Assembly: GCA_022833215.1 (NCBI GenBank)
Contig: JAIPUZ010000111.1
Coordinates: forward strand, 1 to 64,000
Direction of reading: 5' to 3'
Source of the DNA: Mesorhizobium sp.
Lineage (GTDB): Bacteria; Pseudomonadota; Alphaproteobacteria; Rhizobiales; Rhizobiaceae
DNA: 64,000 bases
Notes under the pieces: generated by a model
What the model was told of the DNA's origin: nothing
What the model saw: only the letters and a program-made list of their open reading frames with translations
The model's database searches: none
Translations under genes and position numbers: made by a program
Part shown: piece after piece, positions 1 to 64,000 of the stretch
Numbering within the stretch: position 1 is the first letter of the stretch
Layout of the letters: every line of letters begins with the position of its first letter

Positions 1-111
1 CCCACTGCCGATCGCTCAGCCAGAACTCTCCTGCCATGATCCAAACTCCAGCGCTTTTGAGCTTGAATCATGAAAACTTAAACTAATCAATACTATGATT
101 GGGTTTGGAAC

Positions 112-705
112 CTAAGGCAGCCGCTGGAAACCGGCTCCTGCATGATTGCGCGTGCCAATCACCGCGTCAGCTACCCGGCGCGCATCCAGCTGGTCGCCGC
201 CATGAACCCGTGTCGTTGCGGCATGGCCGGCGAGCCGGGCTATCGCTGCGCGCGCGGCGAGCGCTGCCGTACCGAATATCAGGCGCGCATCTCCGGACCC
301 CTGCTGGACCGCATCGACCTGCGGGTCGAGGTTCCGGCCGTTTCGGCCACCGATCTGATCCGGCCCGCAAAGTCGGAAGCCAGCGCGTCCGTCGCTATGC
401 GCGTGGCGCGCGCGCGGGAAATCCAGCGCGAAAGGTTCGAGACCGCCGGTGCCGATGGCGCGCTCACCAACGCCCAGTGCCCCCCATCCCTGATCGAGAC
501 GGTCGCCGCGCCCGACCAGGCGGGGCTGGCCCTTTTGCAGGATGCCAGCGAGAAGCTCGGCTTTTCCGGGCGCGCCTATCACCGCGTGCTGAAGGTGGCG
601 CGTACGCTGGCCGATCTCGACGGCAGCGAAACCGTGTCGCGCATCCATCTGGCGGAAGCCATTTCCTACCGCATGGACAGCCAGCGCATGGCGAATGCCG
701 CGTGA
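112..705 (+). pseudogene. comM: 5'-truncated YifB/ComM-type Mg-chelatase-like ATPase
   Basis: This is the C-terminal part of a YifB/ComM AAA+ ATPase, a family that acts as a helicase on DNA during transformation in naturally competent bacteria. Recognisable homology starts at about 112 (LRQPLETG) and runs through ARANH, MNPCRCG and SGPLLDRIDL into the C-terminal Mg-chelatase domain. Only about 197 of the usual roughly 500 residues remain. The N-terminal Lon-like domain and the Walker A and B motifs are missing. The same frame is closed by a TAA at 79-81, and bases 1-111 are AT-richer and resemble nothing I recognise. The ATG at 142 lies inside the conserved core and is not a natural start. 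I read this as a gene remnant at a rearrangement or insertion boundary; I cannot see what lies to the left. Confidence 0.8.
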
Positions 706-980
706 AGCACATGGTCGGCAGCACAAGGAATGGAAGCAGAACAGCGGGGGGCGCAGCCCGGTTTCCACGAAGGAATTGCGCCGGATGAGGGAAACGCAAG
801 GCCACAGAGCGCCGAACCCCGGATAAATCCGTATGGCTGCTCCGCGCGTCTGTTTTGTCGTACCCATGCGGTCCCGGACAGGTCCCGTAGCTGAAAACAA
901 CACAGGAGTTTCCTGAACCTCGGGATGCTTGCGCAGGCGGCAAGACGGGTGCCTGCCGCGGAGCCGCCGGTTTCCGGCGT

Positions 981-2084
981 TCACGCCTCTTCGATGCGCA
1001 GCATGTGGTTGTCCCAGACATGGTCCGGATCGTCGAGCGATCTGCCGTCCGGGCCAACGATGACGCCGCCGCCCGTGGTGGCCAGAAACCCCTTGCCATC
1101 GGGCGCGATCCCGCAAACCTCGGTCATGTCCTGCCTTGAAAGCACTTTGCCGCTCGCCGCCTCGATCACGGCCAGCGAGTTGCCCTGCGGCGAGGTGACG
1201 GCGACCAGGCCCGTCTCCGGGTTGGCCGCGACGGAGCCGACATAGTTGCGCAGGCTGGCCAGAACGTCCTGCGGCATGTCGATCAGCGAAATGCCCTTGT
1301 CGCGCGTGGCCTTGCCGACGAGGGGCGGCAGGTCCGTCGCCGCACCGCGATACTGGCAGCCGAACCACACATGGCCCCCGGCATCCGTATCCATGTGCCG
1401 GATCGACAGTTTGTGGAGTTCGGCCGGCAACTCGTGTTTTTCAATGAGGTCGCCAGTGATGCGGTCGACCAGCACATAGGAGGGCTGCATGGTGGCGATG
1501 TTGAGCTCGGCGCGGCCGAAATCGGGATGGGTTTCGATGCCGCCATTGGCGATGGCCAGCGTGCGCCCGTCACCGAGCAGAAGAAGCTCGTGCGGGCCCA
1601 TGCCATAGGTCGGAAACTCGCCGATGCGCTGAAAGCCGGAACCGGCATCGTAGACGCCGACCATGCCTTCGGCATTGTCGAAATCGTTCTCGGTTGCGTA
1701 GAGCAGCGCGCCGTCATGCGAGAAGACGCCATGGCCGAAGAAGTGGCGGTCGGGCAGGCTGGCGATGGTCAGCGGTTCCTCGCGGCCCCTGTGGTCGAAC
1801 ACCATGGCGAAGGTGCCGGGTTGGCGGGCAAACACGACAGAACGTCCGGAAACCGGATCGAACGTCACGTCGTGGCCCCGATCCGGCAGATCGACCGTGT
1901 GCAGCACCTTGCCGTCCTCGGAAAGCACCGCCGCGCCATAGCTGCCGTTGCGGCGCACGAAGGCGGTGGCGAACACGGCATCCGCCGTCATCGTGCGCGC
2001 CCAGGCGGAAGGGGTCATGGCAGCGGCAAAGCCCGCGCCTGCGGCGCGCAGGAAGTCGCGGCGGTCGATCAGCGGGGTGCGCAT
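981..2084 (-). CDS. Tat-exported DUF1513 protein of the imelysin iron cluster
   Basis: The protein has 367 residues and opens with a twin-arginine signal (DRRDFLRAAGAGFAAAM), so it should be exported folded to the periplasm. The rest looks like a repeated-strand propeller of the DUF1513 family, which is typically encoded beside imelysin and di-heme oxidoreductase genes in proteobacteria. It is the last gene of the minus-strand iron operon; its start lies one base beyond the stop of the second imelysin gene. Its biochemical role is not known. The conserved linkage suggests a periplasmic part of an EfeO-like iron handling system, which is inference. Confidence 0.85.
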   Translation of the reverse strand: MRTPLIDRRDFLRAAGAGFAAAMTPSAWARTMTADAVFATAFVRRNGSYGAAVLSEDGKVLHTVDLPDRGHDVTFDPVSGRSVVFARQPGTFAMVFDHRGREEPLTIASLPDRHFFGHGVFSHDGALLYATENDFDNAEGMVGVYDAGSGFQRIGEFPTYGMGPHELLLLGDGRTLAIANGGIETHPDFGRAELNIATMQPSYVLVDRITGDLIEKHELPAELHKLSIRHMDTDAGGHVWFGCQYRGAATDLPPLVGKATRDKGISLIDMPQDVLASLRNYVGSVAANPETGLVAVTSPQGNSLAVIEAASGKVLSRQDMTEVCGIAPDGKGFLATTGGGVIVGPDGRSLDDPDHVWDNHMLRIEEA

Positions 2085-2085
2085 G

Positions 2086-3156
2086 TCAGTCTCCGTCGAG
2101 AGAGGAGAAGCCGGCGGTCAGCCCGAACTCGCCGCTCAGCCGAACCCCGAACAGGTTGGAGAGGCTGGATGTGACGGTGCCCAGATAATCGAGCTTTTCG
2201 CGCCGGGCCGGGTCGCCAAGCGCCTCTTCTGTCGGTCCCTTCACCGAGCGGGCGGCTTCGGCACCATTGGCGAACTGGATTTCGATGGATTCGGCAATCC
2301 ATCGGGACTCGGGCGACAGGGCATCGGCCAGATGGGAGGCCCGGAACAGCCCGCCCAGCCCTTCGAGATTGGCGGCCAGCGAAGCGGTGGTGCCCTGCGA
2401 GCGCCAGTAAAGCGCCTGCTTCGGCTTGTCCTTCTCCGGGCGCAGGCCGAGAAAGCCCCTGAGCCGCACGTCGCGCACCATCTCAAGTCCGTTGATGAAC
2501 ACGCCCATCAGTTCGGTCACGGCCTCGGAGCCGTTGCGGTAGGTGAGGTTGTCCGGGCCGGGCCTCGACCAGATCGCGGCAAAGCCGTCCGGTTTGTTCC
2601 AGTCGTCGCGCACATTGGCGCTGATGGTCGCGATATTGCCGGCGACGGCAGCCCCGAACGCACAGCGCCATCCGCCCTCCGGCGTCGCCAGCTCGTCTGC
2701 ATCCGTGCCGTACAGCACATATTCCAGCGCGCCGAAACCCTGCATGGCGACGCTTTTCCGGGCGATCTTCTCCGCGTCGATAGCGTCCGGGTCCTTGCTG
2801 GCAAGCGCCGCCTGAACCTGCTTGAGGCCAATGCTCTTGCGGTCGGGCCAGAACAGCATCCGCTCCAGCCGGTTGCCCTCGCGGATCGGGCCGAACATGA
2901 TCAGCTCCACCTTCGCCCAACCTTGCGCTGCCTGCGCGAACCCGTCGCGGGCGGCGTCGAGCGCTGCCTGCGATGGCGTGGCGCACAGGGCTTCGACCGA
3001 TTTCTCAAGCGAGGCGGTGCGCTCGGCAAGATCGCCATAGGCCGGGCGGATGAAGCCGTCGATCGCCTGCCCGATCACGTCGGAGGCCGGCATGGCCGCG
3101 TGAGCCGCGGCTGGCATGAAAAGGGACAAGGTGAATGCGAGCGCCGGTGCTTTCAT
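2086..3156 (-). CDS. imelysin family protein, second copy in the operon
   Basis: This 356-residue protein carries a short Sec signal peptide (MKAPALAFTLSLFMPAAAHA) followed by an imelysin (peptidase M75-like) helical domain. It has the GPIREGNRLERM stretch and the FGALEYVLYG motif, the family's counterpart of the GxHxxE segment; here the GFGALE form has replaced the histidine. It starts directly at the end of the di-heme protein gene (stop at 3157-3159) and is followed after one base by the DUF1513 gene, so all three are translationally linked. Imelysin proteins such as IrpA and EfeO-type proteins are periplasmic and iron-regulated. This one is divergent from the upstream imelysin at 5595-6899. 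Confidence 0.88.
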   Translation of the reverse strand: MKAPALAFTLSLFMPAAAHAAMPASDVIGQAIDGFIRPAYGDLAERTASLEKSVEALCATPSQAALDAARDGFAQAAQGWAKVELIMFGPIREGNRLERMLFWPDRKSIGLKQVQAALASKDPDAIDAEKIARKSVAMQGFGALEYVLYGTDADELATPEGGWRCAFGAAVAGNIATISANVRDDWNKPDGFAAIWSRPGPDNLTYRNGSEAVTELMGVFINGLEMVRDVRLRGFLGLRPEKDKPKQALYWRSQGTTASLAANLEGLGGLFRASHLADALSPESRWIAESIEIQFANGAEAARSVKGPTEEALGDPARREKLDYLGTVTSSLSNLFGVRLSGEFGLTAGFSSLDGD

Positions 3157-4752
3157 CTAGAGCGACTCCAGAAACCTGATAAGGGCTTCGCGTTCTTCGG
3201 CGCTGGCGGCCGCGAACCTGTCGCGCGCGCTTTGCGCCTCGCCGCCATGCCACAATATGGCCTCGGTCAGATTGCGGGCACGGCCATCATGCAGAAAAAA
3301 GGTGTGGTTGTTGACCCGTTGCGTCAGTCCGATGCCCCACAGCGGCGGGGTGCGCCATTCATAGCCGTCGGCAACGCCCACCTGCTGGCCGTCGGCAAGC
3401 CCTTCACCCATGTCGTGCAGCAGGAAATCGGAATAGGGCCAGATGAGCTGGAAGGCATGCGCCTTGTTGGGCGCATCGCGGCGGGTGACGAATTTGGGCG
3501 TGTGGCACGAGATGCAGCCCATGTCGTAGAAGGCTTGCTTGCCGGCCAGAACCTGCGGCTTGTCGATGTTGCGCCGGGCCGGCACGGCAAGGTTCTGCGA
3601 GTAGAACGTCACCAGATCCATGATCGGCTCAGGCGCTTCGGTGTCGCCGAGGCGCGGCTGCACGCCGGTTGGCATGTCGAGACAGGCTTTCTGCGCCGGC
3701 GTGCAATCGCCCCAGTGATGCGGCACCTCCGGGGAGGAGATGCCGATGTCGCCGGCCAGCGCGTCCGAAGACTGCTGGCGGATCGTGGCCGTCTGGGCCT
3801 TCCAGCCGAAGCGGCCGAGGGCCAGTTCGCCGCTCAGCGTGTCGCGCACGATCGACGCCCGGCCGGAAATGCCATCCCCGTCTGCGTCGTCCGGGTCGGC
3901 ATTGGCGAGGATGTCGGCGGGATGAATCTGTTCGACGAGGCCGAGGCCGATCATCGGATTGGCGATGCGCGGCGACAGCGTGGTGCGCGCGTCGAGCGGG
4001 CCGTAGCCGGGGTTGTCCACCGAATAGGCCGGCTTGCGCAGCGAAACGACGGTGCCGTCATCCAGGGTGACCGGCATTTCCTCATAGTCGATACGCATGC
4101 GCCCTTCGCTGACCAGACCCGGCACCGCAAGGTCCTGCAACTGCGTGCCATAGACGGGATCGGGAAAATTCAGCACCTGATGCGATGCGACCGCCTGCTT
4201 TTCCTCCTCCGTCCCGGCCTCCCGCGCCAGCCGCAGGAACATGGAAGTGGCGTCGGCGCTGCCTTCGGGTGGATGGCCGCGCCCGTCCTTCAGGTGGCAG
4301 CTCTGGCAGGCGCGGGCATTGAAGAGCGGCCCCAGTCCGTCGGATGCCTGCGTGGAGGACGGAGAAGAAACCCAGTTCTTGCGGAAGATGGCGTTGCCGA
4401 GCTTGAAGGTGCCTTCTTCCTCGAAGGTGATGTTGGCGGAGGACTGGGAGAAGGAATCGGCATTCACGCGCTTCTTCGTGGTGCCGGCGCCCCCCTGCAT
4501 CAGCTCGAACTGTTCGGGCTTCGAGAAATCCGTGGCCGGCGTGGTGATCGCCCGGACCCGGGCGAGGTCCTTCGGCGTGAGATCGTCGCGTATGGCGGGA
4601 ACGCCTGGCAGGTCCTGTGCCGCACCGGGCGTGAGAAGCGCGAAAAACCAAAGGGCCGCCGCACACGCGCCGAGGCGGCGTGCGGCGGGGTGTGGATGCG
4701 GCGTGCCTGAACCGGACCGCGTGCGGCGCAAAAGGTCTAGGATGCGCCGCAT
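3157..4752 (-). CDS. di-heme oxidoreductase family protein (thiol oxidoreductase)
   Basis: A 531-residue exported c-type cytochrome of the DHOR (di-heme oxidoreductase, 'thiol oxidoreductase') family. An N-terminal hydrophobic segment ending near PGAAQ suggests Sec export. Two heme attachment motifs are visible, CQSCH in the first half (with LFNARACQSCH) and CISCH in the second (FYDMGCISCH). The typical FLHDGRARNLTEAILWHGGEA stretch near the C terminus matches the MauG/peroxidase-like fold. In family clusters this gene sits between imelysin genes and is thought to take part in periplasmic iron redox chemistry, but no reaction is proven. Here bacterioferritin lies immediately upstream (12-base gap). 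Confidence 0.9.
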   Translation of the reverse strand: MRRILDLLRRTRSGSGTPHPHPAARRLGACAAALWFFALLTPGAAQDLPGVPAIRDDLTPKDLARVRAITTPATDFSKPEQFELMQGGAGTTKKRVNADSFSQSSANITFEEEGTFKLGNAIFRKNWVSSPSSTQASDGLGPLFNARACQSCHLKDGRGHPPEGSADATSMFLRLAREAGTEEEKQAVASHQVLNFPDPVYGTQLQDLAVPGLVSEGRMRIDYEEMPVTLDDGTVVSLRKPAYSVDNPGYGPLDARTTLSPRIANPMIGLGLVEQIHPADILANADPDDADGDGISGRASIVRDTLSGELALGRFGWKAQTATIRQQSSDALAGDIGISSPEVPHHWGDCTPAQKACLDMPTGVQPRLGDTEAPEPIMDLVTFYSQNLAVPARRNIDKPQVLAGKQAFYDMGCISCHTPKFVTRRDAPNKAHAFQLIWPYSDFLLHDMGEGLADGQQVGVADGYEWRTPPLWGIGLTQRVNNHTFFLHDGRARNLTEAILWHGGEAQSARDRFAAASAEEREALIRFLESL

Positions 4753-4763
4753 TCCCGCATGTC

Positions 4764-5249
4764 CTATGCCGCCTCGTTGGCCGGGGCGGCGTTGAGAAGG
4801 CCGTATTTCTCCTCACCGAGCGAAGCCAGCAGATCGAGCTGCGTTTCGAGGAAGTCGATATGCCCTTCCTCGTCGCCAAGCAGTTCCTCGAACAGCTTCA
4901 TGGTGACGTAATCGCCCAGTTCGTTACAAATCTCGCGCGACCGCTTGTAGGAGGTGCGCGCGTCGTATTCGCCGGCCAGATCCGATTCCAGAACTTCCTT
5001 GACGTTCTGGCCGATGCGCAAAGGCGCCACGGATTGCAGGTTCGGATGGCCTTCCAGGAAGATGATGCGCTCCACCAGCTTGTCGGCGTGGTGCATCTCC
5101 TCGATGGATTCCTCGCGTTCCTTCTTCGCGAGCTTCTGATAGCCCCAGTCTTCGAGAAGACGGTAGTGCAGCCAGTACTGGTTGACCGCTCCTAGCTCCA
5201 GAAAAAGGGCTTCGTTAAGCCGCTCGATGATTTGTGGGTCGCCTTTCAT
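4764..5249 (-). CDS. bfr: bacterioferritin
   Basis: A cytoplasmic 161-residue 24-mer iron-storage protein. All canonical residues can be read: ferroxidase ligands E18, E51, H54, E94, E127 and H130, and the heme-ligating M52 inside [11 protein letters not shown]. The length is exactly that of the family. The gene overlaps the 3' end of the bacterioferritin-associated ferredoxin gene by 35 bases and is followed by the di-heme protein gene, which puts iron storage and mobilisation inside an imelysin uptake operon. The ICE palindrome at 7199-7219 suggests Irr control of the whole unit. Confidence 0.97.
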
Positions 5250-5568
5250 GGGTCCTGCTCCCGTATTGGACGCGCAATTCTCTCACGCGATCCAAGTGTG
5301 AAACGATGTCCACGCCGCCCGCCTCCGAGCGGACGTGGTATTCCTCGGTTACCCGAATGATCGTTTCGACCACATTTGGGAAGCAGCCGCAACAGCGACC
5401 CCGCTTCTTCATATAATGATAGACCTTCGCCGGAACGATCAGTTGCCACGGATCGCTATCCAGCAAATCGATGATCGCCCTTTCGATCTCCTTTTCGGTG
5501 ATGATGTTGCAGTGGCAGATCAGCATGTCTTTTTCGGCCTGGCTGAGCGGCGCTTTCCGCGCCGCCAT
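5215..5568 (-). CDS. bfd: bacterioferritin-associated ferredoxin-like (2Fe-2S) protein
   Basis: The protein has the BFD-type cysteine pattern: CHC near residues 18-20, then about 30 residues, then CCGC ([10 protein letters not shown]), which binds a [2Fe-2S] cluster. Bfd proteins bind the bacterioferritin heme and deliver electrons that release stored iron. At 117 residues it is much longer than the usual 60-75; roughly 50 extra residues follow the last cysteine ([14 protein letters not shown] onward), and the end overlaps bfr by 35 bases in another frame. The true start may be the methionine at residue 15 (5526), since neither site has a clear ribosome-binding site. The imelysin stop is 26 bases upstream. 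Confidence 0.88.
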
Positions 5569-5594
5569 GGCTGGAAGAAAGGGGTTGTCTATCC

Positions 5595-6899
5595 TTACTG
5601 GAAGACCTTGTCCGGCGCGTCGAGGCTGTCGGAGCCTTCGAAGGCGATGGCGTCGAGCTTCAGCGCGGTGACGACGCGCTCGATCGACTTCGTCTGGTCG
5701 ACCAGCGCATCGATGGCGGCCTGCACGGTGGCGTTGCCCTCCGTGTTACCTTCGCCGATCTGCTGGTCATAAGCCTCTCCGGCTTCGGCCCGGGCGGCGA
5801 TGGCTTCCATTTTCGCGACAGTGGCATCCAGCTTGCCGGTCAGTTCGGTGTCGAGCGCCGGATCGGTTTCCCTGACCAGACCGGACAGCGACGGGCCTTC
5901 CACGGTTGAGCCGTCGACGCGCTTGTAGCTGCCCAGATAGGCTTCGCGGATGCCGACGGCATCGTAGAGATGCGAGATATGGGTGTTGTCGGAGAAGCAG
6001 TCATGCTCCTCTTCGGGGTCGTGCAACAGCAGGCCGAGCTTCATGCGTTCGCCGGCAAGCTCGCCATAGGAGAGGGAGCCCATGCCGGTGAGGATGACCG
6101 ACAGGCCGCTGTTAGCGTCGCCGTCTTCCAGCGCCTTGCGCGCCTCGCCGCCATCCTTCCAGTTGTCGACCATTTCCTGGAGGTCGGCGACCAGCAGGGT
6201 GGAGGCGGACTTCAGGTATTCGGCGCGGCGCTCGCAATTGCCGCCGGTGCAGTTGGCCTTGTCGTAGTCGGTGTAGGGACGCACGCCGGCGCCCGGGCCC
6301 GTGCCGTTGAGGTCCTGGCCCCACAGCAGGAATTCGATGGCATGATAGCCGGTGGCCACATTGGCCTCGATGTCGCCGGCCTCCTGCAGGGTGCCGGACA
6401 GAAACTCGGGCGTCAGGCTGGAGGCGTCTATCTCCTGGCCGTCGATCTCGATCTTCGTGTTGGCGATGACATTGGCCGTATACAGGCTGTTTTCGTCGGA
6501 TTCGGTGCCGTAGCCGGCGTCGACATAGTCGATCAGGCCCTCGTCCAGCGGCCAGGCATTCACGCGGCCCTCCCAGTCGTCGACGATAGCGTTGCCGAAA
6601 CGGTAGACCTCGGTCTGCTGGTAGGGAACGCGCGATGCCTTCCATGCCGCCCTGGCGGCGTCGAGCGTCTCGGCGGAAGGATTGGCGATCAGCGCGTCGA
6701 TGGCCACGTCCAGAGCCTTTGCCGTGCTCAGCGAATCCTCGTATTTTGCAAGGGCGATGTCAGCATAGGTCGCGATGACGGCTTTCGCATCCGTCTCCGC
6801 CTTGGCCGGAAGCACGAAAATGGCCGCAGTCAACGCCGCGGTGGCGCCGATCGCCGCCATTCTGGCCATGTAGCGGGTCGAGACCCAGCTTCTGATCAT
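5595..6899 (-). CDS. imelysin family periplasmic iron-regulated protein (IrpA-like)
   Basis: First gene of the iron operon. I start it at 6899 because GAGGAG lies nine bases upstream; starts further upstream lack a well-spaced site. The protein (434 residues) has a signal peptide ending in LPAKAE and an imelysin domain with FGNAIVDDWEGRVNAWPLDE and the GYHAIEFLLWGQD segment, which carries the GxHxxE metal-binding signature intact. A short cysteine pair (CTGGNCERR) and a C-terminal LDAP segment fit IrpA-type proteins. These are periplasmic, iron-repressed and implicated in iron uptake. The ICE box and a sigma-70-like promoter lie upstream. Confidence 0.93.
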   Translation of the reverse strand: MIRSWVSTRYMARMAAIGATAALTAAIFVLPAKAETDAKAVIATYADIALAKYEDSLSTAKALDVAIDALIANPSAETLDAARAAWKASRVPYQQTEVYRFGNAIVDDWEGRVNAWPLDEGLIDYVDAGYGTESDENSLYTANVIANTKIEIDGQEIDASSLTPEFLSGTLQEAGDIEANVATGYHAIEFLLWGQDLNGTGPGAGVRPYTDYDKANCTGGNCERRAEYLKSASTLLVADLQEMVDNWKDGGEARKALEDGDANSGLSVILTGMGSLSYGELAGERMKLGLLLHDPEEEHDCFSDNTHISHLYDAVGIREAYLGSYKRVDGSTVEGPSLSGLVRETDPALDTELTGKLDATVAKMEAIAARAEAGEAYDQQIGEGNTEGNATVQAAIDALVDQTKSIERVVTALKLDAIAFEGSDSLDAPDKVFQ

Positions 6900-7137
6900 C
6901 GGTCTCATCTCCTCAACAAAGTCAGGTTGGCCGTCTGTCGGCACCGGGGAGGCGACCGGAACCGGCAGGACGGGCTGCTTCGACGGAAGGAGATGAAGTC
7001 ACGGTCGGCCCGGCAGCTTGCCGCGGACGGGGCAGGACAAATCCACGACGGACCTTGCCGGCACGAAACAACATCGAAGCCTCCAATCGAAAGGGTTAAA
7101 GGCCCTTACATCAAAGGAACGCGCAAAAACGCCTTTT

Positions 7138-7166
7138 CATAAAGCTCCACAAGCGCTGAAAGTCAA
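7138..7166 (-). promoter_or_regulatory. candidate promoter of the imelysin/bfr operon
   Basis: On the minus strand, TTGACT (7161-7166) is separated by 17 bases from TTTATG (7138-7143). Transcription would begin near 7131 and leave a leader of about 230 bases. The ICE palindrome would then be centred about 78 bases upstream of the start. An alternative -10 (TAGAAT, five of six consensus bases) lies inside the palindrome itself, so the true start needs mapping. Confidence 0.4.
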
Positions 7167-7198
7167 TCGGAAATTAAGAAAAGGGCAATCAAAACAAT

Positions 7199-7219
7199 AG
7201 TTTAGAATTATTCTAAACT
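7199..7219. promoter_or_regulatory. ICE box: predicted Irr binding site
   Basis: A perfect inverted repeat of nine bases on each side (AGTTTAGAA and TTCTAAACT) around a 3-base centre. The core TTTAGAA-N3-TTCTAAA is the iron control element bound by the heme-responsive Fur-family regulator Irr in rhizobia and relatives. It lies between the minus-strand iron operon (start 6899) and the FAD oxidoreductase gene (start 7407); a TTGACA at 7234-7239 on the plus strand means it could affect both directions. Confidence 0.85.
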
Positions 7220-7406
7220 GAACGGGTCATGTTTTGACACTCCTTGCGCCGCCATTAACGATTGACATCGCCGGCCTGCGGGTGCGACCCCGGTTTTGCC
7301 CTGCTGGTACGTCCCTCTTGGCGCGGGGCGCCACAATCGCCATCTGTCGACCAAACCCGCATCGAAGGCTCGAAACCGGAAAGCCCGAATCCCGAAAGTT
7401 TGTGCG

Positions 7407-8633
7407 ATGAAGAACGGTACGATCATTGTTGGAGCCGGACATGCCGGCGTTCAGGCTGCGGCCAGCCTGCGCGAGGAGGGCTATGACGGGCCGGTCGTGC
7501 TGATTGGCGAGGAAAGCGAGCTGCCCTACCACAAGCCGCCCCTTTCCAAGACCTTCATCAAGGACATGCAGGCGAAGCCGCAATTGCTGCGCGGCGAAAG
7601 CTTCTACGCCACCAACAACATCGACTATCGCCCCGGCCTGCATGTTGCCGACATCGACCTTGCCGGCCGCCGTCTTGAGTTCGCAGGCAGTGCGCCGATG
7701 GCTTTCGACCGGCTGATCCTTGCCACCGGGTCGCGCCCGCGCAGGCTGCCCATCGAGGGTGCCGGGCTGGCCGGCGTGGTGTCTCTGCGGGACGTGGCGG
7801 ATGCGCGCCGCATTCGCGAGCTGAGCGGAACCTGCACCGACGTGGTGGTGCTCGGCGGCGGGTTCATCGGGCTGGAGATCGCCGCGACCCTGCGCGCCGC
7901 CGGCCGCAACGTTACCGTGGTGGAGGCGGCCGACAGGCTGCTCGGCCGTGTGGTCGCTCCGCCGATCGGTGCGCATGTGCGCCAGCGTCTCGCGGATCTC
8001 GGCGTGCGCATTCTCACCGGCATGACCGTCAGCCGGCTTGAGGGCGAGAACGGGCATGTGTCAGCGGCGGTCACGTCCGCCGGCGAGCGTCTCCCGGCGC
8101 AACTCGTCATCGTCGGGGTCGGCGTCGTGCCGAATGCCGAATTGGCCGGGCGCGCCGGCATCGCCATCTCGAACGGCATTCGCGTCGATGCGCAGATGCG
8201 CACATCCGTGCCGGAGGTGCTTTCGGTTGGCGACGTGGCCTCCTACCGGCACTGGTTCACAGGCGGCGATGTGCGCCTGGAATCGGTGCAGAACGCCACC
8301 GACCAGGCGCGGCTGGCGGCGCGCACCATTGCCGGCGGCACGGACGCCTACGCGGCCGTGCCGTGGTTCTGGTCCGACATCGGCGACATGAAGCTGCAGA
8401 TGGTGGGGCTGACGGCAGGGGCAGACAGCCATCTGGTCGTCGGCGAGCCGCAGGAAAACCGTTTCTGCGTCTATCACTTCGCGGGCGGCAGGCTGGTTGC
8501 CATCGAGTCGGTCAACCGCCCCGCCGACCATATGCTTGGCCGCAAGATGCTGGGTGCCGGCTTCTCGCCTTCGCGGGAAACTGTCCTTCAGGGTGCCGAT
8601 GCACTGAAGGCTGCGCTCGAAGCCGCGGGATGA
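7407..8633 (+). CDS. FAD-dependent NAD(P)H:ferredoxin/rubredoxin reductase-type oxidoreductase
   Basis: A 408-residue pyridine nucleotide-disulfide-fold flavoprotein without redox cysteines, of the putidaredoxin/ferredoxin reductase (BphA4-like) group. It has the N-terminal FAD motif VGAGHAGVQAAASLR, the ATGSRPRRLP stretch, the NAD(P) motif LGGGFIGLEIAATLR near residue 150 and a second FAD motif ending in SVGDVA. The C-terminal reductase domain contains FWSDIGDMKLQMVG, typical of the family. The electron acceptor is not encoded next to it, so the partner is unknown. It is divergent from the iron operon across the ICE box, but a role in iron metabolism is only a possibility. It ends in a strong hairpin terminator. 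Confidence 0.88.
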   Translation: MKNGTIIVGAGHAGVQAAASLREEGYDGPVVLIGEESELPYHKPPLSKTFIKDMQAKPQLLRGESFYATNNIDYRPGLHVADIDLAGRRLEFAGSAPMAFDRLILATGSRPRRLPIEGAGLAGVVSLRDVADARRIRELSGTCTDVVVLGGGFIGLEIAATLRAAGRNVTVVEAADRLLGRVVAPPIGAHVRQRLADLGVRILTGMTVSRLEGENGHVSAAVTSAGERLPAQLVIVGVGVVPNAELAGRAGIAISNGIRVDAQMRTSVPEVLSVGDVASYRHWFTGGDVRLESVQNATDQARLAARTIAGGTDAYAAVPWFWSDIGDMKLQMVGLTAGADSHLVVGEPQENRFCVYHFAGGRLVAIESVNRPADHMLGRKMLGAGFSPSRETVLQGADALKAALEAAG

Positions 8634-8639
8634 ACGGAC

Positions 8640-8670
8640 AAAGCCCCGGCCGCGTTGCGGCCGGGGCTTT
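8640..8670. terminator. bidirectional intrinsic terminator
   Basis: A perfect 14-base-pair hairpin (AAAGCCCCGGCCGC, loop GTT, mirrored arm) with A- and T-runs on the two sides. It sits between the convergent reductase gene and mscL and can end both transcripts. Confidence 0.85.
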
Positions 8671-8692
8671 GCAAAACGATATCCGTGGCAGC

Positions 8693-9112
8693 TTACTTGC
8701 GCGCCAGCAGATCGCGGATTTCGGTCAGCAGCGCGACGTCTGCCGGTGGCGGTGCGTCCGCTGCGGCGGGCTGGCCCTCGACGCGCCGGCGCACATTGTT
8801 CACCGCCTTGACCATCAGGAAAATGATCCAGGCCAGGATCACGAAGTTGAGCAGGACGGTGATGAACGAACCGTAGGCGAACACCGCGCCCTGCTGTTTG
8901 GCTGCCTCGAGAGAGGTTGCTGTGACCGCCGAAGACAGCGGCAGGAAGTAGTTGTTGAAGTCGAGGCCACCGAAGATGGCGCCGACGATTGGCATGATGA
9001 TGTCGTTGACCAGCGAATCGACGATCTTGCCGAAGGCACCGCCGATGATCACGCCGACAGCCAGATCCATCACATTGCCTCTGGAAATAAACTCCTGAAA
9101 TTCCTTCAGCAT
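8693..9112 (-). CDS. mscL: large-conductance mechanosensitive channel
   Basis: The 139-residue protein starts [20 protein letters not shown], the diagnostic N terminus of MscL, followed by TM1 ([16 protein letters not shown]) and TM2 ([19 protein letters not shown]), then the cytoplasmic helix with [12 protein letters not shown]. It is an inner-membrane pentameric safety valve opened by membrane tension on hypo-osmotic shock. The start at 9112 is preceded by GGAGAGG at good spacing. The loop between the helices is slightly long but within family range. Monocistronic by position. Confidence 0.96.
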
Positions 9113-9364
9113 TTGCCTCTCCAATAGTTGCGGCACCCGCCGCCGATGTTGCAGCCCCGCTTGGCCGGAGCCCGACGGACAATAGCAGAAACCGTGGGTT
9201 GAAGAACGTGGAAATCGCAAGGTCGTTTTCGCGCCGGGCGTCGACGCAATGCCGAACCAGGGCGAAGTCATGGGCATTCCGTGCGATACGCACCGAAGGT
9301 CGCAGTGGACAGGCATTGCCGGCTGTGCTTGCCTTCCGGCTGAGGAAGCCATGGAATCCGGGAC

Positions 9365-12300
9365 GTGCTGGGCTGGTTGATCGTCATCGCCGCCATTTTA
9401 TACGTGACGATGCTGTTCGCCGTCGCCGCTTTCGGTGATCGTCATGCGGCGCGGCGGGGACCCATCGCCTCGCGCCCCTACATCTATTCGCTCAGCCTTG
9501 CAGTCTACTGCACGTCCTGGACGTTCTTCGGCTCCGTCGGCCTCGCCTCGGAGCGCGGGCTCGAGTTCCTGACCATCTATGTCGGTCCGATCCTGATCTT
9601 CGTTTTCGGCTACCCGTTCCTGCGGCGCATCATCCGGCTGAGCAAGGCGGAGAAGATCACTTCCATCGCCGATTTTCTCGCGGCCCGCTACGGCAAGAGC
9701 TTCGCCGTGGCCTCCATCGCCACGATCATCGCCACCGTGGGCGTCATCCCCTACATCGCGCTGCAACTGCGCTCCATAGCCGGCTCCATCGGTCTGATGG
9801 CGGCGTTCTATTCGCCCGATGCGATCTCGGATGATTTCGTCTACCGCGACGTCGCCTTCGTCGTGGCTTTCCTGCTGGCCGTCTTCGCCGTGCTGTTCGG
9901 AACCCGCCACGCCGATGCGACCGAGCATCAGGACGGCCTTGTGCTGGCAATGGCGGTGGAGTCCGTCATCAAGCTGGCGGCTTTTCTCGCGGTCGGCATT
10001 GCGGTCACGCTGTTCCTGTTCAGCAGCCCCGGCAATCTGGTCGAGGCCATGCGGGCCAACGAGATGGTGCAGGCCGCGATCGGCTTCGAGACGCCGCTGG
10101 CGAGCTGGATCGTCATGACCCTGCTTGCGGCAAGCGCCATCATCATGCTGCCGCGCCAGTTCTACATGACCATCGTGGAGAACCGCAGCGAGCAGGAGCT
10201 GAAGACGTCAGGCTGGCTGTTCCCGCTCTATCTCGTGCTCATCAACCTGTTCGTGCTGGTGATCGCCTTCGGCGGCCTCACCGTGATCGGCGGGCGGGCG
10301 AGCGCCGACCTCTACGTTCTGGCCGTTCCCCTGTTCAACGGCTATGACGCCATGGCCATGGTCGCCTTTGTCGGCGGGCTCTCGGCCGCGACAGCCATGG
10401 TGATCGTGGAGAGCGTGGCGCTGTCGATCATGATCTCCAACGACCTCGTCATCCCGCTGGTGCTGCGCCGCCTGCTGCGCTCGGCCTCCAGCGAGCGCGA
10501 GGACTGGTCGAAGGTCATCATCGTCATCCGCCGGGCCGCGATCTTCTGCATCCTGTTCGTGTCGTTCCTCTACTATCTGGAGATGGCCGACAATGTGCGC
10601 CTCGTCGCCTTCGGTCTCATTTCCTTCGCCGCCATCGCCCAGTTCGCACCGGCTTTCGTCGGCGGGCTGATCTGGCGCGGGGCCAATGCGCGCGGCGCCG
10701 TTCTGGGCATGATCGCCGGCATCCTCATGTGGGCCTACACGCTGTTCGTGCCCTCGGTGCTGCCGCCAGACACTCCGTTCCTGCTGGAAGGGCCGCTCGG
10801 CATCGTCGCCCTCAAGCCGCAGGCGCTGTTCGGCACCAGCGGCGAGCCGCTCACCCATGGCGTGCTGTGGAGCGTCGCCATCAACATCGTGTTCTACATA
10901 CTGGGCTCGCTGTCGCGGGCGGCCTATCCGCGCGAACGCATCCAGGCTTCTATCTTCGTGCCGCGCGAGGCGAGCCCGATGCCCAGCCTGCGGCGCATGC
11001 GAACCGGCGTGACAGTCAACGAGATAAAGGACACCATCGCGCGTTACCTCGGCGTCGAACGCACCGAACGCTCGTTCCAGTCCTTCGAGCAGCGCGAAGG
11101 GCGCAAGTTTCCCGGCCATGCGCCGGCAACGGCCGAGACGCTGCGCTTCGGCGAGCAGCTTCTGGCGAGCGCCGTCGGCTCGTCGTCGGCGCGCCTGATC
11201 CTGTCCTTGCTGGTGCAGCGCCACGACCGCTCGGCCAGGCATGCCTTCCGTCTTCTCGACGACGCCTCGGATGCGCTCCAGCAGAACCGCGACCTTCTCC
11301 AGATCGCGCTCGACCAGATGGAGCAGGGCATCACCGTCTTCGACAAGGACCTGCGGCTGACCTGCTGGAACCGGCAATACCGCCTGCTGTTCGATCTGCC
11401 GGACGACATGGGGCAGGTCGGTGTCACGCTGGCGCAGATTCTCAGCCATCTCGGCGAGCGCGGCGACATAACGGGGGCGGAGGAGATCGCCGCGCTCGAC
11501 CGGCTGACCCGTTTCGGCGAGCCGTGGCAGCTTGAACTGAGAACCAGCGGGCGCATACTGGAACTGCGCTCGAATCCCATGCCCGATGGCGGCATCGTCG
11601 CCACCTATGCCGACATCACACAGCGCATGCAGGCCGACCTTGCCCTGAAGCGGGTGAACGAGACGCTGGAGCAGCGCGTGGCCCGGCGCACGGCCGAATT
11701 GACGCAGGTCAACGAGGAGCTGGCGCAGGCGCAGAAGATCGCCGAGGAAGCGAATCTGGGCAAGACGCGCTTTCTGGCCGCGGTCGGCCACGATATCCTG
11801 CAGCCCCTCAATGCCGCCCGCCTCTATTGCTCGTCGCTGATCGAGAAGGCGACCGGCGGGCCGCTCGGGGAAGCGGCGGTCAACATCGAATCCTCGCTGG
11901 AATCGGTCGAGACGATTCTCGGCGCCGTGCTCGACATATCGCGACTCGACGCCGGCGCCATGAAGCCCGAGGAGACCGTTTTCAGCCTCGACGGATTGCT
12001 TCAGCAGATCGCCACCGACTTCCAGCCCATGGCCTCCGCGAAGGGGCTGCGGCTGCGCATCGTGCCTTCTGCCATCCGTGTACGCACTGACCGCAACCTG
12101 TTCCGGCGGCTGATCCAGAACCTTGTCTCCAACGCCATCAAGTACACGCGCAGGGGCACGGTGCTGGTCGGCGTGCGCCGCCGCGGCGATCTGGTGGAGA
12201 TTCAGGTGATCGATACTGGCATCGGCATCGAGGCCGACAAGCTCAACATGGTGTTTCGCGAATTCACGCGCCTTGATGAAGGCGCCCGGGAAGCGGAAGG

Positions 12301-12853
12301 GCTGGGGCTCGGCCTGTCCATCGTCGATCGCATCGCCCGCGTTCTGCATCTGGAAATCCGCATCTTTTCCGAAGCCGGAAAGGGCACCCGGTTCTCCGTC
12401 CTCATGCCCACGGCGACGGGCGAGGTGGAGCAGCCTGTCCGGCGCGAAGTGGCGCTGTCACGACCGTTTTCGACGCTGTCCGGGCTCGAAATCCTGTGCA
12501 TCGACAACGACCCTCGCATCCTGGAGGGCATGCGCCTGCTGTTGGAAGGCTGGGGCTGCGAGGTTGCCGCCTGGTCGGGCATGCGTGCCTTCTTCGAAGC
12601 ACGCGAACGACGCTCGGCGCCCGATATCGTCCTTGCCGACTACCATCTCGACGGAGAAAACGGTCTCGACGCCATCGACCGGCTGCGCCAGATCTATGGA
12701 GCGGATACCCCGGCGGTGCTGGTCACGGCCGACCGGTCCACGGAAGTACGCGCGGCGGCGGAAGCGCGCGGCGTCTCCGTCATCAACAAGCCGGTGCGGC
12801 CGGCGGTCTTGCGAACCTTGCTTTCGCGCGTGCGGCCGCTGGCGGCCGAGTAA
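9365..12853 (+). CDS. sodium/solute symporter-fused PAS hybrid histidine kinase
   Basis: A 1,162-residue hybrid sensor. Residues 1 to about 530 form an SSF/PutP-like bundle of about 13 membrane helices ([22 protein letters not shown] start, then [14 protein letters not shown]-like [14 protein letters not shown]). A linker and a PAS domain follow (about 640-750, [18 protein letters not shown]), then a coiled coil, HisKA with phospho-acceptor H809 (VGHDILQPL), HATPase ([18 protein letters not shown]) and a receiver domain with D1092 ([10 protein letters not shown]). Family members such as CbrA and ErcS/NahK couple nutrient sensing to signalling. The convergent LuxR-type regulator 40 bases downstream is a likely partner. 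Its ligand cannot be read from sequence. Confidence 0.93.
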
Positions 12854-12894
12854 GGGATCTGGAGCGCCTTGCGTGATCCCGTTGCAAAGGGCTC

Positions 12895-13599
12895 TCAGGC
12901 TGCCGCGATGGAATCCGGCCCGATCTTGGAAAGCAGGATGACGGCCTGGGTGCGGCTGTCGACGCCGAGCTTTTGCAGGATCGCGGACACATGCGCCTTG
13001 ATGGTGGCCTCCGAGACGCCGAGCTCGTAGGCGATCTGCTTGTTGAGCAGGCCCTCGCCAAGCATGGACAGGACTCGCGTCTGTTGCGGCGTCAGCGTTT
13101 GCAGGCGGCGGATGAGACCGGAGATTTCCGGATCGCTTTCCTTGCCGAGGTCGAGGGCGGCCGGGGCGGCGATGCCGCCATCCAGCACCGTGCGCACGGC
13201 GTTGCGGATTTCTTCCATGCTGGCCGACTTCGAAATGAAGCCGGACGCGCCAAGGTCGAGCGCGCGACGCACGGTGACGGGGTCGTCATGGGCGGAGATC
13301 ACAACGATCGGCAACGAGGGATGGGTGCCGCGCAGCGAGATCAGGCCGGAAAGTCCGCTTGCTCCGGGCATGGCAAGGTCGAGCAGAAGAAGGTCGGTGT
13401 CCTCGTTGGCGTGCAACGCGGCCCTGGCGCTTGCAAAATCGCCCGCTTCAAGGATCGATGGCGCGTCACCGATGCCGGCGATCGCTTCTCGCAAAGCCCC
13501 TCGAAACAGCGGGTGGTCGTCAGCGATGACGAAGGTGTAGCCTGCCGGCAATGTCTTCCTCCCTGTCCGTCGGTCAGCTGTGCCGGGGACAGTTGCCAA
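12895..13599 (-). CDS. LuxR/NarL-type response regulator
   Basis: A 234-residue regulator with an N-terminal receiver domain (acidic pair D27-D28, phospho-acceptor D74 in LLLLDLAMPG, lysine in FISKSAS) and a C-terminal GerE/LuxR helix-turn-helix (about 165-220, LTPQQTRVLSMLGEGLLNKQIA). The extra N-terminal 20 residues before GYTFVIADDHP may be over-extended. It is convergent with the symporter-fused kinase, the arrangement of known kinase/LuxR-regulator pairs in this group. Its targets are unknown; a regulator of carbon or energy metabolism is a reasonable guess. Confidence 0.9.
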   Translation of the reverse strand: MATVPGTADRRTGRKTLPAGYTFVIADDHPLFRGALREAIAGIGDAPSILEAGDFASARAALHANEDTDLLLLDLAMPGASGLSGLISLRGTHPSLPIVVISAHDDPVTVRRALDLGASGFISKSASMEEIRNAVRTVLDGGIAAPAALDLGKESDPEISGLIRRLQTLTPQQTRVLSMLGEGLLNKQIAYELGVSEATIKAHVSAILQKLGVDSRTQAVILLSKIGPDSIAAA

Positions 13600-13649
13600 A
13601 TTATGCGTCGAGGGGCGCTGATTTCAAGCGCAAACTGCGTATCCTGCGA

Positions 13650-14084
13650 TCACGTCCGGTCCGGCGCGGGTTTGGCGTCGGGGGAATCCTGCTTTTCCAG
13701 ATCCTTCACGATGCCCATGAAGGAGCGGAAGAAGCGCTCCATGTAGCCCATGGTTCTGTTGAATTCCTCTTCCGTGGGCAGGCTGGATTCCAGTTTTGCA
13801 GTCAGCGAGTTCTCGAGTCTGGCCACCCGTTCCTCCAGGGATCTGACCTGATCCTGCAGACGGTCCATATCGTCCTGAACCGCCGTGCGCTCGTCAGCCG
13901 CCATGCGGCAGACGAGCTGGCCGGATTGTTCGCGACAGGCAGACATGGCGCCCGTGGCGGTGTCCATGCGCACATAGCCGTCTTCGGTCTTCTCCAGCCG
14001 GTAGCGTGCGGCCTCGTCCCCGGCCGAGGCCGGGGCGGCCAGCAGGGTGAGCAGGGGCAGGGCGATCAGGGCGCGACCACGCAT
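13650..14084 (-). CDS. exported coiled-coil protein of unknown function
   Basis: A 144-residue protein with a clear Sec signal peptide (MRGRALIALPLLTLLAAPASAG). A short domain with two cysteines follows (SACREQSGQLVCRMAADE), then a coiled coil (DDMDRLQDQVRSLEERVARLE) and a conserved-looking end (FNRTMGYMERFFRSFMGIVK). The start at 14084 has AGGAG upstream. The two cysteines could form a periplasmic disulfide. I do not recognise a named family beyond hypothetical periplasmic proteins of Rhizobiales. It lies between the response regulator gene and the DUF952 gene and shows no operon partner. Confidence 0.75.
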   Translation of the reverse strand: MRGRALIALPLLTLLAAPASAGDEAARYRLEKTEDGYVRMDTATGAMSACREQSGQLVCRMAADERTAVQDDMDRLQDQVRSLEERVARLENSLTAKLESSLPTEEEFNRTMGYMERFFRSFMGIVKDLEKQDSPDAKPAPDRT

Positions 14085-14228
14085 GAGGGAACTCCTTCCG
14101 GCCGACAGGGCCAAAACATCCGGCAGGCAACTTAACGCCGGTATAAGCATAAGGTTCATTGTGCCCGAAATGGGGATGGCCGGACAGCCGCACTTTCCAT
14201 GGCCCAAGCTTGAGTCTATAGCCCGCTC

Positions 14229-14597
14229 ATGTCGAGCCTCATCTACAAGATCGTGCCGCGCCCGCTTTGGCAGGAGGCCGAAGACGGCGGCAGTTTCGCC
14301 GGTGCGCCGGTGGACCTTGCCGACGGCTATATCCATTTCTCCACCGCTGCGCAGCTGCGCGAGACGGCCGCGAAGCATTTCGCCGGCCAGCAGGACCTGC
14401 TGCTCGTGGCCGTGGACGGCGACGCCTTGGGCGAAGCCCTGCGCTGGGAGCCTTCGCGCGGCGGCGCGCTGTTTCCGCATCTTTATGCGGCGCTTCCCGT
14501 TGCCGCGGCCCTGTGGGTGCGCCCTCTGCCTGTGGGGACGGACGGGCACCACCGGTTTCCCGAACTGGGCCCTTTTCCTGAATCGGAGCGATCATGA
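14229..14597 (+). CDS. DUF952 domain protein
   Basis: A 122-residue cytoplasmic protein matching the DUF952 family: an opening IYKIVPRPLWQEAE, the strongly conserved DGYIHFSTAAQLRETA and a closing HLYAALPVAA. The family has a compact alpha/beta fold of unproven function, sometimes described as glutathione-S-transferase-associated. It overlaps pyrD by four bases (ATGA), so the two are translationally coupled; this pairing recurs in Rhizobiales and makes DUF952 plus pyrD an operon. Confidence 0.88.
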   Translation: MSSLIYKIVPRPLWQEAEDGGSFAGAPVDLADGYIHFSTAAQLRETAAKHFAGQQDLLLVAVDGDALGEALRWEPSRGGALFPHLYAALPVAAALWVRPLPVGTDGHHRFPELGPFPESERS

Positions 14598-15670
14598 CCG
14601 TACTGGATGCGATCGGCAGGAAGCTGCTGTTTTCCCTTGATCCGGAAACCGCGCACGGGCTCTCCATCGCCGCGTTGCGCTGCGGCTTGCCTGTCGGCCC
14701 GCGCCCGCCGCGCGACGAGCGGCTTCACGTGCGGCTGTGCGGTCTCGATTTTCCCAATCCGCTCGGCATGGCGGCGGGTTATGACAAGAATGCCGAGGTG
14801 CCGGACGGGCTGCTCGGCCTGGGTTTCGGCTTCGCCGAGGTCGGCACGGTCACGCCGCTGGCGCAGCCCGGCAATCCGCGCCCGCGCATTTTTCGGCTGG
14901 TTGAGGACGATGCGGTCATCAACCGGCTGGGCTTCAACAATGAAGGGCATGAAGCGGCCGAACGCCGGCTTCTGGCCCGCAAGGGCAGAGGCGGCATCGT
15001 CGGCGTCAATATCGGGGCGAACAAGGACAGCGCCGACCGCATCGCCGATTACGAGCGCGGGGTGACGCGCTTTGCACCTCTCGCTTCCTATCTCACCGCC
15101 AACATCTCCTCGCCAAATACGCCGGGCCTGCGCAACATGCAGGCCCGCGAGCAGCTTGCCGAGCTTCTCTCGCGGCTGATGGCTGCACGCGCGGCGGCTT
15201 CCGCACAGCCGCCGATCTTCCTCAAGATCGCCCCCGATCTGGTCGAGGCCGAACTGGAGGATATCGCCGCCGAGGTGCTGGCCAGCGGCATCGACGGCGT
15301 CATCGTCTCCAACACCACCATTTCGCGTCCGCCGCTGAAAAGCGCTGCGCTGGCCGGCGAGACGGGCGGGCTGTCCGGCAGGGTGCTGTTCGAGCGGTCG
15401 ACGACCGTGCTGGCGAAGATGCGCAAGCTGCTCGGCCCCGATATCGCCATTGTCGGTGTGGGCGGCGTCGATTCTGCTGAAGCGGCGCTCGAAAAGATCC
15501 GCGCAGGCGCCGACCTCGTCCAGCTTTACACGGGCATGATCTTCGCCGGACCGTCGCTTCCCGCCCGTATTCTGGGTGACATGGTCGAAGCGTTGCAGAC
15601 GGGCGCTCATGCATCGGTTCGCGAACTGCGTGACAGCAGGCTCCGGGAGTGGGCGGCAAAGCCCCTCTGA
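14594..15670 (+). CDS. pyrD: dihydroorotate dehydrogenase (quinone), class 2
   Basis: A 358-residue FMN enzyme oxidising dihydroorotate to orotate in pyrimidine synthesis and passing electrons to membrane quinone. The N-terminal amphipathic segment (LFSLDPETAHGLSIAALR) is the class 2 membrane and quinone tunnel. The FMN core follows with NPLGMAAGYDKNAEVPDGL, the catalytic serine region NISSPNTPGLRNMQ, and the phosphate loop VGGVDSAEAALEKIRAGAD then QLYTGMIFAGP. Length and motifs are complete. It is coupled to the DUF952 gene by an ATGA overlap. Confidence 0.97.
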   Translation: MTVLDAIGRKLLFSLDPETAHGLSIAALRCGLPVGPRPPRDERLHVRLCGLDFPNPLGMAAGYDKNAEVPDGLLGLGFGFAEVGTVTPLAQPGNPRPRIFRLVEDDAVINRLGFNNEGHEAAERRLLARKGRGGIVGVNIGANKDSADRIADYERGVTRFAPLASYLTANISSPNTPGLRNMQAREQLAELLSRLMAARAAASAQPPIFLKIAPDLVEAELEDIAAEVLASGIDGVIVSNTTISRPPLKSAALAGETGGLSGRVLFERSTTVLAKMRKLLGPDIAIVGVGGVDSAEAALEKIRAGADLVQLYTGMIFAGPSLPARILGDMVEALQTGAHASVRELRDSRLREWAAKPL

Positions 15671-15704
15671 GCCCGGTTTCGGCTGTCGGGCGAAATGCTC
15701 CGGT

Positions 15705-17066
15705 TCAGGCCGTTTCGGACACGGCCGGGCCGGGTGCGAAGGTCGCGCGCTCGCGCCGCGGCAGCAGGGCTGCAAGGCCGAGCCCGCGCAACAGCAGGAA
15801 TATGTGCAGCGCGGCCCACAGGGCGTGATTGCCGAACAGCGGCGTCAGCGCAACCATGGTCGCCGCGAAGGCGGCCAGCGACAGGAGCATGGTGTTGCGC
15901 ATGTCGCCGGACCATGTGGCGCCGATGAAGACGCCGTCCATCTCGAAGGCCAGCACGGCGCTCATTGCGGTGAAAGCCGCCCATGGCAGGAAGGCGGAAG
16001 CGAGTTCCCGCACATCCTCGGCGGTGGTGAGAAAGGCAATCAGGCCGCCGCCCCAGATCAGCAGCGCGGCGGTGGCGATGCCGGAGAGCACGAAGCCCCA
16101 CAGCGCGCACAGCCGCACGGCACGGCGAAAGGCGATGCGGTCGCCTGCGCCGACGGCCCGGCCCGCAAGCTGCTCGGCCGCCGTGGCGAATCCATCGAGG
16201 AAGAAGGCGGTCGCCATGAAGAAGTTCATGAGAACGGCGTTGGCCGCCAGTGTCACCGTGCCGAATTGCGCGCCCTGCCGGGCGAACAGGGCAAAGGTCG
16301 CGATAAGCGCGAAGGAACGGATCATGATGTCCCGGTTGAGCGTCATCATGCGCCCGATGGCCGCCATGTCCGCGATCCGGGCCATGCCGACGCGCGGGCC
16401 GGCGCGGAACCGTGACAGCACGATCGCCATGCCGGCCAGCATTGCGATGAGTTCGCCACAGACCGTGCCCCAGGCGACGCCGGCGACATTCCAGCCCAGA
16501 TGAAGGCCGAGATAGAGTGAAAAGACGATGTTGGTGCCGTTGAGCAGGATTTGCAGGCCCAGCGCCGTCCGTCCCTCGCCGCGCCCGAGCAGGTAGCCGA
16601 GCATCGCATAGTTGATGAGCGTGAAGGGCGCGCCCAGGAGGCGGATGCGGACATAGGTGTCGAGCGCGCGATTGACCTCCACTTCTGCGCCGAGAAAGCG
16701 TATTCCGCCCGTCGCGATCAGTGGCGCCAGTGCGGCAACGGCAAGCCCCAGCACCAGCGCGATCAGGAAGGCTCGCCAGAACACGGCCTGTTCCTCGCTT
16801 GTGTCTCCGGCTCCGTATGCCTGCGCCACCAGACCCGTGGTGCCGGCGCGCAGGAAGTTCAGCGTCGAGAACACGAAATCGAACACCAGCGCGCCCGCCG
16901 CCAGTCCGCCGAGCATGGCCGCATCGCCATACTGGCCGATGATCGCCGTGTCGGTGAGTCCAAGCAGCGGCGTGGTCAGGTAGGCAAGCGTCATCGGCAC
17001 GGCGATGGCCAGAACCGTGCGGTTGGTTACGGTGAAGGCCTGCACCGGCCGAGGCTGGGTGGTCAC
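15705..17066 (-). CDS. MATE family efflux transporter (DinF-like)
   Basis: A 453-residue inner-membrane exporter with about 12 hydrophobic helices in two halves. MATE-type sequence is visible at the start (IAVPMTLAYLTTPLLGLTDTAIIG) and in the second half (DGFATAAEQLAGRAVGAGD). The early LGLTDTAIIG segment resembles the DinF subgroup. It would expel cationic drugs or metabolites using a sodium or proton gradient; the substrate cannot be told. It converges on pyrD with 34 bases between stops. No regulator lies beside it. Confidence 0.92.
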   Translation of the reverse strand: MTTQPRPVQAFTVTNRTVLAIAVPMTLAYLTTPLLGLTDTAIIGQYGDAAMLGGLAAGALVFDFVFSTLNFLRAGTTGLVAQAYGAGDTSEEQAVFWRAFLIALVLGLAVAALAPLIATGGIRFLGAEVEVNRALDTYVRIRLLGAPFTLINYAMLGYLLGRGEGRTALGLQILLNGTNIVFSLYLGLHLGWNVAGVAWGTVCGELIAMLAGMAIVLSRFRAGPRVGMARIADMAAIGRMMTLNRDIMIRSFALIATFALFARQGAQFGTVTLAANAVLMNFFMATAFFLDGFATAAEQLAGRAVGAGDRIAFRRAVRLCALWGFVLSGIATAALLIWGGGLIAFLTTAEDVRELASAFLPWAAFTAMSAVLAFEMDGVFIGATWSGDMRNTMLLSLAAFAATMVALTPLFGNHALWAALHIFLLLRGLGLAALLPRRERATFAPGPAVSETA

Positions 17067-17257
17067 GCTGTCTTCGCCCCCTGATGCGGCATGATGCCGG
17101 TGCTTCCTGCCGGAACGGCGGACGTTGCGATGAGCTCCATCCGCTCCCCCGGCCTGATCGTTGGCCGCCCGATGGAAGCCGGACGTTCCCGCCTGGCCGC
17201 AAACGCTTCCGATCGATAGCGCAGACCGGCGCGCCGGTAAACTCGTGCCGAAGCCGG

Positions 17258-17521
17258 CTACTTTCGGTAGTTGGCGATGCGGATGAGGAGGAAGGCGGGG
17301 ATCACGATCGCGGCGCCGAGCAGCACGTAGCCAAGCACGCGGTCGATGGCCCGGAAGCCAAGGTTCCAGATGTCGACGAAGAAGTTGCGGATGCCCATCG
17401 CGACATCATATGGCGACCAGCCGAAGGCGCTCATCACCAGTCCGACGAGGAAGGAGACGATCAGCAGCTTGGCCAGAATGCGCAGCGGCGTATCGCCGAG
17501 GAAGCGGGTGAGGGCGGACAA
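17258..17521 (-). CDS. small integral membrane protein, DUF6460-like
   Basis: An 87-residue protein with two predicted membrane helices (LAKLLIVSFLVGLVMSAFGW and VLGYVLLGAAIVIPAFLLIR) separated by an amphipathic segment (NFFVDIWNLGFRAIDR). The opening MSALTRFLGDTPLRILAKL matches small proteins widespread in Rhizobiales. The function is unknown. It is upstream of the MATE gene on the same strand with a 190-base gap that shows no other gene. Confidence 0.75.
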   Translation of the reverse strand: MSALTRFLGDTPLRILAKLLIVSFLVGLVMSAFGWSPYDVAMGIRNFFVDIWNLGFRAIDRVLGYVLLGAAIVIPAFLLIRIANYRK

Positions 17522-17584
17522 GGCGTTCTCCTTCGGATCCGTTCACCCACCAGATAGGCAAGTGCCGGCCCCGCGGCAAGCAAA

Positions 17585-17620
17585 ACCCGCCCCGATGCCT
17601 TCAGGTGGATCGGGGCGGGT
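17585..17620 (-). terminator. intrinsic terminator-like hairpin
   Basis: A perfect 12-base-pair inverted repeat (ACCCGCCCCGAT and its complement) with a 12-base loop, followed on the minus strand by TTTTGC. It lies 54 bases beyond the stop of the dimethylformamidase-like gene and before the small membrane protein gene, so it probably ends the former's transcript. Confidence 0.7.
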
Positions 17621-17674
17621 GGAATGTCCGCGCCCGGCCGCGAGGGCAAGGCGCATGGCGCGCGGATGGCAGGA

Positions 17675-19333
17675 TTATCTGCCGAGGAACCTGTTCAGCA
17701 CATTCCTGGTGATCCGCTCCACATAGAAGTCCTTTTCGATCAGTCCGTTCACCCATTCGCAGGTGCCTGCGCAAAACACCTCGCCCTTGCCTCTTTCGAA
17801 GGAAACCACCATGCCGTTGCCGCGCGAGTGCCGCTCGACGGCCGGCTGCTCCTCGTTTCCTTCCAGAACGGAGGCGGTGAAGCGGGCGTCCGCATCGGAC
17901 AGCCAGTGGTAGGATGAGTGTTCCTCAAGGCCGTATTCGGCCTTGGTTGCCCAGTTCATGGCGATGATCTGGAGCCCTTGCGGCGCGCCGTCTGTGTGGC
18001 ATGGAACCGGCAGGCCGTCGACGAAATTGTAGTCCAGCCCATCGACCTCGAAGCAGAAGATGTTGGATTCGTCGCCGAACATGTCGGCATATCCCAGCCC
18101 CGTTCCCTCGAGCGCCCAGTGCTTGTGGCGGAACACGTTGAAACCCCGGGAAGACCGGGGAGCCATGGAGTAGACCCCGGCATAGATGCCGCGCAAGGCA
18201 TTGACGCCGAAGGTTTCCGCCCCCGGATAGCCGACGCGGGGGTCTTCCCAGGCGCCGGTCATCAGTGCCGGATTTTCCTCGCGCAGCGGATCGCGGTCGC
18301 GGGCCAGATATTTGTAGCAGACCTGCCTGCCGTTGTTCTCCTCGATCCTGACCTGCCACATGAAGTTGGCTGCGAAGCGCGCGACCTTGCCGCCGCGATC
18401 GACGAAGGCGTCGACGGTCTCCCGCATCGGTCTCGACCAGTATTCGTCATGGCCGATGAAGGCCATGCAGTCATAGTTGCCGGTAATGGCCGGATTGAAT
18501 TCGAGGTCGTCCTGCGGGACGATGTGGACCTCGTAGCCTTCTCCCTCCGCCCACACCACGAAGGGGCGCTCGAACGTGGCCCATCCCGTCGAGGCATAGT
18601 AGCGTCCGTAACCGTTTGCATAGGCCCAGTTCTTGGAATCCTGATTGGGGAGCGAGGGCTTGCGGGGGCGGATCTTGGAGCAGATGCGGGGCGCATCGGC
18701 AGGTAGCCAAACCTGGCCGCGCGCCCATGGGCGGCTGGTGGAAAGAGTGGGGCAGGCTCCCTGCGGATAATCCGGGTGAAGGCCGCGGTAGTGGCTGGCG
18801 CCGCCCCAGTCGTTGTAGGCTGTCCATGTGCAGGTCGAGGCCACCAGCAGGATCGCGCCCTTGTGGGGCCTGTTTGCAGCGCGCACGAAGAAGATGTGGT
18901 GTCCGAGCGGCGGCTCGAACTCCTTCGAGCCGGGATGCCGCAGTTCGACCAGATAGGCGCCTGGCGTCGCATCCTGCGGCAGCTCTATCGACAACGTCTC
19001 CTGCCAGCCGCAGCCCGACATATAGGCCGTTGCCGGTGTCGGCTGGAAAACCGTGTCGATTTTTTCCCATTCGATCAGGGTGTCGGGGCGCAGCCCGTCC
19101 CTGTAGACCCTGACGGAAATGGCGGGAAGACTGGACGAGATGCAGAGCGATACGCGCTCCCCGGCATCGTAGCTCCTCCTGTCGCTGTAACACCAGGCCG
19201 CTGCGATGCCGGCCTCTTCCGGTATTTCCACCCAGGTGCTCTTGGCGGCCATGCCGGAGCCGGAAATGGACCGCGCCGGCCACGCGCCTTCGGCCGGCCG
19301 GACGCCCGGCGTCTTCTTTTTCTCTCCAGTCAC
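17675..19333 (-). CDS. N,N-dimethylformamidase large-subunit-like protein
   Basis: A 552-residue cytoplasmic protein of the N,N-dimethylformamidase beta-subunit family. The best-known member hydrolyses DMF to dimethylamine and formate at a mononuclear iron held by tyrosines and a glutamate. Seen here: an N-terminal beta domain (YDAGERVSLCISSSLP, then SGCGWQETLSIELP) and a glutaminase-like core with TWTAYNDWGG, the FIGHDEYWSRPMRETVDAFV stretch and ETFGVNALRGIYAG. It is shorter than the classical subunit of about 760 residues, and no small-subunit gene is adjacent, so the substrate may well differ. It starts at a GTG with AAAGG upstream and is divergent from the peptide-type transporter operon. 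Confidence 0.85.
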   Translation of the reverse strand: MTGEKKKTPGVRPAEGAWPARSISGSGMAAKSTWVEIPEEAGIAAAWCYSDRRSYDAGERVSLCISSSLPAISVRVYRDGLRPDTLIEWEKIDTVFQPTPATAYMSGCGWQETLSIELPQDATPGAYLVELRHPGSKEFEPPLGHHIFFVRAANRPHKGAILLVASTCTWTAYNDWGGASHYRGLHPDYPQGACPTLSTSRPWARGQVWLPADAPRICSKIRPRKPSLPNQDSKNWAYANGYGRYYASTGWATFERPFVVWAEGEGYEVHIVPQDDLEFNPAITGNYDCMAFIGHDEYWSRPMRETVDAFVDRGGKVARFAANFMWQVRIEENNGRQVCYKYLARDRDPLREENPALMTGAWEDPRVGYPGAETFGVNALRGIYAGVYSMAPRSSRGFNVFRHKHWALEGTGLGYADMFGDESNIFCFEVDGLDYNFVDGLPVPCHTDGAPQGLQIIAMNWATKAEYGLEEHSSYHWLSDADARFTASVLEGNEEQPAVERHSRGNGMVVSFERGKGEVFCAGTCEWVNGLIEKDFYVERITRNVLNRFLGR

Positions 19334-19590
19334 GATTCAAATAACCTTTCTGCCATCAGGAAACTGCGCGGGGCGACAATCCGGCAGGAGCGACCAAGCT
19401 GAAAACGCGCTGCAGCATGCAGTACCGGTGCCGTCTGGAATATTAGGTCCATAATTAAGGCTAGGAATCAAACGATTCATTGTCAATGCGCTTCTTTCCC
19501 CGCGTTGCGTTCCGATTCCCGTACAGCGGAGGCGTTGCGCGCAGAGGTCGCCGACGGCGTATCCCTCCCAAATTGAACTGAATGATTCTG

Positions 19591-19619
19591 TTGACAGTTT
19601 AGAGATCATATGGTTCAAA
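19591..19619 (+). promoter_or_regulatory. candidate promoter of the peptide-type ABC operon
   Basis: A perfect -35 TTGACA (19591-19596) is followed after 17 bases by TTCAAA (19614-19619). Transcription would start near 19626, about 35 bases before the start codon at 19661. On the opposite strand, TTGACA at 19481-19486 (17 bases from TAGCCT) could serve the divergent dimethylformamidase-like gene. The 327-base gap between the two genes holds no other gene that I can see. Confidence 0.5.
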
Positions 19620-19660
19620 ATTGACCGATAACGACAAAAGGCCGGATGAGGGGATCGCAT

Positions 19661-21304
19661 ATGAAGAACGGGAACCGGGGGCGAGCGCCAGCCTCGAAGG
19701 GCGTGAATCGCCGTCAATTCCTTGCCGCGAGCCTTGCGGCGACCGCCGCCGTGCCGGCAATGTCCCTGCCGCTTGCCAGACCCGCGCTGGCTCAGTCGGA
19801 TCCATCGCGGACGCTGAAGTTCGTGCCTCACGCGTCGCTGTCGATCATGGACCCCGGCTTCTCGGCGGCCGGCGTGACAACCCAGCACGGCTTCCATATT
19901 TTCGATACCCTGTATGGTCTTGACGCCAACCTGCGCCCGCGCCCGCAGATGGCCGAGGGTCATGTCGAATCCGACGACGGCCGCACCTGGGATATCACCT
20001 TGCGTGAGGGCTTGCGCTTCCATGACGGCGAGCCGGTCCGTGCGCAGGACTGCATCGCCAGCCTGAAGCGGTGGATGTCGCGCGATGTGTTCGCCAAGGA
20101 CATTGCCGGCATGCTGGACACAATGGAAGCGCCGGAAGACCGCAAGCTGCGCATCAAGCTCAGACAGCGCCTCCCCATTCTTCCGCTTGCACTGGGGCGG
20201 CTTTCGCCCTTCGTGCCCTTCATCATGCCGGAGCGTCTGGCCAATACGGAAGCGACGACGCAGATCACCGAGATGATCGGCTCCGGTCCCTACCGTTTCG
20301 TTGCCGACGAGCATGTCGTCGGGAGCCGGGTTGTCTACAGCAAGTTCGATCAGTACGTCCCGCGCCAGGAAGCGCCTGAGGGCACGACAGGCGGCAAGGT
20401 CGCGCATTTCGACCGTATCGAATGGCAGATCATTCCCGATGCGGCCACTGCGGCAGCGGCCTTGCAGGCGGGCGAGGTGGACTGGTGGGACCAGGTTCAC
20501 CCCGATCTTGCACCGCTGCTCGCCGGCAACTCCGACATCGAGGTCAGGCGTCTCGACCCGTACGGCTATATGCCGCTGCTCCGCTTCAATTCCACCATTC
20601 CGCCCTTCGACAATCCGGCCATGCGGCGTGCCTTGATCCGCATGATCGACCAGACGGAGTATCTGTCAGCCATCACCGGCGGCAATCCTTCCCAGTTCCA
20701 GACATGCCATGCCTTTTTCCCGTGCGGCACCGAATACGGAACCCCGCTGGCGTCGGACCCGCTTGCCGAGCCCGATTTCGATGCGGTCAAGCGCGATCTT
20801 GCCGAGGCCGGCTACCGCGGCGAAAAAGTTGTGATCGTCAACCCTTCCGATTTCCCGACGATCGCGCCGCTTGGCGAGATCACCTTCGAGCTGCTCAAGA
20901 AGGCCGGCGTCAATGTCGAGATGGTTTCCACCGACTGGGGCGGTGCGCTGGCGCGCGTCCAGAATCGCGAGACGGTCGAGAAGGGCGGCTGGAACATCTA
21001 CCATTCATGGTGGGGTGGCCTTGCGGTCTCGTTCCCGCCGGTGAACACCATGATCCGGGGCCTGGGCGCCAAGGGCTGGACCGGCTGGTACGAAAGCGCC
21101 GACATGGAGGCGATGAACTCCGCCTGGCTTCTGGCAGAATCCGAGACGGACCGGATTCGCATCGCCGCGCAGATGCAGGAACTGGCGTTCAGGGAGATGC
21201 CGTCGATTCCGCTCGGGCAATTCTTCATCGACACGGCACATCGCAAGTCGATCACCGGGCTTGTCGCGCCCCGGTGCGTGCCCTGGAACGTGCGCCGGGC
21301 CTAG
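19661..21304 (+). CDS. ABC transporter substrate-binding protein, family 5 (peptide/opine type)
   Basis: A 547-residue periplasmic binding protein with a twin-arginine signal (VNRRQFLAASLAATAA), unusual but known for family 5 proteins in alphaproteobacteria. The SBP_bac_5 fold shows in the IMDPGFSAAGVTTQHGFHIF opening, LREGLRFHDGEPV and MIGSGPYRF. I chose the ATG at 19661, which has GAGGGG at usable spacing, over the one 15 bases upstream. It starts an operon with two permeases and a fused ATPase. Likely cargo is a peptide, amide or related organic nitrogen compound. The link to the divergent amidase-like gene is inference. Confidence 0.93.
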   Translation: MKNGNRGRAPASKGVNRRQFLAASLAATAAVPAMSLPLARPALAQSDPSRTLKFVPHASLSIMDPGFSAAGVTTQHGFHIFDTLYGLDANLRPRPQMAEGHVESDDGRTWDITLREGLRFHDGEPVRAQDCIASLKRWMSRDVFAKDIAGMLDTMEAPEDRKLRIKLRQRLPILPLALGRLSPFVPFIMPERLANTEATTQITEMIGSGPYRFVADEHVVGSRVVYSKFDQYVPRQEAPEGTTGGKVAHFDRIEWQIIPDAATAAAALQAGEVDWWDQVHPDLAPLLAGNSDIEVRRLDPYGYMPLLRFNSTIPPFDNPAMRRALIRMIDQTEYLSAITGGNPSQFQTCHAFFPCGTEYGTPLASDPLAEPDFDAVKRDLAEAGYRGEKVVIVNPSDFPTIAPLGEITFELLKKAGVNVEMVSTDWGGALARVQNRETVEKGGWNIYHSWWGGLAVSFPPVNTMIRGLGAKGWTGWYESADMEAMNSAWLLAESETDRIRIAAQMQELAFREMPSIPLGQFFIDTAHRKSITGLVAPRCVPWNVRRA

Positions 21305-21538
21305 GGCATCTTGCAGCCGGACGGGATTGTCCGGCGTCGCATGAATGCGGCTGATAAAAGAGACCGGGGCAGCGGAAGCAGCGTTCGCCAGGACGCCCGC
21401 TGCCCGGGGCTGGATTTGCCGCCGGTGGACGGCAGCATCAGCTGACACCCGTGGCGGCCCCGGTGTCGGGCACCCGTGTATGTGCGGGCGCGGGGCCAAC
21501 CGGAACGCTTCCGGCGAAACGTTCACCGACTGGAAGGA

Positions 21539-22489
21539 GTGAAGCAACTGTACGCATTCATCATTCGCCGGGTCGTCTCGACAATTCCGGTCATGGCTTT
21601 CGTCGCCCTGTTCGTTTTCTCCCTGCTCTATGTGGCTCCCGGCGATCCGGCTTCCATCATAGCCGGCGATCACGCAACGCCGGCCGATATCGAGCGCATC
21701 CGCCAGAGCCTGGGGCTCGATCGTCCCTATCTCGTGCGCTTCGGCGAATGGGTCATGCGCGTCCTGCAGGGCGATCTTGGCAACTCCATTTTTTCTTCCG
21801 TCCCGGTCGCGCAGCAGATTGCGCAGCGGATCGAGCCGACCTTGTCGCTGATGATCATGACGCTGGTCATCGCCGTGGTCGTCGCGGTGCCGATCGGCGT
21901 TGTATCGGCATGGCTGGCGGGAACCTGGGTCGATCGCCTGTTTGTCGGCTTTGCCGTGCTCGGTTTTTCCATTCCCGTTTTCGTTGTCGGCTATCTTCTG
22001 GCCTACGTCTTCGCCCTGCAACTGCAATGGCTGCCCGTGCAGGGCTATACTCCGCTGTCGAACGGGTTCCTGCCCTGGCTGCGTAACCTGATCCTGCCGT
22101 CGCTGTCGCTGGGGGCGGTCTACATCGCCCTGATCGCCCGCATCACCCGCGCAACGATGCTGGAGGTCCTTGGGCAGGATTATATCCGCACGGCCGAGGC
22201 CAAAGGCGTTTCGCGGCGCAGCATCCTGTTCGTCCATGCGCTGAAGAACGCCTCCATCCCGGTCATCACCGTTGTCGGTGTCGGTGTCGCCCTGCTGATA
22301 GGCGGCGCCGTGGTCACCGAAAGCGTGTTCGCCATTCCGGGGCTCGGACGCCTTACGCTGGATGCGGTGCTGAGGAGGGACTACCCGGTCATCCAGGGCG
22401 TCATCCTCGTATTCTCCTTCGCCTATGTGATCGTGAACCTGATCGTGGACATCATCTACACAATCGTCGACCCGAGGATCAGATATTGA
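21539..22489 (+). CDS. ABC transporter permease, DppB/OppB type
   Basis: Inner-membrane permease with six helices, the opening FIIRRVVSTIPVM, the extracytoplasmic loop ending FGEWVMRVLQGDLGNSI and the EAA loop (YIRTAEAKGVSRRSILFVHALKNA) that contacts the ATPase. The start is unclear. GTG at 21539 overlaps its own GGAAGGAG site; a CTG at 21548 would have ideal spacing and gives the family's usual N terminus. The stop overlaps the start of the next permease (TTGA). Confidence 0.92.
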   Translation: MKQLYAFIIRRVVSTIPVMAFVALFVFSLLYVAPGDPASIIAGDHATPADIERIRQSLGLDRPYLVRFGEWVMRVLQGDLGNSIFSSVPVAQQIAQRIEPTLSLMIMTLVIAVVVAVPIGVVSAWLAGTWVDRLFVGFAVLGFSIPVFVVGYLLAYVFALQLQWLPVQGYTPLSNGFLPWLRNLILPSLSLGAVYIALIARITRATMLEVLGQDYIRTAEAKGVSRRSILFVHALKNASIPVITVVGVGVALLIGGAVVTESVFAIPGLGRLTLDAVLRRDYPVIQGVILVFSFAYVIVNLIVDIIYTIVDPRIRY

Positions 22490-23376
22490 ACGCGCCGACA
22501 GCTCAGGACATTCTTCCCGCCGGCCGCCGGTCATCGCGGACCGCCGCGTGGTTCGAGCGCTATGTGCGCCGGCATCCCCCGGTCGCGGTGGGACTGGCGC
22601 TGCTTGGCATGATGCTGGTGATCGCGATCCTTGCTCCCGTCCTGTGGACAGTCGATCCGTCCGCGATCTCTGCAACGAAGCGCACCCGCGTGCCCTCCGA
22701 ACTGAACTGGTTCGGAACGGACATGCTGGGCCGCGATATCTATTCGCGGGTCGTGTACGGCGCCCGCATCTCCCTGCTGGTCGGCTTCCTGGTGGCCGTT
22801 CTGGCTTCCGCCATCGGCCTCGCCATAGGGCTGTTCTCGGGGTTCGTGCGCTGGGCCGACGGCATCGTCATGCGCATCGTCGACGGTATGATGTCCATAC
22901 CGCCCGTGCTGCTGGCCATCGCGCTGATGACGCTGACCGGCGGTACCGTAACAAATGTGGTGATCGCCATCACCATTGCCGAGATCCCGCGCGTCGTCAG
23001 GCTCGTGCGCGGCATCGTGCTTTCGCTGCGGGAACAGCCATATGTGGAGGCGGCGGTGGCCTGCGGCGCCGGAGCGCCCCGCATCATCGCAAAGCATATA
23101 TTGCCCAATACGCTCGCCCCTATGACCGTGCAGGCGACCTACATCTGCGCGAGTGCGATGATCGTCGAGGCCATATTGTCCTTCATCGGCGCCGGCGTTC
23201 CGCCTTCGATCCCGACATGGGGCAACATCATGGCTGAAGGCAGGGCGCTGTGGCAGGTCAGGCCGCACATCGTATTCTTCCCCGCCCTGTTCCTTTCCCT
23301 CACCGTCCTCGCAGTCAACCTGCTCGGCGACGGTCTCAGGGATTCCCTCGACCCGAGGCTTGCAAAGCGCATATGA
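22486..23376 (+). CDS. ABC transporter permease, DppC/OppC type
   Basis: A 296-residue second permease that begins at a TTG overlapping the previous stop codon. It has a cytoplasmic N-terminal segment, then helices starting VAVGLALLGMMLVIAILAPV, the family landmark NWFGTDMLGRDIYSRVVYGA and the EAA loop (PYVEAAVACGAGAPRIIAKH). It ends with the characteristic VNLLGDGLRDSLDPR. It pairs with the preceding permease in the membrane. It overlaps the start of the ATPase gene by four bases. Confidence 0.94.
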   Translation: MNAPTAQDILPAGRRSSRTAAWFERYVRRHPPVAVGLALLGMMLVIAILAPVLWTVDPSAISATKRTRVPSELNWFGTDMLGRDIYSRVVYGARISLLVGFLVAVLASAIGLAIGLFSGFVRWADGIVMRIVDGMMSIPPVLLAIALMTLTGGTVTNVVIAITIAEIPRVVRLVRGIVLSLREQPYVEAAVACGAGAPRIIAKHILPNTLAPMTVQATYICASAMIVEAILSFIGAGVPPSIPTWGNIMAEGRALWQVRPHIVFFPALFLSLTVLAVNLLGDGLRDSLDPRLAKRI

Positions 23377-25253
23377 TGAAAAACAACCCAGAACCCGCAG
23401 TCGCCTGCCCGTCGACGTCTTCCCTGCTTTCGGTATCCGGTCTCGTGACGTCCTTTCGGGTGGAGGGCGGCTGGCGCCCGGTGGTGAAGGGCATCTCGTT
23501 CGATGTCTCGGCAGGCGAGACCGTGGCAATTGTCGGTGAATCCGGCTCCGGCAAGAGCGTCACCGCACTTTCGATCATGGGGCTGACGCCGCGCGCATCG
23601 ACCAGGATCGAAGGCTCGGTAAAGCTCTGCGGGAAGGAACTGACCACTCTGTCCCCAGCGGAGATGAACAAGATACGCGGCGACGAGATCGCCATGATAT
23701 TTCAGGAGCCGATGACGAGCCTCAATCCTGTGCTCACCATCGGCTTCCAGATCGCCGAATCCCTGATGCTGCATCGTGGAATGAGCCGCGCAGCCGCAGA
23801 CGCCGAAACCGTGCGCCTGCTGGAAAGGGTTCGCATCCCGGATGCCAGGTCGCGCCTCAGCGAGTATCCGCACCGGTTCTCCGGCGGGATGCGGCAGCGG
23901 GCGATGATCGCCATGGCGCTTGCCTGCGAGCCCAGGCTGCTGATCGCGGACGAGCCCACGACCGCTCTGGACGTGACGATTCAGGCGCAGATACTTGAAC
24001 TCATCAGGGAGCTTCAGGCGGAAGAGGGCATGTCCGTCCTTTTCATAACGCATGACATGGGGGTCGTGGCCGAAACCGCGGACCGAACCATGGTCATGTA
24101 CCACGGGGAGATGATCGAGGCCGGATCCACCGAAAGCATATTTTCTACCCCCCGCCGGCCTTACACAAAGGCTTTGCTGTCGGCAGTTCCCGCACTGGGA
24201 TCGATGGCCGGCCGCGTGCGTCCGATGCGCTTTCCCGTTGTGGATCGCCAAACCGGAAAATCGGATTGCCCGCAGGAGCAGCCGGACACGGTTCAGTCCG
24301 GGGACAAGCCGGTCATAGAGGTTCGCAATCTCACGACACGTTTCAATATCCGCTCAGGCATCCTGGCCACTGTTCTCGGCCGGGTTCATGCCGTGGAAAA
24401 CGTTTCATTCGACATTTATCCGGGAGAAACGCTGGCTCTGGTGGGGGAATCGGGCTGCGGAAAATCCACCACGGGACGGTCGATCATGCGGCTGGTCGAG
24501 CCCTCTTCGGGGTCCATCCTGCTGGACGGCACGGACGTGCTCAAGACGACGCAAAGCAGGTTGCGCGAACAGCGCCGGCTTGTTCAGATGATTTTTCAGG
24601 ACCCCTTCGCCAGCCTCAATCCCCGCATGAAGGTCGGCGAATCGATAGCCGAGCCGCTTGTCGTCAGCGGCCTGTTCGGAGCGGCTGCAATCAGGGACAA
24701 GGTTGCCGACCTGCTCCGGAAAGTCGGGCTGGAGCCCGATATGGCGGAGCGCCTGCCCCATGAATTTTCAGGAGGGCAGCGGCAGCGAATCTGCATCGCG
24801 CGGGCGCTTTCGGTTGAGCCTCGCCTCATCATAGCCGACGAATCGGTGTCAGCTCTGGACGTTTCGGTGAAGGCTCAGGTCGTCAACCTGATGCTGGATT
24901 TGCAGAAGCGCATGAACCTGGCCTATCTGTTCATTTCTCACGACATGGCCGTCGTCGAACGCATAAGCCACCGGGTCGCGGTCATGTATCTGGGGGAAAT
25001 CGTCGAGATCGGACCCCGTGAGAAGATTTTCAGCAGCCCCCAGCATCCCTATACAAAGCGCCTCCTGTCGGCCGTTCCCGTGGCCGATCCGGCGAGACGC
25101 GGGCAAAAGCGCCGGATAGCGAGCGCCGAACTCAGGAGCCCCGTCCGCCGGGCAGACTACGAACCGCCGGTGCGCAGATACACCGACGTTTCGCCCGGCC
25201 ATATGGTGATGGAGTGGGGCGAAGACTGGATGGCGGACCCGGTGCCGGGTTAA
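23373..25253 (+). CDS. fused double ABC ATPase of peptide-type transporter (DppD-DppF)
   Basis: A 626-residue protein with two complete ATPase domains in one chain. Domain one has Walker A GESGSGKS near residue 53, signature FSGGMRQRAMIAMAL and Walker [13 protein letters not shown]. Domain two, from about residue 310, has [28 protein letters not shown] and LIIADESVSALD; here the usual DEPTSALD proline is replaced by serine (DESVSALD). Each domain ends with an oligopeptide-transporter C-terminal extension. The ATG start overlaps the permease stop (ATGA). It energises import by the two permeases upstream. Confidence 0.94.
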   Translation: MMKNNPEPAVACPSTSSLLSVSGLVTSFRVEGGWRPVVKGISFDVSAGETVAIVGESGSGKSVTALSIMGLTPRASTRIEGSVKLCGKELTTLSPAEMNKIRGDEIAMIFQEPMTSLNPVLTIGFQIAESLMLHRGMSRAAADAETVRLLERVRIPDARSRLSEYPHRFSGGMRQRAMIAMALACEPRLLIADEPTTALDVTIQAQILELIRELQAEEGMSVLFITHDMGVVAETADRTMVMYHGEMIEAGSTESIFSTPRRPYTKALLSAVPALGSMAGRVRPMRFPVVDRQTGKSDCPQEQPDTVQSGDKPVIEVRNLTTRFNIRSGILATVLGRVHAVENVSFDIYPGETLALVGESGCGKSTTGRSIMRLVEPSSGSILLDGTDVLKTTQSRLREQRRLVQMIFQDPFASLNPRMKVGESIAEPLVVSGLFGAAAIRDKVADLLRKVGLEPDMAERLPHEFSGGQRQRICIARALSVEPRLIIADESVSALDVSVKAQVVNLMLDLQKRMNLAYLFISHDMAVVERISHRVAVMYLGEIVEIGPREKIFSSPQHPYTKRLLSAVPVADPARRGQKRRIASAELRSPVRRADYEPPVRRYTDVSPGHMVMEWGEDWMADPVPG

Positions 25254-25448
25254 CTTGAAGAGTTGTTGGCGGCAGCCGGACTTGCGCGTGACACGCACCT
25301 GCCGCAGGCGATATTGTCCCTGCAAAAGCCGATAGTCGCCCGGCGCGCCGGCAAAACAGCTCCCGCTTTCGATGGCGCAGGAAAGCGGGTCGGCCCGGTG
25401 CGCTTTGCCGTTGCAGCAGGCGACCCGCACATGCTAACGAAGCGCTGC

Positions 25449-25522
25449 GCGGGTATGATGTAATGGTAGCCTGTCAGCTTCCCAAGCTGAACGCGCGGGT
25501 TCGATTCCCGCTACCCGCTCCA
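25449..25522 (+). tRNA. tRNA-Gly(CCC)
   Basis: A full cloverleaf can be drawn: acceptor GCGGGTA pairing with TACCCGC, discriminator T, encoded CCA at 25520-25522, a D-arm with AATGGTAG, an anticodon stem TCAGC/GCTGA with loop TTCCCAA (anticodon CCC), and a T-arm with GGTTCGATTCC. The last two bases of the CCA already belong to an interrupted ABC ATPase reading frame, so a recombination point lies exactly at the tRNA's 3' end. Confidence 0.95.
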
Positions 25523-26000
25523 GCGGCTGCGCAGCACCATGATATATGTCACCCACGATCAGGTCGAGGCGATGACCATGGCCGACAGGATCGCGGTGAT
25601 GAATGCGGGCCGCATCGAGCAGTTCGACACACCGCTGGAGCTTTACCGGCGGCCGGCAAACATGTTCGTCGCCGGTTTCATCGGCTCTCCGAAGATGAAC
25701 TTCATCGAAGGCGCCAGGGCGCGCGAATACGACGCCCGCACCATCGGAATCAGGCCGGAGGCTATCGACTGGTCGGCCGACAGCGGAAAATGGAGAGGCC
25801 GGGTGGAAAGGGTCGAGCATCTGGGCGATGAGACGGTCGTGCATCTTTCGCTCGACACGGCTGATATTCTCACATTCAGGACGCCGCTGGACGAACGCCT
25901 CGTTGCCGGACGGAATATTCACGCATCGCTGCGCGAGGACAGCATCTATCGGTTCGGCTGCGAGGGGTGTGCGATCCACGGCCCGAAGCGGGATCCCTGA
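25521..26000 (+). pseudogene. 5'-truncated UgpC/MalK-type ABC ATPase fused to tRNA 3' end
   Basis: From the CA of the tRNA's CCA, one frame reads [20 protein letters not shown], the D-loop/H-motif region of a sugar ABC ATPase. It continues through [16 protein letters not shown] and the TOBE-type C-terminal domain to a stop at 25998-26000. The N-terminal two thirds (Walker A, Q-loop, signature, Walker B) are gone. The same region of the intact UgpC-type protein at 50990-51985 aligns by eye ([31 protein letters not shown]). A perfect 9-base-pair hairpin without a T-run follows at 26020-26041. An internal ATG at 25539 could give a 153-residue protein, but it could not hydrolyse ATP. Confidence 0.85.
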
Positions 26001-26105
26001 CAGGCTGTCCGCTCATCCGGCCGGCAGGGGGGCCTGCCGGCAAGGGTAATATCGTGCAGGAAGCCTGCGCGGCCTTCACGGAAGTGATCGCCGCGCTCCC
26101 CGTGA

Positions 26106-26987
26106 TTATGTCCTCCCATCCCGGCTCGGAAATGCCGGCAATGGTTGCCGGAGACGCGAAGGTCGATCCGCGCCGAAGGTTCTGGCCACGCCTTCGCCGA
26201 AGCGCCTGATCTCGGTCGCATCGTGCAACCCGGAAATCATGAACTCGCCCACCCCGGCTGCCGCAAGCCGCGAGAGAGCCGGGATGTTGGCGGGGGAGAA
26301 CCCGTCATGGACGTGAATCCATTGCGAGAAGCGTATTTTGTGGGACCGGCCGAAGCTGCGGGCGGCATTGCGCACGCGCTCGATTGTGACGATGGTCTCG
26401 CCCGGCGGTCCCGGCGGCAATTCGAAGATGCTGGCGTGACGGGCGGCCACTTCCACGGCCTTGCCGGAATAGCCCGCGATCCGGATCGGCAGCGCGAAAC
26501 CCTGCGGTCCCTTGTCCGGCACAATGGCACCGTGAAGCGAATAGAACCTGCCTTCATGGTCGAAGGGAAGATCGTTCGACCACAGACGCTTGAGCAGCGT
26601 CAGATATTCGTCGGTTTTCTGCCACCCCAAGGTCGATCCGCGGGAACCCGGTACATCGGGCGATGCGCCGATGATACGCAGCGACAGCCTCCCGCCCGTC
26701 ATGCGGTCGAGCGCCGCAATGTCCGAGGCGGCGATCAGCGGGGTGGTGACATCCACCCAGTGAGTGAGGATTATATCCAGAGACCCGTTCCACCGGGCGA
26801 CGCTGGAGATAAGGTCGAGGTTCGCCAGAGCGCCCGCCGCATCGTCGACAAGAACGGAACTGAACCCGGCCTGCACGGCAGCCGCCAGTTCGCGGCTGGC
26901 GATTGCCGGGTCGAAAAAGAATGGCGGATTGACGGAGCCCGCGGACTGACGGTCGGTACGAGGAACAAATACGAAGTCGATTGACAT
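26106..26987 (-). CDS. LLM class flavin-dependent oxidoreductase
   Basis: A 293-residue luciferase-like monooxygenase-fold protein. The opening IDFVFVPRTDRQ, the VDDAAGALANLDLISSVARW segment, the ALDRMTGGRLSLRIIGASPD loop and TDEYLTLLKRLWSNDLPFDHEGRFY are typical of the alkanesulfonate/nitrilotriacetate monooxygenase branch. That branch uses FMNH2 from a separate reductase to oxidise small organic compounds. It is shorter than the usual 350-390 residues, losing C-terminal barrel elements, so activity is uncertain. A strong TAAGGAGGAG precedes the start. It lies downstream of the UgpC remnant, on the opposite strand. Confidence 0.88.
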   Translation of the reverse strand: MSIDFVFVPRTDRQSAGSVNPPFFFDPAIASRELAAAVQAGFSSVLVDDAAGALANLDLISSVARWNGSLDIILTHWVDVTTPLIAASDIAALDRMTGGRLSLRIIGASPDVPGSRGSTLGWQKTDEYLTLLKRLWSNDLPFDHEGRFYSLHGAIVPDKGPQGFALPIRIAGYSGKAVEVAARHASIFELPPGPPGETIVTIERVRNAARSFGRSHKIRFSQWIHVHDGFSPANIPALSRLAAAGVGEFMISGLHDATEIRRFGEGVARTFGADRPSRLRQPLPAFPSRDGRT

Positions 26988-27043
26988 TGTACTCCTCCTT
27001 AGCCTGGAATTTCCTTCTGCCGTGTCGCGTCGGCGGAGCCCTT

Positions 27044-27169
27044 TCAGCCGAGAAGGCCCAGAACGATCGCGGATGTGAACAGGAAGGAAAGCGCGAAAAC
27101 CGCGTAGGCCGCCAGCTGGCTGGCCGGAATGTGCGGCAAGGGCATGCGACTGAACAGCAGATGCTTCAT
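27044..27169 (-). CDS. 41-residue single-pass membrane protein
   Basis: A short frame starting MKHLLFSRMPLPHIPASQL, then one hydrophobic helix (AAYAVFALSFLFTSAIVLGL) and stop. GGAG lies six bases upstream of the ATG, an ideal ribosome-binding site, which favours this start over longer in-frame extensions. It lies 56 bases upstream of the flavin oxidoreductase gene on the same strand, so the two may be co-transcribed. No family is recognised. Confidence 0.5.
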   Translation of the reverse strand: MKHLLFSRMPLPHIPASQLAAYAVFALSFLFTSAIVLGLLG

Positions 27170-27630
27170 GTCGTTCTCCATTCGATTCAGTCTATAAATC
27201 AAGTGGACTTTGTCCATCGCGTTTTGCCCGCGTTCCGGAATATGCGTTTGCTCTGCGCCAGGCGATAATTGGAATTTCATGCTCCCTGACCGATGATCGG
27301 CGGGAGAAGTCCGGGACTCGCCGGGCCGGTGGGCGCGTTGCGAACCGCCGCGCGGAGGCTGTGCGCTAATCGGGCCTCGCCTTTTTCGGCGTCCGCAGCG
27401 GTCATGGAAATGATGAAGGAATGGCGGGAAGCCGGTGGCTCCGGCGATTTTCTATGTCGGAACCGGGAACTGGTGAATGTCAGCCGCTGGAGTCTGTCGC
27501 AGCGCCTGCACCGGCCGGATTTTCCTCATCCGGACCCTTGTGCGCCCTTGCGGGCGCACGCAGGATGCCTGGATATTGCGATCGGGCATCGGAGCGATCC
27601 GAGGCCCGATCCTGCTTTCCATCCGACGTT
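27170..27630. other. gene-free stretch with two hairpins
   Basis: I see no convincing gene in these 461 bases. Two neighbouring inverted repeats occur: CCGGAT/ATCCGG at 27515-27533 and GTGCGCCC/GGGCGCAC at 27540-27559. They lie 70 to 115 bases beyond the stop of the minus-strand lipoprotein gene and may help end or protect its transcript, though no T-run follows. A small GGAC/GTCC palindrome lies near 27205-27217. Confidence 0.4.
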
Positions 27631-27951
27631 TTAGTACTGGCCGCGATAATAGCGCTCGTCGCATTCGGCAACGTAGACGCGTCCGTCCGGCGCGCGGTAG
27701 CGGCACATCTGCCGGTCGCCCGGCTGCGGGCCGCCCGAGGTGGCCACAACGGCTCCGAGCAGCGCGCCGGCGCCGGCGCCGATCAGCGTGCTTTTGGTGT
27801 CGCGGCCTATGGCCTGGCCGACAAGCGCGCCACCTGCGCCGCCCAGTGCCGCACCGGTGGTTGCGCGCTGCTGTTGCGGCGTCTGCGAGCAGCCGGCAAG
27901 GCCGATCGTCAGGGCCACGGCGCCCATGGCGGCGAATCTAAAAACGTTCAT
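27631..27951 (-). CDS. glycine-zipper outer-membrane-type lipoprotein
   Basis: A 106-residue lipoprotein. The signal peptide ends in a lipobox (TIGLAGC, cysteine about residue 21). A glycine-zipper segment follows (GAALGGAGGALVGQAIGRD, then IGAGAGALLGAVVA) of the type found in SlyB- and Rickettsia 17-kDa-surface-antigen-like proteins, and a short C-terminal part holds CRYRAPDGRVYVAECDERYY. The start at 27951 has AAGGAGATGG upstream. Likely role: envelope integrity. It is transcribed in the same direction as the TonB receptor upstream, with a 159-base gap. Confidence 0.85.
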   Translation of the reverse strand: MNVFRFAAMGAVALTIGLAGCSQTPQQQRATTGAALGGAGGALVGQAIGRDTKSTLIGAGAGALLGAVVATSGGPQPGDRQMCRYRAPDGRVYVAECDERYYRGQY

Positions 27952-28110
27952 CTTTCCATCTCCTTGTCTGCCAAGCCGGCATCGCACAATGCACATCAAA
28001 GATGAACGCAACCTGACCGCGCCGGGTTCCGCTGCCCTGATGCCGGTGACACCGGCAAAGCACCCGCGCCTTGCGCGGATGCCGATCCGGTTCCGTTTTC
28101 CCGCCGCGAA

Positions 28111-30402
28111 TCAGAAGGTTCCGGTCAGGGAGAGGTAGTAGCTTCGTCCCGGTTCATTGTAGGTGTTGGCGCCTTCGCCGGTGCGCAGGAGCTGCTTGTC
28201 GAACAGGTTCTTCACGCCTGCGCTGAACTTGAAGTTCTCATTGGCCCTGAAATCGAAACCTGCATTGACGATGGTGTAGGCTTCTCTCGGGGTCAGGTCT
28301 ACGCCGGTGACGGGGCTGTTGCTGTAACCGGAAGATCTGGTGGCCGGCTTGATCTTGCCATAGTGGGTCGCCGACAGCAGGAGGGCCAGCTTCTCGGAGG
28401 CTTGCCATTCGAGCGAGGTGTTGATCGTGTAATCCGGGATCAGCGAGTAGGGTTGTCCCCGGCTGTTGCGGGATTCGATCATCTTGGTGAAGTTTGTCGA
28501 CCAGGTCAGGTTGTCCAGAACCGGAATGGACAGATTTCCTTCCAGCCCCTGGATGACGCCGGGCCCGCCATTTTCCCAGCGATAGACATAGTTGTCGTAA
28601 TATCCGTTGAGACGGCTGTTCCAGATTTGATGGAAGATGCCGTAGATCGTGTCGCCGGTGGTTATCTTGTTCTTGTAGTCGTTGTGGAAATAGGTGACGC
28701 CGGCGTTCCACCCCGCTTCGTTGGAGTAGTTGATGCCAATTTCCTTGTTGACGCTGACCTCGGGATCGAGGTCCTCGTTGCCGAGGATATAGCAGGGTCC
28801 CTGCCCGGGAGGACAGCCTCCGCCGGCGCTGTTATAGATGTAGTTCGGGTTTGTCTGGAACAGGTTCGGGGCCTTGAACGGGCGCGCGATGCCCGCCTTG
28901 ATGGTGATGTCGTCCGTGACTTTCCATGACCCGTTGAGACTTGGGCTTACATTGAAGCCGAACTTGTCGTGATAGTCGAAGCGGATTGCGGGCGTCACGA
29001 TCCAGTCGTCGCCGACGAGGATGTTGTCCTCGAGGTAGATGCCGACCATGTTCGCGGAACTGCTTGTCGGCCGGTCACCGGGTGCAAGCGGCACGCCCAC
29101 ATCTCCCGGAAGCGCCTGCCCGATGGAAATCGAGGCCGGATCGTCGAAGAATTCCCCCCTGTATTCCACGCCGACGGTCATTTTCTGATCGTAGACAAGC
29201 GTCATGGGGATGTTGAATTCGGAGCGTGCCGAAACCACGTCGAGAGTGGATTCCACGCGCTGGGGGCCGTCGCCGCTGGTGATGATGGTGCCCTCGCCGC
29301 CTCCTGTATTGCCTTCCTGGAACCGGTTGTTGAGCGTGCGCTCCCACTGGATATAGCTGTCGGAATCGCCGAAATCATACTGCCCCGCGTGGGTCGCCGA
29401 CAGCGTCGTGCGGGTCATGCGGTTGGTCTCTTCACCCTTGCGGGCGATCTCCTGAAGGATTTCGCTCGACGTTCCGCCGAACAGGGTGTCGCCCGCATAT
29501 TTGTTGCCCTGACGGCTCCAGCCGGCTTCGAAATCTATGCGGTGATCCGGATTGACCTGCCAGCTGAGCAGCCCTTTAAGGTCCTTGTTGACGACGCCCT
29601 CGCGGCCGGCGGGGTTCATGGTGATCACCGTGTTGCCGTTCCGGTCCACGGTCTCCGTGCCGGGGCCGTTGATGTCGAGATCGTCGGGGTCGGTGACGCT
29701 GACATTGCCGTAAATGCGGTAGGAGAGAGATTCGCTCAGCGGCCCGGAGGCAACGACGTTGGCGCGCCGGTTGCCGCCCTCCCTGGAGTCTTCGGGCACA
29801 TTCGCATATGTGGTCACGCTGACGGATTTTTCCGTCGGGCGCTTGGTGATGATGTTGATCACCCCTCCCGATGCGCCCGAACCGTAGCGCGCTGCGGCAG
29901 GGCCGCGCAGAACCTCGATACGCTCAATCGCCTCGGCCGGCACCCAGTTGGAATCGCCGCGCGTGTCGCGCTCGCCGCCGAAACTGAAACGCACGGAATT
30001 GCGCGACAAAACCGGCTTGCCGTCGATGAGGATGAGCGTGTTCTCCGGCCCCATGCCGCGGATGTCGATCTGGCGCTGGTTGCCGCGGTTGCCGGTGGTC
30101 GTGTTGCCGGTCAGGTTGACGCCGGGCATCTTGCGGATGATTTCGGAAATATCGTTGGCAGGCGGGGACTTTTCGATGTCTTCGGCCGAAATGTTGGAGA
30201 CGCCGGGCGCCTGCTTCGTCTGCTCGCCAGCCGAAAGCACCACGACCTCGTTGAGGACGATGGCGCCGGCCTGCTCCTGCGTGGCCTTTTCCTTTTCTTC
30301 GTCGGGTTTTGCGTTCGTTGTCTGCGCGTGCGCGGAGAACATGCTGACAGACATGAGCAGGCCAATGGCGGTGGCTGCCCGGTAAGCTCTGTGGAAGTTC
30401 AT
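28111..30402 (-). CDS. FepA-like TonB-dependent siderophore receptor
   Basis: A 763-residue outer-membrane receptor. A signal peptide (to about residue 26, FSAHAQ) is followed by a TonB box candidate (NEVVVLSAGE) and a plug domain with MPGVNLTGN, RQIDIRGMGPENTLILIDGK, RGDSNWVPAEAIERIEVLRG and SGGVINIITKRP. This run is very close to that of the enterobactin receptor FepA. A 22-stranded barrel follows, ending in an aromatic residue (YYLSLTGTF), as needed for outer-membrane insertion. It probably imports ferric catecholate siderophores. No siderophore ABC transporter or esterase lies nearby, so it depends on genes elsewhere. A TGA-N9-TCA palindrome lies about 240 bases upstream. Confidence 0.94.
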   Translation of the reverse strand: MNFHRAYRAATAIGLLMSVSMFSAHAQTTNAKPDEEKEKATQEQAGAIVLNEVVVLSAGEQTKQAPGVSNISAEDIEKSPPANDISEIIRKMPGVNLTGNTTTGNRGNQRQIDIRGMGPENTLILIDGKPVLSRNSVRFSFGGERDTRGDSNWVPAEAIERIEVLRGPAAARYGSGASGGVINIITKRPTEKSVSVTTYANVPEDSREGGNRRANVVASGPLSESLSYRIYGNVSVTDPDDLDINGPGTETVDRNGNTVITMNPAGREGVVNKDLKGLLSWQVNPDHRIDFEAGWSRQGNKYAGDTLFGGTSSEILQEIARKGEETNRMTRTTLSATHAGQYDFGDSDSYIQWERTLNNRFQEGNTGGGEGTIITSGDGPQRVESTLDVVSARSEFNIPMTLVYDQKMTVGVEYRGEFFDDPASISIGQALPGDVGVPLAPGDRPTSSSANMVGIYLEDNILVGDDWIVTPAIRFDYHDKFGFNVSPSLNGSWKVTDDITIKAGIARPFKAPNLFQTNPNYIYNSAGGGCPPGQGPCYILGNEDLDPEVSVNKEIGINYSNEAGWNAGVTYFHNDYKNKITTGDTIYGIFHQIWNSRLNGYYDNYVYRWENGGPGVIQGLEGNLSIPVLDNLTWSTNFTKMIESRNSRGQPYSLIPDYTINTSLEWQASEKLALLLSATHYGKIKPATRSSGYSNSPVTGVDLTPREAYTIVNAGFDFRANENFKFSAGVKNLFDKQLLRTGEGANTYNEPGRSYYLSLTGTF

Positions 30403-30644
30403 TGCGATTGTCCCTCACTTCACTGTTCGCCAATACGCGCCGAAGACTCCACGAGGGGGGCTCCCCTGTGGCTGGTCGGTTGACTGGCTGGTGTGGAAGA
30501 AGGGCGGTATCGGCATGCATGGTGCCGGTGCGATTGGTCTGTTCAGCGTTTGATCATTCGCATCCAGAACATGTCGTCCGAGCGCAAGCGCTTTTTGACG
30601 ACCCCTCTCTTGATCGCCCTTCCGCATGGCCGGAAGTGGCTGTC

Positions 30645-30675
30645 AGAAAATATGATTACATGAGTCATATTTTCT
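30645..30675. promoter_or_regulatory. palindrome with IRO-type core: predicted RirA operator
   Basis: A perfect 11-base inverted repeat (AGAAAATATGA and TCATATTTTCT) around a 9-base centre. Its inner edge gives TGA-N9-TCA, the published core of the iron-responsive operator bound by RirA in rhizobia. It is the most AT-rich stretch between the TonB receptor (start 30402, minus) and the orphan binding protein gene (stop 30904), so it most likely controls the receptor. The 501-base gap holds no gene. Confidence 0.7.
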
Positions 30676-30743
30676 ATAAAACCTGTGCGAGGGCAGAGGA
30701 AGGGTGTTTCGCTGAGCCGGCGATATATGGGGGCATGCGTGGC

Positions 30744-30774
30744 AAAAAGGCCGCAGTAGGTTACTGCGGCCTTT
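30744..30774 (-). terminator. intrinsic terminator of the orphan binding-protein gene
   Basis: A 13-base-pair hairpin (AAAGGCCGCAGTA, loop GGT, mirrored arm). On the minus strand it is followed by a run of five T, 130 bases beyond the stop at 30904. Confidence 0.8.
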
Positions 30775-30903
30775 GCTGGGGCGTTAAAGCGTGTCGCGAT
30801 CTTTCAGCTTCGCTCCCTGCGCTTCATGTTCCCGTTTTGGCGCATGTCGCCCGAAACCGGTTCCCACTTTCGGGCGGCGTGCTTTTGCAGGCGGTTTCGG
30901 ACA

Positions 30904-31680
30904 TCAATAGATGTCGAAGTCGAAATATTTTGCCTGGATCTGCTTGTAGGTGCCGTCGGCGACAATGGCGTCGATGGCCGCGTTGAGCTTCTCGCGCAGT
31001 TCGTTCTCGCCCTTGCGGATGGCGATGCCGGTTTCCAGCTCGGTGCCGTCCACGTCGCCGATCATCTTGCAGCAATCGGCATCGGCCGAGTTCTTCAGCC
31101 AGTCGACCATCACGAACTTGTCGGAGACGACGGCGTCGAGGCGACCGTTGATGAGGTCCTGCACCGCTTCTTCCTGCGTCGGATAAAGCTTCACGTCGGC
31201 GCCGGCCTTGGCGTAGTGGTCCTGGGCGTAGATCGCCTGCGTGGTCGCCGCCTGCGCGCCGACAGTCTTGCCGGCGAGGTCTTCCGGCGTGGTGCCCTTG
31301 AGTTCGCTGTCCTTGACGGCAGCCACCGCCAGCGGCGTCACATAATACTTGTTGGTGAAGTCGACCTGTTCCTTGCGCTCGTCGGTGATCGACATCGACG
31401 CGACGATGGCGTCGAACTTGCCGGCCTGCAGGGCAGGAATGATGCCGTCCCAGTCCTGCACGACGAATTCGCATTCGGCCTTCATCTGTTCGCACAGCGC
31501 CTTGGCGATGTCGACGTCGAAGCCTTCGAGTTTGCCGTCCGCGGTCAGTGTGTTGAAGGGAGGGTAGGCGCCTTCGGTGCCGATCTTGAGCTTGCCGCCC
31601 TCCTGTGCCGCTGCCTGCCCGGCAACAAGGGCGACCACCGCTGCCGTGGCGACGCCTGCGAGCCATCCGGAAATACGCAT
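30904..31680 (-). CDS. amino-acid-type ABC substrate-binding protein (family 3), orphan
   Basis: A 258-residue periplasmic protein with a signal peptide ending GQAAAQ and the family 3 landmarks IGTEGAYPPFNTLTADGKLEGFD (opening), FVVQDWDGIIPALQAGKFD and IVASMSITDERKEQVDFTNKYY. This group binds lysine/arginine/ornithine-like or polar amino acids. The start at 31680 fits the signal peptide; upstream in-frame codons do not. A cysteine pair (DADCCKM) is unusual. No permease or ATPase gene is adjacent, so it either feeds a transporter encoded elsewhere or is a receptor. A terminator follows. Confidence 0.92.
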   Translation of the reverse strand: MRISGWLAGVATAAVVALVAGQAAAQEGGKLKIGTEGAYPPFNTLTADGKLEGFDVDIAKALCEQMKAECEFVVQDWDGIIPALQAGKFDAIVASMSITDERKEQVDFTNKYYVTPLAVAAVKDSELKGTTPEDLAGKTVGAQAATTQAIYAQDHYAKAGADVKLYPTQEEAVQDLINGRLDAVVSDKFVMVDWLKNSADADCCKMIGDVDGTELETGIAIRKGENELREKLNAAIDAIVADGTYKQIQAKYFDFDIY

Positions 31681-31798
31681 AGTGAACCTCTTCCCAAAAA
31701 ATCTCAGGCCCCCTTTGGCCTGTGCGCAGCCAAGCACAGCCACAGCACGGACACAAGCCGAAAGCTTTAGGTTCAAAGTAGAGTGAGATGACCCTGCG

Positions 31799-32944
31799 TC
31801 AGGAAGCGTTGCGGAAATGCTTGGACAGCTTCAGGCCCTGCGCCTGGTAGTTGGAGCCGAGATCGGTGCCGTAAAGCGCCTGGGGGCGCCTGAGCATGTG
31901 CTCATAGACCAGCCGGCCGACGATCTGGCCATGATCGAGGATGAACGGCACCTCGTGGCTGCGCACCTCCAGCACGGCGCGGCTGCCGGTGCCGCCGGCG
32001 GCCGAATGGCCGAAGCCGGGATCGAAGAAGCCGGCATAGTGAACGCGGAACTCCCCCACCAGCGGGTCGAAGGGCGTCATTTCGGCGGCATGCAGCGGCG
32101 GTACGTGCACCGCCTCCCGGCTCACCAGAATGTAGAATTCGTCCGGGTCCAGCACCAGCTCGGCCGCGCCGCGATTGTAGAGCGGCTCCCAGAAATCCAG
32201 AACGTCATGGGCGGCGCGGCGGTCCACGTCGATGAGCCCCGTATGATGCTTGGCGCGATAGCCGATCAGCCCGCCGGCGCCGCCCTCCAGGTCGATCGAC
32301 AGGGCGATGCCGCCGCCTGAAATGTCGGGCGGCTCCGTGGCCACCAGCGTCTCGGAGCGATGCAGCGCGTTGAGTTCATCTTCGGAAAGCAGCGCATTGC
32401 CAATGCGGAAGCGGATCTGCGACAGCCGTGAACCGGTCCGGGCGATGATCGGGAAAGTGCGCGGACTGACTTCCAGATAGAGCGGGCCGTGATAGCCGGC
32501 GGCGATCTTGTCGAACTCGGCGCCATGGTCGGTCATCACGCGCGTGAAGATGTCGAGCCGCCCGGTTGAGCTCTTGGGGTTGGCCGAAGCGGAGATTTCT
32601 GGCGGCAATGCAAGCCTCTCCAGCAGCGGCACGATATAGACGCAGCCCGTTTCCAGCACGGCTCCGGCGGTGAGGTCGATCTCGTGCAGTTGCAGCCGAT
32701 TGAGCTTTTCCGCAACCGAGTGGCCGGGGCCGGGCAGGAAGGAGGCGCGCACCCGGAAGGCTTTTTCGCCGAGCCGCAGATCGAGGCTGGCCGGTTGGAT
32801 CTGGTCTGCGTCGAGCGCCCGCGGAGAAACGAGCGCGCCGCTCTCGAACAGCGCGGCGATGTCCTGATCGGGTAGAATGCCTGTCTGACGCAAGGGTACG
32901 CTCCCGGCCGATGATCGGGCCACAATCGCGAATGTCTTAAACAT
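31799..32944 (-). CDS. dcd: 2'-deoxycytidine 5'-triphosphate deaminase, double-length form
   Basis: A 381-residue enzyme of the dCTP deaminase/dUTPase superfamily. It deaminates dCTP to dUTP to supply dTMP synthesis. Two trimeric dUTPase-like barrels occur in tandem: the first with QPASLDLRLGEKAFRVRA and the SSTGRLDIFTRVMTDHG motif, the second with IALSIDLEGG and AVLEVRSHEVPFILDHGQIV. This long form is common in Alphaproteobacteria, whereas the E. coli enzyme has 193 residues. It is divergent from metZ; about 45 bases separate its start from the riboswitch. Confidence 0.9.
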   Translation of the reverse strand: MFKTFAIVARSSAGSVPLRQTGILPDQDIAALFESGALVSPRALDADQIQPASLDLRLGEKAFRVRASFLPGPGHSVAEKLNRLQLHEIDLTAGAVLETGCVYIVPLLERLALPPEISASANPKSSTGRLDIFTRVMTDHGAEFDKIAAGYHGPLYLEVSPRTFPIIARTGSRLSQIRFRIGNALLSEDELNALHRSETLVATEPPDISGGGIALSIDLEGGAGGLIGYRAKHHTGLIDVDRRAAHDVLDFWEPLYNRGAAELVLDPDEFYILVSREAVHVPPLHAAEMTPFDPLVGEFRVHYAGFFDPGFGHSAAGGTGSRAVLEVRSHEVPFILDHGQIVGRLVYEHMLRRPQALYGTDLGSNYQAQGLKLSKHFRNAS

Positions 32945-32988
32945 ACGGCCAATTGACGCAAGACGGCATGAGGTTTAAAGGGGGCTTA

Positions 32989-33044
32989 TCCCGTGGTGAT
33001 TTGGCCGGTCGGCTTGCAGCCACGTTAAACAAGTCGCTAAAGGA
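32989..33044 (+). promoter_or_regulatory. SAM-II riboswitch
   Basis: The sequence fits the SAM-II (metA) aptamer seen almost only in Alphaproteobacteria: stem CGTGG (32992-32996) with CCACG (33020-33024), the conserved TGATTTGG and GCTTGCAGCC segments and the 3' pseudoknot strand AAGTCGCTAAAGG. Binding of S-adenosylmethionine locks the pseudoknot and lowers expression of the downstream sulfhydrylase gene. A terminator hairpin follows at 33069-33099, indicating transcriptional control. Confidence 0.9.
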
Positions 33045-33068
33045 CCGTCTGGCCTCAAGGCCGTCTGT

Positions 33069-33099
33069 ACCGGTTGCGACTTTCGCGACCGGTTTTTTT
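33069..33099 (+). terminator. riboswitch-controlled terminator before metZ
   Basis: A stem formed by ACCGGTTGCGA and TCGCGACCGGT (one mismatch), closed by a CTT loop and followed by seven T. It ends 18 bases before the metZ start, so it can only act as an attenuator for metZ. Confidence 0.85.
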
Positions 33100-33116
33100 G
33101 TTGTTGGAAGAGAGCC

Positions 33117-34319
33117 ATGACATCGGACAAGACACGCAATTGGAGACCCCGCACTACTCTGGTGCACGGCGCGACACTCAGGTCCCAGTTCGGCGAGATG
33201 TCGGAATCGATCTTTCTGACGCAGGGCTATGTGTACGAAAGCGCCGAGTCGGCGGAGGCCCGTTTCAAGGGGGAAAGCCCCGGTTTCATCTACTCGCGCT
33301 ACGCCAACCCCACGGTGGACATGTTCGAGAAGCGCATGTGCGCTCTGGAGGGTGCCGAAGATGCCCGCGCCACGGCTTCCGGCATGGCCGCCGTCGCCAA
33401 CGCCATCCTGTGCAGCCTGAAGGCGGGCGACCATATCGTCGCGGCGCGCGCCCTGTTCGGCTCCTGTCGCTGGGTCATCGATACGCTGGCGCCGCGCTAC
33501 GGCATCGAGGCCACGCTGGTCGACGGCACCGACATCGCCAACTGGGAACAGGCGGTGCGCCCGAACACGAAGCTGTTCTTCCTCGAAAGTCCCACCAATC
33601 CGACGCTGGAGGTCATCGACATCGCCGCTGTTGCGGGGCTTGCCAACTCGATCGGCGCACGCCTGGTGGTCGACAACGTCTTTGCCACGCCCCTGTTGCA
33701 GCGCCCGCTGGACCTCGGAGCGCATGTCGTCGTCTATTCCGCCACCAAGCATATCGACGGGCAGGGCCGCTGCCTCGGCGGCATCATCCTTTCCGACAAG
33801 GCGTGGATCGACGAGAACCTGCACGACTATTTCCGTCATACCGGCCCGTGCATGTCGCCGTTCAATGCCTGGACCCTGCTGAAGGGACTGGAAACGCTTC
33901 CCGTGCGGGTCGACCAGCAGATGCGCTCGGCTGCCCGTATCGCCGATTTCCTGGCGCAATCGCCGCAGATCGAGCGCGTCGTCTATCCCGGGCGTCCCGA
34001 CCATCCGCAGGCCGACGTCATCGCCCGGCAGATGTCCGGCGGCTCGACCCTTGTGTGCTTCGATGTGAAGGGCGGAAAGGCCGGGGCCTTCGCCTTCCAG
34101 AACGCTCTGGATATCGTGCTGATTTCCAACAATCTGGGCGACGCCAAGAGCCTGATCACCCATCCCGGGACCACCACGCACAAGAACCTCAGCGATGAGG
34201 CGCGTGCCGAAGGCGGCATCGGCTCCGGCACGTTGCGCCTCTCCATCGGTCTCGAGGACACCGACGACCTTCTGGAGGACATCGGGCAGGCGCTGGCCGC
34301 TGTCGGCAAGGCTGACTGA
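33117..34319 (+). CDS. metZ: O-succinylhomoserine sulfhydrylase
   Basis: A 400-residue PLP enzyme of the Cys/Met metabolism family that makes homocysteine from O-succinylhomoserine (or the acetyl ester) and sulfide. The PLP lysine sits in [16 protein letters not shown]; the [21 protein letters not shown] opening, [15 protein letters not shown] and [17 protein letters not shown] are canonical. The C-terminal [19 protein letters not shown] fits the sulfhydrylase branch rather than cystathionine gamma-synthase. The SAM-II riboswitch upstream supports a methionine role. Confidence 0.95.
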
Positions 34320-34482
34320 CGCAACCGCGGGGGAAGCGGCCGGAAGGTTTTGTTCCGGCTGCTGCCTTCGCCTGCTTCCGCATCGCCGCAGGCAGCCTTT
34401 TGCGTGGCGCAACGGGTTTGGCCGCGCAAGGCTTGACCGAACCGTTTTACCGGCCAATTCTCCCGCGCAGGAGATGCGGATC

Positions 34483-34875
34483 ATGTACAGTGCCACGACA
34501 CGCGACATAGAGGTCCGGGTCAGACCCTTCTATCTGGAGGAACGGTCGGACCCTGCGGGGAACCGCTATGTGTGGGGTTATCGCGTGACGATCTGGAACC
34601 ACTCGGCACAGTTCGTCCAGCTCATGTCGCGCCATTGGCGCATTACCGATGGGGCGGGGCGCGTGGAGGAAGTGCGTGGCGCGGGCGTGGTCGGCGATCA
34701 GCCCGAACTGAATCCGGGCGACAGCTACGAATATACATCCGGCTGCCCGCTTGCGACGCCATCCGGCTTCATGGCCGGCAGCTACACCATGCGCACGGCC
34801 GGGGGTGACACCTTCGACATCGAGATTCCGGCCTTCTCGCTCGACCTTCCCGACGAGCGCCGGACGGTGAACTGA
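34483..34875 (+). CDS. apaG: Co2+/Mg2+ efflux-associated protein ApaG
   Basis: A 130-residue beta-sandwich protein. It has the ApaG sequence from [16 protein letters not shown] through [20 protein letters not shown] to [25 protein letters not shown]. The start at 34483 has CAGGAG nine bases upstream; the ATG at 34474 is too close to it. ApaG's function remains unclear, with a link to cobalt and magnesium tolerance in enterobacteria. It lies 163 bases after metZ, and the two may share a transcript. Confidence 0.95.
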
Positions 34876-34890
34876 GGCAGGAAATGCAAG

Positions 34891-34920
34891 AGGCCGGCCC
34901 GCAGCCGGACCGGCCTATTT
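34891..34920. terminator. hairpin between convergent apaG and hslO
   Basis: Seven-base-pair arms AGGCCGG (34891-34897) and CCGGCCT (34910-34916) with a GC-rich loop, followed by ATTTC. It lies between the two stop codons and may end one or both transcripts. Confidence 0.5.
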
Positions 34921-34930
34921 CACAGGATCG

Positions 34931-35950
34931 TCAGTCGCCCGCCGGCATAAAATCCGTCGGATCGAACTCGTAGCCCTTCGAGCAGAACTGGCACTCGACG
35001 CGGATGCGGCCGTTCTCGATGCTGTCGCGGACCTCCTCGGCGGTGAAGCCGCGCAGCATGCCCTCGATGCGCTCCTGCGAGCAGGAGCAGCGGTCCGCCA
35101 CCTGAACATTGTCGAACACCCGCACGCCATGCTCGTGGAACAGGCGATAAAGCAGGCGCTCGGCACCCACGGTCGGGTCGATCAGCTCGGCTGGCTCGAT
35201 GGTGGAAAGCAGCATCAGAAGCTCCTGCCAGGCGTCGTCCTGCGGATGATCGCCGGCATCGCTTTCGTCGCCGTCGCCGCCGTTCAGGTCGGGCATGCGC
35301 ATGCGCTCGGGGGACTGCGGCAGGAACTGCGCGAACATGCCGCCGGCACGCCACTGCTCGTCTCCGCCGGCCAGAACCTGCTTGGCGACGGCCAGCCTCA
35401 GGTCCGTGGGTATCTGCTCCGACTGGCGGAAGTAGACGCGCGCGGCTTCCTCGAGCGTGATGCCGTCGAGCTGCACGATGCCCTGATAGCGCTGCATGTG
35501 AACGCCCTGATCGATGGTCAGCGCCAGCACGCCGGACCCCAGCAGGCTGACTTCATCAACCTTTCCCACAGCCTCGAGCGCGGCCAGCTTGCCCGTGTCG
35601 AACCGGGCGTAGGCGCGCAGCGCATCCGGGGTGGTGAAGTCGGCCACCAGCATGTCGACCGGGCCATCGGTGCGGGTCTGGAGGATGAACTTGCCCTGGA
35701 ATTTCAGCGAGGTGCCGAGCAGCACGGTCAGCACGCATGCCTGCGCCAGAAGCCGGGCGGCCGGTTCCGGATAGGCATGGCGCGACAGGATGGCGTCAAG
35801 CATCGGGCCAAGCTGGACGGCGCGGCCGCGCACGTCGAGCGCCGACACCTCGAAGGGAACGACATGGTCGTCGCCCGCATGGCCGAATTCACCGAGCTTC
35901 GGCTCGTGGAGTTTGGGTTCGTATCCGGTCACTTGCCTGGATTCCAGCAT
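34931..35950 (-). CDS. hslO: redox-regulated chaperone Hsp33
   Basis: A 339-residue holdase activated by oxidation in the cytoplasm. The C-terminal zinc motif is complete: CSC in ADRCSCSQERIEGML and CQFC in RIRVECQFCSKGYEF, giving the CXC-X(n)-CXXC pattern. The N-terminal domain shows LLAQACVLTVLLGTSLKFQG. The start at 35950 fits the family; the conserved part is preceded by about 25 extra residues with an EPKLHEPKLGE repeat. Compared with E. coli Hsp33 (about 290 residues) it carries an acidic insert (NGGDGDESDAGDHPQDD). It lies 103 bases downstream of argF on the same strand. Confidence 0.95.
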   Translation of the reverse strand: MLESRQVTGYEPKLHEPKLGEFGHAGDDHVVPFEVSALDVRGRAVQLGPMLDAILSRHAYPEPAARLLAQACVLTVLLGTSLKFQGKFILQTRTDGPVDMLVADFTTPDALRAYARFDTGKLAALEAVGKVDEVSLLGSGVLALTIDQGVHMQRYQGIVQLDGITLEEAARVYFRQSEQIPTDLRLAVAKQVLAGGDEQWRAGGMFAQFLPQSPERMRMPDLNGGDGDESDAGDHPQDDAWQELLMLLSTIEPAELIDPTVGAERLLYRLFHEHGVRVFDNVQVADRCSCSQERIEGMLRGFTAEEVRDSIENGRIRVECQFCSKGYEFDPTDFMPAGD

Positions 35951-36053
35951 GGCTTGTCTCCGGCCGCAGGCCCTGCCTTTTCGCGAAAGGCCGGCCGGGG
36001 CATCGTCCTGTTGTGGGATGGTGCGCCGGAGATAGGCACCGTCCCTGACGGTT

Positions 36054-36977
36054 TCAAGCCGCGTTCCCGGCTCCGAGGCACCAGGCCAGCACGGCCTTTT
36101 GCGCATGCAGCCGGTTTTCGGCCTCGTCGAACACCACCGAGTTCGGGCCGTCGATCACCTCGTCGGTCACTTCCTCGCCCCGGTGCGCCGGCAGGCAATG
36201 CATGAACAGCGCATCCGGTTTCGCCCTGGCCATCAGTTCGGCATTGACCTGATAGGGGAGGAATACGTTGTGCCCGCGGGCCCTATGTTCCTGGTTCATC
36301 GACACCCACGCGTCGGTCACCACGCAATCGACGCCGCTGACCGCTTCCTCGGCGCTGGGGAAGAACGTCACTTTCGCACCGTTGCTGCGGGCCCAGTCGA
36401 CATATCTCTGCATCGGCTCGCTGCCCTGCGGCACGGCGACATTGATGTTGAAGGAGAAGCGTGCGGCTGCCTCCATCAGCGAGTGCAGCACGTTGTTGCC
36501 GTCGCCGGTCCAGGCGAAGGTGCGCCCGGCCACCGGGCCGCGATGCTCCTCGAAGGTGAGCAGGTCGGCCATGATCTGGCAGGGGTGTGTGTCGTCGGTC
36601 AGCGCATTGATGACCGGCACGCTGGCGTTCTCGGTCAGCTCGATCAGACGCTCATGCGCCGTGGTGCGGATCATGATGGCATCGACATAGCGCGACAGCA
36701 CCTTGGCGGTGTCGGCGATGGTCTCGGAGCGGCCGAGCTGCATTTCGGCGCCGGTGAGCATGATGGTCTCGCCGCCAAGCTGGCGCATGCCGACGTCGAA
36801 CGACACGCGGGTACGCGTCGAGGGCTTGTCAAAGATCATCGCCAGAACCTTGCCCTCGAGCGGGCGGGTTCGTTCACCGGCCTTGAGACGCGCCTTTCGC
36901 CGTGCCGCGTCGTCCAGCATGGAGCGCAGGTCCTGCGCCGGGATGGTGGACAGATCGGTGAAATGGCGCAGGCTCAT
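36054..36977 (-). CDS. argF: ornithine carbamoyltransferase
   Basis: A 307-residue enzyme joining ornithine and carbamoyl phosphate to citrulline in arginine synthesis. The carbamoyl phosphate motif STRTR ([15 protein letters not shown]), [11 protein letters not shown] and the ornithine-binding [12 protein letters not shown] are all present. The start at 36977 lies 13 bases after the argD stop, making an argDF operon, the usual alphaproteobacterial order. Trimeric and cytoplasmic by family. Confidence 0.96.
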
Positions 36978-36990
36978 CTGGGACTTCCAA

Positions 36991-38193
36991 TCACTTTGCT
37001 TCTGCTGGGGCTGCTTGTGCGGGGGCAAGACTGGCCGCCCCGGCGCGGATCCGGGCGAGGCCCTGCTGGATTTCCTCGTCGGTCAGGGTGAGCGGCGGCA
37101 GCAGACGGATGACGTTGTCTCCGGCCGGAACGGCCAGCAGCTTCTCGCCGCGCAGGGCTGCGTTGACCTCGGCGGCCGGCAGGACGCATTTCAGGCCCAG
37201 CATCAGCCCGGTGCCGCGAATACCCTCGATCACGCCGGGAAATTCGTCCGCGATCGCTGCGAGCCCCTGCTTGAACAGGAGCGCCTTGCGCTGAACCTCG
37301 TCGAGGAAACCGTCGGCCAGCACCACGTCCAGCACTGCATTGCCCACTGCCATGGCGAGCGGATTGCCGCCGAAGGTGGTGCCATGCACGCCGGCGGTCA
37401 TGCCCCTGGCCGCTTCTTCCGTGGCAAGGCAGGCGGCCAGCGGGAAGCCGCCGCCGATGCCCTTGGCGATTGCCATGATGTCGGGGGCAACGCCGCTCCA
37501 TTCGTAGGCGAACAGCTTGCCGGTCCGGCCGATACCGCATTGCACTTCATCGAAGATCAGCAGCAGGCCGTGTTTGTCGCACAGGTCGCGCAGCCGCTTC
37601 AGCGACTGGCCGGAGAGCAGCCGGATGCCGCCCTCGCCCTGAACCGGTTCGACCAGAATGGCGGCGGTTTCAGGCACGATGGCTTTTTCGAGCGCTTCCA
37701 TGTCATCGAACGGAACCTGATCGAAACCGTCGGCCTTGGGGCCGAAGCCTTCCAGATATTTCTGCTGCCCGCCGGCCGCGATGGTGGCGAGCGTGCGGCC
37801 ATGGAAGGCGCCTTCGAAGGTGATTGTGCGATAGCGATCCGGCTGCCCGTTCGCATAGTGATAGCGGCGGGCGGTCTTGATCGCGCATTCGAGCGCCTCG
37901 GCGCCGGAATTGGCGAAAAACACCTTGTCGGCGAAGCTGGCGGCCACAAGGCGTTCGGCCAGCCGCGTCTGCTCCGGGATCTCGTAGAGATTGGACAGGT
38001 GCCAGAGCTTGCCGGCCTGCTCTGTCAGCGCCGAGACCAGGTGCGGATGGCTGTGGCCCAGAGAGTTGACGGCGATGCCTGCGGCGAAATCGAGATATCG
38101 CTCGCCCTTGTCGGTCACCAGCCACGAGCCCTCGCCGCGCTCGAACACCAGGGGAATGCGTGCGAAGGTATCGTAAAGCGCCGAACCGCTCAT
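36991..38193 (-). CDS. argD: acetylornithine aminotransferase
   Basis: A 400-residue class III PLP aminotransferase for the fourth step of ornithine/arginine synthesis; members also act on N-succinyl-diaminopimelate. Visible are [39 protein letters not shown], the PLP lysine in [18 protein letters not shown] and the [17 protein letters not shown] segment. It heads the argDF operon. A TTGACA/GATAAG promoter and a GC-rich hairpin with a T-run lie directly upstream. Confidence 0.95.
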
Positions 38194-38219
38194 TATATGC
38201 GTCTCCGGGACCGGAAATT

Positions 38220-38277
38220 AAAAAGCCGCCCAATCGGCGGCCCCTGCGCTTATCAGGGTTTTGCCACTTTCTGTCAA
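38220..38277 (-). promoter_or_regulatory. argD promoter with a 5' hairpin and T-run
   Basis: On the minus strand, TTGACA (38272-38277) is followed after 17 bases by GATAAG (38249-38254), so transcription should start near 38242. From there the transcript folds at once into GCCGCC-GATTG-GGCGGC (38225-38241) followed by five T (38220-38224), 27 bases before the argD start. It has the form of an intrinsic terminator but sits at the very 5' end; it may stabilise the mRNA. Confidence 0.5.
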
Positions 38278-38374
38278 TGGAAAGCTCTCTGTTCGGGACC
38301 CCGGCCCGGAAGCATGTTCCGTGGCGTCAAACGGGCTTGAAAAGCGGGTCAAGTTGGGGAAAACCACAAAAACT

Positions 38375-38519
38375 GATTCGGGTTTCGGCTCCGACTCTTG
38401 TCACCGAGTCCATGCATATTGTAATCATGGGCCGGAAATAACCAGATTTCGTGCGGCTTATCCAATCCTCCACATAGATGTGGTGCCCGACCGGCTTTTG
38501 TCGGAACGGGAATGGATTC
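38375..38519. promoter_or_regulatory. cluster of four GANTC sites upstream of gcrA
   Basis: GATTC at 38375-38379, GACTC at 38393-38397, GAGTC at 38406-38410 and GATTC at 38515-38519. GANTC is the CcrM methylation site of Alphaproteobacteria, and GcrA acts through methylated GANTC promoters in Caulobacter. A short palindrome CCACAT-AG-ATGTGG lies at 38470-38483. The region has no other gene. Confidence 0.6.
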
Positions 38520-38551
38520 CGGGAGCCGTACGTTCAAAGGAGTGCAGTCTT

Positions 38552-39067
38552 ATGAACTGGACTGACGAGCGTGTTGAACTCTTGCGGAAATTGTGGGCGG
38601 AGGGCCTGAGCGCCAGCCAGATCGCCGCGCAGCTCGGCGGGGTCAGCCGCAATGCCGTCATCGGCAAGGTGCATCGCCTGAAGCTGTCCGGTCGCGGCCG
38701 GACCACCACCGCCCCGGCACGTCAGAAGAAGGCGTCCTCGGCGCCGGCTTCCAGGCCCGCGCGTGCCGCAAGCACGGCCCGCGCGGCCGCTCCCACGGTC
38801 GGCGCAACGGCCCTGCAGGTGCAGTTCGACGCAGAGCCGGTCGCGCGCCAGCATCTGCGTGCGGTCGACAGCAATGTCGTTGTGCCCATCTCGCGCCGCC
38901 TCGACCTGACGCAGCTCACGGAGCGGACCTGCAAGTGGCCGAATGGCGACCCCCTGTCCGAGGACTTCCATTTCTGCGGCAACGAGGCCGGAGAAAACGG
39001 TCCTTACTGCGCCTATCACGCCCGCCTGGCCTTCCAGCCGGCCTCGGAGCGTCGCCGCGTGCGTTGA
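38552..39067 (+). CDS. gcrA: GcrA cell-cycle regulator
   Basis: A 171-residue regulator that begins with the hallmark MNWTDERVELLRKLWAEGLS and the helix-turn-helix SASQIAAQLGGVSRNAVIGK. An alanine- and proline-rich linker and a C-terminal sigma-70-binding domain with CKWPNGDP and FCGNEAGENGPYCAYHARLA follow. GcrA binds RNA polymerase holoenzyme and works at GANTC-methylated promoters. AAAGGAG lies nine bases before the ATG. It ends in a strong terminator. Confidence 0.97.
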   Translation: MNWTDERVELLRKLWAEGLSASQIAAQLGGVSRNAVIGKVHRLKLSGRGRTTTAPARQKKASSAPASRPARAASTARAAAPTVGATALQVQFDAEPVARQHLRAVDSNVVVPISRRLDLTQLTERTCKWPNGDPLSEDFHFCGNEAGENGPYCAYHARLAFQPASERRRVR

Positions 39068-39100
39068 TCTGCACGCAGCCGGACCAGTTGCACTGGTTGA

Positions 39101-39125
39101 CCCCGCCGCGAGGCGGGGTTTTTTA
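39101..39125 (+). terminator. intrinsic terminator of gcrA
   Basis: A seven-base-pair stem CCCCGCC/GGCGGGG with a GCGA loop, followed by six T, 33 bases after the gcrA stop. Confidence 0.9.
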
Positions 39126-39232
39126 TTGTCCGATCAAAAACTGGCATATTTGAAAAACCATGCTAGCATACATTCCCGTTGGGGAAGATTGGGGGAAGAC
39201 AATTGCTTTCTGAATTTCACGCAAGGATGCGA

Positions 39233-39259
39233 CCCGGAATATATCTTATATGTTCCGGG
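39233..39259. repeat. 12-base inverted repeat in AT-rich leader of the glycosyltransferase gene
   Basis: CCCGGAATATAT and ATATGTTCCGGG flank a CTT centre; the arms pair at 11 of 12 positions on DNA and at all 12 in RNA if G-U is allowed. It lies about 190 bases before the glycosyltransferase start in a stretch (39128-39451) that is far more AT-rich than its surroundings and contains no gene. It could be an operator or an RNA hairpin. Confidence 0.6.
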
Positions 39260-39451
39260 GTAATATTTATGAATAAGCCTCCGGGTTACTGACGGTTCTC
39301 TTGTCTATACATATATATTTCTTCTGATCGACTGATCTGAGCCAAAACCTGCTGTTGGGATGCCGCGGCCGTTGTCCGGGGCCGGGTTGGCTTGTGGTCA
39401 GCGAGCGTTGGGGCGCGTGGTCCGCCCGGTCATGGATGACATGGGGGTGTC

Positions 39452-41476
39452 ATGCATAGGACGGTGTACGAAATTGGCGAAATAGCCGACCTCCCTGCGG
39501 AGCGGCGATGTGGCGATGAATGCCGCGCCGCCGGTGCCGGAACGGCGCCGGAGCACGCTGATTTCATCGAGGAGTGGCGGCCGGTACTGGGCCGGCTTGG
39601 CTGTTCCCGTGAACAACTCGGTCAGCTTGCCCGCACGCCCGGTGCGCACAATGACATCATATCCGTTCTGGCATCGTGCGGGGGCTGCGAGAGAGGCGAG
39701 ATTCTGCAGGCCCTGTCCGAGGAACTGGGACTGCAACGGCTGGGCACCATCGAACCGCATCGCATGCTGCTGAGCGACGACCAGCTTCTCATGCTCCTGC
39801 GCGGCAATGGCAGCCATCTGCCCGTCAAATATCTGCATCGGGACGGCAACGTCTATTATCTGCTTTCGACCCGGGCGATACGTCCCGGACGCCTGCGAGC
39901 CTGTCTGCGCACCCGCCTGCGTCTGGCGCCGCGCATGCGCATCGTCGACGACCGGACACTGCGCGCGGCTCTGATCGAGCGGGCGCGCCCGCTTCTGTCG
40001 CGCATTGCGGTGAGCGGTCTTTCGGAAAAGCATCCCGGCATGTCCGCCCATATCGTCGCCAATGCATGGCAGGGCTACATGGTGGGCATCCTCGTGTCTC
40101 TGCTGCCTGTGGGAATAGTGCTCGCCCCCATGGTCGTGCTGACGCTCGTGCATGCGCTGGCAACCGTATTCTTCTTCGCCTGCGTGGTCCTGAGGTTTCT
40201 TGCGGCCATGGCGTCCGGCCCGGTGAAGCATCGTGCCGCCCCTCCTGTACCCGAAGGCAACGTGCCCACCTATTCGGTGCTGATTGCCCTCTACAAGGAA
40301 GCCAACGTCGTTCCCGACCTGCTGACGGCGCTGGACTGGATCGTGTGGCCGCGCGAGAAGCTGGAGATCAAGCTGGTCTGCGAGGCGGACGACCATGAAA
40401 CGCTGGCGGCCATCCGCGCCTGTCCGCTGCCGTCCCACATAGAGGTGGTGGAGGTGCCGGCCATCGGCCCGCGCACCAAGCCAAAGGCGCTTTCCTATGC
40501 GCTGCCAATGACAAGCGGCGATTTCGTGGTGCTCTACGATGCCGAGGACTGGCCGGACCCGATGCAGCTTGCGGAAGCCTGGGAAAAGTTTCGGGAGTGC
40601 GGACGCGACGTTGCCGTTCTTCAGGCGCCGCTGGAGATTTCCAATGCTCCGGAAAGCAAGGTGGCGCGCATGTTCGCTTTCGAATACCGGGCGCTTTTCC
40701 ACGGTCTTCTGCCTTTTCTGGCGCGTAGGGGATTCCTGCTGCCTCTGGGCGGGACATCCAACCATTTCCGGCGCGCGGCGCTGGAGGAGGTGGGTGGCTG
40801 GGATCCGTTCAACGTCACTGAAGATGCCGATCTCGGTCTGAGGCTTGCCCGGTTCGGCTACAGGGCCGATGTCCTGTCATCGCCCACCTATGAAAAGGCG
40901 CCCCGCACCGTCGGCATCTGGATTCCCCAGCGAACCCGCTGGTTCAAAGGTTGGGCACAGACCTGGCTCGTGCATATGCGCCACCCGATACGTCTCGCCC
41001 GCGAACTCGGGTTCCGCTCTTTCCTGATGGCGCAGGTCCTGTTCGGCGGCATGTTGGCGTCGGCGCTGCTACACCCGGTGCTGCTGGCGACCTTCCTTGT
41101 CGTTACCGTGCGACTTCAGCTCGGCATGACAGGCGATGAGCCTTTTCCCGCCCTGCTGGCTGTCGACATGGTCAACGTCAGTTTCGGCTATCTCGCCTTT
41201 CTGCTGCTTGGCTGGCGTACGCTTGCAGTGGGTCACAGGCGTGGTTTCTGGAAGGTCGTGGCGTTGACGCCGGTCTATTGGGCAATGATGTCCTGGGCCG
41301 GCTGGCGCGCGATCTGGCAGCTCTGGCGCCAGCCGTTCCGATGGGAAAAGACGCCGCATGAAAACATGATGACATCGCTGGCCGGCCCGCCGGCGGGCGG
41401 ATCGGCAACGAGGCAGATTGCAGGGGCGGCGGCCTTGTGGCCTATGCGAGCAGCAGCGATGGCCCCTCGCCGATGA
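39452..41476 (+). CDS. NfrB-like membrane glycosyltransferase, family 2
   Basis: A 674-residue protein. About 170 N-terminal residues resemble the type II secretion E N-terminal (MshEN-like) fold ([20 protein letters not shown], then [19 protein letters not shown]), as in the phage N4 adsorption protein B. Two helices (about 205-255) lead to a GT2 domain with [48 protein letters not shown] and the processive motif QRTRWFKGW, then further helices. It probably polymerises or exports a surface glycan. Its end overlaps the convergent PPK2 gene by 35 bases. Confidence 0.87.
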
Positions 41477-42344
41477 TCTTGTCGTCCTCCTTGCCTATGA
41501 CGGCTGTGTCGCGGCCGTCATAGGGCAGGGACAGCAGCAGGCGACGGATGACGGCAAGGCGCGCGCGCCGCTTGTCGTTGGCCCGCACCACCGTCCATGG
41601 CCCCGCCTTGCTGTGGGTCGTTTCGATCATCAGGTCACGGGCCCTGGTATAGTCGTCCCAGCGGGTGATGCCGGCAATATCCATCGGCGAGAATTTCCAG
41701 CTCTTGAGCGCGCTGTGACGCCTGTCGTGGAACCGTTCGAGCTGCGTTTCCTGGCCGATGTCGAGCCAGAACTTGAAGAAGTGGATGCCTTCGGAGCGGA
41801 TCATCTTCTCGAAGCGCGGAGCTTCCTCCAGGAAATGCCTGTGCTGCTCCGGCGTGCAGAAGCCCATCACCGGCTCGACGCCGGCCCGGTTGTACCAGGA
41901 GCGGTCGAACGAGACGAGCTCGCCGGCGGTCGGGAAATGCTCGACATAGCGCTGGAAATACCACTGGCCCTGCTCGGTCTCCGTCGGCTTGGTAAGCGCC
42001 ACCGTGTGGGCGGAGCGCGGATTCATGTACTGGTGCAGAACGAAGATGGTGCCGCCCTTGCCGGCGGCGTCGCGTCCCTCGAACAGGCAGATGACGCGGT
42101 GCCCGGTCTTCTGCATCCACGCCTGCGCCTTCACAAGCTCGACCTGCAGTGCTTCGAGCGTGGGCTCGTATTCTTCCTTTTTCAGCTTCTTGTCGTAGGG
42201 ATAGCCGCCTGCCGTCAGCTTGTTCTCCTCGATCCAGTCCGGCAGCTTCGGCGCGTCGACATCGAACAGGCGTTCCTTCCCGCCGACCTTTATCCTGAGC
42301 GTATCGGTGCCGGTTGTCACAGGGTTGTCATCGGAGTTTTTCAT
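41442..42344 (-). CDS. ppk2: polyphosphate kinase 2
   Basis: A 300-residue PPK2 family enzyme that transfers phosphate between polyphosphate and nucleotides. Walker A is [13 protein letters not shown], Walker [17 protein letters not shown], and the lid arginines sit in [12 protein letters not shown]. The length and the single domain fit class I PPK2. It starts 42 bases from phoR on the opposite strand, and GAAAGGTC precedes the start. The shared control region with phoR suggests a phosphate link, although no Pho box is recognisable there. Confidence 0.95.
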
Positions 42345-42386
42345 GCAGGCTGACCTTTCGTGTATTGAAGTTCATGCTAGGACAAG

Positions 42387-43682
42387 ATGCGGACATACAG
42401 GAGCTATCTGCCGGACATCATGGCCGATTTGAGCGATCGACAGAAGTATGGTGCACGGCGCTTCATGCGCAACCTGTGGCAGGCACGCTGGCTTCTGGCC
42501 GTCGCCGTCGCTGCCCTGTTTTGCGTGCAGTTTCTTGCGGACCTGCCTTTCATGGTCCTGCCGGCCGCCATTGTCGCCCTGCTGCTGGCCGCCGGAATTT
42601 CCGGGGACGCAGCGGGTGACGGCGAGGAGAGCAGGGCGGCCGCCGAGGCCGGGGAACTGCAGAGCCTTTCGGCAGAGAACCTCGCCGCTGCGGTGACCGA
42701 TCCCCTGATCGTCTTCGACGACAACGCGTCCATCATCCATGCCAATGCGGCAGCCATTGCCGCCTTCGGCGATCTACGCGCGGGCATGTCGTTGCAGCTC
42801 AAGTTCCGTGCGCCGGAAATGCAGGTCCTGATCGACGCGGCGCTGACCGGCGGCGGCTCGCCATCCGCCGATTTCATCGACAAGCTGCCGGTCGAGCGTG
42901 TCTACCGCGTCACCGCCTCCGCGGTCGGCCATGGCTCGCGCCTGCATGTGCTCCTGTTCAAGGACCAGAGCGAGGCGCGCCGCATCGACCGCATGCGGGC
43001 AGACTTCATCGCCAACGCCAGCCACGAAATGCGCACGCCGCTGGCCTCGATCGCAGGGTTCATCGAGACCCTGCGTGGCCCGGCCCGCAACGACCCGGCC
43101 GCGCGCGACCAGTTCCTGCAGATCATGCAAAACCAGACCGGACGCATGGCGCGCCTGATCGACGACATGTTGTCGCTGTCGCGGCTGGAGATGAAGCCCT
43201 ACCTGAAGCCCGGCGCGCGGGTGGATGTGAAGCAGGTCGTCGAAAGCGTCGTCGATTCCCTCGGTCCGCTTGCGAAGGAGAACAACCTCGTCATCGAGCG
43301 CGATTTCGCCGATGGTCCCATGGAGGTGCCGGGCGACCGCGACGAGCTTTATCAGGTGTTCGAGAACCTTCTGGAGAACGCCTGCAAATATGGGCAGGAC
43401 GGCGATCGCGTCGTCGTTTCCATCGCCCGCACCGACAAGGCTCCGCAGCCGGGCATCGAGGTGACGGTGCGCGATTTCGGCCCCGGCATTCCCGAGGAGC
43501 ATATTCCGCGCGTCACGGAGCGCTTCTACCGCATCGATTCCGAGACCGCCCAGTCGCGCAAGGGAACCGGACTGGGGCTCGCCATCGTCAAGCACATCCT
43601 CACCCGCCATCATGGCCGGCTGTCCATCCAGTCCGAACTCGGCAAAGGATCGGCCTTCACGGTTTATTTGCCGACCAACTAG
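42387..43682 (+). CDS. phoR: PhoR-type phosphate regulon sensor kinase
   Basis: A 431-residue membrane histidine kinase. Two adjacent N-terminal helices (about 30-70) form a membrane anchor without a large periplasmic domain. A PAS-like domain (about 95-190, AAAVTDPLIVFDDNASIIH), HisKA with H213 (FIANASHEMRTPLASIAGF) and HATPase (NLLENACKYG, FYRIDSETAQSRKGTGLGL) follow. The FYRIDSxxxRxxGGTGLGL-like end is characteristic of PhoR. phoU follows after 129 bases. The cognate phoB and the pstSCAB genes are not in the window. Confidence 0.92.
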   Translation: MRTYRSYLPDIMADLSDRQKYGARRFMRNLWQARWLLAVAVAALFCVQFLADLPFMVLPAAIVALLLAAGISGDAAGDGEESRAAAEAGELQSLSAENLAAAVTDPLIVFDDNASIIHANAAAIAAFGDLRAGMSLQLKFRAPEMQVLIDAALTGGGSPSADFIDKLPVERVYRVTASAVGHGSRLHVLLFKDQSEARRIDRMRADFIANASHEMRTPLASIAGFIETLRGPARNDPAARDQFLQIMQNQTGRMARLIDDMLSLSRLEMKPYLKPGARVDVKQVVESVVDSLGPLAKENNLVIERDFADGPMEVPGDRDELYQVFENLLENACKYGQDGDRVVVSIARTDKAPQPGIEVTVRDFGPGIPEEHIPRVTERFYRIDSETAQSRKGTGLGLAIVKHILTRHHGRLSIQSELGKGSAFTVYLPTN

Positions 43683-43811
43683 AATTGCCGGGCCTATCGT
43701 TTTAGGGTGAAAGGCGGAAATCGTTTCGCTTTCGCGCAATTGTCATGTGAGTGGCGTAACGGAAGGGGAAACAGGCAGGGCCGAATCACAGCGGCCGCGG
43801 AGGTTCCGTCC

Positions 43812-44528
43812 ATGCAGTCCTTGCATATTGTCAGCGCCTATGACGAGGAGCTGAAATATCTGTCGAAGCGTATCGCCGCCATGGGCGGCCATGCCGAGCG
43901 CATGGTCGAACAGTCGGTTCTGGCGCTCGTCAATGCCGACCCCGACCTTGCTCGCAAGGTGGTGGAGGATGATGCAATCCTGGATCAGGGCCAGCGCGAG
44001 GTCGACGACAAGGCGATCCTGCTCATCGGCAAGCGTCAGCCCATGGCCACGGACCTGCGCGAAGTCATCGGCGTCATCCGCATCTCGGCCGATCTCGAGC
44101 GCGTCGGCGATCTCGCCAAGAACGTCGCCAAGCGCGTCGCCTCGGTGGGCGACAACAGCAAGCAGCCGGCCTCGCTCTATCGGGGGCTGGAGGCGCTTGC
44201 CGATCTGGCGCTCACCCAGCTCAAGGAAGTGCTCGACGTCTATGCCTCGCGTTCGGTCGACACCATCGGTTTCGTGCGCGACCGCGACGACCAGATCGAC
44301 GCCATGTACACGTCGCTGTTCCGCGAGCTTCTCACCTACATGATGGAAGATCCGCGCAACATCACGCCCTGTACGCATCTCCTGTTCTGCGCCAAGAACA
44401 TCGAGCGCATCGGCGACCATGCCACCAACATCGCCGAGACGATCTACTTCATCGTCACGGGCGAACAGATGCCGGTGGAGCGCCCCAAGGGCGACAAGAC
44501 CGACCGGATCGTCATTCCCGCCAAGTAG
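43812..44528 (+). CDS. phoU: phosphate signalling protein PhoU
   Basis: A 238-residue all-helical protein with two repeats of the PhoU three-helix bundle. The metal-binding acidic segments are visible in RISADLERVGDLAKNVAKR and its second copy CAKNIERIGDHATNIAETI. It links the Pst transporter with PhoR and restrains the Pho response. In most relatives phoU is the last gene of pstSCAB-phoU; here it follows phoR directly. I place the start at 43812 (MQSLHIVSAYDEEL), which matches the family N terminus. Confidence 0.95.
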   Translation: MQSLHIVSAYDEELKYLSKRIAAMGGHAERMVEQSVLALVNADPDLARKVVEDDAILDQGQREVDDKAILLIGKRQPMATDLREVIGVIRISADLERVGDLAKNVAKRVASVGDNSKQPASLYRGLEALADLALTQLKEVLDVYASRSVDTIGFVRDRDDQIDAMYTSLFRELLTYMMEDPRNITPCTHLLFCAKNIERIGDHATNIAETIYFIVTGEQMPVERPKGDKTDRIVIPAK

Positions 44529-44560
44529 CTTCGCAACCGGGGCCCGCGAACAGGTCGGGC

Positions 44561-45478
44561 CTACTGGCTCTCCTGGAACACCACCCGCGTCTTGTCGGTC
44601 GAAGCGCCCAACGCCCGTTCGAGCAAGGATTCCGCGTGGGCGTTGCGCTCGCGGGCCGTGTTGGCGCCCATCACCACCACCACGTAGCGGCGCCCGTCCG
44701 CGCTGTAGGAGGTGACGATGTTGAAGCCGGAAGCACGGATATAGCCGGTCTTGATGCCGTCGACGCCGTGGACGCGGCCCAGCATGTCGTTATGGCCCCG
44801 CACCGGCTTGCCCCTGAACATGAAGTCCCTGGCCGAGAAATAGTGGTAATACTGCGGGAAGCGGTTGCGCAGGGCGATGCCCAGAACCGCCATGTCGCGC
44901 GCCGTGGTGAACTGGCCCTCGTCCGGCAGGCCGGAGGCGTTTCGGAAGGTGGTGTTGCGCATGCCGAGCTGCCGGGCCTTCGCGGTCATGGCGGCGGCGA
45001 AGGCGTCTTCGCTGTCGGCGAGATACTCGCCCACGGCGGCGGCAACGTCGTTGGCCGACTTCACCGTCAGCGCGCGAATGGCTGTGTCCACATCGATCCG
45101 CTCGCCGGGCCGCAGGCCGAGCTTGCTGGGCGGGCGTGAGGCGGCATAGGCGGAAACGGGGATTTCGGCGTCCTTTTCCACGCGCCCTGCCGTCAGCGCC
45201 TCGAACAGCATGTAGAGCGTCATCATCTTGGTCAGCGAGGCGGGGTAGCGCGCAGATGTCGAGTTCATCTCGAAAAGCTGCTTGCCGGTGCGGGCATCAA
45301 CCACGATGGAGGCATATTTCTGCGGTGCGGCGGGCACGGAAAGCACCGCTTCGGGCGGCATGGCCGTCGTGCAGCCGCCGATCAGCGCGGTCAGGGTGAA
45401 GAGAACGACGAGTTTTCGGAGCAGTCGGGACAAGAGCTTGCCGTGAGAAATGGTGCTGGCCGGATGGCAAAGGCGCAA
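44561..45478 (-). CDS. D-alanyl-D-alanine carboxypeptidase, PBP5/6 type
   Basis: A 305-residue serine peptidase S11 that trims cell-wall pentapeptides. All three penicillin-binding motifs are visible: SLTK (RYPASLTKMMTLYMLFEAL), SAN (VKSANDVAAAVGEYL) and KTG (VDGIKTGYIRASGFN). The N-terminal LFTLTALIGGC looks like a lipoprotein signal, which would anchor it in the periplasm rather than by the usual C-terminal amphipathic helix; that helix and the C-terminal beta domain are absent. A TTG just before SRLLRKLVVLF may be the true start. Confidence 0.92.
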   Translation of the reverse strand: MRLCHPASTISHGKLLSRLLRKLVVLFTLTALIGGCTTAMPPEAVLSVPAAPQKYASIVVDARTGKQLFEMNSTSARYPASLTKMMTLYMLFEALTAGRVEKDAEIPVSAYAASRPPSKLGLRPGERIDVDTAIRALTVKSANDVAAAVGEYLADSEDAFAAAMTAKARQLGMRNTTFRNASGLPDEGQFTTARDMAVLGIALRNRFPQYYHYFSARDFMFRGKPVRGHNDMLGRVHGVDGIKTGYIRASGFNIVTSYSADGRRYVVVVMGANTARERNAHAESLLERALGASTDKTRVVFQESQ

Positions 45479-45600
45479 ATTGCGCGGACCCTAGCCCAAG
45501 CCGCTGTGCGCGTCCATTCGCTTCGCCGGTCCGGCCCATTGCCAGCCGCACGCGGCTTGCGCATTGTGGCCCGCGTGCAGCAGCTTCGGAAAGGACCGCC

Positions 45601-46713
45601 ATGGAAATCTTCACTTTCGGCGCTGACGGGATTTCGGTGTCCGTCGATCTTGCCGTCGGGCATATCGCCGATCTGATCATCGGGCGGGACGGGAGAACGC
45701 TGAAACCCCTGCATCGTGCGCCATGGGTGGACGAGCCGCGCGAGACATTGCCCGAACATCTGCCCGAAGGCGTCGTGCGCCTGTCCGGCGATTTCCTGTG
45801 CGCCCCGTTCTCGCGCGCCGACGTGGAGGAAGCGCCGCTGCATGGCTGGACGGCCAACAGTGCCTGGGAGGTGGTCGACAGCAGCGCGGTCGAGAACGGC
45901 TGGCGGGCTTCGTTCCGGCTGAAGCGCAAGGTCATGGGCGCGACGGTGGACAAGATGCTGACCGTGCGCAACGGTCATCCGTTCCTTTATCAGGAGCATG
46001 TCTTCACCGGCGGAGCAGGCGCGATTTCCGTGGCGCATCACGCCATGACGGCGATGGCGGATGGCGGGCGTCTCGCTTTTTCGCCGAAGCGCCTTGCCGG
46101 GACCGGTGACGAGGCGCTTGAGCCCGACCCGGCGCGCGGCCGCTCGCTTCTGGCCTATCCGGCGCGGACGGCCGACATTACCCGTTTTCCGGCAGCCGAC
46201 GGCGGCGTGATCGACCTCACGGAGTACCGCTCCGGTCGCCGGCAGGAGGATTTCGTCACGCTGGTCGAAGCCGAAAACGCCCGGCTGGGCTGGACGGCGG
46301 TGGCGCGCAGGGCCGAGGACGATCTTGTCCTTGTCCTGAAGAACCCCGCCGAACTGCCGGTCACCATGTTGTGGATCAGCAATGGCGGGCGCGATTATGC
46401 GCCGTGGAGCGGGCGTCACACGGGCGTCCTGGGCATCGAGGACGGCAGGACGGCGGTGGGGCACGCCGCCTCGCTCGGTGACAACTGGCTCAGGCGCGAG
46501 GGTGTCGACACGGCCTTCGATCTGGGTGGGCGCGTGGCCTTCCGGCAGGTGCTCGGGGCCTTGCCGCTGGGTGCCCTGCGACTGCCCCGCCAGCTTGCGG
46601 CGGAGGCTGAAACGCTGCGCCTTGTCATGGCCGATGGCGGCACGGTCGAGGTGCCGTTCGATGGCGGCTTCCTGCGCGTCGGCGTGCAGCGTGCCGGAAT
46701 GGAACCTGCGTAA
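45601..46713 (+). CDS. predicted mutarotase-fold protein of unknown function
   Basis: A 370-residue cytoplasmic protein rich in beta strands. The MEIFTFGADGISVSVDLAVG opening, the H-rich stretch GGAGAISVAHHAMTAM and the WISNGGRDYAPWSGRHTGVLGIED segment resemble galactose-mutarotase-like sugar-binding proteins. I cannot assign a substrate. It lies upstream of an FrcK-like kinase on the same strand, 38 bases apart, and may be co-transcribed, which favours a carbohydrate role. The start at 45601 is preceded by GGAAAGGA. Confidence 0.65.
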   Translation: MEIFTFGADGISVSVDLAVGHIADLIIGRDGRTLKPLHRAPWVDEPRETLPEHLPEGVVRLSGDFLCAPFSRADVEEAPLHGWTANSAWEVVDSSAVENGWRASFRLKRKVMGATVDKMLTVRNGHPFLYQEHVFTGGAGAISVAHHAMTAMADGGRLAFSPKRLAGTGDEALEPDPARGRSLLAYPARTADITRFPAADGGVIDLTEYRSGRRQEDFVTLVEAENARLGWTAVARRAEDDLVLVLKNPAELPVTMLWISNGGRDYAPWSGRHTGVLGIEDGRTAVGHAASLGDNWLRREGVDTAFDLGGRVAFRQVLGALPLGALRLPRQLAAEAETLRLVMADGGTVEVPFDGGFLRVGVQRAGMEPA

Positions 46714-46751
46714 AGGTTGCAGCGTTCCGTAGCGGAAGAGGGAAAAGTTTC

Positions 46752-47378
46752 ATGTCCGCAATCGCGTCCATAGCCTCGGCGATCTTCAAGCGCGCCGGCA
46801 AATCCGAGCGGTTCATCGTGGCGATTGCCGGGCCGCCGGGAGCCGGCAAATCCACCCTTTCGCAAAAGCTCAGGGAGTTGTTGCCGGAAGGCGCCGTGGA
46901 AGTGGTGCCGATGGACGGCTTCCACCTTGACGATATCGTGCTGGAGCGGCGCGGGCTGAGAACGCGCAAGGGCAGTCCCGAAAGCTTCGATTTCGCCGGT
47001 TTCGAGGTCCTGCTGAAGCGTATCAGGGCGGGCGAGCCCGACATTGCGATTCCGGTGTTCGACCGCAGCATGGAACTATCGCGCGCGGCAGCGGCCGTAC
47101 TGGACAAGGAGGTCCGCTTCGTGCTGGTCGAGGGCAACTATCTGCTGCTGGACGAGGAGCCGTGGTCGCGACTGGCGGACCTGTTCGACTTCTCCGTCTT
47201 TCTCGACGTGCCGGCCACGGTGCTAGAGCGCCGGTTGCTGGCCCGCTGGCACGATCATGGTCTGGCCGATGAGGAGGCGCGCGCCAAGGTCGTCGCCAAC
47301 GATATGCCCAATGCCGGGCGCGTGTTGGCGAGACGCCGGGCCGCCGACATGATCGTCGGCGACGGGGAGGATTTGTAA
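46752..47378 (+). CDS. FrcK-like sugar/nucleoside kinase (PRK/uridine kinase fold)
   Basis: A 208-residue P-loop kinase with Walker A AGPPGAGKSTLSQKL, the DGFHLDD motif of the phosphoribulokinase/uridine kinase group (VVPMDGFHLDDIVLERRG), and VLVEGNYLLLDEEPW. Rhizobial relatives are annotated FrcK, the kinase encoded with the fructose ABC transporter frcBCA. No such transporter lies here, so the substrate is open. It follows the mutarotase-fold gene after 38 bases. Confidence 0.85.
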   Translation: MSAIASIASAIFKRAGKSERFIVAIAGPPGAGKSTLSQKLRELLPEGAVEVVPMDGFHLDDIVLERRGLRTRKGSPESFDFAGFEVLLKRIRAGEPDIAIPVFDRSMELSRAAAAVLDKEVRFVLVEGNYLLLDEEPWSRLADLFDFSVFLDVPATVLERRLLARWHDHGLADEEARAKVVANDMPNAGRVLARRRAADMIVGDGEDL

Positions 47379-47391
47379 GGCGGCTGAAACG

Positions 47392-48096
47392 TCAGGGACG
47401 CTGTGGGATTTCCAGCCCGGCCTGCACGGCCGGCCGCGCCAGGCCGCGCTCCAGCCACGCGGCGACCGCCGGGAAATCGTCGAACCCGACCAGTTCGCGC
47501 GCCTCGTAGAAGCCGATCAGGTTGCGCACCCAGCCCAGCATGGAAATGTCGGCAATGGTGTAGTCGTTGCCCATGATCCACTTGCGGTCATTGAGACGGC
47601 CGTCGAGAACGCCGACGAGGCGGCGCGACTCCGCGCGGTAGCGCTCCAGCGGACGCTTGTCGGCGATCTCGCGGCCGGCGAACTTGTGGAAGAAGCCGAG
47701 CTGGCCGAACATCGGGCCGATGGCGGCCATCTGGAAGAACACCCACTGGATGGTTTCATAGCGCTTCGCCGGGTCGGAAGGCAGCAGCTTGCCCGTCTTT
47801 TCGGCGAGATAGAGCAGGATGGCGCCGGATTCGAACAGCGCCAGCGGTTCGCCGTTCGGTCCCTTCGGGTCGATGATGGACGGAATCTTGCCGTTTGGGT
47901 TGAGCGAAAGGAATTCCGGCCCCCAGGTTTCATCCTTGCCGATATCGACATAGTGCGCTTCGTAAGGCAGGCCGAGCTCCTCCAGCGCGATCGAAACCTT
48001 CACGCCGTTCGGCGTCGGCGCCGAGTAGAGCTGGATGCGGTCGGGGTGCTGCGCGGGCCAGCGCGTGGTGACGGGGAAAGCGGACAGATCGGCCAT
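47392..48096 (-). CDS. glutathione S-transferase family protein (YfcG/Nu-class like)
   Basis: A 234-residue protein with an N-terminal thioredoxin-fold domain, including TPNGVKVSIALEELGLPYEAHYVD, NPNGKIPSIIDP and the glutathione-binding LFESGAILLYLAEKTGKLLP. An all-helical C-terminal domain has YTIADISMLGWVRN. The TPNGxK active-site segment is that of the disulfide-bond reductases YfcG/YghU. Likely role: glutathione-dependent peroxide or disulfide reduction in the cytoplasm. It is monocistronic by position and convergent with the FrcK-like gene. Confidence 0.93.
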   Translation of the reverse strand: MADLSAFPVTTRWPAQHPDRIQLYSAPTPNGVKVSIALEELGLPYEAHYVDIGKDETWGPEFLSLNPNGKIPSIIDPKGPNGEPLALFESGAILLYLAEKTGKLLPSDPAKRYETIQWVFFQMAAIGPMFGQLGFFHKFAGREIADKRPLERYRAESRRLVGVLDGRLNDRKWIMGNDYTIADISMLGWVRNLIGFYEARELVGFDDFPAVAAWLERGLARPAVQAGLEIPQRP

Positions 48097-48182
48097 GCAA
48101 GAACTCCTGCTGGAAAGATTGCCGGGAATGCGGCCGTGGCAGACGCAGGATGACGCCCGCCGCTGCCGTCATCGTCGAAAAA

Positions 48183-49391
48183 TCACACTGCCCTCATCGC
48201 CAGCACCGCATTGGTGCCGCCGAAGGCGAAGGCGTTGGAAATCGCCGTGCGCACCTTGCGTTCACGCGCCGTATTGGGCGTGATGTCGAGGTCGCACTCC
48301 GGGTCCGGCTCGCGGTAGTTGGCGGTTGGCGGGACGATGCCTTCGCGGATCGCCATGACGCAGGCGATCAGCTCCAGCGCTCCGGAGGCGCCGAGGCAAT
48401 GCGCGTGCATCGATTTCGTGGAGGACACGGACAGCTTGTAGGCATGATCGCCGAACACGCGCTTGATCGCCGCGGTTTCGATCTGGTCGTTGGCCTTTGT
48501 GCCGGTGCCGTGGGCATTGAGATAGTCGATCTCTTCCGCGTTGAGGCCCGCATCCGCAAGGCAGGCGCGCATGGCGCGCTCCGGCCCGTCGATGGTGGGC
48601 GCAACGATGTCGGAGGCATCGCCTGAAAATCCGGCGCCGGCGATTTCGGCCAGAATGTCCGCGCCGCGCGCCATGGCGTGATCGTAGCTTTCCAGCACGA
48701 CCATGCCTGCACCTTCGCCCAGCACCAGCCCCTGGCGGTCGGCGGAGAACGGACGGCAGGTGTCGGGTGAAAGCACGCGAAGCGCCTCCCAGCCCTTCAG
48801 GATGCCCCAGACCATCGGCGCATCGGTGCCGCCGGCCAGCATGGCGTCGGCCCGCCCCAGCCTGATCTGGTCGACCGCGGAAGCGATGGCGTGATTGGAG
48901 GAGGAGCAGGCCGAGGTCACGCCGAAGACCGGGCCCCGCAGCCCCAGATTCATGCTGACATGGCCGGCCGGCGCGCCGGGCATGGCCTTCGGCACCGAGA
49001 AGATGCCCGCCCGCGATTTTCCTTCGAGCAGGATCGCCCGATAGTTCTCCTCGATGACTTCCCAGCCGCACACGCCAACGCCGACGGTGGCCCCGATCCT
49101 GTGCGTGCTGGCCTCGTCGATCGTCAGGCCGGCATGATGCGCGGCCTCGCGCGCGGCGATCACGGCCAGCAGGCTGAAGCGGTCCATGGCCACGAGCTGC
49201 TTGCGCTCGACGCCGTGGTCGGGCAGTTCCCCGATCTCGCAGCCGGTGGCGACCTTGATGTCATGCAGCGCGGGATTGGAAATCGGCCCGATAGCAGACC
49301 GCCCGGCACGCATGGCGTCCCAGATCGCCGGCGCACTGGTGCCGAGGCCGCAAAGACCGCCTATGCCGGTGATGACGACGCGCTTGCGCAT
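48183..49391 (-). CDS. NodE-like beta-ketoacyl-ACP synthase
   Basis: A 402-residue FabF-fold condensing enzyme with catalytic C162 ([12 protein letters not shown]), H294 ([15 protein letters not shown]) and K326/H331 ([19 protein letters not shown]). The third motif departs from the common STKSxTGHLLGA. The C-terminal [16 protein letters not shown] and [20 protein letters not shown] resemble what I remember of rhizobial NodE more than FabF. It follows the NodF-like carrier gene after 11 bases, the nodF-nodE order. Likely product: a special acyl chain, not necessarily a Nod factor. Confidence 0.9.
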
Positions 49392-49402
49392 GCGGTGCCG
49401 GA

Positions 49403-49657
49403 TCAGCCCTTTTGCGCGATCAGGCCGCGGACCGCCTCGATCATGTCGCCGACATTCTTCAGGTTGGCCCAGGCGTCGACCGTATTCATCTCGATCTCGA
49501 TGCCGTACTTCTCCTCGAGATCGAAGATGATCTCGGTCAGTTCCAGCGAGTGGATGCCGAGCGATGTCAGTTCCGTACCGACGGTGATTTCCTCATCGCC
49601 GGGCTCGGCATGTTCCTTGATCTTGTCGATGATTTCGGTTGCGAGCTGGTCGGCCAT
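49403..49657 (-). CDS. NodF-like acyl carrier protein
   Basis: An 84-residue acidic carrier protein. The phosphopantetheine serine is S37 in [19 protein letters not shown]. The residue before it is histidine (H36), where nearly all carriers have aspartate (DSL). The following [20 protein letters not shown] closely resembles rhizobial NodF as I recall it, rather than AcpP or AcpXL. It pairs with the ketosynthase downstream. AGGAAAGGAAC lies before the start. Confidence 0.9.
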
Positions 49658-49968
49658 CCGGTTCCTTTCCTGTTGTTCCGTTCCGGTGCTGCAGCTTCAG
49701 GATGCTGCTGCCCCTGCTTTGTCCCCGGCAGATCATCGTCTGACTGCCATGTTCCCGGTCCCGGAGCAGGCTCTTCTCTCTATAGGAACCCGCACGCGCA
49801 GTGGCAACAGCGTTATCTGCCTTGTCTACCGGCGCGGGATGGTGCCTGAAGAGCGAATGGAAAGCCGTATTTTCATCTGATGGGCCGGGTTTGCGCGATT
49901 TCGCCTGAAGCCGCAACGCTGCGACCATGGAAACGTTCCAGATTGAAAAGGCGTTCCGCCCCCGCTCC

Positions 49969-49997
49969 TTGACGCTAAACTCGCCTCTATATATCTA
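49969..49997 (+). promoter_or_regulatory. candidate fpr promoter
   Basis: TTGACG (49969-49974), a 17-base spacer and TATCTA (49992-49997) lie 110 bases before the fpr start. The 450-base gap between the divergent acyl carrier gene and fpr holds nothing else I can identify. Confidence 0.5.
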
Positions 49998-50107
49998 GTT
50001 TCCCGGCAGGGAAGGGCTTGCCAGACAGCATTGCGCCTCAGCGCGCTGGACCCGGACGGGTCGGTCGCGCAGCTTTCGATGCGCTGCATTTGCAGAAAGT
50101 TTTCTTG

Positions 50108-50932
50108 ATGAACACGGTTCCCACGTTGAATTCATCCGAGGCCAGGCCGGTACCGTTCCCGATTCCGGCCAATGTCTATGCGGAGACCGTGGTGTCCGTG
50201 AAACATTACACGGACAGGCTGTTCGCCTTCCGTGTCACACGCCCGAAATCGTTGCGCTTCCGCTCGGGCGAGTTCGTCATGATCGGCCTGCCCAATGCCG
50301 AGAAGCCGGTGTTCCGCGCCTATTCCGTTGCCAGCCCCGCCTGGGACGAGGAGCTCGAGTTCTTCTCCATCAAGGTGCCGAACGGCCCCCTGACCCAGCA
50401 CTTGCAGAAGATCCAGCCGGGCGACACCATCCTGTTGCGCCAGAAGGCAACGGGCACGCTGGTGCTCGATGCGCTCACCCCGGCCAGACGGCTGTTCATG
50501 ATCTCCACCGGCACCGGCATCGCGCCTTTCGCCAGCCTGCTGCGCGACCCCGACACCTATGAGCGCTTCGGGACGGTCATCTTTACCCACACCTGCCGCG
50601 ACCGTGCCGAGCTCACCTATGGGCAGGAACTGGTGGCCGCGTTGCAGGAAGATCCGCTGATCGGCGAATATGCCGACCGCGTGACGCTCTATAATTCGAC
50701 GACGCGTGAGGAAACGCCGGTCATGGGCCGCATCACCACGCTGATCGAGAGCGGCAAGTTCTACAGCGATCTTGGAATCGAGCCGCTGAATCGCGAAACC
50801 GACCGCGTCATGATCTGCGGCTCGATGCACATGCTGCACGACGTGAAGGAACTGGTCGAGAAGCGCGGTTTCGTCGAGGGCTCGCTCAACAGCCCCGCAG
50901 ACTTCGTGGTCGAGCGCGCTTTCGTCGGCTGA
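50108..50932 (+). CDS. fpr: ferredoxin--NADP+ reductase
   Basis: A 274-residue flavoprotein of the bacterial (subclass I) FNR family. The FAD motif is RAYSVASP; the NADP site follows with STGTGIAPFASLLRDP and VMICGSMHMLHDVKELVEKR. The C-terminal FVVERAFVG matches the alphaproteobacterial subclass, which ends in an extended tail. It exchanges electrons between NADPH and ferredoxin or flavodoxin, including the BFD-type pathway for iron release. The start at 50108 fits the family length, with AGAAAG weakly placed upstream. It is followed by a strong terminator. Confidence 0.95.
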   Translation: MNTVPTLNSSEARPVPFPIPANVYAETVVSVKHYTDRLFAFRVTRPKSLRFRSGEFVMIGLPNAEKPVFRAYSVASPAWDEELEFFSIKVPNGPLTQHLQKIQPGDTILLRQKATGTLVLDALTPARRLFMISTGTGIAPFASLLRDPDTYERFGTVIFTHTCRDRAELTYGQELVAALQEDPLIGEYADRVTLYNSTTREETPVMGRITTLIESGKFYSDLGIEPLNRETDRVMICGSMHMLHDVKELVEKRGFVEGSLNSPADFVVERAFVG

Positions 50933-50953
50933 CAGGGGTCCGGAAATTTTCCG

Positions 50954-50987
50954 AAAGGCCCCGTTGCGCAAGCGCCGGGGCCTTTTT
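50954..50987. terminator. bidirectional intrinsic terminator between fpr and the ugpC-type gene
   Basis: Arms AAAGGCCCCG and CGGGGCCTTT around a short GC-rich loop, with T-run on the plus side and A-run on the other. It lies between two convergent stop codons. Confidence 0.85.
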
Positions 50988-50989
50988 CG

Positions 50990-51985
50990 TCAGATGCGCC
51001 TGCCGTCCTGCCCGAAGCGGTAGGTGCGGGCAGGATCGGGCGTGGCATAGAGCGTCGCCCCCGGCTCGGCATTGTAGACCCCGAACAGGCGAACGGTGAT
51101 CAGCCCGGCCTTTTCGCAATCGAGATAGAGATTTGTATCGGCGCCCAGATGCTCGGCATGGATGACCGTGCTTTTCCAGTCGCCTTTGTGCGGATCGACG
51201 GCGATATGCTCGGGCCGCACGCCGATCGTCCTGACGCTTTCGCCGAGCCTTGCGCCTTCGATGAAATTCATCTTGGGCGATCCTATGAAGCCGGCGACGA
51301 ATTCGTTGGCGGGGGAGTTGTAAAGCTCCATCGGCGCACCGACCTGCTCGATGCAGCCACCGTTCAGCACCACGATGCGGTCGGCCAGCGTCATGGCTTC
51401 CACCTGATCGTGGGTCACATAGATCATCGTCGCCCTGAGGCGGCGATGAAGCTGGGCGATTTCCAGCCGCGTGTTGACGCGCAGCGCCGCATCCAGATTG
51501 GACAGCGGCTCGTCGAACAGGAACAGGCTGGGCTCGCGCACCACCGCGCGCCCGATGGCGACACGCTGGCGCTGCCCGCCCGACAGTTCCGCCGGCCGGC
51601 GTTGCAGATAGGGTTCCAGCGACAGCATGGCGGAGGCTTCCGCCACGCGTTTGTCGATCTCGGCGGCCGGTGTGCCCGCCTGCTTCAGGCCAAGCCCCAT
51701 ATTGTTCTTCACCGTCAGGTGCGGGTAGAGCGCATAGGTCTGGAACACCATGGCGATGCCCCTTTTGGCCGGCGGCGTCGAACTCACATCCCTGCCGTCG
51801 ATGACGACGCGGCCCGATGTGGCGTCCTCCAGCCCGGCGATGACCCTGAGCAGCGTGGACTTGCCGCACCCCGAGGGGCCGACGAACACGACGAATTCGC
51901 CATCCGCGACATCGAGGTCGATGCCCTTCAGCACATCGACCTGTCCGAAGGATTTTTTCACGTTCTCGATGTTCAGCGAACCCAT
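50990..51985 (-). CDS. UgpC/MalK-type sugar ABC ATPase
   Basis: A 331-residue ATPase with Walker [11 protein letters not shown]-loop [13 protein letters not shown], signature [15 protein letters not shown], Walker [13 protein letters not shown] and H-loop [10 protein letters not shown], then a TOBE/MalK regulatory domain. Last gene of the amino-sugar transporter operon, 31 bases after the Gfo/Idh/MocA gene. Its C-terminal domain is shorter than typical UgpC (about 350-360 residues). It powers the two permeases upstream. The truncated copy at 25521-26000 is a relative. Confidence 0.94.
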
Positions 51986-52016
51986 GTGCAGTCCTTGTCG
52001 AATGTCGCGATCCGGC

Positions 52017-53078
52017 TCACAGGCGCACCGCCTTGCCGGTGCGCACGCTTTCGTCGGCGGCGAGGCAGACGGCCAGCGATTTCACGGCGTCGTCCATGTG
52101 GCGGGTGAGGTCGATGTCCTCGCGTATCGCCTTCAGCACGAACGCCTGCTCGAGGTCGCACAGGTCCTGATGACCGGGTTCGCCCTGCATGGACAGCATC
52201 CGGTCCTCCTGCGCGAAGCGTCCGTCCGGGCCGGTGGCGGCGCTGTGCAGTCGAATGGTCGAGGTCTTGGTGTGGGTGTCGATGTCGTCCGATTTCGCAC
52301 CTTCAGCCATGACGATCGACACGCAGCCATTGGGCGAGATCACGTCCTTTACGAAGAAGGCGGTCTCGGAAATCATCGGCCCCCAGCCGGCCTCGTACCA
52401 GCCGACCGAACCGTCTTCGAACAGCACCTGTAGATGGCCGTAATTGTACATGGCCGGATCGATCTCGTCGGAAAGGCGCAGGCCCATGCCGCGCACTTCC
52501 ACCGGCCTGGCATCGGTGATCTGGCACATCACGTCCAGATAATGCACGCCGCAATCGACGATGGGCGAGGTCGTCTTCATCAGCTGCCTGTGCGTTTCCC
52601 ATGTCGGGCCGGAAGATTGCTGGTTCAGGTTCATGCGAAACACGTAGGGACCGCCGAGCTTGCGTGCCTCTGCGATCAGTTGCATCCATGAAGGATGGTG
52701 GCGCAATATGTAGCCGATCACCAGCTTACGGCCATTGGCCTTTGCCGCATCCACCACGCGCTGTGCATCCGCCACGGTCGTTGCCAGCGGCTTTTCCACG
52801 AACACATGGCAGCCGGCCTCCAGCGCCTGTACCGCGTAGTCGGCATGGCTGTCGGAATAGGTGGCGATGCAGGCGAGGTCCGGCTTTTCGTCCGCCAGCG
52901 CTTCCGTGAAGGAGCGCCGGATCGGATGGCCTTTGAGCGACTCCGGCAGCTCGACGTCCGAGCGGTTGACGAGTGCTGCGATCTCGAAGCCCGGGTTGGT
53001 CGCATAGGCCAGCGCATGGCTGCGGCCCATATTGCCGAGCCCGGCGACGACGACGCGTATCGGTTTGTCTGAACTCAC
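52017..53078 (-). CDS. Gfo/Idh/MocA family oxidoreductase
   Basis: A 353-residue NAD(P)-dependent sugar dehydrogenase. Rossmann motif [13 protein letters not shown], the [14 protein letters not shown] stretch and the catalytic EKPLA motif ([16 protein letters not shown]) are complete, followed by the C-terminal GFO_IDH_MocA_C domain with [14 protein letters not shown]. The GTG start (53078) overlaps the permease stop (GTGA), so it is coupled to the transporter. It probably oxidises the imported sugar or a derivative; which one cannot be told. Confidence 0.92.
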
Positions 53079-53914
53079 TTGACGGCTCCGGAGGTGATGC
53101 CGCGGATCAGTTGCCGCGAGAAGATGAGGTAGAGGACGAGCACCGGCAGGATCGCCAGCGAAAGGGCTGCCAGCACCGCGTTCCAGTTGGTGACGTACTG
53201 GCCGATGAACATCTGCGCGCCGAGCGTGACGGTCTTGGTCGCCTCGGACGGCGCGAGGATCAGCGGGAACCACAGATCGTTCCAGATCGGGATCATGGTG
53301 AACACCGCGACCGTCGCCATGGCCGGCCGCACCAGCGGCAGCACAAGCCTGAAGAAGATGCGGTATTCCGAAAGCCCGTCGATGCGCCCGGCATTCTTGA
53401 GGTCGTCGGAAACGCCGCTCATGAATTCCGTCAGGATGAAAACGGCGAGCGGCAGGCCCTGCGCCGTGTAGACGAGGATCAGCGCCGTCAGCGTGTTCAC
53501 CAGTCCGGAGGCCACCATCATCTGCAATATGGCGACGGTTCCGAGGCGGATCGGGATCATGATGCCCAGCGCCAGATAAAGCCCCATCAGCCGGTTGCCG
53601 CGGAAGCGGTACTCCGACAGCGCGAAAGCGGCCATCGCCCCGAACAGCAGCACGAAGAACAGCGACGCCACCGTGACGATGAAGCTGTTCTGGAAATAGG
53701 TGAGGAAATCGCCCTGCGTCAGCACCATGCGATAGCCGACGAGGTCGAAGGTTTCCGGCGTCGGCGGCATCATCGGCGCGCCGAAGATCGATCTGCGGGT
53801 CTTGAACGAGTTGATGAGGATCACGAACACCGGAAACAGCGCGATCACCGTGTAGGAGATCAGGATCGCGTGGGCGGCGACCGAGCGGGGCAGCGAGGCG
53901 GTGGCGCGGTTCAT
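53075..53914 (-). CDS. carbohydrate ABC transporter permease (MalG/UgpE type)
   Basis: A 279-residue inner-membrane permease with six helices. It opens with AHAILISYTVIALFPVFVIL and the NSFKT motif typical of the MalG branch (LINSFKTRRSIFGAP), and its EAA loop reads DDLKNAGRIDGLSEYRIFFRL. It ends in [13 protein letters not shown]. It lies 10 bases after the partner permease gene and overlaps the dehydrogenase gene by four bases. Confidence 0.94.
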   Translation of the reverse strand: MNRATASLPRSVAAHAILISYTVIALFPVFVILINSFKTRRSIFGAPMMPPTPETFDLVGYRMVLTQGDFLTYFQNSFIVTVASLFFVLLFGAMAAFALSEYRFRGNRLMGLYLALGIMIPIRLGTVAILQMMVASGLVNTLTALILVYTAQGLPLAVFILTEFMSGVSDDLKNAGRIDGLSEYRIFFRLVLPLVRPAMATVAVFTMIPIWNDLWFPLILAPSEATKTVTLGAQMFIGQYVTNWNAVLAALSLAILPVLVLYLIFSRQLIRGITSGAVK

Positions 53915-53924
53915 CGTCTTCGCC

Positions 53925-54857
53925 TCAGAACTGGTAGCGGCGCAGCCGCGTCTGGATGAGGAACAGATAAAGGCACACGCCGGTCAGGATGATGAGGAAC
54001 ATCATGGTGGCGATTGCCGCGCCCATGTTGCGGTCGCCCACCTGAAGCTGGAAGCCGAAGAAAGCGCGGTAGAGGAAGGTGCCGAGAATGTCGGTCGAGT
54101 AGTTGGGGCCGGCCAGCGCGCCCTGAGCCGAGTAGATGAGGTCGAAGGCATTGAAATTGGCCACGAAGGTCAGCACGGAAATGATGCCGATGGACGGCAG
54201 GATCAACGGCAGCTTGATCTTCCAGAACTGCGCCATGCCGGTCACGCCGTCGCATTCGGCCGCCTCGATCACCTCATCGGGAATGGAGAGCAGCGCGGCA
54301 TAGATCAGCATCATGGGAATGCCGACGAACTGCCACACCGAGATCAGGCTGAGTGCGGTGAGCGCATATTCCTCCTTGCCGAGCCACGGTGTGAACAGGC
54401 TTTTCAGGCCGACGAGGTCGAGCAGGTTCGGCGCGACGCCCCAGATCGGCGACAGGATCAGCTTCCATGCGAAGCCGACGATGACGAAGGACAGGATCGT
54501 CGGAATGAAGATGGCGGTCCGGTAAAAGGAAGAGAGGCGCAGTTTCGGGCTGGAAAGCAGCGCCGCCAGCAATATGCCGATCGGGTTCTGGACCAGCATG
54601 TGGATGATGAAGAACCAGACATTGTTCCACAGCGCGTTCCAGAAGCCCCTCGACCAGTTCGGGTCGCCGAACAGCGTGCGGAAGTTGTCGAGCCCCACGA
54701 AGGTCTGGCCGCCGGAAACATTCCGGAACAGCGAGAACTGCAATGTGCCGAACAGCGGCACGATCATGATCGCCGTGTAGACCAGAACAGCCGGAGCCAG
54801 GAACACGATGATGTGCCAGCGGAAGGGCTTTCTCGGTTTCGCGTCACTGGCCGTCAT
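53925..54857 (-). CDS. carbohydrate ABC transporter permease (MalF/UgpA type)
   Basis: A 310-residue permease. Six helices begin at HIIVFLAPAVLVYTAIMIVP, followed by the LFRNVSGGQTFVGLDNFRTL loop of the MalF branch and the EAA loop DEVIEAAECDGVTGMAQFWK. It forms the membrane channel with the MalG-type partner. It lies 141 bases after the binding-protein gene, with a strong hairpin in the gap. Confidence 0.94.
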   Translation of the reverse strand: MTASDAKPRKPFRWHIIVFLAPAVLVYTAIMIVPLFGTLQFSLFRNVSGGQTFVGLDNFRTLFGDPNWSRGFWNALWNNVWFFIIHMLVQNPIGILLAALLSSPKLRLSSFYRTAIFIPTILSFVIVGFAWKLILSPIWGVAPNLLDLVGLKSLFTPWLGKEEYALTALSLISVWQFVGIPMMLIYAALLSIPDEVIEAAECDGVTGMAQFWKIKLPLILPSIGIISVLTFVANFNAFDLIYSAQGALAGPNYSTDILGTFLYRAFFGFQLQVGDRNMGAAIATMMFLIILTGVCLYLFLIQTRLRRYQF

Positions 54858-54966
54858 GAATGTGGTCCGTGGTCGAAGACTTCATCATAAGCTTTCCGCA
54901 GCCTCCGGCGCCAGAGGGCCGGGGGCACGGAAAGCACGGATTTGGGGCAGGGAATGCGGAAGGAGC

Positions 54967-54990
54967 CCTCCCCGGAAAGCCGGGGAGGGG
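54967..54990 (-). terminator. hairpin between binding-protein and permease genes
   Basis: A perfect 10-base-pair hairpin (CCCTCCCCGG, loop AAAG on the plus strand, mirrored arm) eight bases after the binding-protein stop, without a T-run. Such hairpins usually let only part of the transcripts continue and protect the binding-protein mRNA, giving more binding protein than permease. Confidence 0.7.
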
Positions 54991-54998
54991 AAATCCGG

Positions 54999-56252
54999 TC
55001 ATTCGGCCGGCTTGTACCAGCTGTCGAGACCGGCTTGCAGCTTCTTGGCCGCATCTTCCGGGCTCACCGTGCCGTTGATCACGTTGGCGGATTCCACCCA
55101 GGTTTCGTTTTCGAGATTGGGCGTGCCGCGCGACAGGATCTGGTAGGTCGAGCGGATGGTTGACTTGCACTTGTCGCGCCACGAGACGAACTCCTGCGCC
55201 AGCGGATCTTCCATCTTCACCGGGGTCGAGTTCAGGCTGAAGAAGCCGGGCAGGGCGTTGGCATAGATCTCGGCGAATTCCGGCGAAGCCACCCAGGTGA
55301 GGAAGGTCTTCGCGGCTTCCGGGTTCTTGGAAGCAGCGTTCATGCCGATGCCGATATCGGTGTGGTCGGAAATGTAGCAGGCGTCGCCGGCCGCCTTGAC
55401 CGGGGGCGGGAAGGCGCCCATCTCGAAGTCGACCTGCGTGTTGAACACCGAAATCTCCCACGAGCCGGCCGGGAAGATGGCGGCGCGGCCGAGCGTGAAC
55501 AGGTTCTGGCTGTCGGGGTAGGTCTGCGCCTCGAAGCCATCGCCGAGATAGGGCTTCCACTTCGCCAGCGTGGCGAAGGGCTCCACCCATTGCGGGTCGG
55601 TCAGCTTCTGCTCGCCCTTGATGAGCGCCAGACGGCCTTCCTCGCCATGCCAGTAGTTGGGGCCGATGTTCTGGTAGCCCATGGTGGCGGCTTCCCACAG
55701 GTCCTTGGTGCCCATGGCCATGGGAATGTAGTTGCCGTCTTCCTTGATCTTGTCGAGGGCGGCGAAGAATTCGTCCTCGGTCGCCGGCGGCTCAATGCCG
55801 AGCTCCCTGAAGGCGTCCTTGTTGTAGATGAAGCCGTGGATCACCGAGGCCATCGGCACGCAGAAGGTCTGCTTGCCGTCGTCGGTGGTCCAGGCGGATT
55901 TGGCCACGTCGGAGAAGTTTTCGATGCCGGAAAGATCGGTCAGATCGGCGAGCTTGCCGTTCTTGAACAGGTCGAGCGAGGCGTCGAACGGGCGGCAGGT
56001 GATGATGTCGCCGGCCGAACCGGCGTCGAGCTTGGCGTTGAGGGCGGCATTGTATTCGGTCGGGGCCGAAGGCGAGAACACCACCTTGATATCGGGGTGG
56101 GCGGCCTGGAAGGCGGGGATGAGCTTCTCCTGCCAGATGGCGAGGTCGTCATTGCGCCAGCTTTCGATGGTGAGCGTGGCTTCCTGCGCATGGGCGGCCG
56201 AGCACAGAAGGCTCGATCCCAGAAGCGCTGCGGTGAAGAGTTTCATGTTCAT
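54999..56252 (-). CDS. sugar ABC transporter substrate-binding protein (family 1)
   Basis: A 417-residue periplasmic protein with a signal peptide ending SAAHAQ. SBP_bac_1 features are IPAFQAAHPDIKVVFSPSAP, YNAALNAKLDAGSAGDIITC and GDACYISDHTDIGIGMNAAS. First gene of the transporter operon; GGGAG lies seven bases before the ATG. Together with the divergent NagA/SIS/kinase operon it probably imports N-acetylglucosamine, chitobiose or a related amino sugar (inference from context). Confidence 0.93.
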   Translation of the reverse strand: MNMKLFTAALLGSSLLCSAAHAQEATLTIESWRNDDLAIWQEKLIPAFQAAHPDIKVVFSPSAPTEYNAALNAKLDAGSAGDIITCRPFDASLDLFKNGKLADLTDLSGIENFSDVAKSAWTTDDGKQTFCVPMASVIHGFIYNKDAFRELGIEPPATEDEFFAALDKIKEDGNYIPMAMGTKDLWEAATMGYQNIGPNYWHGEEGRLALIKGEQKLTDPQWVEPFATLAKWKPYLGDGFEAQTYPDSQNLFTLGRAAIFPAGSWEISVFNTQVDFEMGAFPPPVKAAGDACYISDHTDIGIGMNAASKNPEAAKTFLTWVASPEFAEIYANALPGFFSLNSTPVKMEDPLAQEFVSWRDKCKSTIRSTYQILSRGTPNLENETWVESANVINGTVSPEDAAKKLQAGLDSWYKPAE

Positions 56253-56526
56253 GCTCGGTCTCCCTGTTGGGCCTTTTCAGGCCGGTTGTGTCGAATGAAG
56301 CTGCGCATACGGGCGGCGGCGCGCCGGGCTGCGGAAGCCCTGCCTGAACGCTTTCCCGATTATGGACAGGTGCGCGGCCATCGGAAAGCGGGTTTCCGGC
56401 TGGCTTCGACTGGCGTGTTGGAAAAGGATGCGGGCTTGCGGCTGCCGCAGATGTTTGCGGAAGCCGGCTGTCCGGTGCGCAATCTTGCTGCGGATATCCA
56501 TCGCTCCCCTCGTTCTCCTGATTGAA

Positions 56527-56554
56527 ACAATACCAAAAAAATACCACTTGTCCA
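56527..56554 (-). promoter_or_regulatory. promoter and operator of the amino-sugar transporter operon
   Basis: On the minus strand, TGGACA (56549-56554), a 16-base spacer and TATTGT (56527-56532). Two direct copies of TGGTATT, four bases apart (plus-strand AATACCA at 56529-56535 and 56540-56546), fill the spacer and run into the -10. This mirrors the promoter at 56665-56692. The leader to the binding-protein start would be about 270 bases and holds no gene. Confidence 0.65.
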
Positions 56555-56664
56555 CGCTTATTAACCTTTTGCTGGCGGGCAAGCGGATGCGGCATGAAAA
56601 TCTCTTGTATTTTAACAAAATTGCTCGTTCTGCTGCCGCTGCGTTATGCCGTCAAAATTAACAC

Positions 56665-56692
56665 TTGGATATTGGTATTTAAGTGGTATTAT
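56665..56692 (+). promoter_or_regulatory. promoter and operator of the kinase-gntR-SIS-nagA operon
   Basis: TTGGAT (56665-56670), a 16-base spacer and TATTAT (56687-56692). Two direct copies of TGGTATT (56673-56679 and 56684-56690) with a four-base gap occupy the spacer and -10, so a bound repressor would block polymerase. Transcription should start near 56699, right at the GGAGGG (56700-56705) that serves the GTG start at 56712. Confidence 0.68.
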
Positions 56693-56711
56693 AAGGAATG
56701 GAGGGTCGAAG

Positions 56712-57596
56712 GTGGATTTCATACTCGGCATAGATGGCGGCGGAACCGGTTGCAGGGCGGCGCTCGCCACCCCTGACGGACAGGTGCTGGCGCGCGGCAG
56801 TTCGGGAGCGGCCAACATCCGTACCGACCTGACCAGCGCCCGCGGTCATATCGTCGAGGCGGCGCAGCGGGCCTTTATCGCGGCCGGCAAGGATTCCGCG
56901 CTGATCGTGCACACTCCGGCCGTGCTCGGGCTCGCCGGCGCCAATGTCGGCACCTATCGCCAGCAGTTGCAGGCCATCCTGCCGTTCCGGGAAAGCCGGG
57001 TGGAAAGCGATGCCGAGATCGCGCTGGAAGGCGCGATCGGTGGCGGCGACGGCGCGATTGCGGTGCTGGGCACCGGCAGCGCCTACCGGGTGCGCCGCAA
57101 CGGCGTTTCGCGCCCTGTCGGCGGATGGGGTTTTCAGGTGGGCGATCAGGCAAGCGGCGCGCGCATCGGTCGCGACCTGCTGGAACAGACGCTGCTTGCC
57201 TATGACGGCATATGCGAAGCCTCCGCCCTGACGCGCGAGATCATGGCCGTGTTCCGCGACAATCCCGAGGATGTGGTCGAATTCACCGTGGCGGCAAAGC
57301 CGGGCGACTATGGCGGTTTCGCGCCCAAGGTCTTCGACCATGCCGCGCGGGGCGATGCGGTGGCGCGCCGTATCGTCGACAAGGCGGTGGCCGATGTGGA
57401 CGGATCGCTTGGAGCGTTGCGGCTCGGCGAAGGTGACGTGCTTTGCCTTCTGGGCGGGCTGGCAAGTCTCTACGCGCCCTTGCTTGCGCCGCGCTACCGG
57501 GCCTTGCTGCGTGAGCCGCAGGGCGATGCGCTGGCCGGAGCGGTGCGCATGGCTGCCCGATATTTCGGCCATGCGGGCGGGACCGGCAATGGCTGA
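56712..57596 (+). CDS. BadF/BadG/BcrA/BcrD-type N-acetylglucosamine kinase
   Basis: A 294-residue ASKHA-fold kinase. The phosphate-1 motif is ILGIDGGGTGCRAALA, followed by LGLAGANVG, VLGTGSAYRVRR (phosphate-2 region) and GGWGFQVGDQASGARIGRDL. This group phosphorylates N-acetylglucosamine or glucosamine with ATP. I place the start at the GTG 56712, six bases after GGAGGG. First gene of the amino-sugar catabolic operon; its end overlaps the gntR start by eight bases. Confidence 0.9.
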   Translation: MDFILGIDGGGTGCRAALATPDGQVLARGSSGAANIRTDLTSARGHIVEAAQRAFIAAGKDSALIVHTPAVLGLAGANVGTYRQQLQAILPFRESRVESDAEIALEGAIGGGDGAIAVLGTGSAYRVRRNGVSRPVGGWGFQVGDQASGARIGRDLLEQTLLAYDGICEASALTREIMAVFRDNPEDVVEFTVAAKPGDYGGFAPKVFDHAARGDAVARRIVDKAVADVDGSLGALRLGEGDVLCLLGGLASLYAPLLAPRYRALLREPQGDALAGAVRMAARYFGHAGGTGNG

Positions 57597-58374
57597 GGAT
57601 GCCGACAATCTGTTTGCGGGGATCAGGGAGACGGCACGGGGTCAGCCGCTTTACCTGCATCTGCGCCGGACCATCGAGGAAGCCGTCGGGAACGGCCTGC
57701 TGGGGCCGGGCGACGCGCTGCCCTCCGAGCGCGACATAGCCGTTCAGGCGGATATTTCGCGTGTGACCGTGCGCAAGGCGGTGCGCGATCTGGTCGGGAG
57801 CGGGGTGCTGGTGCAGCGCCACGGCTCAGGCACGTTCGTGGCCCCGCGCGTCGAGCGTGTCGAACAGTCGCTGTCGCGGCTCACCTCTTTCACCGAGGAC
57901 ATGGCAAGGCGCGGCAAGGCCGTGACGTCGCAATGGCTGGACCGGGGCGTGTTCACCCCCTCGCCGGACGAGATGATGGTGCTCGGCCTGTCGGCCCGGG
58001 AACTGGTGGTGCGCATGGCGCGCCTGCGCATGGCCGACGGAACGCCGCTTGCCATCGAGCGTGCCTGCGTGTCGGCCAGCATGCTGCCCGAACCGGAGCT
58101 CATCGGCGCTTCGCTCTACGCTGCGCTGGGCAAGGCGGGCTATCGTCCGGTACGGGCCGTGCAGCGCATTTCGGCTGCCAACCTCACCGGTCAGGATGCG
58201 GAGCTGCTGAAGGTTGCGGCTGGCGCAGCCGGCTTGAGCATCGAACGCATCTCCTATCTTGCCAGCGGCAGGGTGGTGGAATTCACCCGCTCGGTCTATC
58301 GGGGCGATGCCTATGATTTCGTGGCCGAGTTGCGCCTGAGCGGGCCCGGCGATGACAGTGGAGGAAGTGCATGA
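57589..58374 (+). CDS. GntR family regulator, HutC subfamily
   Basis: A 261-residue repressor with an N-terminal winged helix (about 20-85, QPLYLHLRRTIEEAVGNGLL, then LPSERDIAVQADISRVTVRK) and a C-terminal UTRA ligand-binding domain (LTSFTEDMARRGKAVTSQWL). NagR/DasR/PhnF-like members sense amino-sugar phosphates. Embedded in the operon between the kinase and SIS genes, with overlaps on both sides. It is the likely binder of the TGGTATT repeats at 56529-56546 and 56673-56690. Confidence 0.92.
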   Translation: MAEDADNLFAGIRETARGQPLYLHLRRTIEEAVGNGLLGPGDALPSERDIAVQADISRVTVRKAVRDLVGSGVLVQRHGSGTFVAPRVERVEQSLSRLTSFTEDMARRGKAVTSQWLDRGVFTPSPDEMMVLGLSARELVVRMARLRMADGTPLAIERACVSASMLPEPELIGASLYAALGKAGYRPVRAVQRISAANLTGQDAELLKVAAGAAGLSIERISYLASGRVVEFTRSVYRGDAYDFVAELRLSGPGDDSGGSA

Positions 58375-59402
58375 CGACGGCCGCAACCCATATGCGAACC
58401 GAGATCGAGGAGATACCGCAGGCCGTCGCCCGCTTCCTCGACCGGTCGGACAGTTTGCTTGAGGATGTCGCGCAGGATTTACGCCGCCGTGCGCCGGGCT
58501 TCGTCGTTACCGTGGCGCGCGGTTCGTCCGCCCATGCCGCGACATATCTGAAATATGCGGTGGAACTGACGGCCGGACTCGCGGTGGCGCCGATCGGACC
58601 GTCCGTTGCCTCGATCTATGGGGCAAAGCTGCGCCTCGATCGCGCGGCGTGCCTGGCCGTGTCGCAGTCCGGCAAGAGCCCGGACATCGTGGCTCTGGCG
58701 CAAAGCGCGGCGGAGCAGGGGGCGGTCACGATTGCCCTCACCAACACGGCCGGCTCGCCGCTGGCCGGCGTTTGCGACCACGCCATCGACATCATGGCCG
58801 GACCGGAGCGGAGCGTCGCCGCCACCAAGACCTTCGTCAACTCGGCTGTGGCCGGGCTGGCGCTGATGGCGCACTCCACCCGGGACGAAACGCTTCTGGC
58901 GGCGCTCCAGCAGCTGCCGCAGTCGCTGGAGCGGGCGCTCGCCTGCGACTGGAGCGCGCTGATCGAGCCGTTCGGCAGGCAGGGTTCGCTGTTCATTCTC
59001 GGGCGCGGCCCATCGAGCGCCATGGCCAGCGAGGCAGCGCTGAAGTTCAAGGAAACCTGCGGCGTTCATGCCGAAGCCTATAGTGCGGCAGAGGTCATGC
59101 ATGGCCCGATGGCGCTGGTCGGCCCGGGCTTTCCGGTGCTGGCGCTCGCCGCGCGTGACGCGGCCGAGCCGTCGCTGGTCGAGGCCGTCGATGCGCTGGC
59201 GGACAAGCAGGCCGCCGCCTTCGCGACCAGCGACCGTGTGGCGAAGGCCGCGCGGCTGCCGTTCGCGGCCACCGGCCACCCGCTGACCGATCCGCTGCCG
59301 CTGATCGTGTCCTTCTATGCATTCGTCGAGGCTTTCGCCCGGCACAGGGGCCTCAATCCCGACACGCCCCGCAATCTGCGCAAGGTAACGGAGACGATAT
59401 GA
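58371..59402 (+). CDS. SIS-domain glucosamine-6-phosphate deaminase/isomerase (NagB-II type)
   Basis: A 343-residue protein with two sugar-isomerase domains resembling the isomerase half of GlmS without the glutaminase half. Visible are VARGSSAHAATYLKYAVEL, SQSGKSPDIVALAQSAAEQG, RSVAATKTFVNSAV and the KFKETCGVHAEAYSAAEVMH catalytic region. NagB-II proteins convert glucosamine-6-phosphate to fructose-6-phosphate and ammonia. It is coupled by ATGA overlaps to gntR and nagA, completing a GlcNAc-6-P to Fru-6-P pathway. Confidence 0.93.
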   Translation: MTTAATHMRTEIEEIPQAVARFLDRSDSLLEDVAQDLRRRAPGFVVTVARGSSAHAATYLKYAVELTAGLAVAPIGPSVASIYGAKLRLDRAACLAVSQSGKSPDIVALAQSAAEQGAVTIALTNTAGSPLAGVCDHAIDIMAGPERSVAATKTFVNSAVAGLALMAHSTRDETLLAALQQLPQSLERALACDWSALIEPFGRQGSLFILGRGPSSAMASEAALKFKETCGVHAEAYSAAEVMHGPMALVGPGFPVLALAARDAAEPSLVEAVDALADKQAAAFATSDRVAKAARLPFAATGHPLTDPLPLIVSFYAFVEAFARHRGLNPDTPRNLRKVTETI

Positions 59403-60559
59403 GCGAGCGTTTCGCCCTTTCGGGGGCCAGGATTTTCGATGGCGAAACCTGGCATGACGACGCGGCTCTGGTCGTGGCCCACGGCACGATAGAGGCCATT
59501 GTGCCGGCTGTTTCCATCCCCGCCGGCGTGAAACGGGTCGAGGCCGGTGGCGCCGTGCTGGCGCCCGGTTTCATCGACCTTCAGGTCAATGGCGGTGGCG
59601 GGGTGATGCTCAATGATCATCCCGACCTCGCCTCCATCGAAACCATCTGTTCTGCTCATCTGCCGTTCGGCACCACGGCGCTGCTGCCCACCCTGATCAC
59701 CGATACGCCGCGGATCACCGCGGCGGCGCTAGACGCGGGCAGGCAGGCGGCCGCGAAGAATGTTCCCGGTTTCCTCGGCCTGCATCTGGAGGGTCCGCAT
59801 CTGTCGCTGGCCCGCAAGGGCGCGCACGATCCGGAACTGATCCGCAGGATGGACGACGCCGATCTGAAGGCGCTGGCGGCGGCAGTCGGCGCCATGCCGG
59901 TGCTTCTGACAACGATCGCACCGGAATCGGTCAGCCCCGAACAGGTGGAGGCGCTGGCAAAGGCCGGCGTCATTGTAAGCCTCGGCCATTCCGACGCCTC
60001 CTATGCGACGGCAACCGCCTATGCGGAAGCCGGCGCGAACATGGCCACGCACCTCTTCAACGCGATGAGCCCGCTGGGCAGCCGGGAGCCGGGGCTCGCC
60101 GGCGCGGCCATCGATACCGGCACCTTGTTCGCCGGCCTGATCGCGGACGGCATCCATGTCGATCCGGCCACCATGGCGATTGCGCTCAGGGCCAAGCGCG
60201 GTCCGGCGAGAATTTTCCTCGTCACCGACGCGATGGCGACGATCGGCACGCACATGTCCTCTTTCACGCTGAACGGGCGCACCGTCTATCGCAGGGAAGG
60301 CAGCCTGCGGCTTGGCGACGGAACGCTGGCCGGTGCCGATCTCGACATGATCTCGGCCGTGCGCTTCATGCACCGCACCATCGGTCTTGAACTCGGCGAG
60401 GCCCTGCGCATGGCCTCGACCTACCCGGCGCAGGCGGTCGGGCAGTCGCAGCGTCTCGGGCGGCTGACGAAAGGCATGCGCGCCAACATCGTCGCCCTCT
60501 CGGACGACCTCGACGTGGCCTCCGTATGGATCGACGGCGTGCGCTCGTTCAAGGCCTGA
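59399..60559 (+). CDS. nagA: N-acetylglucosamine-6-phosphate deacetylase
   Basis: A 386-residue amidohydrolase-superfamily enzyme that removes acetate from GlcNAc-6-P. Metal and catalytic residues sit in LGLHLEGPHLSLARKGAHD, VSLGHSDASYATA, MATHLFNAMSPLGSREPG and LVTDAMATIG. It opens with the barrel-flanking FALSGARIFDGETW. Last gene of the operon. It provides the step between the kinase and the NagB-II-type enzyme. Tandem short repeats begin at its stop codon. Confidence 0.95.
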   Translation: MSERFALSGARIFDGETWHDDAALVVAHGTIEAIVPAVSIPAGVKRVEAGGAVLAPGFIDLQVNGGGGVMLNDHPDLASIETICSAHLPFGTTALLPTLITDTPRITAAALDAGRQAAAKNVPGFLGLHLEGPHLSLARKGAHDPELIRRMDDADLKALAAAVGAMPVLLTTIAPESVSPEQVEALAKAGVIVSLGHSDASYATATAYAEAGANMATHLFNAMSPLGSREPGLAGAAIDTGTLFAGLIADGIHVDPATMAIALRAKRGPARIFLVTDAMATIGTHMSSFTLNGRTVYRREGSLRLGDGTLAGADLDMISAVRFMHRTIGLELGEALRMASTYPAQAVGQSQRLGRLTKGMRANIVALSDDLDVASVWIDGVRSFKA

Positions 60560-60634
60560 GGCGCGAGGCCGATCAAAAAAGGCCTGAGGCGCAAGCCGAT
60601 CAAAAAGGCCGAGGCGCAAGCCGAACTGAAAAAA
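60553..60634. repeat. three tandem copies of a 26-28-base unit after nagA
   Basis: Units start GGCCTGAGGCGCGAGGCC (60553), GGCCTGAGGCGCAAGCC (60581) and GGCCGAGGCGCAAGCC (60607), each ending in a GATCAAAAA-like A-run. The first copy includes the last seven bases of nagA. The GGC/GCC parts can pair into small stems. The last A-run (60629-60634) reads as a T-run on the minus strand, 17 bases beyond the rpe stop, so the array may act as a transcription end for both nagA and rpe. Confidence 0.75.
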
Positions 60635-60650
60635 GGCCGGCGCTGGCTAT

Positions 60651-61328
60651 CTATCGGCGGGCGGCGTCGGCGGCCTGACGGATCGCCTCGATATTGGCGC
60701 GGTAGGAGGCCACGGTGCCGCCCTTGAACACGGCCGCGCCTGCCACCAGCACGTTCGCGCCGGCGGCGGCGACCAGGGGCGCCGTCTCCGGCGTGACGCC
60801 GCCATCGATCTGGATATCGATGGGGCGGTAGCCGATCATCGCCTTGACGCGCCTCACCTTGTCCACCACCGCCGGAATGAAAGCCTGTCCGCCAAAACCG
60901 GGATTGACGGTCATCAAAAGGATGAGGTCCAGCCGGTCGAGCACATATTCGATGACGTTTTCCGGGGTGCCGGGATTGAGCGAGACGCCGGCCTTCTTGC
61001 CAAGGTTACGGATGGTCTGCAGCGAGCGGTCGAGATGCGGGCCGGCCTCGGCATGGACGGTGATGCCGTCGCAGCCGGCCTCGGCGAAGGCCGCGAGATA
61101 AGGATCGACCGGTGCGACCATCAGATGGGCGTCGAAATAGGCGTCGGTGCGGTTGCGGATCGCCTTGATGACGGGCGCGCCGAAGGTGATGTTGGGCACG
61201 AAGTGCCCGTCCATGACGTCGAGATGCACCCAGTCCGCGCCGGCCTCGACAATGGCCTCGACCTCGTCGCCGAGTTTCGAGAAATCCGATGACAGAACCG
61301 ACGGTGCGATCAGGGTCCCTGCGCTCAT
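60651..61328 (-). CDS. rpe: ribulose-phosphate 3-epimerase
   Basis: A 225-residue TIM-barrel enzyme interconverting ribulose-5-phosphate and xylulose-5-phosphate in the pentose phosphate pathway. Catalytic segments are [60 protein letters not shown] and [11 protein letters not shown]. The start at 61328 gives the family N terminus. Standard length. Confidence 0.96.
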
Positions 61329-61494
61329 TCCTTGCACTCCTGCTGTAGGCACAGCCTGCCTATAGCATCGGGAAAGGAACGGGAAACCGCTTTTTGAATT
61401 TTTCCGCGCCTTGTTTCGGCCAATTCGCCGCATGGTCTACACAATGCCCGAATCCTGCCATAAGTCGGCCCTGCGTCGGGACAGGGAGACGGCA

Positions 61495-61857
61495 TTGTCG
61501 AGATTGGTCGCAGCAGCGCGGATTTGTGGTGCCGCCGGCATAAGCGTGATGGTGGCGGGGTGCGGCAACTCGCTGACCGAGCGTCAGGATCAGGCCGTTG
61601 TTTCGGCGCTGCCTTACGACAGCGTGCCCTGCGATGCGCTGTTCATGCACCGCGATGCGCTGGCCGTGCAATACGGCTTGCCGCCCGATGCCAGGCCCGT
61701 CTTCGTGCGGCAGCCCTACGGCACGGGGCCGCTGACGCCGGATATCCGTTCCGAACACCGCCGCAAGGCCGAGAGCGCGCGCGGCGAGATCGACGCCATG
61801 AACCGTTCGCTGAAGCGCCGGAAATGTGTCGCGCAGGCGCCCGCCGTGCCTCAGTAG
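61495..61857 (+). CDS. small predicted lipoprotein of unknown function
   Basis: With a TTG start at 61495 (AGGGAG six bases upstream), the 120-residue product has a lipoprotein signal (SRLVAAARICGAAGISVMVAGC). A mature part with DSVPCDALFMHRDALAVQYG and a conserved-looking PDARPVFVRQPYGTGPLTPD follows, then a charged helix ending in KRRKCVAQ. An ATG at 61444 would add 17 residues and push the signal inward. I recognise no named family. It ends seven bases inside the convergent reductase gene. Confidence 0.7.
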   Translation: MSRLVAAARICGAAGISVMVAGCGNSLTERQDQAVVSALPYDSVPCDALFMHRDALAVQYGLPPDARPVFVRQPYGTGPLTPDIRSEHRRKAESARGEIDAMNRSLKRRKCVAQAPAVPQ

Positions 61858-62804
61858 CCGGCTTCGCGGTCGATCAGGTTTTCCAGCTCCTCGCCCCGCT
61901 CATAGGCCGCCATCTGCCTGAGCATCACCGGCACCAGGTGTCGAGGGTCCGAAGTCGCTGCCGCATGCGGTGTGACGAACACCTTTGGATGGCTCCACAG
62001 CGGGCTGGTTTTCGGCAGCGGCTCGATCTCGAACACGTCGAGGCTCGCTTCCTTGAGCGTTCCGTCGTCCAGAGCACGCACTATGTCGGTTTCCTTCTGC
62101 AACCGGCCCCGTCCTGCATTGACAAGCACCGAGCCGCCCAGCGCATTGCGCCGGCGCAGCTCCTTGAGAAGCTTGTAGTCGATGATGCCGGTGGTCGCCT
62201 TCGTCAGCGGCAGCAGCACGACGAGAATATCGGTGGCGTTGAGGAAAGGCACTAGCCCGGCGTCGCCGGCATAGGTGGTGACGCCTTCCATCTCGCGCGC
62301 CGAGCGCGCCCAGCCATTGATGCGGAAGCCGAGCGCCATGAGGGCGCTGGCTGCCGCGCGCCCCAGATGGCCGAAGCCCATGATGCCGACCGACACGTCC
62401 TCGGCGTTGCGCTGGTCGATGTCGTGCCATGCGCGCAGGCGCTGCTGCTCGCGATACTGCCGGCCCTGCCGGTGATGATCGAGCACGCGCCACACGACAT
62501 ATTCGACCATGTGCCGCGTCAGGTCTTCCGCCACCACGCGCACCACCGGGACGTCCGTGGGGATGGTGGCGTCCTCCATGATGTGATCGACGCCCGCGCC
62601 GACGGAGAAGATGACCTTGAGGTTTGGCAGTCCGGCGAGCAGGTTCGGCTTCTGCTTCCACACGACCGCATAGGTGATGGAGGCATCGGTGTCCGTATTG
62701 CGCTCCAGAACCACCTCCCGCTCGGCCGACAGCAGTTCGTGCCAGCGCTGGGGGTGGAACGCGTTGACCGCAAGCAGAACGCGGTCCGTGCCCGGGTTGC
62801 TCAA
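61851..62804 (-). CDS. glyoxylate/hydroxypyruvate reductase-like D-2-hydroxyacid dehydrogenase (GhrA type)
   Basis: A 317-residue NAD(P)H-dependent enzyme. The Rossmann motif is GIMGFGHLGRAAASALMAL, the substrate arginine sits in SVLVNAGRGRLQKE and the acid-base pair in DVFEIEPLPKTSPLW and VFVTPHAAATSDP. It reduces glyoxylate or hydroxypyruvate to glycolate or glycerate. The GhrA-type opening has VNAFHPQRWHELL. It lies 17 bases downstream of the ABC ATPase gene start region on the same strand side, facing away from it. Confidence 0.92.
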   Translation of the reverse strand: MSNPGTDRVLLAVNAFHPQRWHELLSAEREVVLERNTDTDASITYAVVWKQKPNLLAGLPNLKVIFSVGAGVDHIMEDATIPTDVPVVRVVAEDLTRHMVEYVVWRVLDHHRQGRQYREQQRLRAWHDIDQRNAEDVSVGIMGFGHLGRAAASALMALGFRINGWARSAREMEGVTTYAGDAGLVPFLNATDILVVLLPLTKATTGIIDYKLLKELRRRNALGGSVLVNAGRGRLQKETDIVRALDDGTLKEASLDVFEIEPLPKTSPLWSHPKVFVTPHAAATSDPRHLVPVMLRQMAAYERGEELENLIDREAGY

Positions 62805-62821
62805 GATATCCTCCTCGTCAA

Positions 62822-64000
62822 TTATTCCGAAACCACGCCTTCGGGGGCGGTTTCGATCCGGAAGGCCGCCGAGATCAGCGCCTTCGTGTAGTCGGTCCGC
62901 GGCGCTTCGAAGATCTGCGCCGACGGGCCGGCCTCCACCACCTTGCCGTTGCGCATGACGATCACCTCGTTGGCGAGCGCGCGCACCACCTTCAGGTCGT
63001 GGCTGATGAAAAGATAGGCAAGGTTGTGTTTGGCTTGCAGGTCGCGCAGCAGGTCGACCACCTGCGCCTGCACGCTCATGTCGAGCGCCGAAGTCGGTTC
63101 GTCCAGCATGACGAAGCGGGGCTTGAGCACCATGGCGCGGGCAATGGCGATGCGCTGGCGCTGCCCGCCCGAAAACTCGTGCGGGTAACGGAAGCGCGTT
63201 TCCGGGTCGAGGCCGACTTCCCTGAGCACGTCTACGATACGGTCGTCGCGCTCGTCCGCGGAGAGCTTCGGCTCGTGGATCTTCAGCCCTTCCTCGATGA
63301 TCTCGGATACCGACATGCGCGGGCTGAGCGACCCGTAAGGGTCCTGGAACACGATCTGCAATTCGCGCCGCAGCGGCCGCATCTCGTTGAACGACAGCGC
63401 GTCGATGTCGCGCCCGTCGAAGCGGATCTTTCCGGTGGAGGAGATCATGCGGGCCAGCGCAAGGCCGAGCGTGGTCTTTCCGGAACCCGATTCGCCGACG
63501 ATGCCGAGCGTCTGGCCCTCGCGCACGGTTACGTCGATGCCGTCCACCGCCTTCACATGGTCCACCGTCTTGCGGAAAAAACCCTGCTTGATCGGGAACC
63601 AGACCTTCATGTCCTCGCCACGCATCACCGCTTTGGCGGCGGGGTCCGCGGCAGGCGGCTTGCCCCGGGGTTCCGCCGCCAGCAGATGGCGGGTGTATTC
63701 ATGCTGCGGATTGACGAAGATGTCCTTCGTCGGCCCGGTCTCGACCACCTTGCCTTTTGTCATCACGCAGACCCGGTCGGCGATCTTGCGCACGATGCCG
63801 AGGTCGTGGGTGATGAACAGCATCGACATGCCGTTGTTCTTCTTCAGGGTGTCGAGAAGAAGAAGAATCTGGGCCTGAACCGTCACGTCGAGCGCCGTGG
63901 TCGGTTCGTCTGCGATCAGCAGTTCCGGCTCGTTGGCGAGCGCCATGGCGATCATGACGCGCTGGCGCTGTCCGCCCGAAAGCTGGTGGGGATATGCGTC
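62822..64000 (-). CDS. YejF-type fused double ABC ATPase, incomplete at the window edge
   Basis: The frame continues past base 64000, so the N-terminal part (first Walker A) is missing from view. Seen are the first domain's [16 protein letters not shown] and [20 protein letters not shown], the linker with [18 protein letters not shown], and the full second domain with [31 protein letters not shown] and [16 protein letters not shown]. The short spacer [10 protein letters not shown] fits YejF of the YejABEF peptide (microcin C) importer. The stop is 17 bases before the reductase start (62804), so both may be in one operon. Confidence 0.93.

Follow-up and report, generated by a model that had tools for sequence, protein, structure and literature searches.

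In the window (the whole stretch of DNA analysed, 64 kb), genes for the transport and for the catabolism of amino sugars diverge from a control region in which the direct repeat TGGTATT-N4-TGGTATT occurs twice, in mirror orientation and with a start-to-start distance of 144 bases, each site being placed between the -35 and -10 elements of a promoter (Table 1). The preliminary description of this region had reported two exact repeats in opposite orientation, N16 promoters and a separation of about 144 bases, all of which are borne out by the sequence and by our scans. Its reading of the sites as direct repeats rather than palindromes, with one-turn phasing within each site, and its placement of the operators beside the operon's own GntR gene likewise agree with the sequence.

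Table 1. Features of the divergent amino-sugar control region and its flanking genes, in positions of the window
Feature	Position	Strand	Evidence
Leftward (transporter) operator, TGGTATT-TTTT-TGGTATT, TGGTATTTTTTTGGTATT	56529..56546	-	Exact match; conserved in relatives
Rightward (nagK-gntR-nagB-nagA) operator, TGGTATT-TAAG-TGGTATT, TGGTATTTAAGTGGTATT	56673..56690	+	Exact match; conserved in relatives
Leftward promoter, TGGACA-N16-TATTGT, overlaps its own operator	56527..56554	-	Consensus scan, 9/12
Rightward promoter, TTGGAT-N16-TATTAT, overlaps its own operator	56665..56692	+	Read by eye
Inter-operator spacer	56547..56672	.	Poorly conserved in relatives outside the -35 regions; length quantised
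BadF/BcrA-type kinase, N-acetylglucosamine kinase-like (nagK)	56712..57596	+	NF046058 at 170 bits, below its cutoff of 370; PF01869 above cutoff
GntR/HutC (UTRA) regulator, NagQ-type	57589..58374	+	PF00392 and PF07702 above cutoffs
SIS-domain glucosamine-6-phosphate deaminase-like (nagB-II)	58371..59402	+	NF046059 at 283 bits, below its cutoff of 430
N-acetylglucosamine-6-phosphate deacetylase (nagA)	59399..60559	+	TIGR00221 above cutoff
Sugar ABC transporter substrate-binding protein	54999..56252	-	Family search; permeases follow at 53925-54857 and 53075-53914

The rightward operon has the composition of a NagQ regulon: a regulator with a GntR N-terminal domain and a UTRA (HutC) effector domain, a TGGTATT direct-repeat operator upstream of the regulated genes, and linked GlcNAc genes, of which the kinase and the deaminase match their families below the equivalog cutoffs. 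The regulator is a GntR/UTRA protein and not the ROK-family repressor of a NagC system, and among the 25 NCBIfam matches listed none is named NagQ. Its best solved relatives (2wv0, 4u0v, 9i0v, 4zs8; E 5.7e-35 to 3.2e-34) are YvoA/NagR of B. subtilis and DasR of Streptomyces, whose operators are palindromic, whereas those found here are direct repeats. Among the best 80 of 541 relatives, the named one that comes closest is Aquamicrobium defluvii (97% for the regulator). A search for Rfam elements between 52000 and 61000 returned none at E up to 1. Downstream of the leftward operator, the interval 56253-56528 holds a 74-aa ORF (56277-56501, minus strand) without NCBIfam matches; in 14 of the 22 loci inspected, the first ORF in this place encodes a SIS-domain protein, which is absent here and in L009. 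At L010 (3911-4819, minus strand) family search identifies this ORF as N-acetylmuramic acid 6-phosphate etherase (MurQ), and the L010 protein had no match in the window's genome in a search run without a positive control.

At up to three mismatches the window contains just these two sites, each with no mismatch at all. Shuffled windows gave a mean of 0.72 matches at this threshold and two or more in 18 of 100 cases, so it is the exactness of the two sites, and not their number, that goes beyond chance. The genome (4.55 Mb in 131 contigs) has eight matches at up to two mismatches, and the only exact ones are the window's pair; of the six inexact matches, contig C96 has three, close to a paralogous GntR gene, and C60 and C63 account for two more. 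The remaining one, on C128, was considered as a further regulon site and rejected as a chance match; by eye the ORFs there are prophage-like (terminase, DNA methylase).

The rightward promoter was missed by the consensus scan, its -35 element matching TTGACA at only 3 of 6 positions. Both -35 elements nevertheless look real, as judged from the sequences of relatives, because 154 of 165 loci have TTG no more than 9 bases upstream of the plus-strand site, and 152 of 165 have GACAA immediately upstream of the minus-strand one. A column profile of 97 representatives (chosen so that less than 15% of spacer 7-mers are shared) also has CTTGG conserved at the rightward promoter.

In those same representatives the two halves of either site point in one direction, and the inverted repeat TGGT...ACCA of a palindromic HutC-type operator is not seen. 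The preliminary description had taken such direct repeats for a new recognition mode; Yang 2006 (JBC 281:29872) is reportedly the primary source on the corresponding motif, that of NagQ. According to the available passages of Suvorova (2015, PMC4494728), NagQ is a HutC-subfamily GntR regulator of N-acetylglucosamine use that recognizes direct repeats of TGGTATT, an arrangement counted there as an exception to the HutC palindrome with reference to Yang et al. 2006. The available part of Leyn (2016, PMC5343134) calls the motif a tandem repeat and assigns NagQ to alpha- and betaproteobacteria as well as to some gammaproteobacteria. A new recognition mode is rejected on the strength of these two publications (PMC4494728, PMC5343134), and we predict that both sites are ordinary NagQ operators, here in a phased divergent pair. 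The locus shares with the published regulon the TGGTATT direct repeats, the control of nagA and nagB and an alphaproteobacterial host, and differs from it in the fixed N4, the mirror-image pair and the helical quantization of distance, which go unmentioned in the available text of PMC4494728 and PMC5343134. We found no earlier description of a phased divergent NagQ pair in searches of an open-licence library, in which NagQ and DNA looping occur together only in PMC4494728, the looping passage visible there being concerned with MocR-type regulators. It is this phased pair, the operators themselves being ordinary, that is worth following.

Loss of the repeats from genomes that keep the operon, which had been named in advance as grounds for giving up the interpretation, was not observed: among the best 80 of 541 confirmed relatives, many of them Mesorhizobium, 78 loci keep the N4 site at no more than one mismatch. 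The N4 sites in this sample number 103 without a mismatch, 49 with one and 10 with two, and any other spacing between the two copies (0 to 15 bases) yields at most 5 loci when one mismatch is allowed. The two loci without an N4 site, L012 and L015, have less than 1 kb of sequence before the regulator gene. A wider set comprised 200 loci (numbered from L009 on, L119 and L120 left out), with a GntR gene in 199 and at least 50% identity in 189, and the mirror pair is present at up to five mismatches in 169 of these 189. Among the remaining 20 are loci that are cut off and paralogs at a greater distance, with possibly a few real losses, for which L160 is a candidate; in L027 the left site has a poly-A spacer one base shorter. 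Outside the order, a relative at E up to 1e-45 was found in 14 genomes (190 searched, the window's own included). Of these 14 loci, 13 carry one or more direct-repeat sites with no more than two mismatches, but a mirror pair whose sites are over 100 bp apart, with four mismatches allowed, is seen only in L253. The distant mirror pair is thus not universal, NagQ relatives beyond the order being mostly without it.

Although the middle of the spacer is hardly conserved in sequence, the distance between the two sites is quantized. The best divergent pair of each locus was used, ties being settled in favor of the inner pair, and distances were reconstructed on a FastTree tree of the regulator, a single protein without bootstrap, for 165 loci (regulator at least 48% identical and longer than 150 residues, pair at up to four mismatches); some loci look like one species from two collections, such as L048 and L098 with their identical printed spacer. 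In 60 of the 97 representatives the distance is 133-137, followed by classes at about 145, 124, 112 and 101. The 37 distances outside 133-137 are best fitted by a period of 10.75-10.85 bp, with a phase score that was reached by none of 20,000 jittered sets. The same held (0 of 20,000) when nine further nag loci were added, exceptions included (L241, L242, L188, L159, L245-L247, and L191 and L197, whose distances of 200 and 198 rest on pairs with six mismatches), and with distinct integer distances only, the score was reached by 66 of 20,000 sets.

The tree of 165 loci requires 59 changes of distance: 36 involve 1-2 bp, three involve 3 bp, another three 4-7 bp and 14 involve 8-13 bp, and the last three measure 15, 23 and 42 bp, other cost settings moving single changes between these size classes. 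Between 13 and 21 of 20,000 jittered sets, depending on cost setting, attained the phase score on the tree at 10.5-11 bp. No more than a quarter turn separates 158 of the 165 loci from a 10.75-bp ladder, the period and phase of which were fitted to the same data from related loci. Those lying farther off are L128 (119), L166 and L189 (130), L137 and L174 (131), L138 (139) and L202 (141), the last having a regulator just 49% identical. Four loci not in the tree miss the ladder too: L159 (106), with a decayed site, and L245-L247 (141-143), where identity in the regulator is about 55%. The window's own distance, 144, falls some 1.4 bp below the value that one full turn added to the main class would give. 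Among the matches listed from another search (154 of 394 genomes matched), 30 further loci, 20 of them from genomes new to the analysis, all have distances of 134-136 or 144-146, and when distances of about 150-210 were searched for, 8 of 297 genomes matched, with nag loci L241 and L242 among the matches. As a control, the leader length from the plus-strand site to the first glycine-rich kinase motif was followed in 133 loci: it has 42 changes, 7 of them of at least 3 bp, without periodicity, and this control is weak because leaders hardly vary.

From the sites, their overlap with the promoters, the gene context, the conservation and the quantized spacing, all of which are direct observations, we arrive at the following picture, which we consider probable as a whole. 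The GntR/HutC protein of the rightward operon would bind each 18-bp direct repeat as a NagQ-type operator, with one DNA-binding domain per TGGTATT copy on the same face of the helix, and the bound regulator would cover the stretch from -35 to -10 and so keep RNA polymerase off both promoters. The two mirror-oriented complexes, 144 bp apart, would most likely contact each other by looping out the intervening DNA, and this contact would shut the amino-sugar transporter and the catabolic operon together until an amino-sugar phosphate from the pathway, probably GlcNAc-6-P as general knowledge of such systems suggests, releases the repressors. Looping had already been suggested in the preliminary description, and the sequence lends it support: two operators, one predicted repressor and a spacing that follows helical phase in the evolutionary test, seven loci aside, are what a repression loop calls for. 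A quantized distance across dissimilar spacers is to be expected if two bound repressors touch through a loop, and because the distance follows a helical rule, loop contact is the best single explanation.

Such an arrangement has counterparts. The title of Plumbridge and Kolb 1993 is said to concern a NagC loop between nagE and nagB. In E. coli the nagE and nagB operators are bound cooperatively by NagC through DNA looping, as stated in an excerpt of PMC5401889, and the two systems have the same layout, a pair of operators for a single repressor lying between divergent GlcNAc operons; NagC, however, is a ROK protein with other operators, whereas the regulator here is of the GntR/HutC type and its loop is a predicted one. 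E. coli NanR, a GntR-type repressor listed in a passage of PMC4494728 among the exceptions of the FadR or HutC subfamilies, binds its (GGTATA)3 operator cooperatively as three dimers on three tandem repeats, the dimers being joined by a 32-residue N-terminal extension, according to the available text of PMC8012715. On that account, cooperative binding by a GntR repressor is possible on repeats with an almost identical core (GGTATA there, GGTATT here), although NanR has three tandem repeats at one place, whereas our locus has two sites far apart, each with two copies.

It is also conceivable, though we think it unlikely, that the two sites are independent NagQ operators, each blocking its own promoter without contact between them, and that their spacing reflects shared ancestry and chance. 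Each site alone does sit where its own promoter would be blocked, a passage of PMC4494728 describes a group of HutC divergons whose sites each act on their own operon, and under the most permissive null, in which changes of 4-13 bp are equally likely, the clustering of steps is significant at only p = 0.046 (14 of 17). However, in separate parts of the tree the steps group around whole turns, and the fitted period equals the helical repeat of DNA across spacers that are dissimilar in sequence. That steps of about 11 bp are an artefact, 11-bp repeat units having been gained or lost and a different pair of copies then chosen by the scan, we regard as very improbable: five Mesorhizobium loci (L025, L031, L034, L035, L039) do carry a third unit in register and are counted as 146 with ties, but the inner pair was used on ties for the tree, and the -35 letters abut the sites in most loci of the stepped classes as well (14 of 16 on the left and 14 of 16 on the right at distances of 144-147, 10 of 17 and 16 of 17 at 122-126, against 111 of 114 on either side at 133-137; of the four loci at 93-102, only one shows the usual -35 on the right). 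It is therefore mostly the spacer between the promoters that has changed, and not the choice of repeat units.

The phase constraint might instead serve the promoters, if an IHF-type bend or upstream contacts of polymerase had to present back-to-back promoters on a fixed face, which we hold to be improbable. In the 97 representatives the promoter-operator blocks are highly conserved and the middle hardly, with a weak A/T preference upstream of each -35, and the spacers are enriched in WATCAANNNNTTR, which we take to be the IHF consensus: at up to one mismatch it is found in 36 of 97 spacers versus 16.3 in dinucleotide shuffles (sd 3.6, maximum 23), and exactly in 7 versus 0.97. At the one-mismatch threshold, nine control patterns (reversed, permuted or re-spaced) fell within the shuffle range in eight cases and slightly above it in one (23 versus a maximum of 20). 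An IHF-like site on the plus strand lies 50-54 bases before the plus-strand operator in 20 of 97 representatives, and in the other 77, 21 of 78 two-mismatch matches fall in the six positions from -55 to -50. The window, however, has no IHF-like site at this fixed place (best 4 mismatches), its two one-mismatch matches lying elsewhere, 114 and 14 bases before the plus-strand operator, as chance often gives; the 13 representatives named Devosia have at least three mismatches there, and yet the window and the Devosia loci keep the spacing or step it. Where the site is present, IHF would be its presumptive ligand, and since such a bend would also help a repressor loop, bend and loop may act together. 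Exact matches occur 51-54 bases before the plus-strand operator in L073, L162, L177, L185 and L192, among others, and the register of the IHF-like site to this operator is kept in the 20 representatives while the total distance varies.

Returning to the repressor loop, a broader statement, whose chances of being right we judge to be about even, would be that a GntR repressor of Rhizobiales controls divergent amino-sugar operons via a short, helically phased loop, which an IHF bend at a fixed place helps to form in many lineages; that this is the counterpart of the NagC loop, built with a different protein; and that the loop evolves in length by whole turns as its spacer sequence turns over. 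If true, many genera would hold a natural record of evolution tuning a repressor loop, with the same operators, dissimilar spacer sequences and lengths changed mostly in whole turns, helical phasing could be tested from sequence alone, and two unrelated repressors, NagC and NagQ, would have reached the same layout for the same pathway.

The third TGGTATT unit of the five Mesorhizobium loci lies at the leftward operator in an 11-base register and is reminiscent of the three-repeat NanR operator as presented in the available text of PMC8012715. At L119, on contig C96, a GntR-UTRA-type paralog of 47% identity (5283-6065, minus strand) neighbors genes for an N-acetylmannosamine-6-P epimerase, a ROK kinase and an ABC transporter. 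Degenerate TGGTATT-like copies with an 11-base period lie upstream of it, at about 6075-6103, and because of these the sister regulator may use a similar direct-repeat code.
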